From Opitutaceae bacterium TAV5 (GTDB taxonomy: Bacteria > Verrucomicrobiota > Verrucomicrobiia > Opitutales > Opitutaceae), in assembly GCA_000242935.3 (NCBI GenBank), contig CP007053.1, positions 6,619,001-6,683,000 on the forward strand: a stretch of DNA of 64,000 bases, read 5' to 3'. The notes below the pieces were generated by a model that was not told the origin of the DNA, did not search any database, and saw only the letters and a program-made list of their open reading frames with translations. Below are positions 1-64,000 of this stretch, in pieces. The number at the start of each line of letters is the position of its first letter. Position 1 is the first letter of the stretch. The position numbers and the translations under genes are program-made.

Positions 1-213
1 CGCACCGGCTTCGACAAAAAATGGGGATCCGGCCCCGCCCAGGCCGAATCCGCTCCGGTCACGCTCGACTTCGCCTCCGCCTCCGGCGTCCGTGTGTATC
101 CGCTGAATCCCGACGGAACACGCCGCCCGGAACTCCCGCCCGCCTCCACCCCGGGCCGCTTCGAAGCCACACCCGCCAGCAAAACCCTCTGGTTTGAAAT
201 CACATTCCCGTAA
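1..213 (+). CDS. C-terminal end of a protein cut by the window edge
   Basis: The frame is open from the first base to a TAA at 211-213 and encodes the last 70 residues of a protein. The fragment is rich in Pro, Ala and Thr with alternating hydrophobic residues (ending KTLWFEITFP), which fits a C-terminal beta-sandwich domain of an extracellular or carbohydrate-active enzyme. The family cannot be recognised from this piece. It lies 41 nt upstream of a PEP-CTERM gene on the same strand. Confidence 0.6.
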   Translation, partial: RTGFDKKWGSGPAQAESAPVTLDFASASGVRVYPLNPDGTRRPELPPASTPGRFEATPASKTLWFEITFP

Positions 214-254
214 CCAAAAATAAACTACACACCAACCGTCATCCAACAAACACC

Positions 255-1013
255 ATGAAACGCACCATCCTGTTAACCCTCGCCGCGCTTCTCGCGGTCC
301 CCCTCGGCGCCAGCGCCCAGACTGTCGTCCATGATCCACTGCTCCCCTCTGCCGACACCCACGTGCGTGGGACAAATTCCGTTAGCTCAAATTACGGAAG
401 CGCCAACTATATTTCCGTCCGGGCAACCACTAGCAGTAACAAGCGCTACGCATATCTGCAATTCGACGTATCCTCCATCACCGACCCGATCACCGACGTC
501 ACGCTCACCCTGACGCTTTCCGAAGACATCGCATCTGCTCGCACGGCTTCCACCCTCCAGCTCTATGGCCTCACCTTTGCGAACGATACCGAAGCCTTGG
601 CCCTCGGGCTGGAAACCTCCCTTAACTACAACAATGCTCCCGCTCCCTGGGGCTCTGGCTCCTCTTCCGCCAGCGCCACCGATCTGCTCAGCACTGTTGC
701 GCTTCCTGTGGCGGGGGGAACAGGATCATCCGCAGGCACAACCTTCACCTTTGGCAGCAGTTCCGCCCTGATTTCCTTCCTTGAAGCCGCCCGCCTCAAT
801 CCCGATCTCAGCATCGTGACACTCGTCCTCACGGAAAGCACCGGTCAAACCACTAACGGAGAAATATTCTTCGCTTCAAAAGAAAATACCACCTACGCCG
901 GCCCGACCCTCACGATCACCACCACCGCCATCCCCGAACCTGCCACCGTAGCCGCCTTGGCTGGCATTGCCGTTCTCGTCCGCGCCGCCGCGTTCCGCCG
1001 CAGACGGAGCTGA
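255..1013 (+). CDS. PEP-CTERM protein with DNRLRE-type carbohydrate-binding domain
   Basis: A 252-residue secreted protein. Residues 1-21 form a Sec signal peptide (MKRTILLTLAALLAVPLGASA). Residues about 25-220 resemble the DNRLRE/CBM96-like beta-sandwich: an early 'ADTHVRG' stretch followed by 'YAYLQFDVSSI', the usual strand pattern of this domain. The C-terminus is a PEP-CTERM sorting signal: IPEP, a hydrophobic helix and a basic tail (RRRRS). Proteins with this tail are known to be handled by exosortase; none is encoded in this window. The location beside an acetylesterase and GH115 suggests a surface polysaccharide-binding protein (inference). Confidence 0.85.
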   Translation: MKRTILLTLAALLAVPLGASAQTVVHDPLLPSADTHVRGTNSVSSNYGSANYISVRATTSSNKRYAYLQFDVSSITDPITDVTLTLTLSEDIASARTASTLQLYGLTFANDTEALALGLETSLNYNNAPAPWGSGSSSASATDLLSTVALPVAGGTGSSAGTTFTFGSSSALISFLEAARLNPDLSIVTLVLTESTGQTTNGEIFFASKENTTYAGPTLTITTTAIPEPATVAALAGIAVLVRAAAFRRRRS

Positions 1014-1029
1014 TTTCAATTACGAATCA

Positions 1030-1150
1030 TTAACCACAGAGACACAAAGACACAGAGCCCAAACCACAGAGGGGAAATGACGGAAAGTAGCGTTTGTATC
1101 TCATGACTGCACTCGGTGTTTTCTCTGTGTCTTTGTGTCTCTGTGGTTAA
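1030..1150. repeat. 121-bp palindromic repeat, 'CCACAGAGACACAAAG' family
   Basis: Two perfectly complementary 28-nt arms (1030-1057 and 1123-1150) enclose a 65-nt centre. It fills most of the space between the PEP-CTERM gene and the acetylesterase. Related copies are at 8811-8915 and 50235-50299. Translated fragments such as NHRDTKTQRKH are artefacts of this repeat, not proteins. Confidence 0.9.
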
Positions 1151-1188
1151 AAATCTGTTTCCAGTAGTTCCCATTCGTCATCCCCCTG

Positions 1189-2781
1189 GTGAAACCCGCC
1201 CGCATCCTTCTCGCCCTCCTTGCCATTCTCGCGGTCGCTGCCCGCGCGGATGTCACGCTCGCGCCCATCTTCACCGACTCCGCCGTGCTCCAGCGCGCCC
1301 AGCCGGTTGCCGTCTGGGGCACTGCCGATGCCGGGGAGAAAGTCACGGTGACGTTCGCCGGTCATTCCGCGACCACTACCGCCGGCGCCGACGGCAAGTG
1401 GCTCGTCCACCTGCCCGCCCTGCCCGCTTCCTCCGAATCGCGCCAGCTCGTCGTTCAGGGCAAAAACAGCATCACGCTCAATGACGTCGTGGTCGGCGAG
1501 GTCTGGCTCGCCTCCGGCCAGTCCAACATGGAATGGATCGTCCGGAACACGGATACCGGAAAATTCGAGACCACTTTTGCCGACAATCCGCTCGTCCGCC
1601 ATTACAAGACCACCAAAAAAGTCTCCGCCGTCCCGCTTCGCACCGCCAAAGGCGCGTGGGAACGCACCACGTCCGAAACCGTGGGCGGCTTCACCGCCAT
1701 CGGCTACCACTTCGCCGCCGAACTCAACCGCGCCCTCGGCGTGCCCGTCGGGATCATCAACAGCAGTTGGGGCGCCACGCCCGTCGAGGCATGGATGGAC
1801 GCCGAAAGCGCCGACGCCGGCAACGGCCCCGCCTTTGCCGAAATCCATGCCCGCTGGAAACAAACCCTCGCCGATTACCCGGCCGCCAGGGAGCGTTACG
1901 ACGCCGACCTGAAAACATGGGAAGCCAAACGCGACGCCGCCAAGGCCGCCGGAAAAACCTTCACGCTTCGACGCCCCGATTCACCTCCACGCGCCGGTCA
2001 CCGCAAACAACCCTGCGGCCTCTTCAACGGCATGATCGCCCCGCACATCCCCTATGCCCTGCGCGGCTTCATCTGGTATCAGGGCGAAGGAAACGTCCGG
2101 CGCCACTTCGAATACCGCGAATTCCAGACGGCCCTCATCACCGGCTGGCGCAAGCAGTTCGCCCAAGGCGACCTCCCTTTCTACTGGGTGCAGCTCTCCA
2201 GCTACAAAAGCGAGGACGCGCAAGGGACCGACTATGCCTTCCTCCGCGAGGCCCAGACGCAGTGTCTTGCGTTGCCCGATACCGGCCAAGCCGTCACCAT
2301 CGACATCGGCAACGCCAACAACATCCATCCCCGCAACAAGCGCGAAGCCGCCCGCCGCCTCGCCCTCGTCGCCCTCAGGCACACCTACGGCCAAACCGGC
2401 CTCGTTGACCACGGCCCCGCCTTCGCCTCCGCCGTGCGTGAAGGCGCCGCGATGCGCGTCCACTTCCAACCCGCCGACATGGATCAGCAAAGCACTCTGG
2501 ACAGCCCGCGCGCCCCGGCGCCTTCCGGCTTCGAACTCGCCGGAGCCGACAAGGTATTTTATCCCGCCGAGGCCCGGATCGACGGCCGGACCGTTGTCGT
2601 GACCTCCGACCGCGTCCCCGTTCCCCTGGCCGTTCGCTATGCCTGGCGCAACGCGCCCTCCGCCGGACTCTTCAATCCCGACGGTCTCCCCGCCTGCCCC
2701 TTCCGCAGCGACGACTGGCGACAGGAAACTCCTGAAAATCTGACCGCGAATGGACGCGTACCGAGCGAAGCGACATTCTGA
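1189..2781 (+). CDS. sialate O-acetylesterase family protein (possible acetylxylan esterase)
   Basis: A 530-residue exported esterase starting at GTG, chosen because it gives a clean signal peptide (MKPARILLALLAILAVAARA). It matches the SASA/DUF303 family: an N-terminal beta domain ('APIFTDSAVLQRAQPVAVWG'), the serine block 'WLASGQSNMEW' (residues about 104-114, nucleophile in GQSNM), and 'FIWYQGEGN' typical of this SGNH-like fold. Family members remove O-acetyl groups from sialic acids or from xylan. Next to a GH115-like protein and a sugar symporter, xylan deacetylation in the periplasm is the better guess. The 3' end runs into low-complexity sequence resembling a short repeat remnant (about 2745-2805), so the last 15 or so residues may be repeat-derived. 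Confidence 0.9.
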   Translation: MKPARILLALLAILAVAARADVTLAPIFTDSAVLQRAQPVAVWGTADAGEKVTVTFAGHSATTTAGADGKWLVHLPALPASSESRQLVVQGKNSITLNDVVVGEVWLASGQSNMEWIVRNTDTGKFETTFADNPLVRHYKTTKKVSAVPLRTAKGAWERTTSETVGGFTAIGYHFAAELNRALGVPVGIINSSWGATPVEAWMDAESADAGNGPAFAEIHARWKQTLADYPAARERYDADLKTWEAKRDAAKAAGKTFTLRRPDSPPRAGHRKQPCGLFNGMIAPHIPYALRGFIWYQGEGNVRRHFEYREFQTALITGWRKQFAQGDLPFYWVQLSSYKSEDAQGTDYAFLREAQTQCLALPDTGQAVTIDIGNANNIHPRNKREAARRLALVALRHTYGQTGLVDHGPAFASAVREGAAMRVHFQPADMDQQSTLDSPRAPAPSGFELAGADKVFYPAEARIDGRTVVVTSDRVPVPLAVRYAWRNAPSAGLFNPDGLPACPFRSDDWRQETPENLTANGRVPSEATF

Positions 2782-2877
2782 CATAGACGCGAATTTCACG
2801 AAGCCTTTTTAGTCAATAAATTATCCGGATTTTCCGGAATCTCCCAAAAACAAACCACCACACCGAACCCGCTCACT

Positions 2878-3594
2878 ATGAACACGCATATCTCTGCCCC
2901 CCACCGCGCTTTCACGCTCATCGAACTGCTCACCGTGATCGCCATCATCGGCATCCTTGCCGCGATCATCATTCCCACCGTTGGCAAAGTCCGCGAGAGT
3001 GCCCGCTCCGCGCAATGCATGAGCAACCTCCGCTCGCTCCAACAAGCCGCAAGCATGTCCATCACCGACCGCAAAGGTAAAATGTTCGACCGCGAAAAAT
3101 GGAAAGTCTCCGGGCAAAATGTAAGCATCATCGCCTACCTCTCCCTGCCCAAGCTGGACGAGAACAATTGGCCCGCGAACGCCCCCTCCCCCCTCCGTTG
3201 CGATTCCGCCTACCGCCTCAACAAATCCAGAAGCGGCTACACCCGCACTTACAGCATCAGCAACTACGCCTGTGCCACTTACCAAAAAGACAGCAAGGAC
3301 ACGCCGCTCTCAGGAACTGCCCAAACCATCGACGACATCGCCAGCCCATCGCAAATGGCCTTTTTTATGGACGGCAACCCGGGAAGCGGGACCGACGATT
3401 TCGATTACTTGCCTTACATCCGCGACAACAGTTTCCGAGACAGTTCCTCCGACCCGAAGTCCAACTACCCTCACAAGGACGGCATCAACATCGTCTTTGT
3501 TGACGGTCACATCCGCCACTTTACCCGTGCCGTCCTGACCTCCTCCGATTACGCCAAGAGTGGAGCGCCGCTTTGGGGAGGCTCGCTGAAGTAA
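2878..3594 (+). CDS. type II secretion-like pseudopilin with H-X9-DG motif (DUF1559-like)
   Basis: A 238-residue protein with a prepilin N-terminus: a short leader, then [19 protein letters not shown] (residues about 12-30) with Phe and Glu at the expected +1/+5 positions. Near the C-terminus, 'PHKDGINIVFVDGHI' is the H-X9-DG type ending common in Planctomycetes/Verrucomicrobia pseudopilins. It is expected to be cleaved by a prepilin peptidase and to sit in the inner membrane with a periplasmic beta domain. The following GH115 gene overlaps its 3' end by 22 nt, suggesting coupled translation. A close relative is at 27596-28324, also just ahead of a glycoside hydrolase. Confidence 0.9.
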   Translation: MNTHISAPHRAFTLIELLTVIAIIGILAAIIIPTVGKVRESARSAQCMSNLRSLQQAASMSITDRKGKMFDREKWKVSGQNVSIIAYLSLPKLDENNWPANAPSPLRCDSAYRLNKSRSGYTRTYSISNYACATYQKDSKDTPLSGTAQTIDDIASPSQMAFFMDGNPGSGTDDFDYLPYIRDNSFRDSSSDPKSNYPHKDGINIVFVDGHIRHFTRAVLTSSDYAKSGAPLWGGSLK

Positions 3595-5927
3595 TCACGC
3601 CAACAACCCACGCCACATTGAACGCGACCGATTTCCCCGGCGTCACCGCCGCTCTCGACGACCTCCACCGCGATCTCGCCAAAGTCCTTTCAGGCGGAAG
3701 TGGCAGTGGCGCGGGCGTCTCGCCCGCCGACGTGGCACGGGCATCCTTGCCCGTGAGCGTTGCCTCTCCGCGTGGCGCGGGCGTCTCGCCCGCAACCGAA
3801 ACCGTAGGGGCGTCGCTTGCGACGCCCGCGAATGCAGGACGAAGTATCAAACGACATGCGGCGGGCTTCGCAAGCGAAGCCCCTACCTGTGACGCCCCCC
3901 CTCCCCCCTTCACCCTTCGCGTCACTCTCGACCCCGCGCTCCCGTCCGAAACCTTTCGCATCCGGATAACCGATACTCCCGCCGCCTCCCCCGCGCCGGT
4001 TCCCGTCGCCATCTCCGGCGCGGACGAACTCGGCGCGATCTACGGCATCTACGAATTTTCGCACCGCTTCCTCGGCGTCGATCCCCTCTGGTTCTGGAAG
4101 GACATCGAACCCGCCCCGCTCACCCCTGCCGACCTCCGCGCTCGTCTCGCCGCCTCGCCGCCGACGATCCTCTCCGCTCCGCCCGCCTTCCGCTACCGGG
4201 GCTGGTTCATCAACGACGAGGACCTGCTCTCCACGTGGGAAGAAATGACGAATGACGAATTACGAATGCCGAATGACAACCTCGTCGCATCCGGCACCAC
4301 CTCCGACCATGCGTCATGCGTCATGCGTCATTCGTCATTGGCGAAGCGCTCGCGCCAACGCTTCCGCGACTGGCCCCGGCGCACCGAATTTGAAGGACGT
4401 TCCCTCGACGACGAAGAGGCCAACTACGAAACCCGCCTCCTCCAATACTACACCCCCGTCGCCGCGCCCGAAGTCATGGAGAGGGTCTTCGAAGCGCTCC
4501 TCCGCCTGCGCGGCAATCTCGTCATCCCCTCCTCTTTCAACGACATCACCAACCCGCCCGAAGCCGCCCTCGTCCGTGCCGCCATCCGCCGCGGACTCCA
4601 CGTCTCGCAACACCACGTCGAACCCCTCGGCGTCTCCCATTTCGCCTACGAGACCTGGTGCGCCAAAAACAACCACCGCGGCGCCCCCTTCTCCTACCGC
4701 GAGGCTCCCGACGTGATGCGCGCCTGCTGGCGCGATCATGCCCGCCGCTGGCGCGACATCGCCGGAGACCGTGTCATCTGGCAGATCGGCCTGCGCGGAC
4801 GCGGCGACCGCCCCCTCTGGAGCCACGATCCCGCCGCCCGCACCCACGCCGGAGAGTTCATTGCCGCCGCCCTCGCCGACCAACTCGCCATCATCCGCGA
4901 GACCGACTCCCGCCCCGCGCCCCCCGTCACCCTCACCCTCTGGCTCGAAGGCGCCGAACTTGTATCTAACGGACAACTACAGATACCGCCGGGCGTCACC
5001 TGCGTCTTTGCCGACCACCACCTCACGCAGGAGCTTCAGGACGATTTCACCGGGCTGCCCCGCGACCCGCAAAGCCCCTGCGGCGTTTATTACCACGCCG
5101 CCGTCTGGCCCTTCGGCCCGCACCTCGTGCAAGGCCCGCCCCCCGCCAAAATCGCCCGCATCGTCCGCCAGCTTATCGAGCGTGGCGATACCCGCTACGC
5201 CATCCTCAACGTCTCCAATATCCGCGAGCACGTCATGGCCGCGCAGTGTTTCATGGAACAGGTGGGAGGATTTTCGATTTTCGATTGGGGCGCTACCGCG
5301 CCAGCAGGTTCTTCAATCGTACCGGACGAAAACAACAGTCTGCCAAACCAAAAATCGACAATCGGGAATCCAAAATCGAAAATCCCTCTCACCGAGGCCT
5401 CCTTCCTCGCCCGCTGGTCTCCGCCCGGGTTCGCGCCCCTTCACGCAAAACTCCTGGCCGCCATTCCGGAAATCTCGCCCGGTTTCCGCCTCTACGACGG
5501 CGCCGCCCGCCGCTTCATTTACAACGAAGTCCATGCCCTCGCGACGGCAACCCCGCCGCGTCGCGACCTCCTCCCTCCCGGCCTCCTCGCGATTCTGGAT
5601 ACAGCCGCGCAAAACCTCGCCGCGCTCCTCGGCGAACTCCGCGCCCGCGCGCCGCAGATCGATCCGCGCCACGCCTCCTTCTTCCAGACCAACCTCGTCG
5701 CCCAAGCCACCCTTCTCCTCGGCCTCTACCGCACCCTCGCCGCGCTTCTCCGGCCGGCCGAGCCCGACTTCGCGGCGGCCGCCGCCGGACTCCGCTTCGC
5801 ACTCGACGCCTTCCCCGTCGGCGAAACCGGCCGCTGGCGCGGCTGGTATCGCGGCGACACCAAAATGGCCCTCGCCCACCTTCTCAATCGTATCGAATCG
5901 TCAGCTACTTCCTCCCTCTCCGCCTGA
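3573..5927 (+). CDS. glycoside hydrolase family 115-like protein (alpha-glucuronidase type), invaded by palindromic repeats
   Basis: 784 residues from a TTG start overlapping the pseudopilin gene; the first family-like segment (FPGVTAALDDLHRDLAKVL) follows at once, so a later start would cut the domain. Family landmarks: 'DELGAIYGIYEFSHRFLGVD', 'FWKDIEP', 'FRYRGWFINDEDL', 'HHVEPLGVSHFAYETW'. GH115 enzymes remove (4-O-methyl)glucuronic acid from glucuronoxylan. No signal peptide is seen, so it may act in the cytoplasm on imported oligosaccharides, which fits the GPH symporter 5 nt downstream. Three stretches do not look like the family and coincide with DNA palindromes: residues about 47-105, 228-257 and 565-605. 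Because of them activity is uncertain, but the frame is intact. Confidence 0.85.
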   Translation: MGRLAEVITPTTHATLNATDFPGVTAALDDLHRDLAKVLSGGSGSGAGVSPADVARASLPVSVASPRGAGVSPATETVGASLATPANAGRSIKRHAAGFASEAPTCDAPPPPFTLRVTLDPALPSETFRIRITDTPAASPAPVPVAISGADELGAIYGIYEFSHRFLGVDPLWFWKDIEPAPLTPADLRARLAASPPTILSAPPAFRYRGWFINDEDLLSTWEEMTNDELRMPNDNLVASGTTSDHASCVMRHSSLAKRSRQRFRDWPRRTEFEGRSLDDEEANYETRLLQYYTPVAAPEVMERVFEALLRLRGNLVIPSSFNDITNPPEAALVRAAIRRGLHVSQHHVEPLGVSHFAYETWCAKNNHRGAPFSYREAPDVMRACWRDHARRWRDIAGDRVIWQIGLRGRGDRPLWSHDPAARTHAGEFIAAALADQLAIIRETDSRPAPPVTLTLWLEGAELVSNGQLQIPPGVTCVFADHHLTQELQDDFTGLPRDPQSPCGVYYHAAVWPFGPHLVQGPPPAKIARIVRQLIERGDTRYAILNVSNIREHVMAAQCFMEQVGGFSIFDWGATAPAGSSIVPDENNSLPNQKSTIGNPKSKIPLTEASFLARWSPPGFAPLHAKLLAAIPEISPGFRLYDGAARRFIYNEVHALATATPPRRDLLPPGLLAILDTAAQNLAALLGELRARAPQIDPRHASFFQTNLVAQATLLLGLYRTLAALLRPAEPDFAAAAAGLRFALDAFPVGETGRWRGWYRGDTKMALAHLLNRIESSATSSLSA
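3712..3886. repeat. two repeat families inside the GH115 frame (GGCACGGGC hairpins and a GTAGGGGC palindrome)
   Basis: 3712-3798 holds three hairpins of the 'gcgcgggcgtctcgcccgc' and 'gcacgggcatccttgcccgtg' kind. The 28 nt at 3749-3776 are identical to intergenic sequence at 40212-40239. 3804-3886 is a palindrome bounded by GTAGGGGC and GCCCCTAC with the internal core GCAGGACGAAG, the same family as 36890-36972 and 44399-44479. In translation this gives AGVSPADVARASLPV and similar low-complexity residues. Confidence 0.85.
4254..4340. repeat. palindromic 'ATGACGAATGACGAAT' repeat inside the GH115 frame
   Basis: The left arm carries repeated atgacgaat/attacgaatg words and the right arm is the imperfect reverse complement (gcgtcatgcgtcattcgtcatt). 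The translation MTNDELRMPND...ASCVMRHSSLA interrupts family-like sequence between 'FINDEDLLSTWEE' and 'RFRDWPRRTEFEGRS'. A fragment of the same word set occurs near 51437-51452. Confidence 0.8.
5266..5386. repeat. palindromic 'GATTTTCGATTTTCGATT' repeat inside the GH115 frame
   Basis: The left arm (5266-5289) is gattttcgat-rich and the right arm (5351-5386) is its imperfect reverse complement (aaaatcgacaatcgggaat, then aaaatcgaaaatccc). Translation gives SIFDWGATAPAGS...PNQKSTIGNPKSKI, which does not resemble GH115. AT-rich words here contrast with the GC-rich gene around them. A related gattacagattgg-type run lies at about 51326-51373. Confidence 0.75.
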
Positions 5928-5931
5928 CCGG

Positions 5932-7392
5932 ATGAAACCAGAACAACCCTCCAGGCCATCCCGTTTCGGGATGTTCAGATCAAAAGTCCCCGAAAAGGAC
6001 CGCGTCCCGGTCGGGCAAAAACTCGCCTACGGACTCGGCGGGCAGCTCGAAGGCACCGCCGTCTGGGTGCCCAAGAACAACCTCACGCCCGTCTTCAACA
6101 TCGGGCTCGGCCTCGATCCCCTGATCATCAGCTCGATACTCATGATCTGGCGCGTATGGGATGCCTTCACCGATCCGGTCATGGGCAACATCTCCGACAA
6201 CGCCCGCACCCGCTGGGGCCGCCGCCGCCCCTTCATCGTCGCCGGCGCCATCCTTGCCGGGCTCACGCTGCCCATCATGTGGTGGATGCCTCGTGACATA
6301 AGCCAGTGGCAGATGGCGGCCTGGCTCCTCGTCTCCGGCCTCCTCTTCTATTCCTGCTTCACGCTCTGGTCCATGCCCTATTACAGCCTGCAACTGGAGA
6401 TGAGCCCCGACTACGACGAACGCACCAACATCACCGCATGGCGTTCCGTCTCGCAGAAATTCATCGCCCTGGCCAGCGGGTGGATCCTCGCCCTCGCCAC
6501 CCTGCCCGTTTTCGGCGTCCGCGCCGACGGCTCCCCCGACCTCGTCAACGGCATGCGCTGGATCAGCATCGGACTTGGCATCGCCACGATCGTCCTCGGC
6601 GTGCTCCCCGGCATCTTCGTCAAGGAGCGCTATTACGCGAAGGAAACCAGCAAACAGCCCCGGCAGCCCCTCCTCGCCGGAATGAAGCAGACGCTCTCCA
6701 CCCGCCCCTTCCTCTGGCTTCTTGTCATCGTCATCACCAAAAACCTCGGTGTCATCCTCGTCAGTTCGCTCGGTTTTTACGTCAACGCCTACTACGTGTG
6801 CCGCGGCGACCTGGTATTGGCGGCAAAAATACAAGGAGCCAGCTCCACCGCCGTGTTCCTGCCCGCCATTCTGGCCGTGCCTTTCTGCACCTGGCTTTCC
6901 GCGCGCTTCGGCAAACGCATGCTCCTCTATATCATCGGTGCCGTCGGCATCGCCGGTTACCTCTCGGTCTATCTTTTCTACACGCCCGAGCATCCCTGGT
7001 TGCAGATTGTCTCCTCGCTGCTCATCGGGCCGCTTGCCACCGGACTCTGGCTTGTCGCGCCTTCCATGCAGGCCGATATTGTCGACTACGACGAACTCGC
7101 CACCGGTCAACGCCGCGAAGGCAGCTTCGCCTCGGTGTTTTCCTGGTGCCTGAAGGCATCCGGCGCCCTTACCACCGGACTCAGCGGCGTCGTCCTCGTC
7201 TGGACCGGATACCATGCCTCCCACGGAGCCAACCAGCCCGCCCACGTCGCCGAAAATCTCCGCACCTTCTACATCTGGATCCCCGTGGTTTTCATCGCGT
7301 TGAGCCTTTTTGCCGTCAACCGCTACGAACTCACCAAGAGCCGCATGCACGAAATCCGCGCCCGGCTGGAAGCCAGGCGGGGAGCATTGTAA
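5932..7392 (+). CDS. GPH-family sugar:cation symporter (MFS)
   Basis: 486 residues from the ATG at 5932, 4 nt after the GH115 stop; the frame is open far upstream but that part is the shadow of GH115. The start is supported by the normal family N-terminus 'VPVGQKLAYGLGGQLEGTAV'. The signature 'WDAFTDPVMGNISDNARTRWG' with the RRRPF motif, about 12 hydrophobic segments and 'MQADIVDYDELATGQRREG' in the second half mark the glycoside-pentoside-hexuronide group (XynP, MelB, UidB relatives). It probably imports xylo-oligosaccharides or glucuronides together with GH115 action (inference from context). Confidence 0.92.
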   Translation: MKPEQPSRPSRFGMFRSKVPEKDRVPVGQKLAYGLGGQLEGTAVWVPKNNLTPVFNIGLGLDPLIISSILMIWRVWDAFTDPVMGNISDNARTRWGRRRPFIVAGAILAGLTLPIMWWMPRDISQWQMAAWLLVSGLLFYSCFTLWSMPYYSLQLEMSPDYDERTNITAWRSVSQKFIALASGWILALATLPVFGVRADGSPDLVNGMRWISIGLGIATIVLGVLPGIFVKERYYAKETSKQPRQPLLAGMKQTLSTRPFLWLLVIVITKNLGVILVSSLGFYVNAYYVCRGDLVLAAKIQGASSTAVFLPAILAVPFCTWLSARFGKRMLLYIIGAVGIAGYLSVYLFYTPEHPWLQIVSSLLIGPLATGLWLVAPSMQADIVDYDELATGQRREGSFASVFSWCLKASGALTTGLSGVVLVWTGYHASHGANQPAHVAENLRTFYIWIPVVFIALSLFAVNRYELTKSRMHEIRARLEARRGAL

Positions 7393-7460
7393 ACACAGGC
7401 CCGGTGCATCAAAAAAGTGCCAATTGCATCAATCCGCGCCAAAGACAGGCGCGACGGGAT

Positions 7461-7488
7461 TTGTTTTAATCAGGACCAGCGCCATACT
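7461..7488 (+). promoter_or_regulatory. candidate sigma-70 promoter for the beta-propeller gene
   Basis: TTGTTT (7461-7466), a 16-nt spacer and CATACT (7483-7488) end 11 nt before the ATG at 7500. The -10 resembles the GATACT at 46619-46624. Assigned by inspection only. Confidence 0.4.
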
Positions 7489-7499
7489 CGCCCTTCATC

Positions 7500-8771
7500 A
7501 TGTCCGTCACCTCCGCCATCGCCGCCCCTCCTGCTCCTCTCCCCCATCCCGTCCCGGATCGCTGGAGCCTGCACAGCTATTATACCCTCTGCCCGTACGC
7601 GCCCGACGGCTCCGACCGCCTGCTCGTTTCCGGAGCCGACCTTGCCACCCGCACCGGCGAGATCATCGTCTTCGGCCCTGCCGGGGCCGACGGCCGTCGC
7701 GCCATCGAAACCCGTTTCCCCGCCGGCCCCGTCAGCGATGCGTACTGGCATACCGGTTACTGGCAGACGTGGTCGCCCGATGCCCGCGCCGTTTATTTCC
7801 AGGGCGGCAACCTTGCCGCTCCGCGCATCCGCCGCCACGACCTCGCCACCGGCGTCACCGCCGAAATCGCGGGCGACATGGAAGGCGCTCCCCCCGACGG
7901 CGAGCCCATCCTCTCCGGCCTCCTCGGCATGCTCTACGCTGCCGGCTATGGCGATGGTCGTTACAAACCCGACGCCGCTCCCGTTCCCTTCCAGGCCCGC
8001 GACCGGCACGGGCTTTTTGAATACCGTTTTCCCGACTCTGAACTCCAAACCCTGAACTCCAGACCGGGCGAAGCCCGCCTTCGCCTCAGCATCAACGACG
8101 TCCTCCAAAAGCTCCCCGCCGCCACCCGCGACCGCATCCGCGCCACCGACCGCGAACTGGCCGCCACGCTCGGCGCCGGCGACGCCGCCACGCTCATGCT
8201 CTACTGCGTCCGCTGGACGCGCGACGCCCGCCGTTTCCTCTTCTTTTTCGGCAACCACTGCGTCGTGAAGGAGCGCGGCGAACCCAAGCTCACGTACATT
8301 CTCACCGCCGACCGTTCGCTCGACGAAATCCACGTCGCGCTCGATTTCAGCTACGAACGCCGCGGCGTCCACTGGAGCTGGCAGCCCGATGGCGACCACC
8401 TTATCGGTTACGGCCCCGATCCACAAAATCCCGGTCGCCAGTGCCTCGCCGAAGTCCGTTACGACGGCACCGGCTACCGCAAGCTCAGCAACCATGCCAG
8501 CGGCGGGCACCCGAGCGTCAGCCCGCTCGATCCCGACCTCATCGTCACCGACGAAGGCACCGCGACCGGCGGCGCCGTTCTCTTCATCTCGAAACGCACC
8601 GGCCGGACGATCCGCCGCGTCGACCTGCCCAAATTCATCGGCGACCGCGAGCCGCCCGGCCGCAATCCGCTGCGCATCTGCCACCACCCCGTCTTCAATC
8701 ACCGGGGTGACAAGGTGCTCGTCAACACCCTGCCGGGCAAGAACGCCGTCCTGGCCGAGTTTTGCTTATGA
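7500..8771 (+). CDS. beta-propeller protein, oligogalacturonate-lyase-like (PL22/TolB-like), function uncertain
   Basis: 423 residues without a signal peptide. Repeating blade-like motifs of WD40/TolB type are visible: 'DAYWHTGYWQTWSPDARAVYF', 'WSWQPDGDHLIGYGPD', 'GGHPSVSPLDPDLIVTDEG' and 'CHHPVFNHRGDKVLVNT'. Several conserved His sit in blade turns, as in oligogalacturonide lyases (PL22), but the match is only to overall style. At residues about 179-189 the peptide SELQTLNSRPG corresponds to DNA with a tctgaactccaaaccctgaactcc repeat word, probably a short repeat insertion. Context (GH115, acetylesterase, sugar symporter) favours a role in sugar or polysaccharide use. Confidence 0.7.
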   Translation: MSVTSAIAAPPAPLPHPVPDRWSLHSYYTLCPYAPDGSDRLLVSGADLATRTGEIIVFGPAGADGRRAIETRFPAGPVSDAYWHTGYWQTWSPDARAVYFQGGNLAAPRIRRHDLATGVTAEIAGDMEGAPPDGEPILSGLLGMLYAAGYGDGRYKPDAAPVPFQARDRHGLFEYRFPDSELQTLNSRPGEARLRLSINDVLQKLPAATRDRIRATDRELAATLGAGDAATLMLYCVRWTRDARRFLFFFGNHCVVKERGEPKLTYILTADRSLDEIHVALDFSYERRGVHWSWQPDGDHLIGYGPDPQNPGRQCLAEVRYDGTGYRKLSNHASGGHPSVSPLDPDLIVTDEGTATGGAVLFISKRTGRTIRRVDLPKFIGDREPPGRNPLRICHHPVFNHRGDKVLVNTLPGKNAVLAEFCL

Positions 8772-8810
8772 TTTCCTCCGGCTACGTGCTGTCTGTTTTC
8801 CGAAAATTGA

Positions 8811-8915
8811 ACCACAGAGACGCAGAGGCACAAAGAACCGAGCCACAGAGAAACATGCCTCTGCTGATGGAATCTTTGTGGATTTGCTCTCTGTGTCTTC
8901 GTGCCTCTGTGGTTA
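8811..8915. repeat. palindromic repeat, 'CCACAGAGAC' family
   Basis: The left arm begins accacagagacgcagaggcac and the right arm ends gtgcctctgtggt. This is a diverged copy of the repeat at 1030-1150. It occupies most of the first half of the 272-nt gap 8772-9043; the rest of the gap holds only the weak promoter candidate at 8945-8975. Confidence 0.88.
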
Positions 8916-8944
8916 ACCTTCTTCGGTTTGGGCGCAGCCAATCC

Positions 8945-8975
8945 CTGACACCCATGGTGCATGGAATCTGATACT
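8945..8975 (+). promoter_or_regulatory. weak promoter candidate upstream of the acetyltransferase gene
   Basis: CTGACA (8945-8950) and GATACT (8970-8975) are separated by 19 nt, slightly long for a sigma-70 promoter. Transcription would begin about 60 nt before the ATG at 9044. Confidence 0.25.
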
Positions 8976-9043
8976 GTGCCGATCCGGATTTTCTGCCTGC
9001 ATCGTTCCCTCCGTTCCCCATCAATCCCCACTCCGCATTTCCC

Positions 9044-9643
9044 ATGAGTTTCTGGACCCTTATCGACGGCGGTGAAAGCATGCCGGCCAACCGTACCTGG
9101 CGTCAGCGCCTCGCCCTCCGCTTCGGCCGTTTTCTGGCCACGCGCCACGCCCACGTCCACATCGACCCGACGGCCCGGATCAGCCCCGATGCGCGCATCC
9201 ATCCGCGCGCCGGCGAACTCCGCATCGGCGCGCGCTGCACTGTCGGTCCTGGCGTCATCCTGCAAGGCAACGTCACCCTTGGCGACGACTCCTCGATCCA
9301 GGCCGGCAGCATCATCATCGGTTACGGCAACCGCGAAGACCGCGCCGGCCAGATCACCATCGGCAACAAGGTCCGCATCGCGCCTTTCGTGCAGATGATC
9401 GCCGGCAACCACAATTTCGACGACATCACCCGCCCCATCCATGACCAGGGCCTGACGCCCGCCCCGATCACCGTCGAGGACGATTGCTGGATCGCCGGAC
9501 GCACCGTGCTCACGGCCGGCGTCACCGTCCACACCGGTGCCGTCGTCGCCGCCGGTGCGGTCGTCACGAAGGACGTCCCGGCCCGCGCCATCGTCGGCGG
9601 CGTCCCGGCCAAGGTCATCCGCCTGCGCGGCCCGGCGGCGTAG
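9044..9643 (+). CDS. hexapeptide-repeat O-acyltransferase (LbH family)
   Basis: 199 residues. From about residue 40 the sequence shows the [LIV]-G-x4 hexapeptide rhythm of a left-handed beta-helix ('IDPTARISPDARIHP', 'LRIGARCTVGPGVILQGNVTLG', 'IGNKVRIAPFVQMIAGNH'). 'GNHNFDDITRPIHDQG' and 'DDCWIAGRTVLTAGVTV' match the catalytic His and loop of maltose/galactoside/NodL-type acetyltransferases. It probably transfers acetyl groups to a sugar, perhaps a surface polysaccharide. The basic N-terminal 35 residues are extra. A downstream ATG (MPANRTWRQR) is a possible alternative start. Confidence 0.85.
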   Translation: MSFWTLIDGGESMPANRTWRQRLALRFGRFLATRHAHVHIDPTARISPDARIHPRAGELRIGARCTVGPGVILQGNVTLGDDSSIQAGSIIIGYGNREDRAGQITIGNKVRIAPFVQMIAGNHNFDDITRPIHDQGLTPAPITVEDDCWIAGRTVLTAGVTVHTGAVVAAGAVVTKDVPARAIVGGVPAKVIRLRGPAA

Positions 9644-9748
9644 TGAAAAAATCGCCCAGGTTCGCCGACTTCTGTAACAATTCCCCGTTTTTTCCTCTTA
9701 CATGGATGACGCCCGGGTGACATCTCTCACCTGCGGCGCTTTCCATCC

Positions 9749-12682
9749 ATGGCCACACCTTCCGCCTCATCCCTCTCCAACTCCGGTTCCGCCCGAAGCT
9801 GCCCCCAGTGCGGCCGCCCTGTTCCGCCCGGTGCCGCGCTCGGCCTTTGCCCCGCCTGCCTTCTGGCCGCCGGCCTGCCGACGCAACCTCACGACCCCGC
9901 CCCGCCTCCGCTCGCGCCGGCCGACATCGCCGCGGAGTTTCCGCAACTCGACATCCTCGCCCTGCTCGGCCGCGGCGGCATGGGCGCGGTCTACAAGGCC
10001 CGCCAGCGCGACCTCGACCGCATCGTGGCGCTGAAGATTCTTCGCCCCGGACTCGATGCCGATCCGACTTTCGCCGACCGCTTCCGCCACGAGGCCCGCG
10101 CACTCGCCCAGCTCAACCACCCCGGCATCGTCACGCTTTACGAAACCGGCCGCACGTCCGGCGGCCTGTATTTCATCCTCATGGAGTTCGTGGACGGGCT
10201 CACGCTCCGCCAGCTTCTCGACACCCGCGCCGGTCCCCTGCCCGCCCGCGAGGCGCTGGAAATCGTCCCGCAAATCTGCGACGCTCTCCAGTACGCGCAC
10301 GACCGCGGCGTCGTTCACCGCGATATCAAGCCGGAAAACATTCTCCTCGACCGGCAAGGCCGCGTGAAAGTCGCCGACTTCGGCCTCGCCCGCATCGCCG
10401 GCCCCCGTGGCGCGGGCGTCCCGCCCGCAATGTGGCATGGGCATCCTGCCCGATTGGCAGAAAAAGTGGCACGGGCTTCCAGCCCGTGTTCTGCGGGCGT
10501 CCCGCCCGCTTCACCCTCACCGGACTCCGGTCTGCCCACCCGTCCCGGCAAGATCATGGGCACCCCCGCCTACATGGCTCCCGAGCAAACCGCCGCCTCC
10601 GGCGAGGTCGACCACCGCGCCGACATCTATGCGCTCGGCGTCGTCTTCTACCAGATGCTCACCGGCGAGCTTCCGCCGTCCGCGCAACCGCTCACGCCGC
10701 CCTCGAAAAAAGTCCACATCGATGTCCGCCTCGACGAGATTGTCCTCCGCGCCCTCCAACAAAACCCTGCCCGCCGCTACGCACAGGCCACTGAACTGAA
10801 AACGCAGGTGGAAACCGTCACACGGACCTCCGTCACGCCTCCCTCCGGCGACTCCGGTTCCGGCCTCCGCCAGACGACCCCTTCCCCGCGCCTGCCTCGC
10901 CATCCGCTCGTCGGCCCCATGGCCACGATCCTTGCTGCCACGCTCGTTTTCCTTGTCGCTCTCCTCCTGGCGAACCACTGGCTGCCGGATCGGGTCGCCT
11001 CCCATTTCAATGGTGCCGGGCGCGCCGACGGCTGGATGCGACGCGATACGTTCCTGCTCACGCTCGAACTCGCCGGCCTGGGTGTCTCGTTCGGAATCGG
11101 CGCGCTCTTTTTTGCGCTCAACCATTTCCCTGCCCGCTTCATCAATCTGCCCAATCGCGGCTACTGGCTGGCACCGGAGCGCCGCGTCGCGACCATGACG
11201 TTGATCCTCCGTCGCGGTCTGTGGCTCGTTCCCTGCATGCTCGTTTTTTTCACCGCGCTGACGGTCCTCACCGTGTTCGCAAACCGCCTTTCGCCGCCAC
11301 GCCTGCCTGCGTCATGGATCGTCGGCCTCATTATCGGCGACCTGCTTCTCCTCGGAACGGCGCTCTTTGCATTTGTCACGCCCTTCGTCGGGAAAAACCC
11401 GCGCCCCCTTCCCGACTCCGTATCCATGCCTCACCGGCCTTTCCCGCAAACATTGACGCTCCTCCTTGTTCTCACCGGCCTGCTCCTGCCGCTATTTACC
11501 GGGCTGCAACTCGCCCGGGAAAAACCACCGATTACCATTCCCGGGGCTGACCATCCGGCCACGCCCTCCACGCCGACAAACGTTGCCGCTACCGATCCCG
11601 GCCGCTTGCGTTTTCTCCGCGAAGCCAGTCCGGCAACCTTCGCCGGTATTTCCTCCGAACTTCGTCAGGCTGCCTCCGGACTCGTTCCCGATTCGGCTAT
11701 CCAGGTATCCGATGAACAATTTCAGATAACATCCGATACGGTACGGCTCACCCTTGTTCGCACTACCCGGCCGGCCGATGAAACGTCTGCCCTTCCGCAG
11801 GTCACACGTGGCGAGCACTCCTTCACCTTCATCAATGCCGGTTTCGATTCCGTCGCCGGAGAAGGCGTCCGCGTCGAGCTTGTCTGCACCGCCTCCCCGC
11901 CCGCCTCCGATCCGTTGCTGGAAACGCTTATGCAGACATCGCTCGCGTGGCTCCACGTCGGCCAAGAAACCCTTGTCGACCGCAGGGGCGAATCCTTGCG
12001 TGTGAACACCGAGGTTTTCCTTGATGGCAGCGCGCTCGATTCCGTGGAAATCCAGCCTTCGCCCTACCCCGAACAGGGCAAACACCAGATCCTGTTCCGG
12101 CTCACCACGGAGGGCGTGTTCCGGCTCGACCAGTTATTCCAGTCCGCCAGAAAACGCCGCATCGCCATCGTACTCGATCAACGGGTGCTCGGCTCTCCGA
12201 CGGTGATGGCCGACAGCGCCCCCTCGGCCGTGTCACTCATCGCCGACCTCTCCGATGAAGAGGCCGCCCTGCTCGCCGGGCTGCCTCGGGCAACATCCTC
12301 TTCCGGGCGACAGAACCCGCCGGAGCATCAGCCCGTCTCCACTGCTGTTGAACGTGCTCGCGTCTGGTTACAACTGATCGACGCCGGACCGGAACACTAC
12401 GCACAGAGCTGGCGCGACGCCTCCTCCGGTTTCCGCACCGCCGTGGGTGAGACCGAGTGGGTGTTCACCCTCAAGGCCGGGCGCCCTTCGCTTGGCAGCG
12501 TCGTCTCGCGCCGGCTCATTTCCTCGCAGGAAACCCATACCCTGCCCGGCGCGCCCGACGGGCATTACGTCGTCATGCGGTTCTCCACCGATTTTTCCCG
12601 TCAAAAAGCCGCGATTGAAACCGTCACCTTCACGGAAGAATCCGACGGCGTCTGGCGGGCCACCGGATACTACATCCACTGA
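9749..12682 (+). CDS. multidomain membrane serine/threonine protein kinase with DUF1648, SecD-like and DUF4019 parts
   Basis: 977 residues. Order: a zinc-ribbon-like CPQC...CPAC pair (18-38); a PknB-type kinase (about 66-360) with P-loop GRGGMGAVY (~74), VALK lysine (~95), HRDIKPEN (~189) and DFG (~210); about five membrane segments (394-600) beginning with a DUF1648-like helix and 'HFNGAGRADGWM'; a periplasmic part (~690-845) with 'VFLDGSALDSVEI' and 'RIAIVLDQRVLGSP' like the SecD P1 head; and DUF4019 (~860-977) ending 'DGVWRATGYYIH'. Kinase residues are intact. Residues about 220-254, between DFG and MAPE, come from a DNA repeat. The next genes (a DUF4019 protein and a sigma factor) are probably cotranscribed partners. 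Confidence 0.9.
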   Translation: MATPSASSLSNSGSARSCPQCGRPVPPGAALGLCPACLLAAGLPTQPHDPAPPPLAPADIAAEFPQLDILALLGRGGMGAVYKARQRDLDRIVALKILRPGLDADPTFADRFRHEARALAQLNHPGIVTLYETGRTSGGLYFILMEFVDGLTLRQLLDTRAGPLPAREALEIVPQICDALQYAHDRGVVHRDIKPENILLDRQGRVKVADFGLARIAGPRGAGVPPAMWHGHPARLAEKVARASSPCSAGVPPASPSPDSGLPTRPGKIMGTPAYMAPEQTAASGEVDHRADIYALGVVFYQMLTGELPPSAQPLTPPSKKVHIDVRLDEIVLRALQQNPARRYAQATELKTQVETVTRTSVTPPSGDSGSGLRQTTPSPRLPRHPLVGPMATILAATLVFLVALLLANHWLPDRVASHFNGAGRADGWMRRDTFLLTLELAGLGVSFGIGALFFALNHFPARFINLPNRGYWLAPERRVATMTLILRRGLWLVPCMLVFFTALTVLTVFANRLSPPRLPASWIVGLIIGDLLLLGTALFAFVTPFVGKNPRPLPDSVSMPHRPFPQTLTLLLVLTGLLLPLFTGLQLAREKPPITIPGADHPATPSTPTNVAATDPGRLRFLREASPATFAGISSELRQAASGLVPDSAIQVSDEQFQITSDTVRLTLVRTTRPADETSALPQVTRGEHSFTFINAGFDSVAGEGVRVELVCTASPPASDPLLETLMQTSLAWLHVGQETLVDRRGESLRVNTEVFLDGSALDSVEIQPSPYPEQGKHQILFRLTTEGVFRLDQLFQSARKRRIAIVLDQRVLGSPTVMADSAPSAVSLIADLSDEEAALLAGLPRATSSSGRQNPPEHQPVSTAVERARVWLQLIDAGPEHYAQSWRDASSGFRTAVGETEWVFTLKAGRPSLGSVVSRRLISSQETHTLPGAPDGHYVVMRFSTDFSRQKAAIETVTFTEESDGVWRATGYYIH
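10407..10509. repeat. GGCACGGGC-type hairpin cluster inside the kinase activation-segment coding region
   Basis: Four hairpin units in a row (gcgcgggcgtcccgcccgc, gcatgggcatcctgccc, gcacgggcttccagcccgtg, gcgggcgtcccgcccgc). The 25 nt at 10452-10476 are identical to intergenic sequence at 15745-15769, so this is a dispersed repeat and not kinase sequence. The frame stays open across it. Confidence 0.88.
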
Positions 12683-12713
12683 ACCACCCGACTCACGCCA
12701 ATCCCAAGCCAAA

Positions 12714-13175
12714 ATGAAAATGCACATCACCAAAACACTGATCGCCACTCTGATCCTTCTCGCCGCCCTCCCCTCCGGGAAAGCTTTTGCCCAAGAGCAA
12801 CAGCCATCCCCCGCTCCCGTGCGCGATGACGCCAGCGATCCGGTCGTCGAAAAGGCCCTTGCCTGGCTGGGCGACATCGACAGCGGCCGCTACGCGCAAA
12901 GCTGGCGCAACACCTCCGCAGGTTTTCAAAATGCCGTGACTGAGACCGACTGGGAAAAGGCCCTCAAATCTGTCCGCGCCCCGCTCGGCACGCTCGCCAA
13001 ACGCCAGTTGCAGCACTGCCAGCAAACTTCCACGCTGCCCGGCGCTCCCAAGGGTGACTACGTCGTCATGCAATTTGCCACCGAATTCTCCCGCAAAAAA
13101 TCCGCCGTCGAAACCGTCACCTTCAGCCGCGAGTCCGACGGTGCGTGGCGGGCCTCCGGCTATTTCATCAAGTGA
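12714..13175 (+). CDS. secreted DUF4019-domain protein
   Basis: 153 residues from the ATG at 12714, chosen because it opens a signal peptide (MKMHITKTLIATLILLAALPSGKAFA); the frame upstream is only open by chance. Residues about 45-153 form one DUF4019 domain ('ALAWLGDIDSGRYAQSWRNTS', 'SVRAPLGTLAKRQL', ending 'DGAWRASGYFIK'). It closely mirrors the last 115 residues of the kinase just upstream, so the two arose by duplication. It lies 31 nt after the kinase and 6 nt before the sigma factor. The domain's biochemical role is unknown; a periplasmic partner or competitor of the kinase sensor part is possible. Confidence 0.88.
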   Translation: MKMHITKTLIATLILLAALPSGKAFAQEQQPSPAPVRDDASDPVVEKALAWLGDIDSGRYAQSWRNTSAGFQNAVTETDWEKALKSVRAPLGTLAKRQLQHCQQTSTLPGAPKGDYVVMQFATEFSRKKSAVETVTFSRESDGAWRASGYFIK

Positions 13176-13181
13176 CATCAA

Positions 13182-13928
13182 GTGAGCGCCTCCTTCGCCA
13201 CCACCCGCTGGACACTCGTTCTCGCCGCCGGAGCCGGAGGCGCCGCCGCCTCGTCCTCCGGTAACGACGAGGCGGATACGACCGCCCGCCGTGCGCTCTC
13301 CGAACTCTGCCGCGCGTACTGGTCGCCGCTCTACGCGCATGCGCGCCGGCGCGGGCTGTCACCCGTCGACGCCGAAGACGCCGTGCAGGGGTTTTTCGCC
13401 CGGCTCCTCCGGCTCGACTCAATCGCCGCCGTGCGCCGCGAACGCGGACGCTTCCGCTCTTTCCTGCTCGGCTCCTTCAACCACTACCTCGCCGACGCGC
13501 GCGATCGCGCGCACGCCCAAAGGCGCGACGCCCGCCTGCTCGTCTCGCTCGACACCGCCTCCGCCGAAAACGCTTTCGCCGCCGCGTCCTCCTCCGACCT
13601 GTCTCCCGACCGGGCCTTCGACCGCGCCTGGGCGCTCGCCTTGCTCGATACCGTCGTCACCCGCCTGCGTGACGAACACGCCGCCGCCGGCCGCCTCGCG
13701 CTCTTCGAAACACTCGCCCCCTTCCTCACCGCCCGGGGCGAAGCGGCTCCGTTCGCTGAAATCGCCGCCCGTCTCGGCACCAGCGAAGCCGCCGCCCGCG
13801 TCGCCGCGCACCGCCTGCGCCAGCGTTACCGCCAGCTCCTGCGCGATGAAATCGCCCAGACCGTCGCCCGTCCGGAAGATGCCGACGACGAACTCCGTTA
13901 TCTGCTCGCCGCGCTCACCGGCGCCTGA
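13182..13928 (+). CDS. ECF-like RNA polymerase sigma factor
   Basis: 248 residues from a GTG 6 nt after the DUF4019 gene. Region 2 is visible as 'YWSPLYAHARRRGLSPVDAEDAVQGFFARLL' (about 46-76) and region 4 as 'FAEIAARLGTSEAAARVAAHRLRQRY' (about 190-215), an HTH. It belongs to the long sigma factors of Planctomycetes/Verrucomicrobia that are commonly paired with Hanks-type kinases. The pairing here makes a kinase-sigma signal pathway likely. No anti-sigma factor is seen. Confidence 0.87.
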   Translation: MSASFATTRWTLVLAAGAGGAAASSSGNDEADTTARRALSELCRAYWSPLYAHARRRGLSPVDAEDAVQGFFARLLRLDSIAAVRRERGRFRSFLLGSFNHYLADARDRAHAQRRDARLLVSLDTASAENAFAAASSSDLSPDRAFDRAWALALLDTVVTRLRDEHAAAGRLALFETLAPFLTARGEAAPFAEIAARLGTSEAAARVAAHRLRQRYRQLLRDEIAQTVARPEDADDELRYLLAALTGA

Positions 13929-13953
13929 TCGGCGTTCTCCCCGCCATAAAGAA

Positions 13954-14029
13954 CCTCGGGGCAAGCCCCGAGGCATTGGAGCGGCGGGCGTCCTCGCCGC
14001 CGCTCCGACAAGCCGAAGCAAGCTTCGGG
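13954..14029. terminator. three consecutive hairpins between convergent genes
   Basis: Stem 1 is 13954-13962 with 13965-13973 (9 bp, 2-nt loop), stem 2 is 13978-13986 with 13998-14006, and stem 3 is 14013-14019 with 14022-14028. No T-run follows, so they may be short repeat hairpins acting as a bidirectional transcription barrier between the sigma factor and the efflux pump genes. Confidence 0.5.
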
Positions 14030-14051
14030 ATATCAGACCCAAGAGAATGAA

Positions 14052-15650
14052 TCAGCCGGCACGCGGAGCGCTGATCACGTTGTCGCCATCCTCCGGACGC
14101 AGCCGCCGGTAGGTCAGCGACGAGAGAATCGTCAGCGCGCCGAGCACGACAAACGCGTGCCGGATCGCCGAAACCATCTCCGCCGGTCCGGAGCCGGCGT
14201 GCGCTCCCGCCGAGAGGAACATCGCCACGGCCAGCGAGCCCGTCGCCACGCCAAAGCTCATCGCCAGTTGCTGGCCCACGCTGGCCATGCTGCTGCCCAT
14301 GCTCGTCTCCGCAGCATCGAGATCGGCAAACGTCAGCGTGTTCAGGCTCGTGTACTGCGCCGACATCAGGAAACCGAAAATGTAGGCGTGCACCAGAATC
14401 AGCCACATCGGAGTGTCCGCGCCGATGGTCGCGAAGAGCGCCATCGTCACGCCGATCAGGCAGGTGTTGACGAGCAACGCCCGCCGGTAGCCGATGCGGT
14501 CGAGCAGGCGTGGCGCGACGAACTTCATCGTCATCGCCGCCAGCGGTTGCGGCATGATGAGCAGGGCCGCCTGCACCGGCGACCGCCCGAAACCCACCTG
14601 GTAAAACAGCGGCAGCAGAAACGGCATGCCGCCGATGCCCAGCCGCGAGACGAATCCGCCCAGCACCGCCGTCGAAAACGTCCGTTTGCGAAACAGCGAC
14701 ACCCGCAGCAGCGGATGCGGCCGCCCCAAGGCGTGCCGCGCGTAGGCGAGCAGCAACCCCGCCGCGACGGTCACCATCGCCAGCACCCCCGGCAGCGCCA
14801 TGCTGTGCTCGCCAAAAACCTCGAGCGCGTGCGAGAGCAGCGCCACGCCGCCGCCGAAAAGCAAAAAGCCGGCAAAATCGAGCGGCACCCGCGAGACGCC
14901 GCGGTAATCCGGCATGTAGCGACTGACGCAATACAGGCCGATCACGCCGACCGGCACATTCACGAAAAAAATCACCCGCCAGTGCAGGTAGTCCACGATC
15001 GCACCGCCCGCCAGCGGACCGATCAGCGGGCCGATCAGCCCCGGGATCACCACAAAACTCATCGCCCGCATGATCTCCGTCTTCGGAAAGGTGCGCACGA
15101 TGGCGATGCGGCCCACCGGCATCATCATGGCTCCGCCAATTCCTTGCAGGATGCGCGCCGCCACCAGCATGTGCAGGTTCGTGGACAGTCCGCACAGCAG
15201 CGAGCCGAGCGTGAAGATGCCGATCGCGGAGCCGAAGACCCGCCGCGTGCCGAACCGGTCGGCCATCCAGCCGCTGAGCGGGATGAACAGCGCCAGGCTG
15301 AGCGTGTAGCTGGTGAGCGCGGATTTCAGGCTGAGCGGCGCGACCCCGAGCGCCGCCGCCACGGTGGGCGCCGCCGTGTTGAGAATCGTCATATCGAGCG
15401 ATTCCATGAAAAACGACACCGCCACCAGCCAGGGCAGGATGCGTTTCAGGGTGTCGGACGGCACGGGCCCGGCCGACGGCGTTTCCGGCCGGGCGGCGGC
15501 ATCCTGATGAAAAGAAGTGGCAATGGCGGGGCCGGAGCGGTTCGAGGAGTCGACTGGCACAGCGTCGGCGCCTTCCGGTTGCGACCGGTCAGGAGAGCTT
15601 ACCAGCCCGGTATCATCGAAGCGGCCGGCCGCCTGATCCGAGCGTGACAT
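14052..15650 (-). CDS. DHA2-family (EmrB/QacA-type) MFS drug efflux transporter
   Basis: 532 residues from the ATG at 15650. The frame continues upstream to 16082, but that extension translates repeats (CHFFCQSGIL, RGAGVPPAEG) and is rejected. The first 70 residues are polar and low-complexity; the membrane part starts at 'LKRILPWLVAVSFFMESLDMTILNTAAPTVAAALG', which carries the classic first-helix motif D-x-T-I-x-N. 'SGWMADRFGTRRVFG' is the MFS motif A, and 'ARILQGIGGAMMMPVGR' is the antiporter motif C region. About 14 hydrophobic segments are visible. It probably exports toxic compounds; the substrate is unknown. Confidence 0.9.
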   Translation of the reverse strand: MSRSDQAAGRFDDTGLVSSPDRSQPEGADAVPVDSSNRSGPAIATSFHQDAAARPETPSAGPVPSDTLKRILPWLVAVSFFMESLDMTILNTAAPTVAAALGVAPLSLKSALTSYTLSLALFIPLSGWMADRFGTRRVFGSAIGIFTLGSLLCGLSTNLHMLVAARILQGIGGAMMMPVGRIAIVRTFPKTEIMRAMSFVVIPGLIGPLIGPLAGGAIVDYLHWRVIFFVNVPVGVIGLYCVSRYMPDYRGVSRVPLDFAGFLLFGGGVALLSHALEVFGEHSMALPGVLAMVTVAAGLLLAYARHALGRPHPLLRVSLFRKRTFSTAVLGGFVSRLGIGGMPFLLPLFYQVGFGRSPVQAALLIMPQPLAAMTMKFVAPRLLDRIGYRRALLVNTCLIGVTMALFATIGADTPMWLILVHAYIFGFLMSAQYTSLNTLTFADLDAAETSMGSSMASVGQQLAMSFGVATGSLAVAMFLSAGAHAGSGPAEMVSAIRHAFVVLGALTILSSLTYRRLRPEDGDNVISAPRAG

Positions 15651-15950
15651 GCGGCCACAACCATTCACCGCGCTCTCCGGTCTGCAAGCGGATACCGGTG
15701 TTTCCCGGAGCGGGCACGATGCCGACTCGTCGTGAAGAATGCCGGATTGGCAGAAAAAGTGGCACGGGCATCGTATCCGTTGAGCAACGGAGCGGCGGCA
15801 TTCTTGCCGCTGCAGACGACGCAACGCGTCGCCGGTCCGGACGGTGAGGCACCGGGCGAGGCGCTGACGCGCCTCGTCACGGCGGGATTGGCAGAAAAAT
15901 GCCGCCGCTCCCTCGGCGGGCGGGACGCCCGCGCCACGCACCTTCCCCGC
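15651..15950. repeat. cluster of short palindromic repeats, no gene
   Basis: The 365-nt gap 15651-16015 holds gattggcagaaaaagtggc words twice (15745 onward and about 15887 onward), acgcaacgcgtcgccgg, gcggcggcattcttgccgctgc and a gcgggcgggacgcccgcgcc hairpin (15918-15936). The first word set is shared with the kinase insertion at 10452-10476. Confidence 0.75.
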
Positions 15951-15977
15951 AAAAAACCCCGCGACGAAGCTGCGGGG
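15951..15977 (-). terminator. intrinsic terminator after the Lys/Ala-rich protein gene
   Basis: Read on the minus strand: stem CCCCGC / GCGGGG with a 9-nt loop, followed by six T. It lies 39 nt beyond the stop of the gene at 16016-16477. Confidence 0.8.
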
Positions 15978-16015
15978 TCGGGAGGGGAGATCGGGCGCGG
16001 CGGGCCGGGAGACGC

Positions 16016-16477
16016 TCAGAACGTCGGGGAGAGCACCACGCTGGAACCGGGAGCCACGACGTAATCCTCGCCCGTGGACCATGTCAGGTCATTGATGAGG
16101 AACTTGCAGACGACGGGCTTGTTCGTTTCGCCAACGGTCACCAGCCAGCGCTCGGAGGACACGCACGCGAGCGGGATGCCTTTCTCCCAGCTCAGGCCCG
16201 GACCTTCTCCGCGCAGATAGAGGGTGTTGCCAAAACCCACATCCACCGCCGCCGTGATTTCGGTGAGCACGGGACGCGGCGCGGTGCTCTTGACCGCCGG
16301 CACCAGCGTCGGCACGACCGGCTTGCGGACCGGCACGCTTTTTTTGGCCGGAGTCGCGGGCTTTTTTGCCGCCGGCTTCGGGGCGGCCGCTGGCGTCTTC
16401 ACCGGTTTGGCGGCAGTTGCAGTTACCTTTTTTTCAGCAGTCGAAGCGGACTTGGTCGATTTTGTTGTCTTTTTCAT
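16016..16477 (-). CDS. Lys/Ala/Pro-rich protein with a C-terminal CBM20/48-like beta domain
   Basis: 153 residues from the ATG at 16477 (the frame is open further upstream without support). Residues 1-65 are a histone-H1-like Lys/Ala/Pro/Thr tail (MKKTTKSTKSAS, AAPKPAAKKPATPAKK), probably disordered and able to bind nucleic acid or polyanions. Residues about 75-153 look like a compact beta domain: 'GFGNTLYLRGEGPGLSWEKGI' and 'KFLINDLTWSTGED' recall starch/glycogen-binding modules. The exact family is not recognised. Its own terminator follows at 15951-15977. Confidence 0.75.
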   Translation of the reverse strand: MKKTTKSTKSASTAEKKVTATAAKPVKTPAAAPKPAAKKPATPAKKSVPVRKPVVPTLVPAVKSTAPRPVLTEITAAVDVGFGNTLYLRGEGPGLSWEKGIPLACVSSERWLVTVGETNKPVVCKFLINDLTWSTGEDYVVAPGSSVVLSPTF

Positions 16478-16640
16478 GACGTAGGCAGTTGAGGGTTGAT
16501 TCTGTATCGGATCTCCGACGACGGAGATGAAGAATGCCACCAATGGTGACGCGGACAACAGCAATCTCGGTGCCATTGTGCAGCCCGGCTAACGAAAACC
16601 TTCGGGCTCAACTCAAAGCAGGGGTCAGGGCGGCGCGGAA

Positions 16641-16731
16641 GTGGCACGGGCTTCCAGCCCGTGTTCCGCTCCGGACAGAGGCGGCGCTGCGCGCCGTCCA
16701 CGGCCAAGATGGCCGTGCTACATTCAGGAGA
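16641..16731. repeat. short palindromic repeats between two minus-strand genes
   Basis: A gcacgggcttccagcccgtg hairpin (about 16643-16662) and a gtccacggccaagatggccgtg hairpin (about 16697-16718), both of the dispersed GGCACGGGC family. The rest of the gap 16478-16732 shows nothing clear. Confidence 0.75.
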
Positions 16732-16732
16732 A

Positions 16733-17827
16733 TCACTTTCCCGCGGTGTCGAGCGCCGCAGCGTACACGCGGACCGCGGCGGCGATGGAATCGGCGATGT
16801 CCTGCCGGTAGGCGTCGGTGGCGATTTTGCGGGCCTCCGCCGCGTTCGACAGATAACCCGCCTCGATCAGCACCGCCGGGCAGGGCGCCTCGCGGAGCAC
16901 GGCAAACCGGGCGCGCTTCAGTCCGCGGTCCACACTGCCCAGCCTCGCCATCAGATGGCGCTGGATCTGGTAACCGAGCAGGGCATTCCACTCGTCATGC
17001 GCATTGCCAGGATGGATTTTCGCATCGGCGGGGGTGCGCTGGTCGGCGCCGGTGGAGCGCTGGTTGCCGGGCGTCAGGATAAAGGTCTCCGTGCCCTTGA
17101 CGGCCGAGGGGCCGGCCACGGCATTGAAGTGGATGCTGATAAAAAGATCCGCTCCGGCCTTCGCCGCCATCTCGCTGCGGGCTCCGAGATCGATGAAGCG
17201 GTCGTCGTTGCGCGTCATGAGCACGCGCCAGGGTCCGCCGGAGAGTTTGGCCTGGAGCAGGCGGGCGACGACGAGCGTGAAGTTCTTTTCGTCGTACCCG
17301 AGCGCCTTGTTCTGCGTGCCCGTGTCCTTGCCGCCGTGGCCGGCGTCGATCACGATGGTCCGCAGCGGGCGGGTCACTTTCAGGCCGGCCGGACGCAGGA
17401 TCGGGGCGAAGAGTTTTTCGGTGTCGGGCTCCGAGACGTAGAGCGTGCCCTGGCGCACGAGAGCGGCGTCGCCGAGGTAGGCCTTGACGCCGTTGATGAG
17501 CACGTCGCGCTTGTCGTGCTCGATCTCGATCCGCGACCACCGGCTGGAAAACACGAGGCGGGTGCCGGGCGCCGACCACTCGCCGGCCAGCCCGTAACGG
17601 GAAAAAAACGGCCGGGCGTCGATATACCGGATGCCGTTCACGAGGAACGCATCCGGCGTCGTGGCCGCGGGGGAGCCGGGCCGGGGCGGCTGCGCCCGGA
17701 GCGCGGGCGCGGCAAGCGGCGCCATGCCGGCGAGAGTCGCGAACACGAAGGCCGCACCGGCCGCGATGCGGAAGATGCGGGACGGGCGGCGGCAGCGCCG
17801 CCCGGCAGACACGCCAGGATCGGCCAC
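16733..17827 (-). CDS. N-acetylmuramoyl-L-alanine amidase (Amidase_3)
   Basis: 364 residues from a GTG start. A signal/anchor segment lies at about 18-45 (IAAGAAFVFATLAGMAPLAAPALRA). Residues about 55-135 form a small beta domain. The zinc amidase follows with 'IVIDAGHGGKDTG' (first His, ~154), 'GYDEKNFTLVVARLL' (Glu) and 'DLFISIHFNAV' (second His). It cleaves the amide bond between MurNAc and the stem peptide in the periplasm, as in cell separation or wall turnover. It begins 5 nt after infC, so the two are probably one transcript. Confidence 0.93.
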   Translation of the reverse strand: MADPGVSAGRRCRRPSRIFRIAAGAAFVFATLAGMAPLAAPALRAQPPRPGSPAATTPDAFLVNGIRYIDARPFFSRYGLAGEWSAPGTRLVFSSRWSRIEIEHDKRDVLINGVKAYLGDAALVRQGTLYVSEPDTEKLFAPILRPAGLKVTRPLRTIVIDAGHGGKDTGTQNKALGYDEKNFTLVVARLLQAKLSGGPWRVLMTRNDDRFIDLGARSEMAAKAGADLFISIHFNAVAGPSAVKGTETFILTPGNQRSTGADQRTPADAKIHPGNAHDEWNALLGYQIQRHLMARLGSVDRGLKRARFAVLREAPCPAVLIEAGYLSNAAEARKIATDAYRQDIADSIAAAVRVYAAALDTAGK

Positions 17828-17832
17828 CGTGG

Positions 17833-18534
17833 TCAGCCCTGGGTTTGCGGCGAGGGAGCGGCTTCGTCCTGCTCGTCGGCGTCGTCCTTGTCGGGAGTCT
17901 CCCGGCCGGTGTCGTCGATTGCCTCCTCGTTTTCGGCGAGCGCGTACTTGCGCTTCCGTTTGCCGGGAGGATTGGGCGTGAGCATGACGTTGATCTGCTT
18001 GCCCATGAGGCGGGGCTGGGAATCGGGATGGCCCATGCCGGTGAGCTCCTCGATGGCGCGTTTCATCACCTCGAAACCGATCTCCTGCCGGGCCATCTCG
18101 CGGCCGCGGAACTTGAGGCGGAGTTTCACCTTGTTGCCGTGGTCGAGAAATTCCTCGGCGTGGCGCACTTTGGTGAGGAAATCGCCCTTTTCGATGCGGG
18201 CGGTGAACTCGATTTCCTTGATGCGCGAAGCCGTGGATTTGACGTGGCTGGTCTTCTTCGACTCCTCGTAAACGTACTTGCCAAAATCCATGATCCGGCA
18301 GACGGGCGGAGTGGCGTTGGCGGCCATCTCCACGAGGTCGAGGTTGAATTGCTGCGCGAGGGCCAGCGCCCGCTCGGTCGCCATGATGCCGAGCTGCTTG
18401 CCTTCGGGGGATATGACCCGGATTTCAGGAACCCGGATACGCTGGTTGCGCCGGATGTGCGCGAAAGGGTCGTTGTTACGACGCTGGTATTGACCGGGAC
18501 GCCGGCCGCCTCCTTGGGGGAACGATATAGCCAT
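17833..18534 (-). CDS. infC: translation initiation factor IF-3
   Basis: 233 residues starting at ATG. The N-domain begins about residue 28 ('RRNQRIRVPEIRVISPEGKQLG'), followed by 'CRIMDFGKYVYEESKK' and the C-domain 'FTARIEKGDFLTKVRHAEEFL'. IF-3 binds the 30S subunit and checks the start codon. It is longer than the usual 170-200 residues through a basic 27-residue N-terminal stretch and an acidic C-terminal tail rich in Asp/Glu (about 200-233). infC is often followed by rpmI and rplT; here a cell-wall amidase follows instead. Confidence 0.97.
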   Translation of the reverse strand: MAISFPQGGGRRPGQYQRRNNDPFAHIRRNQRIRVPEIRVISPEGKQLGIMATERALALAQQFNLDLVEMAANATPPVCRIMDFGKYVYEESKKTSHVKSTASRIKEIEFTARIEKGDFLTKVRHAEEFLDHGNKVKLRLKFRGREMARQEIGFEVMKRAIEELTGMGHPDSQPRLMGKQINVMLTPNPPGKRKRKYALAENEEAIDDTGRETPDKDDADEQDEAAPSPQTQG

Positions 18535-18670
18535 TCAGTATTTTATGTTCTGCGAGAAATATTCCGGAGGTTTTTCACGCAGATAAGTGGCGGGATCAAC
18601 AACGAAGTGGCAAAAGGTGACAAACCGGGGGAAAACCCCGATGCGATTTGTCCGGGATCATCCGAATAAA

Positions 18671-18849
18671 CCTGAAGACCGCAGCAGAGGGAACCGCTAA
18701 AGGACGCTAACGGACGCTAAACAAAGACATGGTCAGGCAGGATGACCCGACGATGTCTTCACCCGCAGGAGAATGTTCCGGTCTCCTGATTTCTTCATCC
18801 ATCTGTTCCCCTTTAGCGACCTTTAGCGTCCTTTAGCGGTTTCAACTTC
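18671..18849. repeat. large palindromic repeat, 'CCGCTAAAGGACGCTAA' family, uninterrupted copy
   Basis: The left part has gaaccgctaaaggacgctaac and the right part ccttttagcg-type words ending gtcctttagcggtttcaac. The centre (about 18722-18805), read on the minus strand, matches 48776-48860 at about 80% by eye. It is the relative of the interrupted copy at 48726-49029. The remaining parts of the gap 18535-18890 show no gene. Confidence 0.85.
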
Positions 18850-18890
18850 TGAATCAGGGAAAAAACAGCCGTGAAGGGACGCGAGGGCGG

Positions 18891-19316
18891 TTACACGCTG
18901 AAACTCTCGCCACAGGAGCAACTGGCCTTGGCGTTGGGATTGGCGAACTTGAAGCCGCCGGCGATCAGTTTGCTCGAATAATCGATCACGGTGCCTTTCA
19001 GGTAGAGGGCGGTTTTGGGGTCCACAATCACCGGAATGCCCGCCGTGCGCACGAGGATGTCGCCCTTGCGGGGGGCGGCGGCGAAGCGGAGCTTGTAGCT
19101 GAGGCCGTTGCAACCGCCCCCGCTGATCGCCACCCGCAGGTATTCCCCCTGCTGCTCGCGGGCGACGAGCGCGCGCACCTTCGCGCCGGCGGGCCCGGTG
19201 AGGGAGACGAGGTTTTCGTTGCCCTCGCGCACGCCCTCGGGAAGCGGCGCGTCGGTGAGAGCGGCGGCGGCGGTGGCGGTGCTGGCGGTCGGTGGTGTTT
19301 CGGTGGTCGGTGACAT
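18891..19316 (-). CDS. A-type iron-sulfur carrier (IscA/ErpA/HesB family)
   Basis: 141 residues from the ATG at 19316; the longer frame to 19466 adds unlikely sequence. Residues 1-38 are a Thr/Ala-rich tail not seen in normal family members (about 107-120 residues). The core (about 39-141) has the three cysteines: 'SGGGCNGLSYKL' and the C-terminal 'ASCSCGESFSV' (CxC). These proteins carry or transfer Fe-S clusters to target enzymes in the cytoplasm. Confidence 0.92.
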   Translation of the reverse strand: MSPTTETPPTASTATAAAALTDAPLPEGVREGNENLVSLTGPAGAKVRALVAREQQGEYLRVAISGGGCNGLSYKLRFAAAPRKGDILVRTAGIPVIVDPKTALYLKGTVIDYSSKLIAGGFKFANPNAKASCSCGESFSV

Positions 19317-19419
19317 GGTCGGTCGGCAGGCAGGTCGGATCGGCGGCGCTTCGGGAGGACCGGGACAGGTTGTCACAACCGGGACCTCCCGCGCAACGCA
19401 GGACACAGTTTTCCCCCTT

Positions 19420-20412
19420 TCAGCTTTTTCGCAACAACCGGCGGGCCACAGTGACGGCATTGGCAAAACTGGTGATCGATGCCTTCCCCTGCCCCGCGAT
19501 GCCGAACGCCGTGCCGTGGTCCGGGCTGGTGCGCACGTGCGGGAGGCCGAGCGTGATGTTCACCGATTCGTCGAAATCGATGACCTTGAGGGGCGCCAGG
19601 CCCTGGTCGTGGTAAAGGGCGACAATCACATCGAATTCGCCGCGCAGTTGCCGCCCGAAAAGCGTGTCGCCCGGTTCGCAGCGCGAGAGGCCGGGAAACT
19701 CCGGGCGCAGCGTGTCGAGGATCGGGTCGATCACGTCGCGCTCCTCCGTGCCGAGCAACCCGCCCTCGCCGGCGTGCGGGTTGAGGCCGCACACGCCGAT
19801 GCGCGGCGGCGGCATGCCGGACGACGCGTGATCCGGCACGAAGACGCCGGCCAGCCGGGCCGCGGCGCGGACGGTGCGGGCGAGCTTTTCCGGGGAAAGC
19901 TCCGCGGCCACCGCGCGCAGCGGGATGTGCCAGGTGTGCAGCACCACCCGCAACCGGCCGCCGGCAAACGCCATCACCGGCTCGCCGCCCCAGCGGGCCG
20001 CGAAAAACTCCGTCTGCCCGGGATACGGGTAGCCGACGCGCGCCAGCCACGCCTTGCTGACCGGGCCGGTGACGACTCCCGAAAACGCGCCCGCCAGACA
20101 ACCCGCCGCGGCGCGCTCCATGGCATCCCGGGCCACCCGCGCGCCGGCCTCGGCAGGCTGGCCGGGCGTCGCCGCGAAACCGGCTTCGCCGACGGCGACC
20201 TTCGCCGCCACATCGCCGGGCAACGTTTCCAGCCAGGAGGCCGGGCCGATCACGGCCACGCGGGCACGTTCGGCCGGATAGGTCTCCAGCCACCGTGCAA
20301 TGATCTCGGGACCGACGCCGGCCGGGTCGCCGCAGGTCAGAGCGAGCGGGAGACCGGCAGCGACAGAAGCGGAAGCAGGAGAGGGAGCGGAAGACGAGGT
20401 GGTGGTGGCCAT
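19420..20412 (-). CDS. pdxA: 4-hydroxythreonine-4-phosphate dehydrogenase
   Basis: 330 residues. Clear PdxA landmarks: 'ALTCGDPAGVGPEI' near the start, 'TGPVSKAWLARVGYPYPGQTEFF', the metal ligands in 'HTWHIPLR', 'GLNPHAGEGG' and 'ALYHDQGLAPLKV', and the final 'NITLGLPHVRTSPDHGTAFG'. It oxidises 4-phosphohydroxy-L-threonine, feeding pyridoxal phosphate synthesis through PdxJ in the cytoplasm. The first 15 residues are a variable Ser/Ala tail. Upstream of it lies the palindrome at 20477-20565. Confidence 0.96.
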   Translation of the reverse strand: MATTTSSSAPSPASASVAAGLPLALTCGDPAGVGPEIIARWLETYPAERARVAVIGPASWLETLPGDVAAKVAVGEAGFAATPGQPAEAGARVARDAMERAAAGCLAGAFSGVVTGPVSKAWLARVGYPYPGQTEFFAARWGGEPVMAFAGGRLRVVLHTWHIPLRAVAAELSPEKLARTVRAAARLAGVFVPDHASSGMPPPRIGVCGLNPHAGEGGLLGTEERDVIDPILDTLRPEFPGLSRCEPGDTLFGRQLRGEFDVIVALYHDQGLAPLKVIDFDESVNITLGLPHVRTSPDHGTAFGIAGQGKASITSFANAVTVARRLLRKS

Positions 20413-20476
20413 CGGTTGATGCGGGTGCGTTGTGGTATTCGTAAAAGTTACAGATTCGGAAAGCCGGACAGGTATC

Positions 20477-20565
20477 TGACCACGGATTACACGGATGGGA
20501 AGCTACCTGTTGTTCTTGAAAATCCCTGCCTTTATCCGGTTTTCCATCCGTGCAATCCGTGGTCA
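20477..20565. repeat. palindromic repeat, 'CCACGGATTACACGGAT' family
   Basis: The left arm (20479-20497) accacggattacacggatg is complementary to the right arm catccgtgcaatccgtggt (about 20545-20563). It belongs to the same word family as the duplicated unit at 53041-53314. Confidence 0.85.
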
Positions 20566-20606
20566 AATTCCGGCTCCGGGCATGCGAGGAGAGACGAAGC
20601 CGGTCC

Positions 20607-21353
20607 CTACAGCGCCGCCGTGGCCTCGATCATCTCGCGCGAGGGGCGGGCGATGCCGCGCTTGCCGAGGGTGAAAAACCGGATGAAGTGCCGCGCTTCC
20701 GGCGTGCGGGCGTCCTCGAGCAGCTTCGCCGCCACATCGCGGATGTTGCCGGGCGTATAGTAGATGGCGCGGAAAGCATCCTTCAGTTCACGCACGGCGG
20801 CGGCATCGACGCCGCGACGCCGCAGACCCACGAGGTTCAGGCCGATGATCTCGTTGCGCTCCGCCACCATGACGTTGGGCGGGATGTCGAGCGCGATGCG
20901 CGCGCCGCCGGCGACCATCGCGCCCTCCCCCACCCGGCCAAACTGGTGCAGCCCCGCGCCGCCGCCGATGAACACGTGCCCCTCCACATGCAGATGGCCC
21001 GCGAGCAAGGCGCCGTTGGCGAGGATCACATGGTCGCCGAGCACGCAATCGTGGGCCACATGCGCATCCGCCATCAGGTAACACTGCGAACCGATCACGG
21101 TCGCCCCGCCGGCATGCGTGGCGCGGTTGACGGTGACATGCTCGCGGATCGTAGTGCCCGACCCGATACGCACGCCGGATTCCGTCGCCGGGTCGAACTT
21201 GATGTCCTGCGGCTCCCCGCCGATGACCGCATAGGAATGCACCGTGACGCGGTCTCCCAGCACCGTGCCCCGGCGCAGGATGACACCCTCGCGGATGTGG
21301 CAGTTTTCACCGAGGACGACGCCGTCCTCTATTATGGCAGTCGGATGGATCAT
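20607..21353 (-). CDS. lpxA: UDP-N-acetylglucosamine O-acyltransferase
   Basis: 248 residues from the ATG at 21353, giving the standard LpxA beginning 'MIHPTAIIEDGVVLGENCHI'. The hexapeptide beta-helix fills residues 1-185, including 'ADAHVAHDCVLGDHVILAN' with the catalytic His; 'RNEIIGLNLVGLRRRG' and a helical C-terminus follow. It performs the first step of lipid A synthesis (acyl-ACP plus UDP-GlcNAc), so this cell makes an LPS-type outer membrane, consistent with kdsC and lpt genes at 42.6-45.3 kb. Confidence 0.95.
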   Translation of the reverse strand: MIHPTAIIEDGVVLGENCHIREGVILRRGTVLGDRVTVHSYAVIGGEPQDIKFDPATESGVRIGSGTTIREHVTVNRATHAGGATVIGSQCYLMADAHVAHDCVLGDHVILANGALLAGHLHVEGHVFIGGGAGLHQFGRVGEGAMVAGGARIALDIPPNVMVAERNEIIGLNLVGLRRRGVDAAAVRELKDAFRAIYYTPGNIRDVAAKLLEDARTPEARHFIRFFTLGKRGIARPSREMIEATAAL

Positions 21354-21429
21354 GAGCGGAGAACAAGATCCCTGACAACTTGTTGAAAAAGCGGAAAGGC
21401 TGAAAAACCGGAAGTCGGAATAAATGATA

Positions 21430-21593
21430 TTACGCAGATGGCGTGGCACGGGCTTCCAGCCCGTGGGTTTGATGTGGCATGGGCATCCTGCCCATGATTG
21501 CCGGGGGAAGGAAAGGAGGGGGGACGTTTGCGGCGCGGAGCGCCGTCCACGGGCGATTGGTGGGAAAAGCCCGTGCCACGCCGGCCCGCGTAA
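21430..21593. repeat. composite palindromic repeat, first copy
   Basis: The outer arms are complementary (ttacgcagatggcgtggcac against gtgccacgcc...gcgtaa). The inner block 21466-21554 is nearly the reverse complement of 23417-23500. Several GGCACGGGC hairpins are included. It fills the 291-nt gap between lpxA and tcdA. Confidence 0.85.
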
Positions 21594-21644
21594 CATCCGT
21601 TTTTTCAGCTTTCCAGGCTTTCAGCCTTCCGGCTTTTTCCCTCC

Positions 21645-22475
21645 ATGCATCCGTCCGACGATTATCTTGACCGTTTCGGCGCGCTCGGCCGGCTCTTCGG
21701 CCGCGAGGCGCTTGTCCGGCTGCGGGCCGCGCACGCCTGCGTCGTCGGCACCGGCGGTGTCGGTTCGTGGACCGCCGAGGCGCTCGCCCGCAGCGGCGTC
21801 GGCGCGATCACCCTCATCGACCTCGACGACGTGTGCATCACCAACGTCAACCGCCAGCTTCCCGCGCTCGACGGCCAGATCGGCCGGCCCAAGGTGGCCG
21901 CCCTCGCCGACCGCATCCGGCTCATCCATCCCGGCTGCCGCGTCACCGCCGTGACGGAATTTTTCACTGCCGCCAACGCCGATGCGTTGCTCTCCCCTCC
22001 TCCCCCGCCGGCGCCGGGATTTTCCGTCGTCGTGGACGCCATCGACAACGTCGGCAACAAGGCCCTGCTCGTCGCCGAATGCGTGCGCCGCGGCCTCCCC
22101 TGCGTGACAACCGGCGGCGCCGGCGGCAAACGCGATGCCACCCGCCTGCGCACCGGCGACCTCGGCCACACCGGCGGCGACGACCTGCTCAAACAAGTGC
22201 GCAAGAAACTGCGCCGCGAGCACGGTTTCCCGGCCGGCGAACGCGAGCGCTTCGGCGTGCGCTGCGTGTGGTCGGATGAAAAACCGGTTTTCCCCTGGGC
22301 CGACGGCACCTGCCACACCGACATGGAACCCGGCAGCCGCCTGCGCCTCGACTGCGCCAGCGGCTTCGGCACAGCGGTCTGGGTGACGGCCGCCTTCGGC
22401 CTCGTCGCCGCCCAGGAGGCGGTCGCCGCGATCGCCGGCGTCCCTCAATCAAACACCACCGTCTTGTTCCCGTAA
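21645..22475 (+). CDS. tcdA: tRNA threonylcarbamoyladenosine dehydratase (ThiF/E1-like)
   Basis: 276 residues. The ATP-binding GxGGxG appears as 'VVGTGGVGSWTAEALARSG' (about 32-50), then 'LIDLDDVCITNVNRQ', and the later 'GLPCVTTGGAGGKRDATRL'. This matches TcdA (CsdL/YgdL), which cyclises t6A in ANN-decoding tRNAs to ct6A using ATP. The product ends 'SNTTVLFP'. Its 3' end overlaps purU on the opposite strand by 31 nt, a tight convergent pair. Confidence 0.92.
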   Translation: MHPSDDYLDRFGALGRLFGREALVRLRAAHACVVGTGGVGSWTAEALARSGVGAITLIDLDDVCITNVNRQLPALDGQIGRPKVAALADRIRLIHPGCRVTAVTEFFTAANADALLSPPPPPAPGFSVVVDAIDNVGNKALLVAECVRRGLPCVTTGGAGGKRDATRLRTGDLGHTGGDDLLKQVRKKLRREHGFPAGERERFGVRCVWSDEKPVFPWADGTCHTDMEPGSRLRLDCASGFGTAVWVTAAFGLVAAQEAVAAIAGVPQSNTTVLFP

Positions 22476-23305
22476 GCGAGCACGCGGTGTTCGAGCTGGA
22501 GCCGCACGGCGCGCGCCAGGACCATCCGCTCGAGATCGCGTCCCATGCGGACCAGATCCTCGACGCCATGGCGATGGGTGACGCGCATGACGTCCTGGTG
22601 GATGATCGGCCCGTCATCGAGCACGGCGGTGGCATAATGCGCGGTGGCGCCGATGAGCTTCACCCCGCGCGCATGCGCCTGATGATAAGGTTTCCCTCCC
22701 GCAAACGCCGGCAGGAACGAGTGATGGATGTTGATCACCGGCTTGCCGAAATTCTGCAGGAAGGCCGCCGACAGCACCTGCATGTACCGCGCCATGATGA
22801 CGAAATCCGCCCGCACTTCATGCAGCAGCGCCACCTGTTGCGCCTCGGCCGCGGCCTTCGTCACCGCCGTCACCGGGATGTGGTGATACGGGAGCCCGTA
22901 GCCGGCGGCCGCTCCGGCCAGGTCGGGATGATTCGAAACGATCGCCACCAGATCGCAGTGATATTCGCCCGCCTTCCAGCGCAACGCGATATCATGGAAA
23001 CAGTGGTCAAATTTCGAGACGAACATCACCACGCGCGGACGCTGGTCACGCCGCGTCACCCGCACATTCATCCCGAGGTTGCGGGCAAACCCGGCAAACG
23101 CCTCCCGCTCGCCCTCCACGTCGGCCGCCGTCGTCGGCACCCATTCCACGCGCTGGAAAAACACGCCTGCCTCGCGATCCTGGTGCTGGTCGGCGTGCAG
23201 GATGTTGCCGCCTTTTTCGAAAATCCAGCCGGAGACGCGGGCGACGAGGCCGGGCTGGTCAGGACCATGCAGGAGAGCGACGAGGGAGGAAGGAAGATGA
23301 CTCAT
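22445..23305 (-). CDS. purU: formyltetrahydrofolate deformylase
   Basis: 286 residues from the ATG at 23305 (the upstream open frame is repeat translation). An ACT domain (about 8-85, 'LLHGPDQPGLVARVSGWIFEKGG') is followed by the formyltransferase-fold hydrolase with 'DFVIMARYMQVLS', 'NIHHSFLPAFAG' and 'GATAHYATAVLDDGPII', the catalytic Asn/His/Asp region. It releases formate from 10-formyl-THF and balances the one-carbon pool. Confidence 0.95.
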   Translation of the reverse strand: MSHLPSSLVALLHGPDQPGLVARVSGWIFEKGGNILHADQHQDREAGVFFQRVEWVPTTAADVEGEREAFAGFARNLGMNVRVTRRDQRPRVVMFVSKFDHCFHDIALRWKAGEYHCDLVAIVSNHPDLAGAAAGYGLPYHHIPVTAVTKAAAEAQQVALLHEVRADFVIMARYMQVLSAAFLQNFGKPVINIHHSFLPAFAGGKPYHQAHARGVKLIGATAHYATAVLDDGPIIHQDVMRVTHRHGVEDLVRMGRDLERMVLARAVRLQLEHRVLAYGNKTVVFD

Positions 23306-23396
23306 GACAAACAGTTTTAATGAAATCCGAAAACCAAACCTCGGAGCCAAAGCCGAAACCGGGAAAGCTGAAAGCGGAAAAGCCGAAACCCGGCCC

Positions 23397-23540
23397 GACG
23401 TGGCACGGGCATCCCTGCCCGTGGACGGCGCTCCGCGCCGCAAACGTCCCCCCCTCCCCCCGGCAATCATGGGCACGGATGCCCATGCCACACCAAACCC
23501 GCGGGCTGGAAGCCCGTGCCACGCCGCCCTCCGCGTAACA
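23397..23540. repeat. composite palindromic repeat, second copy, inner block inverted
   Basis: The inner block 23417-23500 is the approximate reverse complement of 21466-21554, while the right-hand end (gtgccacgccgcc...gcgtaacatc) keeps the same direction as at 21571-21595. A related partial copy is at about 40236-40325. It is the main content of the 367-nt gap 23306-23672; the flank 23540-23590 has gttcttcgcatccttcgcgtccttcgcgg words typical of another dispersed repeat. Confidence 0.85.
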
Positions 23541-23672
23541 TCGGCTTTTTGTTGTTCTTCGCATCCTTCGCGTCCTTCGCGGTAAAATGGACCGGATCGG
23601 TTTTGGTGCAGCCAATCCAGGTCCCGGTGGTTAGTTCTTTCCGCGTTTCCGCTTTCCGTTTTCCCTTCCGCC

Positions 23673-25994
23673 ATGCCCGACCGCCCGACCACTCACCTCC
23701 CCCCCTCTGCCGCGCCCTCCGCTTCCCCGTCGCTCTGCGGTCTGTGGATTGCCGAAGACGGCGTCGCACACCTTGCGGTCGCTCTTCCCGACGGTAAGCG
23801 CGAAGAACGCACCGATACCCTCCGCCCCTTTGCCTGGCTCACCGCCTCCACCACCGAATCGCCCGATCTCGCCACCGGGCGCGTCACCAACGCTCTCCAC
23901 ATCGAACCCCTCGCCGGCGACGCCGTTTTCAACCGCCTCGTCCACGCCGACACCCTCCCCGCGTTCGACGCCTTCGTCAAAACCGCCCGCGCCGCGTCCG
24001 GCGTCGGCATTGGCGTCGATGTCATCCGGCCGGCCGAGAGCCAGTACCTGCTCCAGCACCGCCAGCGCCTTTTTCGCGATATCAGTTTCAGTCAGGTCCG
24101 CCGTTGTCAGCTCGACATCGAAACCGCCTCGCATGACGGCGATTTTTCCGACGCCTCCAAACCCGGCGACCGCGTCCTCGCCATCGGCCTGCGCTTCAAC
24201 TTCCCGTCCGCCGCGGTCCCCCCCTTCCCCCCTCTCGCCCACTCCCCCGCTTCCCCCCACTCCCGCACCCGCCTTCTCGTCCTCGAAGCGATGACCGATG
24301 CCGCGGAAAAAAAACTCCTCGAGGAGCTCAACACCGTCCTCGCCGCCGAGGACCCCGACTTCATCGAGGGGCACAACCTCTTCAAGTTCGACCTCGACTA
24401 CCTGCGCCGCCGCGCGCGCCGCCACAAGGTGCCGTGCGCCTGGGGACGTTTCGGCCAGCCCGCCACCTTTCGCAACAGCCGCCTCAAGGTCGCCGAACGC
24501 TGGATCGATTTTCCCCGCTGCGACCTGCCCGGCCGCACCGTCGTCGACACCTACCTCCTCATCCAGCTCTACGACATCACCACGCGCGAACTCACCTCGT
24601 ACGGCCTGAAAGACGTCGCCGTCTATTTCGGCATCACCGACGAAAACTCCGACCGCACCTACATCGAAGGCGCGCACATCCAGGATGCGTTTCACCAGGA
24701 CCGCGAACGCTTCCTCGCCTACCTCGCCGACGACCTCCGCGAGACGCAGGGCATCGCCGACCTGCTCCTCCCCACGTATTTCGAGCAGATCAGGACATTT
24801 CCCATCCTCCCGCAGGAAGCGATCCTGCGCGGCATCACCAACAAGATCGACCTGCTCTTTCTCGAAGACTACTACCACGCCCGCCAGTCCGTCCCCGCTC
24901 CGCCCGAAATCCGCGCCTTCGAAGGCGGCTACACGCGCAGCTTCCAGGAAGGCGTCTTCCGGCACGTCCTCCACTTCGACGTGGCCTCGCTTTACCCGAG
25001 CCTCCTGCTCTCCATCGGACGCAACCCGCGCAACGACACGCTCGGCGTATTCATTCCCCTGTTACGCAGCCTCCGCGAATACCGGCTGCGCTACAAACAG
25101 CTCGCCCGCTCCGCCCCCACCGCCGACGAGCGCGCCGAGGCGCAGGCTCGGCAGACGAGCTTCAAGATCCTCATCAATTCCTTCTACGGCTACCTCGGTT
25201 TTTCCGGCGCGCGCTTCGGCGACGGCGAGCTGGCCGCGGAAGTCACGCGACGCGGCCGTGAACTCCTCCAGACGCTCATCGACGCCTTCGCCGCCGAAGG
25301 CTGCACCATCCTCGAAGCCGACACCGACGGCATCTACCTCTCCGCGCCCGATTACCATGACCGCCCCGAAGCGCTCCTCGAAAAGATCACCCCCGTCCTC
25401 CCGCCCGGCATCGAGCTCGAGTACGACGGCCGTTACGAGGCGATGTTTTGCTACAAGTCCAAAAACTACGCGCTCTATGACGGCGAAACCAAAAAGATCA
25501 TCCTGCGCGGCAGCGCGCTCCGTTCGCGCGGCACCGAACCCTGCCTGCGCCGCCTCGGCACCATGCTGATCCACTTCCTGCTCGGCGCCTCCGCCGACTC
25601 CCCGCTCGACGAGATTGCCCGGCTGCGCGAAACCATCGGCCGCCGCGAACACCCCGTCGCCGACCTCGCCAAATCGGAGGTGCTCGGCCAGAACCCCGAT
25701 GCCTACGAACTGTGGATCAACAACGGCGGCAAACCCCGCCGTCCCGCCGCCGAGGCCGCGCTGCAACTCACCCCGCGCCCGCGCATGGGCGAACGCATCG
25801 CCTACTACATCGTACCCCGCACACCCGGCCAGACGGCCGACTGGCAACGCGCCCGTCCTGTCGCACTCTACGACGCCGAAACCGCCCCCTACGACGCGAG
25901 CTATTATCTCGAAAAGATCGACGACTGGCTCGAACGCTACGGCCCCTTCCTCGGCGTCCCTCCCGCCGGCGGCGTCCAGGGCGAGCTGTTCTGA
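23673..25994 (+). CDS. polB: family B DNA polymerase (Pol II-like) with 3'-5' exonuclease
   Basis: 773 residues. Exonuclease motifs: 'QLDIETAS' (Exo I, about 150), 'EGHNLFKFDLDYL' (Exo II, about 232) and YLADD in 'FLAYLADDLRE' (Exo III, about 350). Polymerase motifs: A 'FDVASLYPSLLLS' (about 434), B 'KILINSFYGYLGF' (about 500) and C 'EADTDGIYL' (about 550), then 'YKSKNYALYD'. All catalytic acids are present. Family B enzymes in bacteria act in repair and translesion synthesis. The N-terminal 40 residues and the segment near 185-205 (PPFPPLAHSPASPH) are low-complexity and not family-like. It stands alone with repeats on both sides. The symbol follows E. coli usage by analogy. Confidence 0.92.
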   Translation: MPDRPTTHLPPSAAPSASPSLCGLWIAEDGVAHLAVALPDGKREERTDTLRPFAWLTASTTESPDLATGRVTNALHIEPLAGDAVFNRLVHADTLPAFDAFVKTARAASGVGIGVDVIRPAESQYLLQHRQRLFRDISFSQVRRCQLDIETASHDGDFSDASKPGDRVLAIGLRFNFPSAAVPPFPPLAHSPASPHSRTRLLVLEAMTDAAEKKLLEELNTVLAAEDPDFIEGHNLFKFDLDYLRRRARRHKVPCAWGRFGQPATFRNSRLKVAERWIDFPRCDLPGRTVVDTYLLIQLYDITTRELTSYGLKDVAVYFGITDENSDRTYIEGAHIQDAFHQDRERFLAYLADDLRETQGIADLLLPTYFEQIRTFPILPQEAILRGITNKIDLLFLEDYYHARQSVPAPPEIRAFEGGYTRSFQEGVFRHVLHFDVASLYPSLLLSIGRNPRNDTLGVFIPLLRSLREYRLRYKQLARSAPTADERAEAQARQTSFKILINSFYGYLGFSGARFGDGELAAEVTRRGRELLQTLIDAFAAEGCTILEADTDGIYLSAPDYHDRPEALLEKITPVLPPGIELEYDGRYEAMFCYKSKNYALYDGETKKIILRGSALRSRGTEPCLRRLGTMLIHFLLGASADSPLDEIARLRETIGRREHPVADLAKSEVLGQNPDAYELWINNGGKPRRPAAEAALQLTPRPRMGERIAYYIVPRTPGQTADWQRARPVALYDAETAPYDASYYLEKIDDWLERYGPFLGVPPAGGVQGELF

Positions 25995-26350
25995 TGACAG
26001 AAGTGGCGCGGGCGTCCCGCCCGCTTCCGGAGTGGCATGGGCATCCTGCCCATGAAGTGACACGGGCTTCCAGCCCGTGTTTTGCGGGCGGGACGCCCGC
26101 GCCACTCCGGAATCGTTCTCGTTCTCTTTCTCGTTCTCTTTCTCCGGTCCGGGTTCGTTCTCCTTCTCTTTCTCCTGATCGTTCTCCTGATCGATCGTTC
26201 TCCTGCTCCGGCACTCGCACGGCGCTCGCACGACGCGCCGCAGCACAAGAAAGAGTAAGAGAAAGAGAATGAGAACGAGTGGGAGCGGGCGGGACGCCCG
26301 CGCCACTTTTTTCCCCCTCCAGCCACTCCGGCGCATCGCCATGCCACCGC
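25995..26350. repeat. repeat cluster: GGCGCGGGC hairpins plus pyrimidine/purine arms
   Basis: 26003-26106 is one large palindrome with outer arms gcgcgggcgtcccgcccgc / gcgggcgggacgcccgcgc and two inner hairpins. 26108-26205 is pyrimidine-rich (ttctcgttctctttctcg), and 26245-26279 is the purine-rich complement (agaaagagaatgagaacgag). A further gcgggacgcccgcgcc follows. The same architecture is seen at 40003-40330. No gene is visible. Confidence 0.85.
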
Positions 26351-27409
26351 TCATCTCGCGGGCAAACTTTCCCCCTCCACCCACCGCCCCTCGATCATGG
26401 TTGCCGCGGCCGTTTCCGGAATCCCGCGCTTCCCCTGCCGTAGTTGCTCGATCACGACACGCACGCCCGCCGCGCCGATCTCGACATGGTTCTGGTCCAC
26501 GCCTGCGCAGTTCTCGTAACCCGGCGCCGGCACGCGGTCGATCGTCACCACGCCCACCTCTTGCGGCACGGAAAATCCCAGACGCGTCAGATTCCACGGC
26601 AACAGCCACCCCAGAATCACCTCCGGCCGACATCGTGCGATCCACCGCTCCAGCGCCTCGCCGCCGTCGCCACGCGCCAGCGTCCCCTCGGTCCGGAAAA
26701 CCGGAACGGCCTTCATCTCCCGCGTGTGCTTCACGAAGCCTTCGTACGCATAACACACTCGATGTCCCGTGATCGCATCGACCGATGGCGGACACACCAG
26801 CCCCACCCGCCGGAACCCGTTCGCATGCAATCGCCGCAATGCCAGCAACGCGCACGCGAAGTGATCCGCCTGGGCAAAATGGATGTCCGGCGCCCTGAGT
26901 CGCGTCCCCACGCTCGCACAGGCGAACCGCGACAGGTCAAACGCCAGCCCCGGCGCCCGTCCCCCCTCCGCCGCCTGCCGGTAGTATTGATTAACCACTA
27001 CACCCTCGATGCCTCGCGCCCGGAAGATGCCGGCCAGCCGCTCCGGCGACACGCCTGGTTCGTTGAGCCAGAACCGCTCCAGCCGATACCCCGCTTCCTC
27101 CGCCTGCGCCTTCGCCCCCTTCCACATCAACTGGAACACGGGATTGCCCGCAAACGGATCGCGATCCGGCGTCACGTTGAGCCACGCCAGCACCGATTCG
27201 ATGCGGCGACCCGGCCGCCGCCGCATCTGCGCCATCCCGGCGGCGAGCACCGGATCGACCTGATACCCGCGAGCCTTGGCCAGCGCGCGCACCGCCTCGC
27301 GCACCTCCGCGCTCACTCGCCCCGACCCGCGCAACGCATGGCTCACCGTCATCGGCGAGACACCGGCTTCGGTGGCGAGGGAGCGGAGAGTGATGCGGGT
27401 CGCAGTCAT
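26351..27409 (-). CDS. LacI-family transcriptional regulator
   Basis: 352 residues. The HTH and hinge are at 7-60 ('TLRSLATEAGVSPMTVSHALRGSGRVSAE'), then a periplasmic-binding-like sugar-sensing domain ('FWLNEPGVSPERLAGIFRARGIEGVVV', 'FRRVGLVCPP', 'GVVTIDRVPAPGYENCAGVDQN'). It is divergent from the pseudopilin-GH42 cluster starting at 27596, its most likely target. In the shared upstream region, gtaaa (27439-27443) and tttac (about 27456-27460) form a short inverted repeat that could be part of an operator, with weak support. A second regulator of the same shape is at 37002-38084. Confidence 0.93.
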   Translation of the reverse strand: MTATRITLRSLATEAGVSPMTVSHALRGSGRVSAEVREAVRALAKARGYQVDPVLAAGMAQMRRRPGRRIESVLAWLNVTPDRDPFAGNPVFQLMWKGAKAQAEEAGYRLERFWLNEPGVSPERLAGIFRARGIEGVVVNQYYRQAAEGGRAPGLAFDLSRFACASVGTRLRAPDIHFAQADHFACALLALRRLHANGFRRVGLVCPPSVDAITGHRVCYAYEGFVKHTREMKAVPVFRTEGTLARGDGGEALERWIARCRPEVILGWLLPWNLTRLGFSVPQEVGVVTIDRVPAPGYENCAGVDQNHVEIGAAGVRVVIEQLRQGKRGIPETAAATMIEGRWVEGESLPAR

Positions 27410-27595
27410 GGGTTGATCAAAAACCGGACGATATACTGTAAACCATCAGATTGTTTTACTTCGAGTCAAGGATACGAAAAGTTGCCGACGTTTTCGGGGA
27501 GCCCGTGTTCCTGACAGGTCATTCGCGATAGCCGGCCACGACCAATCCCCCCCCTCTCCACCAAAATCAATCCAACCTCATTCCTCTATCCCGTT

Positions 27596-28324
27596 ATGAA
27601 ATTTTTCATCCCCTCCCTGCATACGAAATCTGCGACTGGCCGGGCAGGTTTTACCCTGATCGAACTGCTGACGGTCATCGCCATCATCGGCATCCTCGCC
27701 GCCATCATTATCCCGACGGTCAGCAAGGTCCGGGAAAGTGCCCGGGCGGCCCAGTGCAAAAGCAACCTGCGCCAGATCGGTATCGGCCTGGTCAGCTATA
27801 TTTCTGCCTCGAGAACAGGCGTGCTTCCCGGAATGGTCGGCGACGACTCGCGCAGCCTCTTTCAGGGCACCACCCCCATGAATATTATCGGGGTCATTAT
27901 CGACAGCGGCCACCTGCCGCCTCCGCCCAGGCTGGTGCTCTCGGGCTATCCCGGGGACGTGAACATCGCGGAACGTGGCGCCTACGCGTGCCCGGGGCTT
28001 CTTCCGCTCCGGAAATACATCGGCGGCGGCGACCAGTCCACCTACATGACCGACGACCGGAGCAACCGCATGAAGAAGGACGGCGCCAATCTCGTCCCCT
28101 ATAACGAGAGTGCAAAGCCCATCCTCATCACCGACGTGACGCCCTCCATGCGGGCTCAGGTCGCATGCAGCCATCCCGATGCGCACAAGGGTCGCCCCAA
28201 CATCCTTTTCCTCGACGGGCACGTGGAAATCATGCCTCCGGAAAAGGTGGCGACAGGCGAAGGATGGGCGCCCAACTGGTGGAAATGGGATGTCCTCGAC
28301 AAGGATTACACGAAGACTCCCTGA
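27596..28324 (+). CDS. pseudopilin with H-X9-DG motif (DUF1559-like)
   Basis: 242 residues. After a 17-residue leader comes [19 protein letters not shown], nearly identical to the pseudopilin at 2878-3594 through '[16 protein letters not shown]'. The C-terminal '[19 protein letters not shown]' has the H-X9-DG motif. It is expected to be anchored in the inner membrane after prepilin peptidase processing. It is divergent from a LacI regulator and lies 32 nt ahead of a GH42-like gene, so it heads a regulated sugar cluster. Whether it builds a pilus/T2SS or acts as a single anchored protein cannot be told. Confidence 0.9.
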
Positions 28325-28356
28325 TCCGTTTCTCTCCCGTCTCACCCGTTCATGTC

Positions 28357-30681
28357 ATGTTATGTCGGGCAACCCGTGATCAGCGTATCGGCTCCTGTTT
28401 TTCGCTTCATTTGAAAACGCATTTTTTCACCTTCCTCTGCACGCCGTTGCTCATGCTTCCGCCATCCTCGCCGGCCGATGCTGTCGCCGCCTCGGGAGCG
28501 CCCGCCACCCCCGCGCCCATCGCCGACGGCCTGCCCGCCCCCTTGCCGCCCTCCGCCAAGGCGCCGTGGAAATCCCGTTTCACCCTCACCAACGGTGTCC
28601 TCTTCAAGGACGACGCCCCCTTTTATCCGATCGGCTTCGTCTTCGGCACGAGTGACGCCGACCTCGCCCAGGCCCGCGCCATGGGTGCCAACGCCGTCCA
28701 CTTCGACATCGGCTGGAACACTGCGCCCCGCCCCGGCGACATTCCCGACGCCTCCTTTGACAAGGTTCGCGGCATGATCCGCCGCGCGGCCGACTGGAAC
28801 ATGGCCGTCATCCCGCTTCTCACCGGCCACTACGTCCCCGGCTGGTTCCAGCGCGCGTATCCGGCTTCCGAACACGCCCCCGTCGGCAGCGACGGCAAAC
28901 GCACCGGAAGCTGGACCCCCTACAGCCTCCACTCCCCCGCACTCCGCGAGCACATCCCCGCCTTCTGGCGCGCCACCGCCGCCATGGTCGCCGCCGAGCC
29001 CAACGTCATCGGCATCGGTGCGTGGAACGAACCCGGCTACGGCGGCACCTGGAACCGTGGCGACCAGTTCGCCGAATATTCGCAATGGGCCGTCGCCGCC
29101 TGGCGCGATCACCTCCGCACCACCTTCACGACTCTCGACGCCCTCAACCGCGCCCACGGCACCGGCTTCGCCACCTGGGATGACGTGCAACCGCCTCGCC
29201 AGCCGGAAGCATTCAACCGCCGTGCCTGGCTCGACTGGATGGAGTTTGGCCAGCGCGCCTTCGCCGGCTTCTTCGCCTGGGAGCGCACGATCATCAAGGA
29301 GGCGGCCCCCGCCCTCCTGCTCACCAACAAGAAACAGACCAACCCGTGGGATCGCTCCACCGCCTCTTCCGGCACCAACTGGGAACTCATGGGCCGCTCC
29401 GAAGACATCTTTGGCATCAACCTCTACTCCGGCTCCCCCTTCGGCACGCGCAACATCCTCGACGCCGCCTCCAGCTACGCCGACGGCAGGCCGGTCATGA
29501 TTTTCGAAATCAACTCCATGCCCCCCGGCGCCGAGGCCCGCACGCCCGACACCATTCGCACCCTCCTCTGGGCGCCGCTCGCCGGCGGTGCGCGCGGCAT
29601 GTTCATCTTCGCTTTCATCCGGGATACCGAGCACGGCATCCTCGGCCCCGGGGGCGCCAACGCCGAAGGCCGCGCCGAATACACCCGCCTCCTCATGCAG
29701 ATTTCCGCCCACCAGCGCGAACTCGCCTCGCCCCGCGTCGCCGGCCGCATCGGTATCGTCTATTCTACTACCGCCGCGCTCCAGTCTACCGGCGATCTCG
29801 TGCCCCGCCATGCCTCCGGCGCGTTCAGCCTCTTTCGCAACAGCCACTATCAGGTCGACTACATCCCCGAGGAACGCTGCACGCCCGACTACCTGAAACG
29901 CTACACCCTCGTCGTCCTGCCCACCGCCACCGTCCTCAAGCCCCGCGAAACCGCCGCCGTGCAGACGTATCTCGCCGACGGCGGCCGCCTCTGGGCCTTT
30001 GGCGACAGCCTCGCGCGTGACGAACTCTGGGCCGCGCAACCGCCCCCCGCCTTCCTCGGCCTCAAGGATCGCAAGCCTCCCATCGGGGACCGCCGCCACC
30101 AGCAGATCGGCAAAGTCGACTCCGCACTCGAAAGCTATTTTGAAGGCGACTGCCAGATCGGCGGCGTCGAGATGGTTTCCGCCGTCGTCGGCGACGCCGA
30201 CGCGATCCTGCCCGGAGCCGAAATCAGGACCGCCACCCACGGCCGCGTGCTCGCCTGGAACAGCGACAGCTACCCGACCCTCCTGCAAACCTCCACCGGC
30301 GGCCGCGTCATCTACAGCGCTTTCAGTTCCGACTACTCCGCCGCCCTGCGCGGCCTTGTCGAAGGCATCACCCGCGAGATCATCGGCCTCCGGCAGGAAG
30401 CCCGCCTCGTCGGCAACGCCACCGACATGACCGCCAGCGCGGTCATCACCGGCCTGCGCGAAGATTACCAGGACCCGTCCCTCCGTTACCTCATCGCTAT
30501 CAACACCGCCTGGCGCCCGCAAAAAACCCGCCTCGAACTTCCCGAAGGCTGGAGCCTGCAAGGGGAGGCGCTTCACAACGAAAACCACAAAACCACCCCC
30601 ACCCATGCCACCCTGAATGCCGACTCGCTCACCCTCGCCCCGCGCGAAGTCTATCTCTTCACCTTGAAAAAACGCGGTTAA
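28357..30681 (+). CDS. GH42-like beta-galactosidase family protein
   Basis: 774 residues from the ATG at 28357, which gives a hydrophobic signal-like segment (THFFTFLCTPLLMLPPSSP); the ATG at 28453 is an alternative. The TIM barrel spans about 60-440. 'GIGAWNEPGYGG' carries the proposed acid/base Glu (NE), and 'PVMIFEINSMPPG' the proposed nucleophile, as in clan GH-A. 'LKRYTLVVLPTATVLKPRETAAVQTYLADGGRLWAFG' resembles the GH42 trimerisation domain. A C-terminal beta domain ends at 'EVYLFTLKKRG'. The substrate is probably a galactoside or a related plant oligosaccharide. It lies between a pseudopilin and a PEP-CTERM gene. Confidence 0.88.
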   Translation: MLCRATRDQRIGSCFSLHLKTHFFTFLCTPLLMLPPSSPADAVAASGAPATPAPIADGLPAPLPPSAKAPWKSRFTLTNGVLFKDDAPFYPIGFVFGTSDADLAQARAMGANAVHFDIGWNTAPRPGDIPDASFDKVRGMIRRAADWNMAVIPLLTGHYVPGWFQRAYPASEHAPVGSDGKRTGSWTPYSLHSPALREHIPAFWRATAAMVAAEPNVIGIGAWNEPGYGGTWNRGDQFAEYSQWAVAAWRDHLRTTFTTLDALNRAHGTGFATWDDVQPPRQPEAFNRRAWLDWMEFGQRAFAGFFAWERTIIKEAAPALLLTNKKQTNPWDRSTASSGTNWELMGRSEDIFGINLYSGSPFGTRNILDAASSYADGRPVMIFEINSMPPGAEARTPDTIRTLLWAPLAGGARGMFIFAFIRDTEHGILGPGGANAEGRAEYTRLLMQISAHQRELASPRVAGRIGIVYSTTAALQSTGDLVPRHASGAFSLFRNSHYQVDYIPEERCTPDYLKRYTLVVLPTATVLKPRETAAVQTYLADGGRLWAFGDSLARDELWAAQPPPAFLGLKDRKPPIGDRRHQQIGKVDSALESYFEGDCQIGGVEMVSAVVGDADAILPGAEIRTATHGRVLAWNSDSYPTLLQTSTGGRVIYSAFSSDYSAALRGLVEGITREIIGLRQEARLVGNATDMTASAVITGLREDYQDPSLRYLIAINTAWRPQKTRLELPEGWSLQGEALHNENHKTTPTHATLNADSLTLAPREVYLFTLKKRG

Positions 30682-30794
30682 TCCAGCCGCTGTCCGCTCT
30701 CGCCGATGACCACTTCTGCAAGTGTCCAGCGACTGCTTTGCCCGAAATCCCGATCTTTCCTCCAGAACGTCCAAACAAACCAACCCGTCACACC

Positions 30795-31544
30795 ATGAAA
30801 ACACCACTCACACCGTCATGCCTCAAAGCACTCCAGGGCGCGGCGTTTCTTGCCGCCGCGAGCCTGTTCCTCATCCCGGCCGCAAACGCCACCATCCTCG
30901 TTGATAGTGGCGACATCACCACATCCGGCGGAGTCTCGACCTACTCCTTCCAGGCCACCGGCAACCAACTCCTGGCCAAACCCGCCGACAGCATCACCCA
31001 GGTCAACAATGCCTTTTACTCGGCCAGCCGTATCGACTGGCGCGCCGAAGGCACCGCCACCTATTTTGCCAATCCGTGGTCCGGCGGAACGTCCACCATC
31101 ATTCTGGCCTGGGATTTCTCGAGTACTTCTTTTCGTCCGGAATCAATGGATGTTTATGACCGGGTTTTTATGGTGGCCGCCGCCACCGGAGTAACAGTGA
31201 CCACGGCATGGTCCGACGATCTCGCAACATGGCATGATATCCGGGCAGTCACCTCCACGGGGACCAATGCCAGCAGCTATACCACCACTCCGGACATCTC
31301 ACTCTCCTCGTTCGTTTCCAGCACCCTCTATTATCGGGTCACCTTTGAGGTCGCTTCAGACGGCACCTACGCCAACAGCGGCCAAGGCACGCAATGGGGA
31401 CGCTCCGGCCCCGACCAGACCGCGTTCAGCATCACCTTCAACGTGGCAGCCGTTCCCGAGCCCGCCACCTGGGTGGCGATCACGGGACTGGTGGTTCTCG
31501 GTCTTGCCGGTTTCGTCCGCCGGCACCGCCGCCAATCCCGTTGA
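30795..31544 (+). CDS. PEP-CTERM protein sharing a module with the downstream dockerin enzyme
   Basis: 249 residues from the ATG at 30795, chosen because it starts a signal peptide (MKTPLTPSCLKALQGAAFLA to ANA). Residues about 35-215 form a beta-rich domain of unknown family with 'FQATGNQLLAKPADS', 'RIDWRAEGTATYFANPW', 'IILAWDFS' and 'GTQWGRSGPDQTAFSI'. The same order of motifs forms the N-terminal part of the next protein (31622 onward). The C-terminus VPEPATWVAITGLVVLGLAG plus RRHRRQSR is a PEP-CTERM signal. It is probably an outer-surface protein; substrate or cell-surface binding is an inference. Confidence 0.88.
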   Translation: MKTPLTPSCLKALQGAAFLAAASLFLIPAANATILVDSGDITTSGGVSTYSFQATGNQLLAKPADSITQVNNAFYSASRIDWRAEGTATYFANPWSGGTSTIILAWDFSSTSFRPESMDVYDRVFMVAAATGVTVTTAWSDDLATWHDIRAVTSTGTNASSYTTTPDISLSSFVSSTLYYRVTFEVASDGTYANSGQGTQWGRSGPDQTAFSITFNVAAVPEPATWVAITGLVVLGLAGFVRRHRRQSR

Positions 31545-31621
31545 TTTCCGGAGGGGCGGCCGTCTCCGCCGCCCCGTTCTTTCATCAAACAACACTACCC
31601 GAAATGCCCCCCGAATATTCC

Positions 31622-34600
31622 ATGAAAGTCGCCGCGATGGCGGCCATTGCCTTTCTCGCCGCCCCGGCCTCGCGCGCCACCGTTTATGTGGAGAGCGCCG
31701 ATATCACCGGCAGCGCCTATACCTTCACCGCGACCGGCAACCAGTTGCAGGCTTCGGGAACACGCCCGCAAGTCAACGGTGCCTGGTATTCGGACAGTCG
31801 TATCGACTGGCGTAACGAAAGCAGCACTACTTTTTACGCCAATCCCTGGAGCGGCAATACAGAGACCCCCGGCATCATCCTCGCGTGGGATTTTTCCCGC
31901 TCCGGTCTCCGTCCGGTTTCCTTTGCCGTTTACGACAAGGTATTTTTCGCCCCCGCCGCGTCGGGCGTAACCGTCAAGACGGAATGGTCCACCGACCTGA
32001 TCGACTGGCAGGAAATCCGGACGATGGCCTCCACCGGCGTTGCCCTGACCAGCGCCGTCACTTCCGGCCCGGTCGCACTGCCCTCGCCCCGGGCGAGTCG
32101 CCTTTATTATCGGGTGACGTTTACCTCGACCGGCACATTCGGAAACAGCGGGCAGGCCACGCAATGGGGCCGCTCCGGTCCCGACCAGACGGCTTTCTCG
32201 ATCAACGTCGACCTCGAACCGGCGCCGCCTCCGGCAAGCTATGCGATCGAAGGAAGAACGCTGTTGCGCGATGGCGAACCCGTCCGGGGCGCCTTTGTCC
32301 TGTGGCCCGTCAACGCCACGCAGATGAAGGACGAACCCTCCATCCGGGCCGAAATGCGAAGGATGAAATCGCTCTTCGGCCTGAAGGGTTTCGCATTCGA
32401 GCTTGGCTGGAGGGGCACCGAACCGAGCCGCGGCCAGTTTGTTTTTCCCGAGGCGGTCGACCGGTTTCTGGAAGTCGCGGAGGAAGAAAAACTCCACGTG
32501 CAAATTTTTCTCACCCCGCATTACACGCCTGACTGGGTTTACAATCAGGGGCTCGATGTGCGGATGAAGGACGAAAACGGCGCGGACTCCACAGGCATCT
32601 GGCTGAATTATTCGCCCGCGTCACCGGCAGCCTTGCAGTGGCAGGGCGAGTTCCAGAGCCGCGCGATCGGATACTACCAGCGGTTTTCGAGCGTATCCGG
32701 ATTTCACCTCACCAACGAACTCACCTACGGAGTATCCGGTGCGTGGAACGATTATTCTTCGTGGGCCCAGGCGGCCTGGGAGGACTGGCTGGCTGCGCGA
32801 GGGTTGCCCGTCGTTTCCCTGCCGAAGTCCTCCGAAGCCTCCACCCGCGCGGCGGACTGGGGCCGCTTTCTGCTCTTTCGCCAGGACATGCTTACGAACT
32901 ACTTCAACACCGTGTATGGGCAAGCCGCCGCCGCCCTGGACGAGTTTATCCCGGTTTTCCATCGCCACAACTGGTATGCCGCCAGCGACGCTTACGCCAG
33001 ACGGCACGGGTTGAACTTCGACCCGACAAAAAACCTCGGCGACTGCACCGGCGGCAACGTTTACGGCGTGAGCAACACAATGGCGGCGATGTGGCTCTCG
33101 TGGCAGCGCCCGGTCAACCTCACCGAAACCAGCCTGACTGCTCTGGCCAACGCCGCCACCAGCACCCTGACCCCCGGTTCGCTCAACAGTGCGTTTCTCC
33201 GGCAATTTTTCTACGGAGCCGACATCCAGACCGTCTACCAATGGTCGTCGGGGAATTTTTACCCGATGCTCGACCCTGCCGGCGGAGCTCATGCTGCCTT
33301 CTCCCATTTTTCAACGGTCACCCACCTGATCGACCGGATCAGCGGAGCATTGCCGGAAATCCCGGACCAAGTCGGTTATCTCTGGCCGCGCGCCTTTGCC
33401 GCGCTTCGCTCAGACCAGTATCAGCACCTGCAACACCTGTTCGGCACCATCATGACGCCACCACGCCGCCTGGGCCGCACTCCGGTGATGATTTTTCCCG
33501 GTCAGATCGAACTCGACGCCGATTTGCTGCACTCCGTCCGCCTGCTGTATGTCACACGCCACTTCGGCAACGACCAGGACATCCTCGATCATCCTGCCCT
33601 GGAAAACTGGGTTGCCGCCGGCGGCACACTCGTCATGGAGCTCGACAGCGCCTCCCGCCCTCCGGTCTGGAGCGGAATCCAGATGGCAACGGCGGCAACC
33701 GGTGACATGGTGGCTGTTACAGCGGGGCCGCTCGATCCGATGGCAGCAATCCCCGCCACATCGGGCCGGCAAGGCTTCGCCCGCGCCTCCGTCACCGAAG
33801 TGTGGGCCGAGTGGAGTGACACCGCAAAAACACCCGCTGTAATCCGGAAGGACTACGGAAACGGCAAGGTCATCGCCGTGGGCACCGCCGCCTTGGCATC
33901 GTTGCCGCATTCATTTTACGCGGTCATCGATGCGGGGATTTTTTCCGACCAGGTGCAATCCGGCGAAAGCGTCAATTATTACCGCCTCGGGAAAAACGTG
34001 CTGGCCCAGCCGCAGGAGGCGACCCGATCGGTGACATCGCTCCCGGAATCCTGGATCGCCGCCGCCAGCGAATTCTGGAGTATCGACCGCACTACGGGCC
34101 TGGCGACCGAGGTCGCGCCATCCGGCACAAGCGGCGGCTTCGTCACCTTCGCGTTGCCGGCCGGTTCCCATCTCATGGCGATCGACCGGACCGCCGGCGC
34201 GTCCGCGCCCGTGTTGCTCGATGCCGTCTCCCGCAAGACGCATGGCCCGGCGGGCGTCTTCGACATCCCGCTTGCGGTGACAAACGGCGACACTGATCCT
34301 CCGGACGCCACCCTTGCCCCCGTCGAATGCCGCCGGGGCGACACACTCACCCTCGTTCTCGCATTCGACCAGCCCGTCTCCGCTCTCGAAGCCATCGTGA
34401 CCGCCGGCACGGCCACGGTGGCCGGAGTCGATTATGACCTCCCGGGTGGCGGTGTTACGATCCGCCTTTCCGGTGTGGCCAACACGCAACGCCTGCAAGT
34501 CGCCCTGCAAGACATCAGGGGGCCGGATGGCAATGCCGCCGCCACGGCCACAGTCAGCCTCCGTATCCTGCACGGCGATACGAACGACGACGGCAACGTA

Positions 34601-34747
34601 AACACCGCCGACGTCGACCTCACCAAATCGCGTGCCGCCGCACTACCGGACGCCCTCAACTTCCGCAGCGATGTCACGGCAGACGGAAATGTGAACACGT
34701 CCGACGTGAACTTCATCAAAAGCCAGGCCGGCGCCTTCGTTGACTGA
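31622..34747 (+). CDS. modular GH42-like enzyme with C-terminal type I dockerin
   Basis: 1041 residues from the ATG at 31622 (signal peptide MKVAAMAAIAFLAAPASRA; the ATG at 31604 is an alternative). Residues about 20-198 are the module shared with the preceding PEP-CTERM protein. Residues about 205-640 are a GH42/clan GH-A barrel: 'FVLWPVNATQMKDEP', 'GFHLTNELTYG' (NE, acid/base) and 'VNLTETSL' (possible nucleophile). 'DADLLHSVRLLYVTRHFG' and 'NWVAAGGTLVMEL' resemble the GH42 trimerisation fold, and beta domains follow. Residues about 984-1040 hold two dockerin calcium loops, DTNDDGNVNTADV and DVTADGNVNTSDV, with Asp/Asn at loop positions 1, 5, 9 and 12. It is a secreted enzyme expected to dock on a cohesin. 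Confidence 0.88.
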   Translation: MKVAAMAAIAFLAAPASRATVYVESADITGSAYTFTATGNQLQASGTRPQVNGAWYSDSRIDWRNESSTTFYANPWSGNTETPGIILAWDFSRSGLRPVSFAVYDKVFFAPAASGVTVKTEWSTDLIDWQEIRTMASTGVALTSAVTSGPVALPSPRASRLYYRVTFTSTGTFGNSGQATQWGRSGPDQTAFSINVDLEPAPPPASYAIEGRTLLRDGEPVRGAFVLWPVNATQMKDEPSIRAEMRRMKSLFGLKGFAFELGWRGTEPSRGQFVFPEAVDRFLEVAEEEKLHVQIFLTPHYTPDWVYNQGLDVRMKDENGADSTGIWLNYSPASPAALQWQGEFQSRAIGYYQRFSSVSGFHLTNELTYGVSGAWNDYSSWAQAAWEDWLAARGLPVVSLPKSSEASTRAADWGRFLLFRQDMLTNYFNTVYGQAAAALDEFIPVFHRHNWYAASDAYARRHGLNFDPTKNLGDCTGGNVYGVSNTMAAMWLSWQRPVNLTETSLTALANAATSTLTPGSLNSAFLRQFFYGADIQTVYQWSSGNFYPMLDPAGGAHAAFSHFSTVTHLIDRISGALPEIPDQVGYLWPRAFAALRSDQYQHLQHLFGTIMTPPRRLGRTPVMIFPGQIELDADLLHSVRLLYVTRHFGNDQDILDHPALENWVAAGGTLVMELDSASRPPVWSGIQMATAATGDMVAVTAGPLDPMAAIPATSGRQGFARASVTEVWAEWSDTAKTPAVIRKDYGNGKVIAVGTAALASLPHSFYAVIDAGIFSDQVQSGESVNYYRLGKNVLAQPQEATRSVTSLPESWIAAASEFWSIDRTTGLATEVAPSGTSGGFVTFALPAGSHLMAIDRTAGASAPVLLDAVSRKTHGPAGVFDIPLAVTNGDTDPPDATLAPVECRRGDTLTLVLAFDQPVSALEAIVTAGTATVAGVDYDLPGGGVTIRLSGVANTQRLQVALQDIRGPDGNAAATATVSLRILHGDTNDDGNVNTADVDLTKSRAAALPDALNFRSDVTADGNVNTSDVNFIKSQAGAFVD

Positions 34748-34761
34748 ACCCGCCCCCTCCC

Positions 34762-35397
34762 ATGAAAACCGTGCTGTTTCCGGTGTTCAGTGCTTTCGCC
34801 CTGACGGCTTGTTGTGCCCGGGCCGACGTGTCGCTCGTCTGCCCGACAACCGCCATCAACGTGCTTCCGGGCGAAACCTTTTCCGTAACGCTCAACCTCC
34901 TGATCACCGGCGACGAACGAGTCTCCGGCGTCGATTATTTCTGGAGAATCGACGGCGCCACGTCCGGCATGTTTGCCATCATCGGGCGCGACTTCGCCGG
35001 CAGTGTCTTCGATGATCCGATGTTTTCGAACGCTGCCATCACCCAAAGCCCGGCCAACGAGCTTGCCCCTCAAAACGGACACGTTCTCGGCGCCGTTCCG
35101 GAAGACTGGGAAACGTATGCAGACACCGGCACTCATTTTCTGGCGACCTACACGTTTTCCGTGAGCACATCCGTGACGGGAACCTTTGTTTTGGGAACAG
35201 TCAGCCATCCGGATTCCGGCTGGGGCGACACCGACTTTAACAGCCACGATTTCACCGGCCACGCCACCGTCACACTCAATGTCGGTCCGTTCATCCCTGA
35301 GCCGGTGACCTGCTCATTATTGATCGGGATTCTGGTCACAGGAACCCTTGTCTGCCATCGTCGGCAAACCTTCCGGGCAAAAACGATCGCTCACTGA
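34762..35397 (+). CDS. PEP-CTERM-anchored protein with a cohesin-like beta domain
   Basis: 211 residues. Signal peptide at 1-21 (MKTVLFPVFSAFALTACCARA). Residues about 22-170 show the layout of a cohesin-type beta-sandwich: 'VSLVCPTTAINVLPGETFSVTL' (compare V-x-P-G-[DE]-T-F-x-V in cohesins), 'VSGVDYFWRIDG', 'LATYTFSVSTSVTGTFVLG' and a final 'HATVTLNVGPF'. The tail IPEPVTCSLLIGILVTG plus HRRQ is a PEP-CTERM signal. It starts 14 nt after the dockerin enzyme. The cohesin assignment is by pattern only; a generic PEP-CTERM beta domain is the alternative. Confidence 0.75.
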   Translation: MKTVLFPVFSAFALTACCARADVSLVCPTTAINVLPGETFSVTLNLLITGDERVSGVDYFWRIDGATSGMFAIIGRDFAGSVFDDPMFSNAAITQSPANELAPQNGHVLGAVPEDWETYADTGTHFLATYTFSVSTSVTGTFVLGTVSHPDSGWGDTDFNSHDFTGHATVTLNVGPFIPEPVTCSLLIGILVTGTLVCHRRQTFRAKTIAH

Positions 35398-35461
35398 AAA
35401 TCCTCCCGGGATGCTTCCCTGCGGTTGACCCTGCCCGCAACAAAGAGGCAATCTTCCTCGC

Positions 35462-36880
35462 ATGTGCTCCATGCGGTTCCTGCTGTCGCTTTTCTTCCTG
35501 CCTCTGTCCGCCTCCCTGGCTTGCGCCGCGTCCCCGGACACTTCCTCCCCCCCGCCCGATCTCGCCGCCTACATCGCCCGCCCCGAACCCGACTACGGCT
35601 GGACGCTCCGGACCACCGGCGACCTCGGCACCTGCGATTACTGGCTGCTCAAACTCAAGTCCCAAGTGTGGCACGGCATTCCGTGGGAGCACGATGTCGT
35701 CATCATCCGCCCGAAAGGCGTCGCGCCTTCCGACACCATGCTGCTCATCAACAACGGCGGAAAGTTCAGCCCCAAATACACCGCGCACGGGATCATGCTC
35801 GCCAACCTCGTCAAGGCCCCCGTCGCCATCGTCCTCGGCGTGCCGCGCCAGCCGCTTTTCGACGGGAAAACCGAGGATCGCCTCGTCGCCGAAACGTTTG
35901 TCCGCTACCTCGAAACCGAAGACAGTTCGTGGCCGCTCCTCTTCCCGATGGTCAAGAGCGTCGTCAAGGGCATGGACGCCATCCAGGCGTTCACGAAACA
36001 GGAATGGGGCGCCGATGCCGCGCCGGAAAAATTCATCGTCACCGGCGCCTCCAAACGCGGCTGGACGACCTGGCTCACCGCCGCCGCCGATCCGCGCGTC
36101 AGCGCCATCGCCCCCATGGTCATCGATCTCCTCAACATCCCCGAACAGATCACCCTGCAACACGACCGCCTCGGCGGTTACAGCGAACAAATCCAGCCCT
36201 ACACCGAGCGCCAGCTTGTCCCCTCCCCCGACACGCCGCAGGCCCGCCATCTCTGGGCCATGGTCGATCCGTGGTCCTACCGCGCCAAGTACACCCTGCC
36301 CAAGATGATCGTCCTCGGAAACAACGACCGCTACTGGTCCACCGATGCGCTCAATGTCTACTGGGACGGCCTGCCCGGCCCCAAATACATCTCCTACACG
36401 CCCAACGCCGGTCACGATCTCTCGCCGCGCAATGCCGCCGGCAAACGCGAACTCCCCATGCGCGCGCTCAACAACATCGCCGCCTTCGTCCGCTGCCAGC
36501 TCACCGGCCGCGAACTCCCGGCCGTCACCTGGAAACACGACGACACGGATACGCCCGACGGTCCCCGTCTTCGCCTCACCGTCATCACCCGTCCCGCGCC
36601 GGCCCGGGCGAATCTCTGGACGGCCACCTCGCCCACGACGGATTTTCGCAATGCCCGCTGGGAATCGCGTCCGATCGACCTCGCCGCCGCCACCCATTCC
36701 GGCGGCGGCGAGGGAAACCCGCAACCCGTCGTCATCACCCTCGCCGCGCCGCAGTCCGGTCACCTCGCCTTCTATGCCGACCTCGATTACCAGGTCGACG
36801 AACTGCCCCTCCGCCTCTGCACCCAGCTCCGTATCGTTGGAAGCGATACGCCCGCCGCTCACCTGGCAAAAACGCCGTGA
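35462..36880 (+). CDS. PhoPQ-activated pathogenicity-related family protein (alpha/beta hydrolase)
   Basis: 472 residues with a signal peptide (MRFLLSLFFLPLSASLACA). It matches the PqaA/PhoPQ-related family: 'YIARPEPDYGWTL' at the start, 'VWHGIPWEHDVVIIRPKG', nucleophile Ser in 'FIVTGASKRGWTTWL', an acidic residue in 'MIVLGNNDRYW', and His in 'YTPNAGHDL'. Residues about 345-460 add a beta domain. The family's substrate is not established. Position at the end of the carbohydrate cluster suggests an esterase-like role. A weak TTGACC (35425) lies upstream without a convincing -10. Confidence 0.88.
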   Translation: MCSMRFLLSLFFLPLSASLACAASPDTSSPPPDLAAYIARPEPDYGWTLRTTGDLGTCDYWLLKLKSQVWHGIPWEHDVVIIRPKGVAPSDTMLLINNGGKFSPKYTAHGIMLANLVKAPVAIVLGVPRQPLFDGKTEDRLVAETFVRYLETEDSSWPLLFPMVKSVVKGMDAIQAFTKQEWGADAAPEKFIVTGASKRGWTTWLTAAADPRVSAIAPMVIDLLNIPEQITLQHDRLGGYSEQIQPYTERQLVPSPDTPQARHLWAMVDPWSYRAKYTLPKMIVLGNNDRYWSTDALNVYWDGLPGPKYISYTPNAGHDLSPRNAAGKRELPMRALNNIAAFVRCQLTGRELPAVTWKHDDTDTPDGPRLRLTVITRPAPARANLWTATSPTTDFRNARWESRPIDLAAATHSGGGEGNPQPVVITLAAPQSGHLAFYADLDYQVDELPLRLCTQLRIVGSDTPAAHLAKTP

Positions 36881-36889
36881 ACTTGCCCC

Positions 36890-36972
36890 GTAGGGGCGTC
36901 GCTTGCGACGCCCGCGCCAGGCAGGATGAAGCGACAATCGCAGGCGACGGGCGTCGGCGAGCGACGCCCCTG
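36890..36972. repeat. 83-bp palindrome, GTAGGGGC/GCCCCTGC family
   Basis: The left arm gtaggggcgtcgcttgcgac and right arm gtcggcgagcgacgcccctg are imperfectly complementary; the inner core is gcaggatgaag. It belongs to the family at 3804-3886 (inside GH115, equal length) and 44399-44479. It occupies most of the space between the PqaA-like gene and the LacI gene. Confidence 0.85.
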
Positions 36973-37001
36973 CACGGCAAAAAGCTTCCGCATACCGGGT
37001 A

Positions 37002-38084
37002 TTATTCCCCCGCGCGCCACACCCCCGGAAACATCAACTTTCTCGGGAAATCCGGCAGCCCGCGCTGCCCGCGCAACAACTGCGCCACCACCAGATCCAC
37101 CGCATTGGCCGCGATGATGTCGTAACGCTGGTCCACCCCGTGCGCGCCGTGCCCCGGATGCCACGACAGCAGCACCGAACGGTCCGCCGCCCCGCTCCAG
37201 CCCGCCCGCCGCGCCGCCTCCAGCGTGCCGCCGTTGTCCAGCACCAGCGCATCCGGCTCCCGCTCCCGCAGCCACGTCTCGAGCACCGCCTTCTCCGGCA
37301 ATCCGCCTCCGCCGCCTGCCGTCTTCCCTCCGGCTCCCGTCCTCGCCTTCGCTCCGGGCAACAGCAACAGCCGCCGCGCCGCCCCGCGCGGCCCGTGCGC
37401 CAGCCACGCCGCCTGCCAGCTCCGGTGCGCCCGCTCGTCGATCGCTGCGGAAACAATCGCCGCCGGCCGTCGCGCGCCCGCCTCCCGCAGCCGCCGCAAC
37501 GCTTCCTCCATCGCCTCGTAGTGAAAATGAGCCGCCCGCGAAAGCGGCGCCGGCCACTCCGCCGTGCCGAGCACCGCCATGGCAAACGCGTCCCACGGCC
37601 ACGCAATCTCCACGTCCTCGTGCTGCGTGACCGGCGCAAACACCACGCCCGTAATCCCGCGCGCCCGCAGGATCGACGCCAGCCGTTCCGCCCGTCCGCC
37701 CACCTCCGTCAGCCAGAACACCTCCAGCGCGTAGCCCGCCTCGCCCGCCCGCTCCCGCGCTCCCGCGACCACGCTGTCCAGAAATCCCCCCTTCGCCATG
37801 TCCGCCCGCGTCCCCTCCACGCAGACCAGCGCGATCCGCTCGCCCGTCGGCATCGGGTGCCCCCGCCGCACATTCGCCATCACTTCCGCCACCCGCGGGT
37901 TCGGCCGGTAGCCCAGACGCCTCGCCGCCTCCCGCACCCGCTCCGCGGTCTCCGCCGGGATGTTTTTCATCCCCCGCAACGCATACGACACCGACGACAC
38001 CGCCAGCCCCGTTGCCCGCGCCACATCTTTCAGGGTCGCGTACCCCTTCCGCTCGTCTGTCCGGCTTTCGTCGCTGCTGTTCAT
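37002..38084 (-). CDS. LacI-family transcriptional regulator
   Basis: 360 residues. The HTH lies at about 17-37 ('TLKDVARATGLAVSSVSYALRG'), then the hinge 'RRLGYRPNPRVAEVMANVRRG' and a sensor domain ('FWLTEVGGRAERLASILRARGITGVVF', 'AVLGTAEWP', 'VDQRYDIIAANAVDLVVAQLLRGQRGLPDFP'). The layout resembles the regulator at 26351-27409, including the 'LRARGI-GVV' segment. A Gly/Ala-rich loop near 258-268 is unusual. It is divergent from the FAD oxidoreductase, and a perfect inverted repeat at 38093-38108 sits 8 nt before its start, suggesting self-control and control of the neighbour. Confidence 0.93.
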   Translation of the reverse strand: MNSSDESRTDERKGYATLKDVARATGLAVSSVSYALRGMKNIPAETAERVREAARRLGYRPNPRVAEVMANVRRGHPMPTGERIALVCVEGTRADMAKGGFLDSVVAGARERAGEAGYALEVFWLTEVGGRAERLASILRARGITGVVFAPVTQHEDVEIAWPWDAFAMAVLGTAEWPAPLSRAAHFHYEAMEEALRRLREAGARRPAAIVSAAIDERAHRSWQAAWLAHGPRGAARRLLLLPGAKARTGAGGKTAGGGGGLPEKAVLETWLREREPDALVLDNGGTLEAARRAGWSGAADRSVLLSWHPGHGAHGVDQRYDIIAANAVDLVVAQLLRGQRGLPDFPRKLMFPGVWRAGE

Positions 38085-38092
38085 CGCATTTC

Positions 38093-38108
38093 AGTGAACG
38101 ATTTCACT
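38093..38108. promoter_or_regulatory. putative LacI-type operator
   Basis: AGTGAA-CGAT-TTCACT is a perfect 6-bp inverted repeat with a 4-nt centre, placed between the divergent LacI gene and the FAD oxidoreductase gene. The site is assigned from symmetry and position only. Confidence 0.55.
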
Positions 38109-38202
38109 AAGCCATGCCTCGCCCTCACGCAAGCCCGCCGCCAACCCTTTCCCTGCACACTGCATTTTCACTCCGCATTCCGAAATCCGCATTCACTCAT
38201 CC

Positions 38203-39999
38203 ATGCCACTCCAGACCCACACCCTTGAAACCGATCTCCTTGTCGCCGGCGGCGGCATGGCCGGCGTCAACGCCGCCCTCGCCGCGGCCCGCAACGGCGC
38301 CCGCGTCGTCCTCGTGCAGGACCGCTCCATCCTCGGCGGCAACGCCTCCAGCGAGGTGAAGATGCACATCGTCGGCGCCGACTGCCACGGCGGCAAACCC
38401 GGCCTGCGCGAATCCGGCATCATCGAGGAACTCCGCCTCGACGACGCCGTCCGCAATCCCCATCGCTGCTATGCGCAGTGGGACCTCCTTCTTTACGAGA
38501 AGGTCAAACTCGAACCCAACATCACCCTCCTCCTCGACACCATCGTCACCGGCGTAGAGATGAAGGACGGCGTCATCCAGGCCGCCCACGCCGTCCGCCA
38601 CCCGACCGAAGACGCCTTCACCATCCGCGCGAAATTTTTCGCCGACTGCACCGGCGACGGCCGCCTCGGCACCGAAGCCGGCGCCGACTACCAGCACGGC
38701 CGCGAAGCCAAGTCCGAATACGGCGAGACCCTCGCCCGCGACGTCGCCGACCGCCAGACGCTCGGCAGCTCGATCCTCCTCACCGGCCGCAAATACGACA
38801 AACCGCAGCCCTTCATCGCCCCCTCCTGGGTGCGCAAGTTCCAAAAGAGCGATTTCAAGTACCGCCCGATCAACAGCTACGAATACGGCTACTGGTGGTT
38901 CGAATGGGGAGGGCAGTTCGACACCATCAAGGACAACGAAAAGATCCGTCACGAGCTGCTCCGCATCACGCTCGGCGTGTGGAACTACATCAAGAACTCC
39001 GGCGACCATCCCGACGCCGCCAACTGGGCGCTCGACTGGGTCGCCCCCATCCCCGGCAAGCGCGAAAGCCGCCGCTTTCTCGGCACCCACGTCCTCAAGG
39101 AACAGGATGTCCTCGGCGGCCGCATTTTTGAAGACCGGGTCGCCTACGGCGGCTGGGCCATCGACATCCATCCGCCCTCCGGTGTGGACGTGCCGGACGA
39201 GCGCCCCTTCACGCCCACGCACTTCAACCACATCTACACGATCCCCTTCGGCTGCTACCACTCGCGCAACGTGGCGAATCTCTTCTTCGCCGGCCGCAAC
39301 ATCAGCGCCACCCATGTCGCCTTCGCGAGCACCCGCGTCATGGCCACCTGCGCCATCGGCGGCCAGGCCATCGGCACGGCCGCCGCGGTCTGGCTCGGCG
39401 AGAAAGAAAACGACCTGCGCACGCTCGCCGCGAAAAAGGAAAACATCAAAACCCTCCAGCACCGCCTCCAGCGCGACGACGCCTGGTTGCCCGACCTGCC
39501 GACCCACACCGATTCCGCCGACCTCCTCCGTTCGGCCAAAGTCACCGCCACCAGCGAGACGCCCGCCGCCCCCGCGGCCAATGTCCTCGATGGCACCCCG
39601 CGCGACCTGAAAGCCAGCTTCGGCGCCTGGGCCGGCGCGAGCGACACGCTCCATCGCTGGGAATCCGCCGCGCTTCCTGCCACGCTCGCGCTCGAACTCC
39701 CGGCGCCCGCCGCGATCCGCGAAGTGCACATTACCTTCGACAGCGGCTTCGAACGCGAACTGATCCTCTCGATGAGCGACAGCCACACGAAGCGCAGCGT
39801 CCGCGGCCCGCAGCCCGAGACGGTCAAACACTACCGCCTCAAGCTCGACGGCAAGGTCATCGCCGAAGAGACGTCCAACTGGCAGCGCAAGCGCGTCCAC
39901 CGCCTCGCCGGACCCGCGACCGGCCAGAAACTCGAACTCGAGGTTCTCGCCACGCACGGCGCCCCCGCCGCCCGCGTCTACGAGATCCACGCCTGGTAA
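38203..39999 (+). CDS. FAD-dependent oxidoreductase with C-terminal beta domain
   Basis: 598 residues. The Rossmann FAD motif is at about 11-40 ('TDLLVAGGGMAGVNAALAAARNGARVVLVQD'), followed by 'GGNASSEVKMHIVGAD' as in the FAD_oxidored family (PF12831). 'FADCTGDGRLGTEAGAD' and 'ANLFFAGRNISATHVAFAST' close the FAD site. Residues about 460-598 are a separate beta domain ('LALELPAPAAIREVHITFDSGF', ending 'ARVYEIHAW'), discoidin-like in style. No signal peptide is visible. The family is frequent in plant-polymer-degrading bacteria but substrates are mostly unknown. Probably controlled by the divergent LacI regulator. Confidence 0.85.
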   Translation: MPLQTHTLETDLLVAGGGMAGVNAALAAARNGARVVLVQDRSILGGNASSEVKMHIVGADCHGGKPGLRESGIIEELRLDDAVRNPHRCYAQWDLLLYEKVKLEPNITLLLDTIVTGVEMKDGVIQAAHAVRHPTEDAFTIRAKFFADCTGDGRLGTEAGADYQHGREAKSEYGETLARDVADRQTLGSSILLTGRKYDKPQPFIAPSWVRKFQKSDFKYRPINSYEYGYWWFEWGGQFDTIKDNEKIRHELLRITLGVWNYIKNSGDHPDAANWALDWVAPIPGKRESRRFLGTHVLKEQDVLGGRIFEDRVAYGGWAIDIHPPSGVDVPDERPFTPTHFNHIYTIPFGCYHSRNVANLFFAGRNISATHVAFASTRVMATCAIGGQAIGTAAAVWLGEKENDLRTLAAKKENIKTLQHRLQRDDAWLPDLPTHTDSADLLRSAKVTATSETPAAPAANVLDGTPRDLKASFGAWAGASDTLHRWESAALPATLALELPAPAAIREVHITFDSGFERELILSMSDSHTKRSVRGPQPETVKHYRLKLDGKVIAEETSNWQRKRVHRLAGPATGQKLELEVLATHGAPAARVYEIHAW

Positions 40000-40002
40000 A
40001 CA

Positions 40003-40330
40003 GGTGGCGCGGGCGTCCCGCCCGCCTCCACTCTTACTCTTTCTCGTTCTCTCACTCTTTCTCCGGATCGTATTCTTTCTCGTACTCCTTCTCTTTCTCG
40101 TACTCGTGCTGCGGCGCGCCGTGCGAGTGCCGTGCGAGTGGCCGGAGCAGGAGAACGAACCCGGACCGGAGAAAGAGTACGAGAACGATTCCGGCGTGGC
40201 ACGGGCTTCCAGCCCGTGAGCGTTGCCTCTCCGCGTGGCACGGCCATCCTGGCCGTGGACGGCGCCGCGCCGCAAGCGTCCCCTCCCCCCCTCCCGGAAT
40301 CACGGGCTGGAAGCCCGTGCCACTTTCCGA
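40003..40330. repeat. nested repeat block: pyrimidine/purine arms with GGCACGGGC hairpins
   Basis: 40033-40115 is pyrimidine-rich (ttactctttctcgttctctc) and 40147-40185 purine-rich (gaccggagaaagagtacgag), as at 26108-26279. 40196-40325 carries hairpins of the dispersed family, including 28 nt (40212-40239) identical to 3749-3776 in the GH115 gene and a partial copy of the composite block of 23417-23500. The gap 40000-40419 otherwise holds nothing recognisable. Confidence 0.85.
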
Positions 40331-40419
40331 CTCCACTTCGAGTCCCCCCCCCCGGCCTCGTCCTCCCGAAAAACAAATACTCGCCCCCCTTCCCTCGCCT
40401 TGCCAATTTGGGCGCCTTC

Positions 40420-42465
40420 ATGGCCTTCCCACAGATTCCGGCGATCCTCGCCGAGCGAGACATCTCTACCAGCGACCTCAACACTCCCCCGGCTCTTGTG
40501 CGCCTGTACGCCTGGATGTTCTACGCCCGCGTCACGGATGACCGCATCGTCGATCTCTTCCGCCAGGGCCTCATCAAGGGCACCGCCGCCGGCGGCCAGG
40601 GCAACGAAGGCCTCATCATCCCGCTCGCCCTCCTCGCCGACAAGGCCATCGACGTCATCTCCTTCACGCATCGCGACCTCGGCGGCCACCTCATCTGGAG
40701 CGGCCACCTCTGCGAGCACCTCGACCAGTATTTCGCCAACTCGCAAAGCCCCACCCGGGCTCGCGAGGGCAACGTCCACCACGGCGACCCGGCCAACCGT
40801 TCGCTGCCGATGATCAGCCACCTCGGCTCCATGATCTCCAATGTCGCCGGCCTCGCCGACGCCCAGCGCCGCGCCGGCAAACCCGCCGTCGGCTTCGCCC
40901 TCTTCGGCGACGGCGGCTCCAGCACCGGCGATATCCACGAAACCCTCAACCTCGCCTCGCTCCTCTCGCTCCCCGTTGTCTTCATCGTCGAAAACAACGA
41001 CATCGCCTACTCCACCCCCGTCAGCGAACAATACCCCGCCGGTGTCGAACTGTGGACCCGCGCCGCCGCCTACAACATGGAAGGCCGCTTTCTCGACGCC
41101 ACCGACGATCCCGAAAAAATCGCCCGCCAGCTTGCCGACGCCATCGACACCGTCCGCTCCACCTCCCGCCCTCTCCTCATCGAAGCCCGGACCCTTCGCC
41201 TGCGCGGCCACGCTGCCTACGACACGCGCGACTACCTCTCCGCCGGCCAGATCCAGGCCATCGACGCCGCCGACCCCCTGCCCCGTTTCCGCACCCGGCT
41301 CGTCGCCGAAGGTCACGCCGCCCTCATCGAAAAACACGAACAGGACATCCGCGTCTTCATCGAGGACTGCATCAAGGTCTCCCTCGCCGTCCCCCCCCCC
41401 TCTCCCTCCTCGCTTCCGCCCGACGCCTTCGCGCCCTCCACCACCGAAATCGCCTGGAAACCCGATCTCGGCCCCGGCTCCGCCGGCGCGCCCGAGCCGC
41501 TCACCCTCGCCCAGGCCATCAACCGCGGCCTGCGCAAGATCCTCGCCGAACGCCCCGAGTCGCTCCTCCTCGGCCAGGACATCGGTGTTTACGGCGGCGC
41601 CTTCAAGGTCACCGAACACCTCCTGCGCGATTTCGGCCGCGCCCGCGTCTTCAACACCCCGCTCGCCGAATCCGCCTGCACCGGCTACGCCACCGGCCTT
41701 GCGCTCGGCGGCATCCGCACCATCGAGGAATTCCAGTTCGCCGACTTCTCGACCGAGGCCGTCACCCAGATCACGCAAAACGCCGCCACCTACCACTACC
41801 GCTCCGGCGCCAAAGTCCCGATGGTCTTCCGCTTCCCCTGCGGCGGCGGCATCACCGTGGGCTCCTTCCACTCCCAGGAACTGGAAACCCTCTTCCTCGC
41901 CTTCCCCGGCATCAAGGCCCTCTACCCGAGCACGCCGCAGGATGCCTTCAACGCGCTCCTCGCCGCCTACGAAGACGACAACCCCGTCTGCCTTTTCGAA
42001 CACAAGGGCCTGTACCGCCGCGGCAAGCACCCCGTCTCCTGGGACCCCGCCTGGCGCGACGTCTGGCAGCCGCGCCACGTCCGCGCGGGCGACTTCGCCA
42101 CCCTCGTCACCTATGGCGAGATGGTCCACCATGCCACCGAGGCCGCCTCGTATCTGGAGAACGAATACGAACGCACCATCGACCTCTTCGACCTGCGCGC
42201 GCTCTCGCCTCTCCGCCTGGAGCAGATCGAGGCCTCGCTCGCCCGCACCCATCGCCTCATCGTCATCCACGAAGGCCACCGCACCCATGGCTTCGGCGCC
42301 GAACTCGTCGCCCGCCTCACCGAAAAGCACTTTTTCGATCTCGAAGCCCCGCCGCTGCGCATCGCCTCGCTCGACATCCCGGTGCCTTTCGCCCCCGAAC
42401 TCGAAGCCGTCTACCGCCCCGCCCGCGACAGCATCATCGGAAAAATCGTCGCCTGGCTCGGATGA
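40420..42465 (+). CDS. fused alpha/beta E1 component of a 2-oxoacid dehydrogenase
   Basis: 681 residues from the ATG at 40420; the longer open frame is repeat translation. The alpha half (about 1-330) has the TPP motif 'GDGGSSTGDIHETLNLASLLSLPVVFIVENND' and 'RLRGHAAYDTRDYL'. After a Pro/Ser linker (about 325-345) the beta half shows 'LGQDIGVYGGAFKVTEHLLRDFG', 'FNTPLAESACTGYATGLALGG', 'EFQFADFSTEA' and 'VIHEGHRTHGFGAEL'. Fused E1 proteins decarboxylate pyruvate or branched-chain 2-oxoacids with lipoyl E2 partners; the sequence style fits the branched-chain group. E2 and E3 are not nearby. Confidence 0.92.
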   Translation: MAFPQIPAILAERDISTSDLNTPPALVRLYAWMFYARVTDDRIVDLFRQGLIKGTAAGGQGNEGLIIPLALLADKAIDVISFTHRDLGGHLIWSGHLCEHLDQYFANSQSPTRAREGNVHHGDPANRSLPMISHLGSMISNVAGLADAQRRAGKPAVGFALFGDGGSSTGDIHETLNLASLLSLPVVFIVENNDIAYSTPVSEQYPAGVELWTRAAAYNMEGRFLDATDDPEKIARQLADAIDTVRSTSRPLLIEARTLRLRGHAAYDTRDYLSAGQIQAIDAADPLPRFRTRLVAEGHAALIEKHEQDIRVFIEDCIKVSLAVPPPSPSSLPPDAFAPSTTEIAWKPDLGPGSAGAPEPLTLAQAINRGLRKILAERPESLLLGQDIGVYGGAFKVTEHLLRDFGRARVFNTPLAESACTGYATGLALGGIRTIEEFQFADFSTEAVTQITQNAATYHYRSGAKVPMVFRFPCGGGITVGSFHSQELETLFLAFPGIKALYPSTPQDAFNALLAAYEDDNPVCLFEHKGLYRRGKHPVSWDPAWRDVWQPRHVRAGDFATLVTYGEMVHHATEAASYLENEYERTIDLFDLRALSPLRLEQIEASLARTHRLIVIHEGHRTHGFGAELVARLTEKHFFDLEAPPLRIASLDIPVPFAPELEAVYRPARDSIIGKIVAWLG

Positions 42466-42473
42466 GCCCGGGG

Positions 42474-42613
42474 AAAGCTGAAAACTGAAACGCTGAAAAG
42501 CTGAAACAGAAGCCTGCCACACACCTGAAACCCGCCACTCAATTCACCGTCGCGCAGCAGCCGCACTTTTAAAATTTCAGCTTTTCAGTTTTTCCTGATT
42601 TCAGCTTTTTTCA
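42474..42613. repeat. palindromic 'AGCTGAAAACTGAAACGCTG' repeat
   Basis: The left arm repeats gctgaaa words (42476-42508) and the right arm repeats tttcagctttt words (42574-42613). Fragments of the same words occur at 21383-21413, 48709-48720 and 49017-49045. It separates the E1 gene from kdsC. Confidence 0.75.
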
Positions 42614-42615
42614 TC

Positions 42616-43125
42616 ATGAAGTCTCTCATCACTCCCGACCGCTGGGCCCGCGTGAAACTCTTTGCCATGGACGTCGACGGCATCCTCACCGACGGCACCA
42701 TCCACACCCATTCCGACGGCACCGAGAGCAAGATCTTTTCCGTTCTCGACGGCATGGGCCTCACCCGCCTCGCCAGGGCCGGCGTCGCCACCGCCTGGAT
42801 CAGCGGACGCCACTCCGGCGCCACCACCGTCCGCGCCAACGAACTCCGCATCCCCCACATCGTGCAGGGTCGCACCGACAAGATCACCGCCCTCCAGGAC
42901 CTCGCCGCCTCGCTCGGCCTCGCCGCCGACGAGATCGTCTACATGGGTGACGACGACATCGACGCCGCCGCCATCCGCTGGGCCGGCATCGGCGTCAGCG
43001 TCCCCGACGCCATGCCCGCCGCCCACGACGCCGCCACGTACATCACCACCCGCCGCGCCGGTTTCGGGGCCGTCCGTGAAATCTGCGAACATATCCTCGC
43101 CGCCCGCGGTCACACCGCCCTCTGA
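42616..43125 (+). CDS. kdsC: 3-deoxy-D-manno-octulosonate 8-phosphate phosphatase (KdsC-like HAD)
   Basis: 169 residues, the normal length. HAD motif I 'FAMDVDGILTDGTI' (DxDGxxTDG, about 18), motif II in 'ATAWISGRHS', and motif III 'VYMGDDDIDAAAI'. It removes phosphate from KDO-8-P to give KDO for LPS inner core. It opens the kdsC-lptC-lptA cluster: its TGA overlaps the next ATG by one base, so translation is probably coupled. Confidence 0.94.
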   Translation: MKSLITPDRWARVKLFAMDVDGILTDGTIHTHSDGTESKIFSVLDGMGLTRLARAGVATAWISGRHSGATTVRANELRIPHIVQGRTDKITALQDLAASLGLAADEIVYMGDDDIDAAAIRWAGIGVSVPDAMPAAHDAATYITTRRAGFGAVREICEHILAARGHTAL

Positions 43126-43646
43126 TGCGTTTCCCCGCCTTCATCCGCCGCCTCCATCCCGCGACCCTCGTCCTCGCATGCGCCCTCCTGCCCGCGCATG
43201 CCGAAACCGCTCCCGACAAAAAACCGGAATCCGGAAAACCCGCCGCCACCACCGCGGCCGCCACCACCACCCAGGATATCCGCGCCAGCGCCCCGATCCG
43301 GGATTTCAAGCTCCCTCTCTTCACCGACGCAGGCCTTCGCCAATCCCTCATGATCGCCCGTGAAGGCCGCGTCCTCTCGCCCGATCACATCATCGTTTTC
43401 GACATGCAGCTTACCCTCTTCACCGAGGATGCCGCCAACAAACCCGAAACCATCGTCACCAGCTCCCTCGCCGAAGCCTTCGTCAAGGACCAGACCGTAC
43501 AGGGCGAACGCGACGTGAACATCGTGCGCACCGATTTTCAGGCCTCCGGCAGCGACTGGAGCTACAACCACAAAGAGCAGCACATCTTCATCAACCGCGA
43601 CGCCCACCTCGTTTTCCAGGCCGAAATCACCAACATTCTCAAATGA
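43125..43646 (+). CDS. LptC-like periplasmic protein
   Basis: 173 residues with a signal sequence (about 12-26, ATLVLACALLPAHA). Residues about 28-55 are Lys/Pro/Ala/Thr-rich; the remainder has alternating strands ('DFKLPLFTDAGLRQSLMIARE', 'IIVFDMQLTLF', 'HIFINRDAHLVFQAEITNIL'). Sequence alone is weak, but position between kdsC and an OstA-like gene, followed by lptB, is that of LptC, which links the inner-membrane ABC transporter to LptA. It overlaps both neighbours by 1 and 4 nt. Confidence 0.7.
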   Translation: MRFPAFIRRLHPATLVLACALLPAHAETAPDKKPESGKPAATTAAATTTQDIRASAPIRDFKLPLFTDAGLRQSLMIAREGRVLSPDHIIVFDMQLTLFTEDAANKPETIVTSSLAEAFVKDQTVQGERDVNIVRTDFQASGSDWSYNHKEQHIFINRDAHLVFQAEITNILK

Positions 43647-44356
43647 AGCCGACCTCTTCCCGTTTCCGGAAACACCTCCTCGCTCTCCCGCTCGCGTTTC
43701 TCCTCGCCGGCGGCGGCGCGGCGCTCGCGCAGATCGCCTTTCCCGCGCCCAAACCGCTCAACCGCGACACCACCGGCGGCAACAGCACGCCCCCGCCCGC
43801 GGCCACACCCGCGCCCGCCGCCACCCCGGCCACGCCGCCGCCGGCCATTGCCCTGCCCGCCCCCCGCAAGGACAAAACCGATCCCACCCCCGAGACGTCT
43901 CCCGATCCGGTCCCGACCGAACTCCGCAGCAACAAGCTCGAGATGAAGTCCACCGACGAGGAAACCCGCGCCATCTGCACCGGCAACGTCGTCCTCACCG
44001 GCACCAACCTCAAGATCACCTGCGACCGCCTGGAAATCATCGCCACCCGCATCGGCGACAAGGACGAGACCATCGGCACCTTCGAGCACTTCAAGTACAT
44101 CCTCGCCACCGGCCACGTCCGCATCGTCCAGGACGACCGCGAGGCCACCTGCGGCCGCGCCGAAGTGTTTCCGCGCGATGAAAAAGTGGTGCTCACCGAA
44201 GCCCCCGTCCTTCTCGATCACAGCAACAACACCCTTCTCGCCGCCACCCGTATCACGCTCCTGCGCGGCCAGCGCGAAGCCATCGCCGAAGACGTCCGCC
44301 TGATGGCCCCTCCGATCCAGGACCTCGGCGCCAACGCCAAACCGGAAAAAAAATGA
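43643..44356 (+). CDS. lptA: LptA/OstA-like lipopolysaccharide transport protein
   Basis: 237 residues. Signal peptide at about 10-29 (LLALPLAFLLAGGGAALA), then a Pro/Thr/Ala linker (about 37-90), then an OstA-type beta-jellyroll (about 92-215): 'RSNKLEMKSTDEETRAICTGNVVLTG', 'LKITCDRLEII', 'GHVRIVQDDREATCGRAEVF' and 'VVLTEAPVLLDH'. LptA proteins bridge the periplasm for LPS movement to LptD. The linker is longer than in E. coli LptA. It overlaps the LptC-like gene by 4 nt. Confidence 0.87.
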   Translation: MKPTSSRFRKHLLALPLAFLLAGGGAALAQIAFPAPKPLNRDTTGGNSTPPPAATPAPAATPATPPPAIALPAPRKDKTDPTPETSPDPVPTELRSNKLEMKSTDEETRAICTGNVVLTGTNLKITCDRLEIIATRIGDKDETIGTFEHFKYILATGHVRIVQDDREATCGRAEVFPRDEKVVLTEAPVLLDHSNNTLLAATRITLLRGQREAIAEDVRLMAPPIQDLGANAKPEKK

Positions 44357-44398
44357 CGAATGGCCACTTACAAACTGATGTCACGCGGACACGTTTTC

Positions 44399-44479
44399 GT
44401 AGGGGCGCACTTCACGTGCGCCCGTTTGCAGGACGAAGCTTCAATCACCTTCGCGGGCGCACGTGAAGTGCGCCCCTAC
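44399..44479. repeat. 81-bp palindrome, GTAGGGGC/GCCCCTAC family
   Basis: The arms gtaggggcgcacttcacgtg and cacgtgaagtgcgcccctac are perfectly complementary; the inner core is gcaggacgaag. The arms differ in sequence from those at 3804-3886 but remain paired, while the core is shared. It lies between lptA and lptB. Confidence 0.9.
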
Positions 44480-44545
44480 GCGGATGCGTAACACCAGCTA
44501 CACATTACCCATGCCCCCCGTCACCCGGCATTCCTCCATCCACCC

Positions 44546-45337
44546 ATGACCACCGACGCCACGGCCCCTTCCACCGACGCCACCTCGCCCGCCGCCATCG
44601 CCGGGACCGGCCCGCTCCACGAGATCGAGACGCGCGGCCTCGTCAAAACCTACGGACACCGCACCGTCGTCAACGAAGTGGACCTCCACATCAAGGCCGG
44701 CGAAATCGTCGGTTTTCTCGGCCCCAACGGCGCCGGCAAGACCACGACGTTCTACATGGTTGTCGGTCTCGTCGCCGCCACGCGCGGCCAGGTCCTCTTC
44801 AACGGCCGCGACATCACCCGCCTGCGCATGCACCAGCGCGCCCGTCTCGGGCTCGGCTACCTGCCGCAGGAGCCGTCCACCTTCCGCAAGCTCACCGTCG
44901 AACAAAACATCCTCGCCATCGTCGAGGCCGTCGGCGTGCCCCGCCGCGAACGCGCCGCCCGCGTCAACGAACAGCTCGAGGAACTCCACCTCACCCACGT
45001 TGCCCGCCAGCGCGCCTACACGCTTTCCGGAGGCGAACGCCGCCGGCTCGAGATCGCCCGCGCCCTCGTCACCCGCCCGTCGTTCATTCTCATGGACGAA
45101 CCCTTCGCCGCCATCGATCCCATCTCCGTCGCCGACGTGCAACGGATCATCCTCCGGCTCAAGGAGCGCGGCATCGGCGTCATCGTCACCGACCACAACG
45201 TCCGCGAAACCCTCCGCATCGTCGACCGCGCCTACCTTATCCGCGAAGGCCGCGTCTTCAAGGAGGGCAACAGCGAATTCCTCATCAACGATCCCGAAGC
45301 CCGCCAGTTCTACCTCGGCCAGGATTTCAACATGTAA
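44546..45337 (+). CDS. lptB: LPS export ABC transporter ATP-binding protein
   Basis: 263 residues. Walker A 'GPNGAGKTT' (about 57), Q-loop 'LGYLPQEPSTFRKLTVEQNIL', ABC signature 'LSGGERRRLEIARAL', Walker B 'FILMDEPFAAIDPISV', and H-loop 'VIVTDHNVRETL'. The Q-loop and 'EPFAAIDPISVADVQ' are typical of LptB. It powers LPS extraction from the inner membrane with LptFG, not present here. The first 25 residues are a Thr/Ala-rich extension. It follows lptA after a palindromic repeat. Confidence 0.95.
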   Translation: MTTDATAPSTDATSPAAIAGTGPLHEIETRGLVKTYGHRTVVNEVDLHIKAGEIVGFLGPNGAGKTTTFYMVVGLVAATRGQVLFNGRDITRLRMHQRARLGLGYLPQEPSTFRKLTVEQNILAIVEAVGVPRRERAARVNEQLEELHLTHVARQRAYTLSGGERRRLEIARALVTRPSFILMDEPFAAIDPISVADVQRIILRLKERGIGVIVTDHNVRETLRIVDRAYLIREGRVFKEGNSEFLINDPEARQFYLGQDFNM

Positions 45338-45344
45338 AAATCAA

Positions 45345-45512
45345 GGGGACTTCCAAAAAAAGATTTTCTGAACAGAAGATAACGAAGGAAACAAAGATCA
45401 AACCAACGAAGAGGAATCCATAACCCGGTAAATATAATACTATATATTTCAGAGGCATTCTTTGTTTCAGGACTTCGTTATCTTCGTTTCCTTCTGTTCA
45501 AAAAAACAATTT
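45345..45512. repeat. palindromic 'GAACAGAAGATAACGAAGG' repeat, first copy
   Basis: 45345-45420 is nearly the same as 47557-47632 (ggggacttcca, aacgaaggaaacaaagatc, aaccaacgaag). The right arm (about 45462-45507) is complementary to the left. The AT-rich middle (45424-45452) includes ataatactatata. It fills the 210-nt gap between lptB and hprK. Confidence 0.85.
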
Positions 45513-45547
45513 TCAGATCCCCCGATTCTCAATCCACCCGCTCTCCC

Positions 45548-46552
45548 ATGCCCAACAAGGCCATCCACGGAATCACGGTCTCCCACTTCTACGAAACCTA
45601 CCGCGACCGACTGAAACTCGACCTCGTGACCAGCGGCGCGGGGTTGCACCGGCTCATCCGCGAAGGCTCGATCAACCGTCCGTCGCTCGCGCTCACCGGT
45701 TTTTTCAAATATTTCGCCAACAAACGCATCCAGGTGCTCGGCGCCGCCGAGATGACGTTTTTCAAAACCGTCGATCCCCGCAAACAGATCGAGATCCTCA
45801 ACCAGATGGCCGATCGCGGCGTCCCCTGCATCGTGGTCACGCGCAACTTCCATCCCACCCACGCCATGCTGGCCGTGGCCGAGGAGCGCCGGCTGCCGAT
45901 CTTCCGCACGCCGATGATCACCATGCACTGGGTCAACCTCGCCACCCTCTGCGTTGACCAGGAATTTGCCGCGGTCTCCACCGAACACGCCACCATGGTG
46001 GATATCAAGGGCATGGGCGTGATGCTTCGCGGCGAGTCCGGCACCGGCAAGAGCGAGTGCGCCCTCGCCCTCATCGAACGCGGCGCCCTGCTCGTCGCCG
46101 ACGACCTCACGGTGGTGCGCGTCGTCGAGGATTCGCGGCTCCTCGCCTCCAGCCGCGAACTCAACCGCGGCTACATGGAATGTCGCGGCATCGGCATCAT
46201 CAACATCGCCGAGATGTTCGGCATCCGGGCCGTGCGCATCGACAAGCACATCGACCTCGTCATCACGCTGCGCGACTGGACGCCCGACGCCATCGAGGAG
46301 CGCACCGGCCTGGAGGAATCGACCTACCGGATTCTCGAAATCAGCGTCCCGCACGTGGAGCTCTACGTGCGCCCCGGCCGCGACATCGCCCGCCTGGTCG
46401 AGGTGGCCGCGATGGTGCAGGCCCTGAAAAAGATCGGGCACGACCCCGCCAAGGAATTCAACGATCGCCTCATCGCCTTCATGAGTCGCCAGGCCGAGGA
46501 ACGCGAACGCGTCATCAAACCCTTCACTCCGGGCCCGCCGCCCCGCGACTGA
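45548..46552 (+). CDS. hprK: HPr kinase/phosphorylase
   Basis: 334 residues. The N-domain ends near 130; the P-loop is 'GESGTGKSECALALIERG' (about 159), followed by 'LVADDLTVV' and the HprK signature 'YMECRGIGIINIAEMFGIRAV'. It phosphorylates or dephosphorylates Ser-46 of HPr according to ATP and glycolytic state. In Gram-negative bacteria it is often found near PTS-Ntr and lpt/rpoN genes; here it follows lptB and no PTS gene is in the window. Confidence 0.96.
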   Translation: MPNKAIHGITVSHFYETYRDRLKLDLVTSGAGLHRLIREGSINRPSLALTGFFKYFANKRIQVLGAAEMTFFKTVDPRKQIEILNQMADRGVPCIVVTRNFHPTHAMLAVAEERRLPIFRTPMITMHWVNLATLCVDQEFAAVSTEHATMVDIKGMGVMLRGESGTGKSECALALIERGALLVADDLTVVRVVEDSRLLASSRELNRGYMECRGIGIINIAEMFGIRAVRIDKHIDLVITLRDWTPDAIEERTGLEESTYRILEISVPHVELYVRPGRDIARLVEVAAMVQALKKIGHDPAKEFNDRLIAFMSRQAEERERVIKPFTPGPPPRD

Positions 46553-46595
46553 TTCCGCCCGCCGGCCGGGGCGCCTCGCGGACCCGCGTCACGAT

Positions 46596-46624
46596 TTGAC
46601 GTTGCCCGTTCCCGGCACGATACT
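46596..46624 (+). promoter_or_regulatory. strong sigma-70-type promoter abutting a start codon
   Basis: TTGACG (46596-46601), a 17-nt spacer and GATACT (46619-46624). The ATG at 46632 lies 7 nt beyond the -10, so transcription would begin at or next to the start codon, predicting a leaderless mRNA. Confidence 0.6.
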
Positions 46625-46631
46625 CCGCGGC

Positions 46632-47555
46632 ATGTTTCTCCACAGCGCCCTGCCTCCCGGCCTGCTCCCGGGCCTTGCCCTCGCAGCCCTGGTCCTTGCC
46701 TCCCCGCTCCTCCCTGCCCAGGACGATCCCGCCCCGCAGGAGCCGGCGGCGGCGGCCGATGACATCGTCAGGCTCACCGGCGCCAACGGCCGCGAGGTCG
46801 ATTTTGCGGGCATCTGGGAAGCCCGCCCCGAAGGACTCGTCGTCCTCACCGATCCGGCCGGCAACCTCCAGCTCGTGCCGTGGGATCGCTTCGACCTCTC
46901 GCAACTCAAGGCCACCCAGCCGGCCATCGACGCCGCCCGCCGCCGCGCGGTTTTCCTGCGCACGGCCCAGTCCGTCAACCTCGGCCTGTTCTCCGGCGTC
47001 CTCACGCCTGCCCAGGTCGGCTCCGAACTGCGCAAGGTTCTCGACACCCCGATCACCGTAAAAGTGCCTGTCGTCTACCGCACCACGACCGAGACGAAAA
47101 TCTCGTCCGGCGTCATCGTCCCGCCCCCCGTGTACAACGGCATTTATGTCCCGCCTGCTCCCGGCGGGGGCGGCATCATCTCCGGCAAGATCGTCACGGA
47201 GACCGAGACCCGCCAGGTCACCCCGGAGGAAATCACCACCAGCCCGCGCCGGGTTCTGGAAATGCTCTCGCAGGTGGACGGCGTGGCCGATTCCGTGCGC
47301 CGCGCCGTGTTCGAGCTGGTGAAGGTCAATCCGCAGCTCCTCGACCAGCCCGCGCATCATGTGCAGCGCGTGCGCGCCTCGCTTCCGCCCGCCCGCCTCC
47401 TCGCCAACGATCCCACCCTGCAAAACCTTTCCGGCAAGCTCGACGAAATGCTCAGGACATTCAACGAATTGCACACCGTCCGCACCGTCCAGCCCGCGCA
47501 GCAAAGCCGCATCCGCGATTTCCTCATCCTCGTCGATCATCCGATCCTGAAATAA
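46632..47555 (+). CDS. secreted protein of unknown function
   Basis: 307 residues from the ATG at 46632, preferred because the promoter at 46596-46624 removes the earlier TTG. Signal peptide MFLHSALPPGLLPGLALAAL to LPAQ. 'VRLTGANGREVDFAGIWEARPEGLVVLTDPAGNLQLVPWDRFDL' (about 42-85) is an SLA1/SHD1-like small beta motif. A Pro/Gly-rich stretch follows (about 165-190, IVPPPVYNGIYVPPAPGGGG). The C-terminal half is helical. No family is recognised. It lies between hprK and a UreH-like gene with repeat copies on its downstream side. Confidence 0.7.
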   Translation: MFLHSALPPGLLPGLALAALVLASPLLPAQDDPAPQEPAAAADDIVRLTGANGREVDFAGIWEARPEGLVVLTDPAGNLQLVPWDRFDLSQLKATQPAIDAARRRAVFLRTAQSVNLGLFSGVLTPAQVGSELRKVLDTPITVKVPVVYRTTTETKISSGVIVPPPVYNGIYVPPAPGGGGIISGKIVTETETRQVTPEEITTSPRRVLEMLSQVDGVADSVRRAVFELVKVNPQLLDQPAHHVQRVRASLPPARLLANDPTLQNLSGKLDEMLRTFNELHTVRTVQPAQQSRIRDFLILVDHPILK

Positions 47556-47826
47556 GGGGACTTCCAGAAAAAAGATTTTTTGAACAGAAGGTAACGAAGG
47601 AAACAAAGATCAAACCAACGAAGAAGAATCTGTAATCCGGTAGATATCATATTATGGGAGGTTCTGAAAATTGAACAAAAGGCGACGAAGAGAACGAAGA
47701 ACAACCAGGGAAGCAGACGCCTCATTCTTGTTTAATTCAATTAGAATAAATGAATTATAATTCATAGCCTTCTTTGTTCTTCCTTCGTTCCCTTTGTTTC
47801 CTTCTGTTCAAAAATGAATTTTCAGA
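47556..47826. repeat. palindromic 'GAACAGAAGGTAACGAAGG' repeat, second and partial third copies
   Basis: 47557-47632 copies 45345-45420. A further diverged arm starts at about 47668 (attgaacaaaaggcgacgaag), and the closing arm is 47763-47815 (cttctttgttcttccttcg, ccttctgttcaaaa). The centre near 47730-47765 is AT-rich. It makes up most of the gap 47556-47941, where no gene is seen. Confidence 0.82.
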
Positions 47827-47941
47827 GCCTCTCTGAAGAGAGCCTCGGGACTTCGCCGGACGGCGCGACATTCCTTCCCTCTCCAGTTTCCCCGGCCTTG
47901 TCCCCGCCGGTTTTTCGTGCGATGCACGCTGCCCTGACGCG

Positions 47942-48697
47942 ATGACGCTTGCGGACTACACCACGGTTCTGGTCATGGGCCTGCTCGGCAGCGGCCATTG
48001 CATCGGCATGTGCGCGCCCTTCGCCCTCGCCGTCGGCGCAGGTGCGGGCGGCAGCGGACGCCGGCTCGGCGCGATCACGCGCCACTTCGCCTACCAGGCC
48101 GGCAAGGCCACCACCTATGCGTTTATCGGCCTGCTCCTGCTGGCGGCGGCGTCGCTGGCCGGCAACAGCGGCATGCCCATGGCAGACGCCCGCCGGTTTA
48201 TCGCCGGGCTCGCCGGCGGCCTGATGATCCTGATCGGCCTTGGCTACGCGCTCGAATGGCGGCCCGTCATGCTCGCCGCCACGGCCGAGCGACTCGGCGG
48301 CCGCGCCTGCGGGCTCGCCCGCTCGCTCTGGCAATCCACCTCGCCCTGGAAAAGCGTGTTCATCGGCTGGCTCAACGGCTTCATCCCCTGCGGCCTCTCG
48401 CTCTCGGCGCTCGGCTTTCTCGTCGCGCAAGGATCGGCGACCGGCGTCGTCACCGGCGCGTACGTCTTCGGCCTCGGCACGATGCCCGGCCTGCTCCTGA
48501 TCACGCTCGCCGGCCGGCAGATCACCGCCAGCCGGCGCCGCTGGCTCACCCGGATCGCCGGCCTCACGCTCGTTGTCCTCGGCGCGCTCCTCGTGCTGCG
48601 CGCCTCCGGCGTGCTGACGCATGGCGGCCACGAAGGACATGGACACCCCGGCGGCCACGAAGGCCACCCGGTGCCGGCGCAGGTGGAGTGCCACTGA
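47942..48697 (+). CDS. UreH/DsbD-like membrane protein (sulfite exporter TauE/SafE family style), His-rich tail
   Basis: 251 residues with about six membrane helices. 'VMGLLGSGHCIGMCAPFALAV' (about 11-31) and 'FIGWLNGFIPCGLSLSALGFL' (about 140-160) are the paired Cys motifs of the UreH-like/DsbD_2 group, often linked to metal export or cytochrome oxidase assembly. The C-terminus (about 225-251) is strongly His-rich (HGGHEGHGHPGGHEGH), suggesting metal binding. The precise substrate is unknown. Confidence 0.85.
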   Translation: MTLADYTTVLVMGLLGSGHCIGMCAPFALAVGAGAGGSGRRLGAITRHFAYQAGKATTYAFIGLLLLAAASLAGNSGMPMADARRFIAGLAGGLMILIGLGYALEWRPVMLAATAERLGGRACGLARSLWQSTSPWKSVFIGWLNGFIPCGLSLSALGFLVAQGSATGVVTGAYVFGLGTMPGLLLITLAGRQITASRRRWLTRIAGLTLVVLGALLVLRASGVLTHGGHEGHGHPGGHEGHPVPAQVECH

Positions 48698-48725
48698 GGG
48701 GAAAAACCGAACACTGAAAGCGGAT

Positions 48726-49029
48726 GCAGAAGTTGAAACCGCTAAAGGACGCTAAAGGTCGCTAAATGAGAACAGGTTGACGATGGAATCAGGAGAGCGG
48801 GGCATTCACCTGCCGGGTGAAGACATCGTTGGGACATCCTGCCAGGCCATGTCTTTGTTTATACCAAAGCCCCAAAGCCTTCGGATTTTTACACAAAGGC
48901 CGCAAAGAGCGCAAAGGATTGCCAGTTACCTTCTTCGCGTCCTTTGCGGCCTTTGTGTAAAATCAAAAACATTCGGAACGCTGGTATTAGCGTCCTTTAG
49001 CGGTTCCCTCTGCTGCGGCTTTCAGGTTT
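48726..49029. repeat. large 'CCGCTAAAGGACGCTAA' palindrome interrupted by a 125-bp element
   Basis: The left part (48729-48766) and right part (48987-49029) match, with high similarity, the reverse complement of 18671-18849, including the central region before the interruption. Compared with that copy, one 9-nt agcgtccgt unit is missing at the junction. The interruption is 48862-48986. This covers most of the gap 48698-49098; no gene is seen. Confidence 0.85.
48862..48986. mobile_element. 125-bp non-autonomous element, copy A (MITE-like)
   Basis: Ends are TACCA and TGGTA (inverted). The interior has complementary arms ttttacacaaaggccgcaaa / tttgcggcctttgtgtaaaa. TTA lies on both sides (48859-48861 partly, and 48987-48989), compatible with a 3-bp target duplication. 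It differs from copy B (49506-49630) at 3 of 125 positions by eye. It codes for nothing. Confidence 0.8.
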
Positions 49030-49061
49030 CAGCTTTTCAGCGTTTTCAAAGCGCTGCCCGG

Positions 49062-49092
49062 TTGAATTTCTCCGCAACCCGGTTACGATAAA
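49062..49092 (+). promoter_or_regulatory. candidate promoter close to the GNAT gene start
   Basis: TTGAAT (49062-49067) and GATAAA (49087-49092) with a 19-nt spacer; the GTG start is 6 nt beyond. It is similar in placement to 46596-46624 but weaker. Confidence 0.35.
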
Positions 49093-49098
49093 CGCACC

Positions 49099-49416
49099 GT
49101 GACCGGGGATACAGACACCGCCATTCCCTATCTGCATAGCTGCACGGCCGGAGACACCGTGTGGATCATGTACTTTTTTGTGCCGCCGGAGCTGCGCGGC
49201 CACAATCTCGGCCGGACGATCATCCGCAAATGGGAGCGCACCCTTCCCTCGCATATCCGCACCATCCGGCTGCGCGCACCGACCAGGGCCGACTCCTGCC
49301 CCGGCGTTTTCTGGACAAAACTCGGTTTCCGCTACGTGCGCCTGTCCGACGAACCGCTCTACAGCGAGTACGAAGTCACCGAGAACACCGTCATGGAAAA
49401 ACTCCTGCGGGGGTAG
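49099..49416 (+). CDS. short GNAT-like N-acetyltransferase
   Basis: 105 residues from a GTG start. 'VWIMYFFVPPELRGHNLGRTIIRKWER' is the acetyl-CoA-binding core of GNAT proteins (R/Q-x-x-G-x-G/A type, here RGHNLG), and 'SCPGVFWTKLGFRYVR' the later GF motif. At 105 residues it lacks the first strands and helices of a usual GNAT (140-170), so it is either a minimal form or an N-terminally truncated gene beside inserted repeats. The substrate is unknown. Confidence 0.65.
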   Translation: MTGDTDTAIPYLHSCTAGDTVWIMYFFVPPELRGHNLGRTIIRKWERTLPSHIRTIRLRAPTRADSCPGVFWTKLGFRYVRLSDEPLYSEYEVTENTVMEKLLRG

Positions 49417-49505
49417 CGTCCTCGCGCCCGCGGGCAGGATGCCCGCTACGCAGAAGCTCGCAGGTCCGGCGTGCTCCGGCAGAACATTTAACATGCAACA
49501 TTTCA

Positions 49506-49630
49506 TACCAAAGCCCCAAAGCCTTCGGATTTTTACACAAAGGCCGCAAAGAGCGCAAAGGATTGCCAATTACCTTCTTCGCGTCCTTTGCGGCCTTTGT
49601 GTAAAATCAAAAACATTCGGGACCCTGGTA
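49506..49630. mobile_element. 125-bp non-autonomous element, copy B (MITE-like)
   Basis: Same length and ends (TACCA/TGGTA) as copy A at 48862-48986. Flanks are TCA and TTA. Outside it, 49486-49501 and 49661-49712 carry complementary aacatttaacatgcaacatt / aaatgttaaatattgagcg words, so this copy also appears to sit inside another AT-rich palindromic repeat. It fills the gap 49417-49705. Confidence 0.8.
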
Positions 49631-49705
49631 TTACACTCAACATTCAGCAACCCGGTATCCGTTTTCCCACTAAATGTTAAATATTGAGCGTTAAATGTTA
49701 AATGT

Positions 49706-50197
49706 TCAGTGTTCGATGTTCGGCGTTTTCCGCCCCGCTCCCTGCCAGAACGCCCGCGGCGTCTTCCCCGCATTCCGGTACCCTTCCAGCGGTGCCTCCC
49801 CGTTGTAGTGTAAAAGCCACTTCGCCAGTTCCTCCCGCAGCCCCGTCAGCGCCGGCTCCGGCAGGGGGCGGCTTTCCCTGCCCCGCTGCCACCCGTCCAG
49901 CAGCCGCTCCTCCATCTCCCGCAGCCGCAGCGCTCCCCGCCCGCATTGCAGCCCGTGCCGCCTCATGATGTTGCCCACCGTGGCATGGGTCAGCCGCACG
50001 CCGTGCCTGCCTTTCACCTGCGCCTGGATCTCCCGAAACGTCGTATCCGGATTTCCCCGCATGATCGCCACAACCGTCGCCACCACCTCGGGGCCGGTCG
50101 AGACCGGGCCTTGCCCCAACACCATGCCCCGCGCCAGCGACACCGCCGCCCGCCAGTCCGCCGCCGGCCCCTCTCCTCGCTGTTTTATCGTCCTCAT
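49706..50197 (-). pseudogene. transposase/integrase remnant: HTH part joined to C-terminal tail, catalytic core missing
   Basis: An open frame of 163 residues (ATG at 50197; an earlier in-frame start at 50242 is less likely). 'TTFREIQAQVKGRHGVRLTHATVGNIMRRHGL' (about 65-96) is a winged-helix HTH of IS481/IS630-type transposases. 'LREELAKWLLHYNGEAPLEGYRNAGKTPRAFW' (about 125-155) resembles the C-terminal end of rve integrases (YN-E-P-xGY...TP). The DDE core of about 120 residues that should lie between is absent. The join keeps the frame, so a small DNA-binding product is possible. No terminal inverted repeats of a complete IS were found. Confidence 0.55.
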
Positions 50198-50234
50198 TTT
50201 CACGTATCCGGCTTTCAGGAAATGTATCTGTAAA

Positions 50235-50299
50235 TTAACCACAGAGTCACAAAACCTCCTCTTCCGGTTTTCTCTGTGTCTTTGTGTCTCCGTGGTTAA
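50235..50299. repeat. short palindromic repeat, 'CCACAGAGTCACAAA' family
   Basis: Arms ttaaccacagagtcacaaaa and the complementary tttgtgtctccgtggttaa. A shorter, more compact member of the family at 1030-1150. Confidence 0.88.
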
Positions 50300-50320
50300 T
50301 GTTCAGGAGTCCCCTTGACG

Positions 50321-51316
50321 TTAAAGGGTGCGGCGGCCTCGACGTACCATCACTCCAAATACAAGCATTGTCAGTCCCATCGCACTGGCCCATGTGCTCG
50401 GCTCAGGCACGGCCGTCAGGCTGGCAACACGGAAACCGATGACGGCGCTCTCAACCGCCGGGCCGTAGCTGGTGCGACCAGACGCGGCGGAGAGGTCGTA
50501 GCCGGCGCTGTTGAACGAGCCGCCCCGCAACACACGGCTATTACCAGAACCGATACTATCGGTCCACTCCCATACGTTGCCTCCTTGATCGTACGTTCCA
50601 AAATACGAACTCGCATTGATGAAACTTCCCGCTTCCAGCGCCTTGTTTCCATTCCCGCTATTATTGTAGTTCTGCCCGTTGCTCGCTGTCAGCGTGCCGC
50701 TGTAATCGTTGCTCTGCGTCGCGTAATTCCACCAGCCTCCCGCTCCATCGTAATAGGCCGCCCGATACCACTCGTTCTCGTTCGCTATCACCCATCCGGT
50801 GCCGGCTGCTGCTGCCGCTGCATGATCCGGCGTGCTCACCAGGCTGGCGACTCCGTCAAACACATACAGCCCGCTCTCCGTAGAGGAGTTCGCCGTCCCT
50901 CCGTTCGTCAGCCAGTTCACGAAGCGCGCCGCGTCATAAAACGACACATACACCACCGGGCGGTTGTCCCCCACAAATTGGCCGCCGCTCCAGGTCAGCC
51001 CGTACGACGCCTGGCTTGAATTGTACAGGTTCAGACTGTTGTTGCCCGTCGTCACCCCGATCGTGTTCAGAAAATACGCATACTGCGCGTTCGTCACCTC
51101 GTATTTGCCGATGGAGTAGTCGTAACTCACCGCTCCGTAGCCGCTGTTCGACTCAGGGCCGCCCGTCACCGGCACCATCAGCGACGCATCGCTCAGGTAA
51201 TCGGTCCCCACGGTAGCCCCGGTGGCCGTCGCGGCCCCCAGCGTGATCATTGCAGCCGCCAGGAGGGCGGCGGCGCGTGTCTGTATTGGTTTTGTCATGA
51301 TGTTCATGGTGTTCAT
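50321..51316 (-). CDS. FGE-sulfatase-fold (SUMF1-like) protein with PEP-CTERM tail, no cysteines
   Basis: 331 residues. Signal peptide at about 13-34 (TRAAALLAAAMITLGAATATGA). The formylglycine-generating-enzyme fold is clear: 'YSIGKYEVTNAQYAYFLN', 'RPVVYVSFYDAARFVNWL', 'NENEWYRAAYY', 'GGNVWEWTDSI', 'RVLRGGSFNS' and a final 'GFRVA'. The catalytic cysteines of true FGE are absent: there is no Cys in the protein, and the usual Cys region reads SAASGRTSYG. The tail VPEPSTWASAMGLTMLVFG plus RRGRR is a PEP-CTERM signal. It is therefore probably a non-catalytic or differently acting surface protein. Confidence 0.87.
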   Translation of the reverse strand: MNTMNIMTKPIQTRAAALLAAAMITLGAATATGATVGTDYLSDASLMVPVTGGPESNSGYGAVSYDYSIGKYEVTNAQYAYFLNTIGVTTGNNSLNLYNSSQASYGLTWSGGQFVGDNRPVVYVSFYDAARFVNWLTNGGTANSSTESGLYVFDGVASLVSTPDHAAAAAAGTGWVIANENEWYRAAYYDGAGGWWNYATQSNDYSGTLTASNGQNYNNSGNGNKALEAGSFINASSYFGTYDQGGNVWEWTDSIGSGNSRVLRGGSFNSAGYDLSAASGRTSYGPAVESAVIGFRVASLTAVPEPSTWASAMGLTMLVFGVMVRRGRRTL

Positions 51317-51459
51317 GGCGTATTTGAAAATTGATTACAGATTGGAGATTACAGATTTCAGATTGGAGAATGAGGAGCGGGCTCCGGCGGCTTCGCCGTC
51401 TGCGGGCGGGACGCCCGCGCCACGTTCCGGACAATTTGTCATTCGTCATTGGTTACTGG
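51317..51459. repeat. gap with mixed repeat words, no gene
   Basis: 51326-51373 repeats gattacagattggag words, 51402-51424 is a gcgggcgggacgcccgcgcc hairpin, and 51433-51455 has tttgtcattcgtcattgg words like those inside the GH115 gene. Confidence 0.6.
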
Positions 51460-52131
51460 TTACGGGATGACGACGAAGGCGAGGGGGCTCCAGGGGCCTT
51501 TCCCGCCGGTGGGGCTTTCCCAGCGCAGGGCGTACCACATCTTCAGGCCGCGCTGGTCGGCGCGGAACTGCTTTTTGAAGGGCGAACGGGTGTCGATCTC
51601 CGAGTGGGCCAGTTCGCCGGGGTCGCCGGGGGGCGTCTCGCGCACGTCGTAAGCGATCTCCGCGCCGTGCGCCAGGCCGGGCTTGCCCCGGTGTTCGCCT
51701 TCCTCGTCGCGGAAATGCAGCTCCACCAGCCCGGGCTGGTTGCCGCGTTGCTCGGCCACGGGGTGCGTCGCGGGCGGCGGGATGGGCGTGCGCGTCTTTT
51801 TGTGGATGGGCAGGCCCAGGGCCACGCGGTCGGCATCGGTCGCCGCGTCGTTGGGGGTGATGTACTGGCGGACGAGGGCGCGGATGAACTCCTCGTAAAG
51901 GCCGCGGATGCGCGTCTTTTCCTCGACAGCCAGGGGAGTGCGGGTGGCGGGCTGGCTGGCGAGGTGCCAGGCTTCGTCCCACTGGCCTTGCAGGCCTTCG
52001 AGCGCGGTCACCTTGGACGGGGGGATGCCCAGGCGCGCGATCCGCGTGCCGGTGCCAAGCTCGACAACAAAATTGGTCTGCCAGCCGTGGAAGCTGGCGT
52101 CGGGTTCAGGTATATAATAGGTGTTCGACAT
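51460..52131 (-). CDS. conserved-looking hypothetical protein
   Basis: 223 residues beginning 'MSNTYYIPEPDASFHGWQTNFV'. There is no signal peptide or membrane helix. The N-terminal two thirds look helical ('GLYEEFIRALVRQYITPND', then 'ADRVALGLPIHKKTRTPIPPP'). The C-terminal third is beta-rich and ends 'GLKMWYALRWESPTGGKGPWSPLAFVVIP', reminiscent of a fibronectin-III-like close. I do not recognise the family. It is divergently placed from the truncated gene at 52656 and is flanked by repeat-rich DNA. Confidence 0.7.
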   Translation of the reverse strand: MSNTYYIPEPDASFHGWQTNFVVELGTGTRIARLGIPPSKVTALEGLQGQWDEAWHLASQPATRTPLAVEEKTRIRGLYEEFIRALVRQYITPNDAATDADRVALGLPIHKKTRTPIPPPATHPVAEQRGNQPGLVELHFRDEEGEHRGKPGLAHGAEIAYDVRETPPGDPGELAHSEIDTRSPFKKQFRADQRGLKMWYALRWESPTGGKGPWSPLAFVVIP

Positions 52132-52283
52132 ATCAGGAGTGCGTCAGGCAGGTGGTTGTCGGGTGGTGGTTGTCGTGGCGGTCGGGGTGGTGGTTTGCCG
52201 GCTCCCGGCGGAATGCCGGGCCAAGGGCTTGTTGCCCAATGGATCGGCGCCCTGGCGCACGGGGTTGACGGGGGGCCGGACTG

Positions 52284-52332
52284 CTTTCCCGGCCGGCCGG
52301 GAAAGAAATCCGGCCGGCCGGGAAAGAAATCC
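52284..52332. repeat. 22-bp perfect palindrome plus a 21-bp tandem duplication
   Basis: CTTTCCC-GGCCGGCC-GGGAAAG (52284-52305) is a perfect palindrome. The 21-nt unit starting ggccggccgggaaagaaat occurs twice in a row (52291-52311, 52312-52332). It lies about 155 nt upstream of the unknown minus-strand gene. The rest of the gap 52132-52655 is GC-rich without a visible gene. Confidence 0.8.
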
Positions 52333-52655
52333 GCCAAGGCGGGAGACCGTTCCGGCTAAATCCGGAGGCGCGGCGGCTGGAGCGGCGGCGGGATGGGCGA
52401 AGTTGGCGCATGAGGCGGGAGTATCGGGGACGGCGGGGAACGGCGTCCATCAATTGCCCGTTTTGCGCCCGCCGCCGCCCGTTTTCCCTCGCATGACCGG
52501 CGCAAATCAATGCACAGGCATTGCGGGGCCAGGCGGACGGACGCCGCCGCTCCGGGGAACCGCTCTCCGTTGACACGGGTTTGAATCGCACCCCCTCCCC
52601 CTCCGAATCCTTTCGGCTTGTGCAATCCCGCCCTGGCTGGCGATATCGGCCAACC

Positions 52656-52847
52656 ATGATCTGGCTGCGGCGCGTTTGCGTCTACCTCGGCATTACCCTC
52701 TGCGCGGCGGCGACGATGACGGCGGAAGATTTCGCCCGCGATCTCTCGCGCCTCCACGTCGACCGGCTCGGCGGCCTCGACGCCATCCGCCGGCTCACCG
52801 CCATGGAAGTCACCGGCGAAACCCGCATCGCCGGTCAGACCCTGTAA
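52656..52847 (+). pseudogene. 5' fragment of a secreted-protein gene
   Basis: 63 residues: a signal peptide (MIWLRRVCVYLGITLCAAATMTA) and 'HVDRLGGLDAIRRLTAMEVTGETRIAGQTL', then a stop. In lipoprotein/outer-membrane-type proteins such a start leads into a beta domain of 200 or more residues; here the coding signal ends and repeats follow from 53041. A weak promoter (TTGTGC 52618-52623, GATATC 52642-52647) ends 8 nt before the ATG. It is probably a truncated gene, though a small exported peptide cannot be excluded. Confidence 0.5.
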
Positions 52848-53040
52848 CTTGCGCAAGTCACTTGGGAAAGGTGGCATACGTGGTAAATTTTCCGAATCCC
52901 GGGTTGCCCGTGTCTGTTTCCCCTCCTTCCTCCGGCCGCAACCGAAGGGAGAAGAATGGCCACGAAAAACACGAAAAGACACCCCGCGCATGAAATCCTC
53001 CATCGCGCTTATAAAGCATTTTTTAAAAAATTGTAGCCGT

Positions 53041-53314
53041 ACAGGATCCTGAAAACAGAACCACGGATATCACGGATGCACACGGATAAGAAGGAAGCGG
53101 CAAGGCATGGTTTGAATCCGTGATAATCCGCGAAATCCGTGGTTAAAAAACGACTACAGTTTTATTTGAACCGCTCTACAGGATCCTGAAAACAGAACCA
53201 CGGATATCACGGATGCACACGGATAAGAAGGAAGCGGCAAGGCATGATTTGAATCCGTGATAATCCGCGAAATCCGTGGTTAAAAAACGACTACAGTTTT
53301 ATTTGAACCGCTCC
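53041..53314. repeat. 137-bp unit in two direct tandem copies, each with a 'CCACGGATATCACGGAT' palindrome
   Basis: Copy 1 is 53041-53177 and copy 2 is 53178-53314, differing at about two positions. Each carries complementary arms (accacggatatcacggatg... and ...tccgcgaaatccgtggt) and ends cgactacagttttatttgaa. Related to 20477-20565. The surrounding gap 52848-53612 holds no convincing gene. Confidence 0.9.
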
Positions 53315-53538
53315 AAGCGCGCGGAAGATCCCCGTCGGGCAGACAGGAATTTTGTATTTTTTGTGGCCATCCCGGTTTGAAAAAGGCCGAAATCGACCGC
53401 CAATGAACCGCATTTTTAGCCGCAAAAGAGCGCGGCGCGGCGCAACCGAAGGCGGGGGGAGGGAGGGGCTGCGGGCAAGGAAACAAGATACGGGGAGGGC
53501 GTAACCTCTCTCTCTTTCTCTCTGCGCCCACTCCCCTC

Positions 53539-53568
53539 CTCTGTGGTGTAAAAATCTGCACCACAGAG
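53539..53568. terminator. perfect 10-bp hairpin downstream of the permease gene
   Basis: CTCTGTGGTG (53539-53548) pairs with CACCACAGAG (53559-53568) around a 10-nt loop. It lies 45 nt beyond the stop of the minus-strand permease. No T-run is present, so termination is only possible; it may be a repeat remnant related to the CCACAGAG family. Confidence 0.4.
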
Positions 53569-53612
53569 CATGGGGAGCTTTGCGCCCTTTCGCGGCAAAA
53601 AACGGCCGCGGC

Positions 53613-55460
53613 TCAATGTGAACCGCCCGGGTGCAGCGGAAACATCAGGGGTACCAGCAGGACGCTTACCACCAGCACCAGCAGCGTGAAAGGCACGCCG
53701 ATTTTCACAAAATCGCCAAAACGGTACTGGCCCGGCCCGAGCACGAGCGTATTCACCGGCGACGAGACCGGCGTCATGAACGCCGCCGACGCCGCCAGCG
53801 CCACGATCATGGCGAAGGGCAGCGGCGAGGCTTCGACCCGCCCGGCCAGGCTCAGCGCGATCGGCGCCATCAGCACCGCCGTCGCCGTGTTGGAAACGAA
53901 CAGGCCGATCAGCGCCGTCAGCACGAACAGGCTGGCCAGAAGCATGCGCGGCCCGGCATCGCCGAGCAGGTTGATCAGGCCGTCGACCGCGAGGCTGACC
54001 CCGCCGGTCCTTTCCAGGGCGAGGGCAAAGGGAATCATGCCGGCGATCAGGACCAGGCTCTGCCAGTTGATCGATTTGTAGGCGCTGTCCATATCCACGC
54101 AGCGGAAAACACCCATCAGCAGGCACGCCCCGAGCGCGGCCACGACGTTGGGCACGATGCCGGTGACCATCAGCGCCACCATGACAAACAGGCTGAGCAG
54201 GGCCCAGGGCGCCTGGCTGAGCGCGGGCGCCACCTCGTCCACCTCGGCCGGCAGGCTCAGCACGATGAAGTCGTGCGTCAGCGGCTGCAACTGGCGGATG
54301 GATTTCCACGGGCCGATCACGAGCAGGGTGTCGCCCATCCGGAGTTTTTCCTCCAGCAGCGCGCCTTCCATCGCCTCGCGCTCGCGGCGCAGCCCGACGA
54401 CGTTGAGGCTGTGCCGGGTCCGGAAACCGAGATCGAGCACCGTCTTGCCGATCAGGCCCGAACCGGGCGGCAAGGCCACTTCGGCCATGCCGACCTCGCG
54501 CGACTGGTCGGTGAAATAGCTGCCGCGCAGTTGCAGCGATTCGAGCCGCATGCCGGCGCGCAGTTCCGACAGGTCGACGCCGGGCGCATACACATCCACC
54601 AGCAATATGTCGCCGGCGCGCAGTTCCGTGTGGGCGTGCGGCGTGAGCAGCTCGTTCTGGAAACGCCCCTGCCGCTCGATGCCCACGATGTTGGCCTTGT
54701 ACTGGCTGCGCAGGTTGAGGTCCTGCAACGTCTGGCCGACCAGAGGCGAATCGGGGAGGATGCGCAGGCGGTGCTCGCGCCCGGCCAGTTTGTAGTCATG
54801 GATCAGGTCGTGCAGGTTGCGCCGCGCCCCGCCGGCGTGCGCGGGATCGTTGCGCACGGTCAGCCAGCGGCGGGCCACCAGCATGTAGCCGATGCCCATG
54901 ATCAGGATCACCGCGCCGATCGGCGTGAAGCTGAAAAAGCTGAAACCGGCAAACCCCTCGCGCTTCAGCGTGCTGTCCACGACCATGTTGGGTGGCGTGG
55001 CCACCAGCGTCATCATGCCGCTGATCAGTCCGGCAAAACTCAGCGGCATCATCAGCCGCCCCGCCGGGATGCGCAACCGCGCCGCCACGCTGAGCACGAC
55101 CGGGATAAAGATCGCCACGATGCCGGTGGAGCTCATCACCGAGCCGAGCCCGGCGACGGCGAGCATCAGCAGCACGAGCAGGCGGGTCTCGCTGTTGCCG
55201 GCCTTGCGCACCAGCCAGTCGCCGAGCCGGTAGGCGACGCCGGTGCGGACGAGCCCTTCGCCGATGACGAACAGCGAGGCGATGAGCACCACGCCCGGAT
55301 CGCTGAAGCCGGCGAGCGCCTCCGGCACGGTGAGGATCCCGCCCAGCGGAAGGGCAAGGATCACCAGCAGCGCGACGACATCCATGCGCGGCTTGTTGAC
55401 GATGAACAGAACCATGCAGGTCAGCAGCAGGACGAGAACGAGGATCAGGTCGAAATTCAC
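53613..55460 (-). CDS. SLC13-family (DASS) anion permease with two TrkA-C domains
   Basis: 615 residues from a GTG at 55460, which places the first helix right at the N-terminus ('[20 protein letters not shown]'); the longer frame to 55598 adds polar sequence without family match. Helices fill about 1-185 and 395-615; between them two RCK_C/TrkA-C domains are recognisable ('[32 protein letters not shown]' and '[31 protein letters not shown]'). '[14 protein letters not shown]' and '[23 protein letters not shown]' are the family's substrate-loop repeats. It imports sulfate, di-carboxylates or similar anions; which one is not clear. Confidence 0.92.
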
Positions 55461-55596
55461 GAAGCGGGAGTCGGGAGGACAAAAACGATGTGGCAGGGTG
55501 GCAGCAAAAGAAAAAGCCGGGCTGGTGGAGTTCCGGTTTTCGCCGTCGGCAAGGCCGGGTATGGCGAGGCCGGTTGCGAACCGGGGTTTCGGCTCC

Positions 55597-55627
55597 AAAA
55601 AGGCGGGCCCGCATTTGCAGGCCCGCC
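55597..55627 (-). terminator. intrinsic terminator of hppA
   Basis: On the minus strand: GGCGGGCC, a 9- to 10-nt loop, GGCCCGCC, then five T. It lies 58 nt past the hppA stop codon and before the permease gene, so hppA is transcribed separately from the permease. Confidence 0.85.
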
Positions 55628-55685
55628 CGGGTGAGAAGACGGAAATCGTATCCGGAGTTTCCGGACGCTGCCGTCTCCGCGGTTG

Positions 55686-58247
<2,562 letters not shown>

Positions 58248-58280
58248 GGGGAGAGACAGTAGGTGGTTGAGGTGATGGGC

Positions 58281-59057
58281 TTAGTCGACGAAGGAGGATT
58301 GGGCGGAGCGCCACCACGGGTAGTAAATGCTCTCGAGGTCTTCGCGCGAAGGCATCGGGAAGTGCAGGAAACCGCCGCCGGTCTTGCCGACGAAGAATCC
58401 GCCGAGGAGGGTGCGGAAGAGGACATCCTGGTGGAGGTAACGGATGACGGTCTTGGTCTGCTTGCCGGGCTTGCTGCGCAGTTCGCGGAGGCAGTCGCGC
58501 AGGTGCTCGATGTTCGGATACGGCAGGTTGTCCACGCCGGCGGCCTCGGGATCGTCGCCGAGGCGGTTGAGCTTGAGCTCGGCGAAGACGATGGCGGGCA
58601 TCGACACGTCCTTCGTCGTGTCCGTGATGGTGGCGGCGAATTCCTGCGGATTCAGCTCGCTGACCACGCGCGGAGTGACGGGGCAAAATTCCTGGTAGAG
58701 ATGAAAACGCGGTCCGGGGTCGACCTTGAACGCACCGGGTTTCAGGTCGAGCACGCGGCCGTCATGGGTGGTGAGGTGAAGCGATTCGAGCGCCTCGAGC
58801 GGCGTCTGCTCCAGCACACGATAGACGGCGAGGTAATCCGACCGGCGGGAGGTACCTTCGGGACGCTCGAGCGTCGGGGCCAGTGACTTTGCCTTGAGGA
58901 ACTGTTCCGCGTAAGCATCCGTCAGTTTGAAAAAGAGCGCCTGGCCGCGGGCGCGCTTTTGATTACCGGTTGCCAGATAGGCGCCAAACTCGGCCGGGGC
59001 CAGGTGTGACGCTACCAGCGACTCGGGCATCAACGAGAGGTACAGGTAGGGCTTCAT
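58281..59057 (-). CDS. hypothetical cytoplasmic protein
   Basis: 258 residues from the ATG at 59057 (upstream frame rejected: Gly/Ala/Arg-rich). 'MKPYLYLSLMPESLVASHLAPAEFGAYLATG' begins the protein; other marked segments are 'RGQALFFKLTDAYAEQFL', 'VVSELNPQEFAATITDTTKDVSMPAIVFAELKLNRLG' and 'YPNIEHLRDCLRELR'. There is no signal peptide or membrane helix. The family is not recognised. It lies 33 nt upstream of hppA on the same strand, so it may be cotranscribed with it. Confidence 0.75.
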   Translation of the reverse strand: MKPYLYLSLMPESLVASHLAPAEFGAYLATGNQKRARGQALFFKLTDAYAEQFLKAKSLAPTLERPEGTSRRSDYLAVYRVLEQTPLEALESLHLTTHDGRVLDLKPGAFKVDPGPRFHLYQEFCPVTPRVVSELNPQEFAATITDTTKDVSMPAIVFAELKLNRLGDDPEAAGVDNLPYPNIEHLRDCLRELRSKPGKQTKTVIRYLHQDVLFRTLLGGFFVGKTGGGFLHFPMPSREDLESIYYPWWRSAQSSFVD

Positions 59058-59266
59058 AGGATTTGGTGGTGTTGCCCGGCACTTCTGCCGGACATTACCA
59101 GAAACCTGCCAGAAACGGCGAAGCCCTGCTGCGCACGGTTTGGATAACGCCGGTCGGATTTTGCGCGTGTTGCCCCCAAAACGGGCCGTCAGCGGTCTGC
59201 AAACGAGTGCAGCTGGCGAAGATCGACGGGATGGCGCGGCGGCGAGGAAGCCGCCGCACCGGGCCG

Positions 59267-62200
59267 TCACCGCGTCCGCATCATCCGCGACGTCAGCAGC
59301 GCCATCGCGAACAGCGCCGCCCCCGCCGCCGCCCGGAGCCACAACGGCAATCCGCCGTCGCCCGGCTCCGCGTCGGCCAGCGACAGTTGCACGGAAAGAT
59401 CGCTGTCTGCGCCGACCTGCAGGCGGCGCGTGAAGGTCAGCGTCTCGCCCGAGCCGCCGTCGGGGATCGTGGTGCGGATCGAGTCCGGCACGCCGGCCTG
59501 CGTCTGCTGCTGCGAGAGGAACCGCCCGGCCACCTTGCGCATCACGGCGTTGTCCTCCGCCGTATTCGCATCGCGCAACTGCGCCACCTCGGCGGCGGCG
59601 TAGTTGGTCGAAAGCCCGTCTCCGCCGGCCGCGGCCGCCTGTGGCGACACCAACAACCCCTGTTGCGGCATCAGCGATCCGTCGCCGCCCGGTCCGCCGG
59701 CGACTGCGACGACGCCCGAGTTCGACACGACAAAATTGCGGCGCCGGTTGAGGCCCACTTCGATCTGCTCCATGCGCAGCGCGTCGAGTTGCACGCGCGC
59801 ATCCTCGTTGAGCGCGCGGTTGCCTTTCGAGAGCGTGTTGGCGAGCGCCAGCGCCTGGCGCGCCTTTTCCTGGTCACCCTCGCCGCGCAGCCGGTTGCCG
59901 AGCCGGATCAGCTTGTCCGCCTCCTCGCCTTTCTTCCGCAGCACCGCCGTGTTGAAACTCTTGTAGTCGGAAACGCTCAGGAACGATGCCTCGCCCGCCG
60001 CCGTTCCTCCGCTTTTGCCCGCAAACTGCAGGTCGCTGCTCTGCCGGGCCAGTTCGCGTCCGTCCGGCAAATGCACGCGCCAGGTGATGTTCTCCAGCGG
60101 CACGTCAAACCGCGGCCCGGCCAGACGATGACCGGAGCTCCCTCGGGCCGGCGTATCCATGGTCCGCGCCGAGTAATAAAACTCCACAGCCGACGGCTGA
60201 CCCTCGACCGGATTCGGAGTCACCGGCAACAACAACGCGTCGCCGTCCGCCGCCACGCGCACCGGCTCGTCGTTGACGAACCCGTGCCACCACTCCGCGC
60301 CCGCCGGCAGCGTCAGCCGCAACACACGCTTTTCCGCCAGGCGCACGGCGAGGCTCACCCGCGTGAGCATCACGCCTTCGTCGGAGAGCATCGTTTGCAG
60401 ATCGGCCTTTTCCACCCGCACCGGCAACAGTTTTGCCGGATCGTGCACCGCCACCGTGACCGGCAACGTGAACGTGCTTTCCACCATGCGCAGCACCACC
60501 GCCGGCTCCGGCGCTCCCTGTCGCAATGCCGCCGGCACCGCCTGCCAGTCCGTGACCTGCAACGCCGCCGGCAGCACGCCCGGCTTCAGTTCCAGGCGGC
60601 CCGAAGTGCGCAACGCCAGCCAGCCGTGTTGCAGTCCCGCATCCGCTGCCCGCACGGAGGCGATCCTCTCTTCCGTCGCCGTCCCGCCGCCACCCGCTCC
60701 GGCGACCGCCCGCCGGAACGTCGCCATAAAGACGACCTTGCCGAGCGCGCGCCGCTGCAAACGCACTTCCCACAGGCCCGGTGATCCCGCCACCGGCACG
60801 GCATCCGCCACCAGCGCACCGCTGAACCGCACGCTGCCCGCGTCCGCCGGCAACTGCACACGCAGCGCCTTCGTCGCCGCGTTTTCGATGAGGTAGTCGA
60901 ACTGCACGGCACCGCGCACCTGCCCGTCGCGCACCGTCATGTCCTGCAAATACGAACACTGGATCCACGGCGCGAGGCTCTCGATATCGAACGCCAGCCG
61001 CCACTCGCGTTGCAGCAACCGGAAGGCCAGCGCCCCGCGCGGCACCCCCGCCGCGCGTCCCGGATCGAACTGCGTGGCGTTCTCGCGCCGCGTCACATGC
61101 AGCCTCACACCTTCCTCCGGCGTGAGCAGCAATTCTCCCGCCTGGCGCGACGCCTCGCGGATCGTCACGCGCGGCGCCTCCCACCTCGTCACCCCCGCGA
61201 TGCCCGGACCCGCAAAACTCAGGTTGAACGACTGCCGCCCGAGCGTGCGTCCGCGCAGGTGCAGGACAACAACCCGCCCTGAGCCCGCGCCGCCGTCCGC
61301 GGCGGCCGCCGTCTCCGTCCAGTGGCTGAGCGACGGTCCGCCGATCGACTCGACCTCCAGCCCGGCCGGCAACGCAAACGTCAGCCGGAAAATCCCCGCC
61401 CGCGTAATATCCACGGACAGCGCCGCCGCCAGCACCACGCGGTCTTCGCCGAGCGACACCGTCTGCGAGCCCGTCACGCGCACCTCGGGCTCCACCGCCG
61501 CGATCCGCAGCGTCAATCCGCCATCCGCCGCCCGGCCATAACGGTAACTGCGCCGCACCACCGGACGCCCTCCGCCCTCCCCCGCGTCACCCGCCGCCGC
61601 CGCGCTGTCGAGCAGAGCCGCCGGAAAATCGTCCACGCTCACCGCCGGGAGTTTTTCGGCGAACACCGGCTTCGCCTCCGTCACCTGGATTTCGTCGCCC
61701 GCCGCCACCGCGATCAGACCGATCTGGCCCGCCGCCGCCTCGACCGTCACCGGATGCAACAAAAGCTCCCGGGGCAGCGAACTCACGCTCACCTGCGTTT
61801 CGATGAGCAACTCCGCCTCCGGCGCGCTCGCCGGAGCGATCCGCACCGTCAGCCGACGCGCCTCGGGATCGAAACGCCAGAGTCCGGCATTTTTCCCCTG
61901 CACACCCGTCACCGTAAATCCTGCCGGGATTCCGAACACCAGTTCATCCAGAAGCCCCTGCGCCGCACGCGCCAGCACCCGATGCCTCCCCTCCAGCACA
62001 CCCGGAGCAGGCACGAACAGATCCGCCGTCTCCGCGTAAAAAACCGTTTTTTCCGAACGCCGGTCCCGCGCCTTTGGCGACCAGGCGACCTCGCGCGCCG
62101 CCACCGGCGCAAACACCAGCCGCGCCCCCGAGGCCGCCGTCGTCCCCTCCCCCGCCTTCACCGTCCCGACGGATACCGCTGCCTTCGAGGCGAACTGCAT

Positions 62201-64000
62201 CTCCGCCTCCGTCCGCACCCCCAGGATTTCCGCCGTATCCGCCGCCGCCTTGCCGGTCGGCAATACAAACGATGCCGTTCCCTCCGCCATCGCCGGCAAT
62301 TCCCAGACAAACGTCACCGCAGCCGCGCCCGCCGCGGTCAGCTCGATCTGCGTCACCGGACCGCCGCGTCGTTCCGGATCGCGCACCACGCGCGCCCCGC
62401 CCGCGATGTCGCAGCGTGTGAGCACCGCGGGCGCGGCCAGCAGGTCGAACCGGTCTCCGGCCTCGCCACGCACGCGCATCACCCCTTCGCCCGTCACCCG
62501 GTTTTCGCCGATCCGGATCGTTTGCTCCACCGAATCCGCCGCCATACCCGCCCCCGCGGCGGCTTCGCCCTCCGGCGACGTCCGCTTTTCGCCCGTGGCA
62601 GGAGCCGGGCTTTCCGCATGCGCCGGAGATGCCGCCGGCCCCGCCAGCCCGGCGGCCAGCAACACCGCCAGCGCCGCAGCCGCCGGCGCGCGAAAGCATC
62701 GCACACCCGGCCTCACGATTTCCACCGCGACAAACGCCGCCGCCACGACCGGGAACCACGTCAGCCCGTGGGTCGCCAGCAACGCTGCCAGGCCGAACGA
62801 TGCCCAGCCCGCCGCTCGCGCCACACCCGCGTGACGCCGCCGCGCCAGCGCCCGCACAAAACACGCCAAGCCCGCCGCCGCCAGCAGCCAGACTGCCCAG
62901 CCCGGACCGCCCGCGGACGCAGCGGCCCCGCCCGCCGGCGCCGCCAGATTGCGCAATTCGAGAAAAAGCCCCGCACCGCCGCCCGCATGAATCGGCGCGG
63001 TGAACTCCAGCACCCGGCTTCCTTCGTGACTTCCGCCGCGGACGCCCATGCCGAGCGCCTTGAGAAACACCGCCCCCAGCCCGGCCAGGGCCGCGGCCGA
63101 AACCAGCAACGCCAGTCCGCCGCCGATGCCCGCGGCCAGCCGGCGCCCGCCCGCCCGGATTCGTAACGAAAGGGCGAATACACACGCCCCTGCCGCCGCC
63201 AGCCCGAGCGCGCCGCCCAGCGCCACGATCACCGTGCTCCCCGTCAGCGCGCCGCGCAGGATCGTGCGCAGCCCGATGGGGCGGGAAGCGGGAGCCGCAA
63301 CGGTTTCCGGAGCCAGATTTCCGCCGGCAAACACGAGCCGGCGGCCGTCGTCGGGCGTCACCTGCCAGCGCGTACGGATGACCGGCGCGCCGATTCGCGG
63401 CGCGTCCAGCCGCACGCGCACGGCATCCTCCGCCGACCCCGCAAACCGCAGGTCCACCGTCACGATGGCATTGGCGTCCGGACGCGATGGCAACGGCACG
63501 AGCGTTGCCGAGCCGTCCACCACCGGCAGCACCTCGGCGTCGTCCACCCGCGCGGTCCACAGGCGCAACCCTTCCGGCACGCTCACCCGCAGGTGCGGAT
63601 GCCCGTGGCTCTTCACCACATAACGCGCCTCGGTCACAAGCTGGCCGTCGCGGGCCACGCGCGTGTCGAGCGACGCGAAATCCACCACCTGACTGACCGT
63701 CGCGCCGCGCGGCCGCGGCGTCAGCCCCAGGCGCAATTCCCGGGGACGCTCCGCATACTGGAACGCCGCCAGCAGCGAGGCGTCATACATCATCCGGTAC
63801 TCCGCCGGGATCTCGCGCGGCTCCACCGCCACAAGGCCGGCCGGCACGGTTTCACGCGTCACGCTGAATGGCAGATCGCTCGTCACGAGGACATATCCCT
63901 GTTCCGACTGCACCCCGGGCGGATGCAACCCCGCGAACCCGAGCACGCCGCCGCGCGGATCGTACAAAAAGTCACCGGTGCCCAGCAGCGTGAACGCGCC
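59267..64000 (-). CDS. very large membrane-associated protein of unknown function, N-terminus beyond window
   Basis: The frame is open from the window's right edge to the stop at 59267-59269, at least 1577 residues. Near the right edge come beta-rich repeats ('LRLGLTPRPRGATVSQVVDF'). Membrane helices follow around 63250-62680, numbering about five, with 'LGGALGLAAAGACVFALSL' and 'FPVVAAAFVAVEIV'. A signal-like 'LAVLLAAGLAGPAASPAHA' precedes a long extracytoplasmic beta-rich part. A helix (AAAGAALFAMALLTSRMM) ends the protein. No family is recognised. The size and the internal signal-like segment could mean a fusion of two ancestral genes. Confidence 0.75.
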   Translation of the reverse strand, partial: GAFTLLGTGDFLYDPRGGVLGFAGLHPPGVQSEQGYVLVTSDLPFSVTRETVPAGLVAVEPREIPAEYRMMYDASLLAAFQYAERPRELRLGLTPRPRGATVSQVVDFASLDTRVARDGQLVTEARYVVKSHGHPHLRVSVPEGLRLWTARVDDAEVLPVVDGSATLVPLPSRPDANAIVTVDLRFAGSAEDAVRVRLDAPRIGAPVIRTRWQVTPDDGRRLVFAGGNLAPETVAAPASRPIGLRTILRGALTGSTVIVALGGALGLAAAGACVFALSLRIRAGGRRLAAGIGGGLALLVSAAALAGLGAVFLKALGMGVRGGSHEGSRVLEFTAPIHAGGGAGLFLELRNLAAPAGGAAASAGGPGWAVWLLAAAGLACFVRALARRRHAGVARAAGWASFGLAALLATHGLTWFPVVAAAFVAVEIVRPGVRCFRAPAAAALAVLLAAGLAGPAASPAHAESPAPATGEKRTSPEGEAAAGAGMAADSVEQTIRIGENRVTGEGVMRVRGEAGDRFDLLAAPAVLTRCDIAGGARVVRDPERRGGPVTQIELTAAGAAAVTFVWELPAMAEGTASFVLPTGKAAADTAEILGVRTEAEMQFASKAAVSVGTVKAGEGTTAASGARLVFAPVAAREVAWSPKARDRRSEKTVFYAETADLFVPAPGVLEGRHRVLARAAQGLLDELVFGIPAGFTVTGVQGKNAGLWRFDPEARRLTVRIAPASAPEAELLIETQVSVSSLPRELLLHPVTVEAAAGQIGLIAVAAGDEIQVTEAKPVFAEKLPAVSVDDFPAALLDSAAAAGDAGEGGGRPVVRRSYRYGRAADGGLTLRIAAVEPEVRVTGSQTVSLGEDRVVLAAALSVDITRAGIFRLTFALPAGLEVESIGGPSLSHWTETAAAADGGAGSGRVVVLHLRGRTLGRQSFNLSFAGPGIAGVTRWEAPRVTIREASRQAGELLLTPEEGVRLHVTRRENATQFDPGRAAGVPRGALAFRLLQREWRLAFDIESLAPWIQCSYLQDMTVRDGQVRGAVQFDYLIENAATKALRVQLPADAGSVRFSGALVADAVPVAGSPGLWEVRLQRRALGKVVFMATFRRAVAGAGGGGTATEERIASVRAADAGLQHGWLALRTSGRLELKPGVLPAALQVTDWQAVPAALRQGAPEPAVVLRMVESTFTLPVTVAVHDPAKLLPVRVEKADLQTMLSDEGVMLTRVSLAVRLAEKRVLRLTLPAGAEWWHGFVNDEPVRVAADGDALLLPVTPNPVEGQPSAVEFYYSARTMDTPARGSSGHRLAGPRFDVPLENITWRVHLPDGRELARQSSDLQFAGKSGGTAAGEASFLSVSDYKSFNTAVLRKKGEEADKLIRLGNRLRGEGDQEKARQALALANTLSKGNRALNEDARVQLDALRMEQIEVGLNRRRNFVVSNSGVVAVAGGPGGDGSLMPQQGLLVSPQAAAAGGDGLSTNYAAAEVAQLRDANTAEDNAVMRKVAGRFLSQQQTQAGVPDSIRTTIPDGGSGETLTFTRRLQVGADSDLSVQLSLADAEPGDGGLPLWLRAAAGAALFAMALLTSRMMRTR

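Follow-up and report, generated by a model that had tools for sequence, protein, structure and literature searches.

A candidate dockerin-cohesin pair with a PEP-CTERM-type anchor signal in Opitutaceae bacterium TAV5 and other Verrucomicrobiota

Introduction

A GH42-like secreted enzyme of Opitutaceae bacterium TAV5 ends in a dockerin, and the gene immediately behind it encodes a small secreted protein (here P3) with a PEP-CTERM-like tail. This arrangement raises the question of whether the two proteins are docking partners and, if so, what kind of assembly they would form. Cohesins are the known partners of dockerins. A preliminary description of the locus had judged by eye that P3 contains a cohesin-like domain and had proposed a small cellulosome-like complex held at the cell by a PEP-CTERM protein. 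Here we analyzed the locus, which lies in a window of 64,000 nucleotides (GCA_000242935.3 CP007053.1:6619001-6683000), together with the TAV5 genome (7,317,842 + 99,831 bases) and the genomes of related bacteria. TAV5 originates from the termite Reticulitermes flavipes (PMC4358385).

Results

Gene organization at the locus

The locus comprises the genes for P1 (a PEP-CTERM protein), the GH42-like enzyme, and P3. Their positions had been correctly noted, as had the spacing between the stop codon of the enzyme gene and the ATG of P3, which is exactly 14 nt. The enzyme could alternatively start at an in-frame ATG at 31604. A strong terminator-like hairpin followed by a T-rich stretch (31553-31575) separates P1 from the enzyme gene; given this position, P1 may be transcribed separately from the enzyme/P3 pair.

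Table 1 Features of the enzyme/P3 locus in the window.
Feature	Position	Strand	Basis
P1, PEP-CTERM protein, 249 aa from ATG	30795-31544	+	ORF, TIGR02595, and module identity
GH42-like secreted enzyme, 1041 aa	31622-34747	+	ORF; PF02449, 37.5 bits
Enzyme signal peptide (putative)	about 31622-31678	+	read from the sequence, MKVAAMAAIAFLAAPASRA
Enzyme N-terminal module, common to upstream P1	31670-32230	+	54% identity over 208 residues
Ig-like module before the dockerin, cf. the X module in X-dockerin dyads	34214-34570	+	conserved with the dockerin in relatives
Type I dockerin, two loops each followed by a helix	34571-34735	+	PF00404; PDB dockerins; AlphaFold helices
Dockerin loop 1	34577-34612	+	complete, DTNDDGNVNTAD
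Dockerin loop 2	34670-34705	+	complete, DVTADGNVNTSD
P3, 211 aa; small, secreted, cohesin-like, with a PEP-CTERM-like tail	34762-35397	+	ORF; 19-member family alignment
Predicted cohesin-like domain of P3	34825-35286	+	AlphaFold, Foldseek, VIA
PEP-CTERM-like tail of P3	35296-35394	+	sequence PEPVTCSLLIGILVTGTLVCHRRQTFRAKTIAH; helix 181-210 in AlphaFold model

The match of the enzyme to GH42 (PF02449, cut-off 21 bits) covers only profile positions 11-161 of 376, and a phmmer search of the PDB with the catalytic part gave no relative (E 0.1). P1 was confirmed as a PEP-CTERM protein that shares the N-terminal module of the enzyme: the module aligns with residues encoded at 30795-31541 at the identity given in Table 1, and the P1 tail scores 18.1 bits against a TIGR02595 cut-off of 16. 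A third copy of the module is encoded elsewhere in the TAV5 genome (C1:397900-398511).

The Ig-dockerin module of the enzyme

The two calcium loops with dockerin spacing that had been pointed out at the end of the enzyme proved to be beyond chance. Both loops are complete, PF00404 scored 27.5 bits in the genome search (cut-off 22.9; 21.7 bits, just under the cut-off, in a whole-protein scan), and a profile of the Ig-dockerin module and its relatives matched PDB dockerins with E down to 1e-8. One such profile aligned across both the X module and the dockerin of 2b59_B and 3kcp_A. The AlphaFold model of the Ig module and dockerin had a pLDDT of 95, with helices at module residues 135-143 and 166-174. 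Foldseek and VIA searches with this model listed the Ig part only and gave no dockerin match, so that the dockerin call rests on sequence and on the predicted loop-helix layout. Judged in this way, the domain is a type I dockerin, and it is the only PF00404 dockerin found in the TAV5 genome. Since the folds listed for the preceding module by Foldseek and VIA are Ig and CopC-like, its homology to X modules is weak.

The cohesin-like domain and the tail of P3

The AlphaFold model of P3, built with 19 aligned relatives, is a beta-sandwich with core pLDDT above 90. Cohesins led the Foldseek matches, the first being the non-cellulosomal cohesin 2xdh of Archaeoglobus fulgidus (E 4.5e-7). In VIA-align, the best match was the Clostridium perfringens cohesin 2vo8 (Z 12.2, rmsd 2.9 over 132 residues), and ranks 1-27 were all cohesins. 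The domain first recognized by eye is therefore predicted to have a cohesin fold, though no sequence model matches it: the Pfam and NCBIfam cohesin models matched neither P3 nor 19 members of its family, and PF00963 had no match in the TAV5 genome (E 1). According to a recent genomic survey, divergent cohesins are known to escape sequence models (PMC11557425). We therefore call P3 cohesin-like by fold and not as a member of PF00963. The cohesin fold of the model is well supported; a fold alone gives no function. No other P3-like ectodomain of TAV5 was among the best profile matches listed (next E about 3).

Cohesin folds are near those of carbohydrate-binding modules and adhesins, and the first non-cohesin VIA rows for P3, at lower Z, were the adhesin domain 9ifr (Z 9.4) and integrins (Z about 8.6). 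P3 might accordingly bind a carbohydrate or matrix component, while the dockerin of the enzyme binds another partner, either a different TAV5 protein or one of a neighboring cell. We consider this very unlikely in view of the 27 cohesins that head the VIA list, the lack of any other PF00963 cohesin in the TAV5 genome, and the gene adjacency and cross-genome co-occurrence of cohesin-like and Ig-dockerin domains described below.

P3 had been described as a signal peptide, a beta domain, and a PEP-CTERM tail. These parts are present, and the tail has the PEP motif, the hydrophobic stretch, and the basic end; in P3 itself, it falls below the model cut-offs, with no TIGR02595 or PF07589 hit. Across the family, TIGR02595 matched 14/19 tails and PF07589 16/19 at E 0.1 or better. 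TAV5 has four exosortase genes (PF09721). Because numerous genes in TAV5 and in the genomes of its relatives bear such tails, the tail alone says little. With at least 141 PEP-CTERM tails in the 7.4 Mb of TAV5, the position of one such gene next to a dockerin enzyme could be a meaningless coincidence, an explanation on which the conservation of the pair in other genomes bears directly.

Conservation of the pair in Verrucomicrobiota

A first search of 388 genomes of the phylum with the single P3 sequence looked negative and gave mostly PEP-CTERM tail matches; a profile of the tail-trimmed ectodomain found relatives. In the congener G389, an enzyme with a pectate-lyase-like fold and a GDSL-like domain bears an Ig-dockerin module with 39% identity to that of TAV5, and the next gene behind it encodes a P3 relative (pairwise comparison: 36% identity, E 4e-37). 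The distance from module to cohesin is 1202 nt there, most of it carrier coding sequence because the dockerin is internal and the GDSL-like domain lies behind it. A two-sequence profile found one more full-length P3 relative in the 388 genomes. It belongs to G013, one of two other genomes in which the Ig-dockerin module had previously been seen, and two dockerin carrier/P3-like pairs are arranged in tandem in this genome. G167, G573, G547, and G584 have one dockerin/cohesin pair each. Together with those of G585, G586, G626, G607, G608, and G620, the pairs in these genomes and in TAV5 (G013 counted twice) make 14 adjacent pairs in total.

The pairing is thus conserved outside TAV5, with the P3 family directly 3' of Ig-dockerin carriers at 13 other loci, from the congener to several families of Verrucomicrobiota. 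The carriers are GH42-like, pectate-lyase-like, BNR-repeat, fibronectin-type, and other proteins, including non-GH proteins; they have in common the Ig-dockerin end, with a small gene for a cohesin-like PEP-CTERM protein downstream. A scan of genome contigs with the module profile gave mainly short dockerin matches and three Verrucomicrobiota loci without a recognized adjacent pair. We initially took the Ig-dockerin to be just an orphan C-terminal tail that is widespread in Verrucomicrobiota, and gave this up when the paired gene was found in G389 and G013. Since the P3 family was aligned on the tail-less ectodomain and still recurs behind dockerin carriers across families, the abundance of PEP-CTERM tails hardly accounts for the pairing; as a full account, coincidence is refuted by this recurrent adjacency and by the co-occurrence of the ectodomain with the module (15/15 within 38), and we give it next to no weight.

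We counted this co-occurrence in 213 genomes of the order of G013, using one profile of the Ig-dockerin (A4) and one of the cohesin-like ectodomain with the PEP-CTERM tail removed (A5). A4 matched 38/213 genomes, some of which have 15 to 17 or more Ig-dockerin modules. A5 matched 15/213 genomes, all 15 within the 38 and none among the 175 outside. Without the five genomes used for A5, 10/10 fell within 33/208 (p 3e-9), and by genus 11/11 fell within 14/45 genera (p 4e-8); because the genomes are related, these p values are guides and not exact probabilities. At 6/13 loci found by A5 alone, a same-strand dockerin carrier lies upstream and ends within 1 kb (p about 1e-11 under a worst-case null with an expectation of 0.4% per locus, and 1e-7 if two congeners of a training genome are left out). 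The other 7/13 independent cohesin-like loci are not beside a dockerin carrier, and 23/38 dockerin-positive genomes, eight of them at least 90% complete, have no cohesin-like gene detectable with A5.

These counts also bear on an alternative in which the two genes are a conserved secretion cassette and their products do not bind each other directly. The Ig-dockerin would then stabilize or sort its carrier on its own, and the PEP-CTERM protein with the cohesin fold would be a co-expressed matrix protein. In most carriers, the dockerin is the very last part of the protein, like a sorting tail, most carriers in dockerin-rich genomes have no adjoining cohesin-like gene, and in several complete genomes dockerins are present while the cohesin-like gene was undetected. 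Against this, the neighboring gene specifically encodes a predicted cohesin fold, that of the known dockerin partner, it is missing in 175/175 genomes without the module, and it sits behind carriers whose domains are otherwise unrelated. We regard such a cassette as unlikely, while it deserves more weight than the other alternatives considered here. In a mirror-tree style comparison, the distances of the cohesin correlated with those of the dockerin at r 0.69 and with those of the Ig module at 0.75; with the Ig module at this level, the correlation is uninformative on contact versus common descent.

The gene upstream of the pair

A search for the gene trio in other Verrucomicrobiota had been suggested. 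The enzyme/P3-type pair does recur, but outside TAV5 a P1-type third gene was seen only in the one congener examined, G389. In this genome, a PEP-CTERM gene lies on the opposite strand, about 2.6 kb away from the dockerin enzyme, and has 35% identity to the accessory module of that enzyme. From this sharing and that between P1 and the enzyme in TAV5, exchange between the ectodomains of PEP-CTERM proteins and the accessory modules found on dockerin enzymes appears to take place within the genus of TAV5 and G389; sharing of this type was observed only in these two genomes. The P1 gene is outside the widely conserved unit.

Discussion

The results point to the enzyme and P3 as a dockerin-cohesin pair in which P3 would be a single-cohesin anchor and exosortase substrate, a predicted monovalent surface dock for one or more secreted proteins. 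We put the probability of this reading at roughly 0.7. P3 would be exported via its signal peptide, and its PEP-CTERM tail would direct it to an exosortase. Exosortase substrates may be released to the surface matrix or retained at the envelope, and P3 would come to lie at the cell surface or in a surface matrix. Its single cohesin domain would face outward and bind the C-terminal Ig-dockerin of the GH42-like enzyme, with calcium presumably needed for folding of the dockerin, judging from its fold and family. The enzyme would thereby be kept at the cell and not lost by diffusion. In relatives, a monovalent dock of the same kind would stand behind another dockerin carrier; since dockerin-rich relatives have one or two docks and many carriers, one dock may be shared by several carriers.

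The proposal of a small cellulosome-like complex anchored by PEP-CTERM holds in part. The predicted fold and the conserved pairing, whose absence had been named beforehand as refuting the proposal, support an anchored partner of the enzyme, but not a cellulosome-like scaffold. A cellulosome was rejected in view of the single cohesin domain of P3, the lack of a PF00963 scaffoldin in the genome, and the carriers of relatives, which are partly non-GH proteins. With one cohesin per anchor protein and one dockerin in TAV5, the term surface docking port fits better. On a wider scale, Verrucomicrobiota may have a cohesin-dockerin system of their own, in which a previously unrecognized cohesin family with exosortase signals would serve as a docking port of general use at the surface. 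Large sets of secreted proteins, with Ig-dockerin modules numbering up to at least 17 in a genome, would be recruited to it, and exosortase anchoring would be done once and shared in trans; the odds of this extension seem to us about even.

Anchoring proteins of the OlpA and ScaE type in clostridial and ruminococcal cellulosomes likewise present one surface-anchored cohesin that receives dockerin partners, as predicted here, and the cohesins of OlpA (3ul4) and ScaE (2zf9) are among the fold matches of P3. These proteins belong to cellulosomes, whereas no scaffoldin was found in TAV5 by the PF00963 search. They are held by SLH domains or LPxTG sortase signals in Gram-positive walls (anchor types given in PMC11557425), whereas P3 carries a PEP-CTERM-like signal for an exosortase in a Gram-negative-type envelope. 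The best structural matches of P3 are non-cellulosomal cohesins (2vo8, 2w1n, and 2jh2 of C. perfringens GH proteins and 2xdh of A. fulgidus), which likewise extend cohesin-dockerin pairing beyond plant cellulose degradation; according to the PDB entry titles, the C. perfringens cohesin is part of a secreted enzyme, whereas P3 is a small protein of its own, a predicted anchor, whose gene follows that of a dockerin carrier. The X-dockerin dyad of CipA (2b59, 3kcp) likewise fuses an Ig-like module to a dockerin, but on a scaffoldin and not on enzymes as here.

Cohesin-dockerin systems beyond cellulosomes are established, including predicted ones with other anchors in Gram-negative-type bacteria (PMC6461901, PMC8542988). 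Among the assemblies predicted outside Bacillota are the 'planctosome' of freshwater Planctomycetes (PMC6461901) and a cellulosome-like complex of Cloacimonadota (PMC8542988). A lamin-tail protein or a conserved C-terminal domain is the proposed anchor there, and these assemblies include adaptor or multi-cohesin proteins, in contrast to the PEP-CTERM-like signal and single predicted cohesin of P3. P3 has the signal peptide, PEP motif, hydrophobic helix, and basic end described for the PEP-CTERM/exosortase system (PMC1569441), and TAV5 has exosortases; dockerin and cohesin do not appear in the text of that paper. The anchors named in the accessible part of the recent survey are SLH, LPxTG, LysM, transmembrane, and amine-oxidase-like, with exosortase not among them (PMC11557425). 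In the literature searched, we found no paper joining PEP-CTERM with dockerin and cohesin or with a cellulosome. P3 would function in the manner of anchoring proteins with one cohesin, but its anchor signal would be new and its sequence family lies outside current models.

If this is true, cohesin-dockerin docking and exosortase sorting, unconnected in the literature found, become joined. The pairing would supply a testable function for many C-terminal 'dockerin' modules of Verrucomicrobiota that have no evident partner, would assign ligand binding to one of the many PEP-CTERM families that lack a function, and would provide a Gram-negative dock for enzyme display. It suggests how a termite-gut bacterium might retain a polysaccharide-degrading enzyme on its own surface, and it points to an undescribed mode by which these bacteria would fix secreted proteins to their outer surface.

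Cohesin-like genes and their surroundings in other genomes

Two cohesin-like proteins of genome G639 lack a PEP-CTERM tail. One of them has an Ig-like extension in its place; in the other, the reading frame continues through unrelated sequence, possibly as the result of a frameshift. G640 has a dockerin carrier with a degraded cohesin-like gene behind it (loci L110 and L132), and an intact copy is located on a different contig. Three congeners (G584–G586; L141, L171, and L172) have a second, larger PEP-CTERM gene directly behind the gene for the P3-type protein; therefore, the unit in these genomes may comprise three genes. At L041, a locus of a verrucomicrobial MAG, several dockerin-like repeats are interleaved with PEP-CTERM genes, and none of the genes at this locus was recognised as belonging to the cohesin-like family.

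Genes identified from their sequences as DsbA/VKOR-like often adjoin dockerin carriers in the order of G013 (L035, L101, L132, L138, and L107). A small gene, whose product has a C-terminal motif resembling GGALYVLKGDxFIRIxVG, is also often found beside these carriers.

Gene neighbourhood in strain TAV5

The N-terminal module family of P1 and the GH42-like enzyme has a third member elsewhere in the TAV5 genome (L038), a PEP-CTERM protein like P1. In the window, the genes between two predicted LacI-type regulators resemble, together with these, a small cluster for glycan use.

Table. Locations of the features.
Feature	Location	Strand	Relative position
LacI-type regulator (read from sequence)	window 26351-27409	minus	
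Second GH42-like protein, without dockerin	window 28165-30681		just upstream
PhoPQ-related hydrolase	window 35462-36880		just downstream
LacI-type regulator (read from sequence)	window 37002-38084	minus	
Third N-terminal module protein, TAV5	G000:C1:397900-398511		
Tail-less cohesin-like protein, G639	L162:7711-8394		
Tail-less cohesin-like protein, G639	L163:7600-8430		
Decayed cohesin-like gene, G640	L110:2860-3161		
Intact cohesin-like gene, G640	L161:7138-7830

Follow-up and report, generated by a model that had tools for sequence, protein, structure and literature searches.

A 125-bp block in the genome of Opitutaceae bacterium TAV5, a verrucomicrobium of the termite hindgut (PMC4358385), is a non-coding, non-autonomous miniature transposon (MITE) present in about 47 copies. 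From comparisons of its ends and flanks, we consider it likely that this MITE was mobilised in trans by a DDE transposase from a branch related to IS630, and that the repeat hosting one of its copies is an IS1380-type element. The window that we analysed is a stretch of 64,000 nucleotides (G000:C1:6619001-6683000) in a total genome of 7,417,673 bases (chromosome, 7,317,842; remainder, 99,831), and within it a clean filled/empty pair is found for two kinds of non-autonomous element together. Positions without a contig name are those of the window unless otherwise stated.

Copies, ends and target duplications of the 125-bp element

Copy 1 (48862-48986, plus strand), delimited from the sequence and from genome matches, runs from TACCA to TGGTA and is flanked by TTA on its left (48859-48861) and on its right (48987-48989). 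As originally noticed, the block recurs at 49506-49630 (plus strand) with the same length, orientation and ends and with three differences. This copy 2 has TCA on its left (49503-49505), unlike the TTA on its right (49631-49633), and is a copy in which the match between the flanks has been lost. Searching the genome with the 125-mer returned 41 full-length or near-full-length matches (best E 8.6e-60), 13 of them at least 98% identical over the full length, so that the repetition greatly exceeds what chance would give. Further, more diverged copies are present beyond these 41, and a subgroup of 117 bp is missing 8 nt close to the left end. The terminal inverted repeats (TACCAAAGCCCCAAA / TACCAGCGTCCCGAA) are imperfect across the outer 15 nt. 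Among 94 relatives, including one genome of the same genus, we found no full-length match, only the inner arm motif, and therefore the spread in TAV5 has been recent and local; a plasmid collection searched with the element DNA likewise gave no match.

We then compared the three bases outside both ends, which are identical in 35 single copies (36 rows, one of which joins two neighbouring copies at 4175712-4176035 of the chromosome) and in four more (L010, L096, L105 and L107). All of these identical flanks, bordering at least 39 copies, fit TNA (TTA, TAA, TCA or TGA), where a 3-bp flank match would be expected by chance once in 64. The duplications are direct and not inverted, and so do not represent a continuation of the palindrome. 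The TTA duplication suspected at the outset is thus seen at copy 1 (TTA/TTA) but not at copy 2 (TCA/TTA), and across the genome the duplicated sequence is TNA. Nearly all copies in the genome end sharply at TACCA/TGGTA, with no gradual variation of the borders, and some lie inside other repeats, among them further copies of the MITE itself. From the duplications and empty sites we infer mobility; the fixed ends, TNA duplications, clean filled/empty pairs and nested copies all agree with the original reading that the small element moves as a discrete unit.

The interior of copy 1 is a palindrome whose 30-nt arms (48887-48916, with the 9-nt units ACACAAAGG, CCGCAAAGA and GCGCAAAG, and 48933-48962; both annotated on the plus strand from complementarity and DNA folding) are 90% complementary and form a strong hairpin (DNA folding z = -4.8). 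An RNA function of the MITE was unsupported (2 of 38 pairs covary; covariation term about zero), and Rfam at gathering thresholds returned nothing in the window.

Copies 1 and 2 lie in direct orientation (48862-49630) around a 105-aa reading frame (49099-49416, plus strand), outside the element, whose weak GNAT-like similarity falls below the Pfam cut-off. We rejected composite movement of this frame between the two copies, as the flanks TTA/TTA and TCA/TTA fit no outer duplication. A transposase remnant with weak HTH_Tnp_Tc3_2 and IS481-like matches (49706-50242) adjoins copy 2. Two copies (L023 and L024) lie inside older MITE-like arms, at the TNA of GTGTAAAATC or TTTTACACC.

The larger host element and its filled and empty sites

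Copy 1 fills a larger, IS1380-like MITE on the minus strand (48719-49026, placed by alignment to other copies), the left border of which is degenerate (AGCGGATGCAG for CCTGGATTCAG). An uninterrupted copy with ends CCTG...CAGG lies at 18671-18858 (plus strand, likewise aligned to copies), and the larger repeat matches its reverse complement on both sides of the 125-bp block, as had been noticed before. The repeat is real, but its limits, first given as 48726-49029, are corrected by its true ends. Removing 48862-48986 and one TTA from the window leaves a site of 180 nt, which can be aligned across the junction to L043, a further copy in the genome, without a gap, so that the proposed filled/empty comparison holds. 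Eight further copies of the larger element, as well as the copy at 18671, have exactly one more 10-nt unit than the emptied site. Since L043 is gap-free and these copies are one unit longer, the imperfect junction is a matter of unit-number variation among host copies and not a defect of insertion. The extra unit first described in the uninterrupted copy is indeed present, but it measures 10 nt (GCGTCCGTTA) and not 9, and its absence is shared by L043.

When empty, the larger element is non-coding and about 180-190 bp long, with about 15 genome copies ending in CCTGAAAACCGCAG and CCTGGATTCAGAAGTTG. Six copies have perfect 5-bp duplications (CTGAA, TTTAT, TTCAT, ATGAA, TTTAA and GTAAC), and at the copy in the window (48719-49026) a 5-bp duplication of its own is not recognisable. 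Because of the CCTG...CAGG ends and the 5-bp duplications, the most fitting reading of the larger element is an IS1380-type MITE, apparently orphaned here. Of 150 genomes in the bacterial family, 44 contain IS1380 transposases, and these relatives end in CCTGGATTC..AAGTTG-like sequences and show 5-bp duplications; the ends of IS1380 loci read CCTGGATTCCTAAGTTG (L263), CCTAAAAACGGCAG (L276) or similar, with identical 5-bp flanks at eight. While the larger element resembles this family in its CCT-type ends and 5-bp duplications, it differs in its small size and lack of coding capacity, and no IS1380 transposase (NF033539) was detected in the TAV5 genome at E <= 1e-10. In the window, the 125-bp MITE inserted at a TTA among the repeated units of this second MITE.

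Candidate mobilisers of the 125-bp element

We propose that an IS630-related DDE transposase, supplied in trans, would bind the two near-identical ends (TACCARMGYCCCRAA...) and cut exactly at TACCA/TGGTA; the MITE would then insert at a TNA trinucleotide, with repair duplicating the TNA. The suggestion that a transposase with TACCA ends should be sought was borne out in part, as we found an IS630 branch combining TACCA ends with TNA, one member of which resides in a MITE copy, but no insertion sequence (IS) with the extended ends. The extended MITE end (TACCANNGNCCCNAANNNT), searched in the TAV5 genome, gave only element copies and no parent IS carrying the full ends, and a scan of 1.2 Mb of chromosome for pairs of TACCA ends bordered by the same TNA gave nothing but copies of the 125-bp MITE. 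The parent IS has probably now been lost from the TAV5 genome.

One pair of extended ends, 1,263 bp apart (L102, G000:C1:6441329-6442591), is a MITE copy carrying a TNA-type IS630 inserted in its loop. This IS has TACCAAGTTGCATTC at both ends (TACCAAG) and TAA/TAA flanks, and the empty form of its site, GAAGGTAACTGG, is known from other MITE copies. Its split transposase exceeds the cut-offs of both Pfam DDE_3 (6.4e-23) and the NCBIfam IS630 model, placing an IS630-type transposase in an IS that shares ends with the MITE; about the first six bases (TACCAA) are in common with the MITE end, after which the IS diverges. Its two reading frames join at seven consecutive A, and the same is seen in ISAzs14; a programmed frameshift is possible in both.

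ISAzs14 and related IS630-family ISs, from Azospirillum and others, resemble the MITE in their termini: ISAzs14 has the ends TACCAAAGCC/TACCAGAGCC and TTA/TTA flanks. Unlike the MITE, ISAzs14 is an autonomous element of about 1.18 kb that encodes a transposase, and the likeness stops after about ten bases. Among IS630 relatives taken from plasmids and from the same bacterial class, with IS ends placed by a script that did not score the flanks, 18 of the 28 with detectable ends had identical 3-bp flanks, all 18 of them TNA; TACCA-type ends and TNA duplications occurred together in 14. A split with support 95/94 in a tree of the DDE part divides all TNA types from the TA-type ISs (the resident L112, which is a long branch, and L241). 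L112 is one of four copies (L112-L115) of another IS630-like IS in the same genome, with TAGAGCATWTTAAAT ends and classical TA duplication.

IS630/Tc1/mariner elements are defined by a TA duplication (PMC7325037), whereas both the MITE and the IS branch that shares its ends duplicate a 3-bp TNA. As published definitions give TA and the branch gives TNA, we call the mobiliser IS630-related and take the branch to be a variant, not a textbook member. A partial literature search found no paper joining IS630 with TNA. A comparable case is RUP of Streptococcus pneumoniae, a 107-bp MITE of about 100 copies that inserts at TA targets and is ascribed to IS630-Spn1 (PMC2229807). RUP is likewise short and non-coding, with IS630-family-like ends and inferred trans-mobilisation, but in contrast to its TA insertion the 125-bp MITE duplicates TNA, has TACCA ends and carries arms of 9-nt units.

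The ends and duplications together suggest that a transposase of the TNA branch moved the TAV5 copies, and three other explanations were weighed against a lost IS630-related parent. Duplication of a 3-bp TNA target classically marks the IS1031 subgroup of IS5 and PIF/Harbinger, so another TNA-duplicating group of this kind could move the MITE, with its TACCA likeness to IS630 a coincidence. IS5-family transposases do occur in the TAV5 genome (L103:590-1444); however, the one resident IS5 element inspected does not show TACCA at the end examined, Tourist/PIF-Harbinger and IS1031-type elements share the duplication with the MITE but differ in transposase family and ends, and coincidence would have to account both for the 14 IS630 relatives in which TACCA-type ends and TNA co-occur and for the ten bases (TACCAAAGCC) that ISAzs14 has in common with the MITE end. 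We judge this explanation to be quite unlikely. We give somewhat more room, while still doubting it, to mobilisation by the single resident IS630 (L102) and not by a lost parent. L102 holds the sole TNA-branch transposase found in the genome and has TACCA and TNA in common with the MITE, yet its ends depart from those of the MITE after some six bases, it is a single copy split in frame at the A run, and it sits inside a MITE copy that was already present.

The strong hairpin, and the occurrence in other genomes of palindromes whose arms are similar but which lack transposon ends, would also fit a REP-like palindrome spread through recombination or hairpin-based copying, with no transposon involved. 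REP and BIME sequences are palindromic and of high copy number, as is the MITE, but they are without target duplications or sharp transposon ends. The MITE ends are sharp and lie outside the hairpin, its sites show 3-bp duplications and exact empty forms, and it is not a 20-40 nt palindrome with a GTAG or CGTC tag, having neither tag at its ends. This account therefore seems highly improbable, and an IS630-related transposase acting in trans remains our preferred reading.

Unit-array arms and a wider class of palindromes

In both MITEs the arms are arrays of 9-10-nt units (CGCAAAGNN, CGCTAAAGGA) at fixed spacing, namely ACACAAAGG-CCGCAAAGA-GCGCAAAGG (9 nt) in the 125-bp element and CGCTAAAGGA-CGCTAACGGA-CGCTAAA (10 nt) in the larger one. 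Across 1.2 Mb of the chromosome (G000:C1:1-1200000), exact 6-mer triples spaced 8-12 nt apart formed 110 clusters, a figure that includes coding low-complexity sequence, versus 7 in an order-4 Markov control. Many of them look like inverted pairs in intergenic sequence, built from the units CACGAAA, CACGGAT, CGCTAAA, CGCGAAT, CACTAAT and CGCAAAG. Palindromes of this class are alike in their arms of two to three near-identical units spaced 9-10 nt apart and differ in loops and flanks (L143-L202; L281-L360). The exact palindrome CGCAAAGnnCGCAAAG...CTTTGCGnnCTTTGCG was matched in public genomes in at least 119 stretches, with Flavobacterium, Gammaproteobacteria, Cyanobacteria, Acidobacteria, Planctomycetota, Chloroflexi, Nitrospiria and the archaea Methanoperedens and ANME-2 among the matches listed. 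The pattern CCACGGATnnCACGGATnnnCACGGAT is present in 48 of 384 genomes of the bacterial class to which TAV5 belongs, where spacer bases vary freely, and its reversed-pattern control gave zero throughout. In the cases read by eye, we noticed no TACCA...TGGTA or CCTG...CAGG end pairs around class palindromes, and a partial literature search found no paper on the unit motifs.

A 1.7-kb element encoding a 581-aa protein is also found in such arrays, in three near-identical copies (L400, L403 and L405; G000:C1:2567611-2569191, 5680434-5682014 and 7234373-7235953). All three lie in a 9-nt-unit array in the same register, before RCAAAG, with no target duplication visible, and one lies within a MITE copy. 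The protein has no match in Pfam or NCBIfam, and a diverged homologue in another genome (G507) is apparently outside any such unit array. An old MITE copy in the region of G000:C1:7115618 (L110) carries a short insert in the same register as the 581-aa element, with ends related to those of that element; the insert itself contains another unit palindrome.

As a tentative explanation, which we rate below an even chance, some DNA-binding or recombination machinery may recognise the class, with ends of unrelated transposon families (IS630-TNA and IS1380) having been placed around its palindromes and the 1.7-kb element inserting into such arrays at one register. The arms may instead be shared by chance or through common descent.

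The TNA branch and the shared arms hold more interest than the nesting itself. The duplications expose an IS630-type branch that would copy TNA and not TA, which bears on cutting and target choice in the superfamily, and the shared unit-array arms connect ordinary MITEs to a palindrome class found in Bacteroidota, Pseudomonadota, Cyanobacteria, Acidobacteria, Planctomycetota, Chloroflexi, Verrucomicrobia and methane-oxidising archaea.
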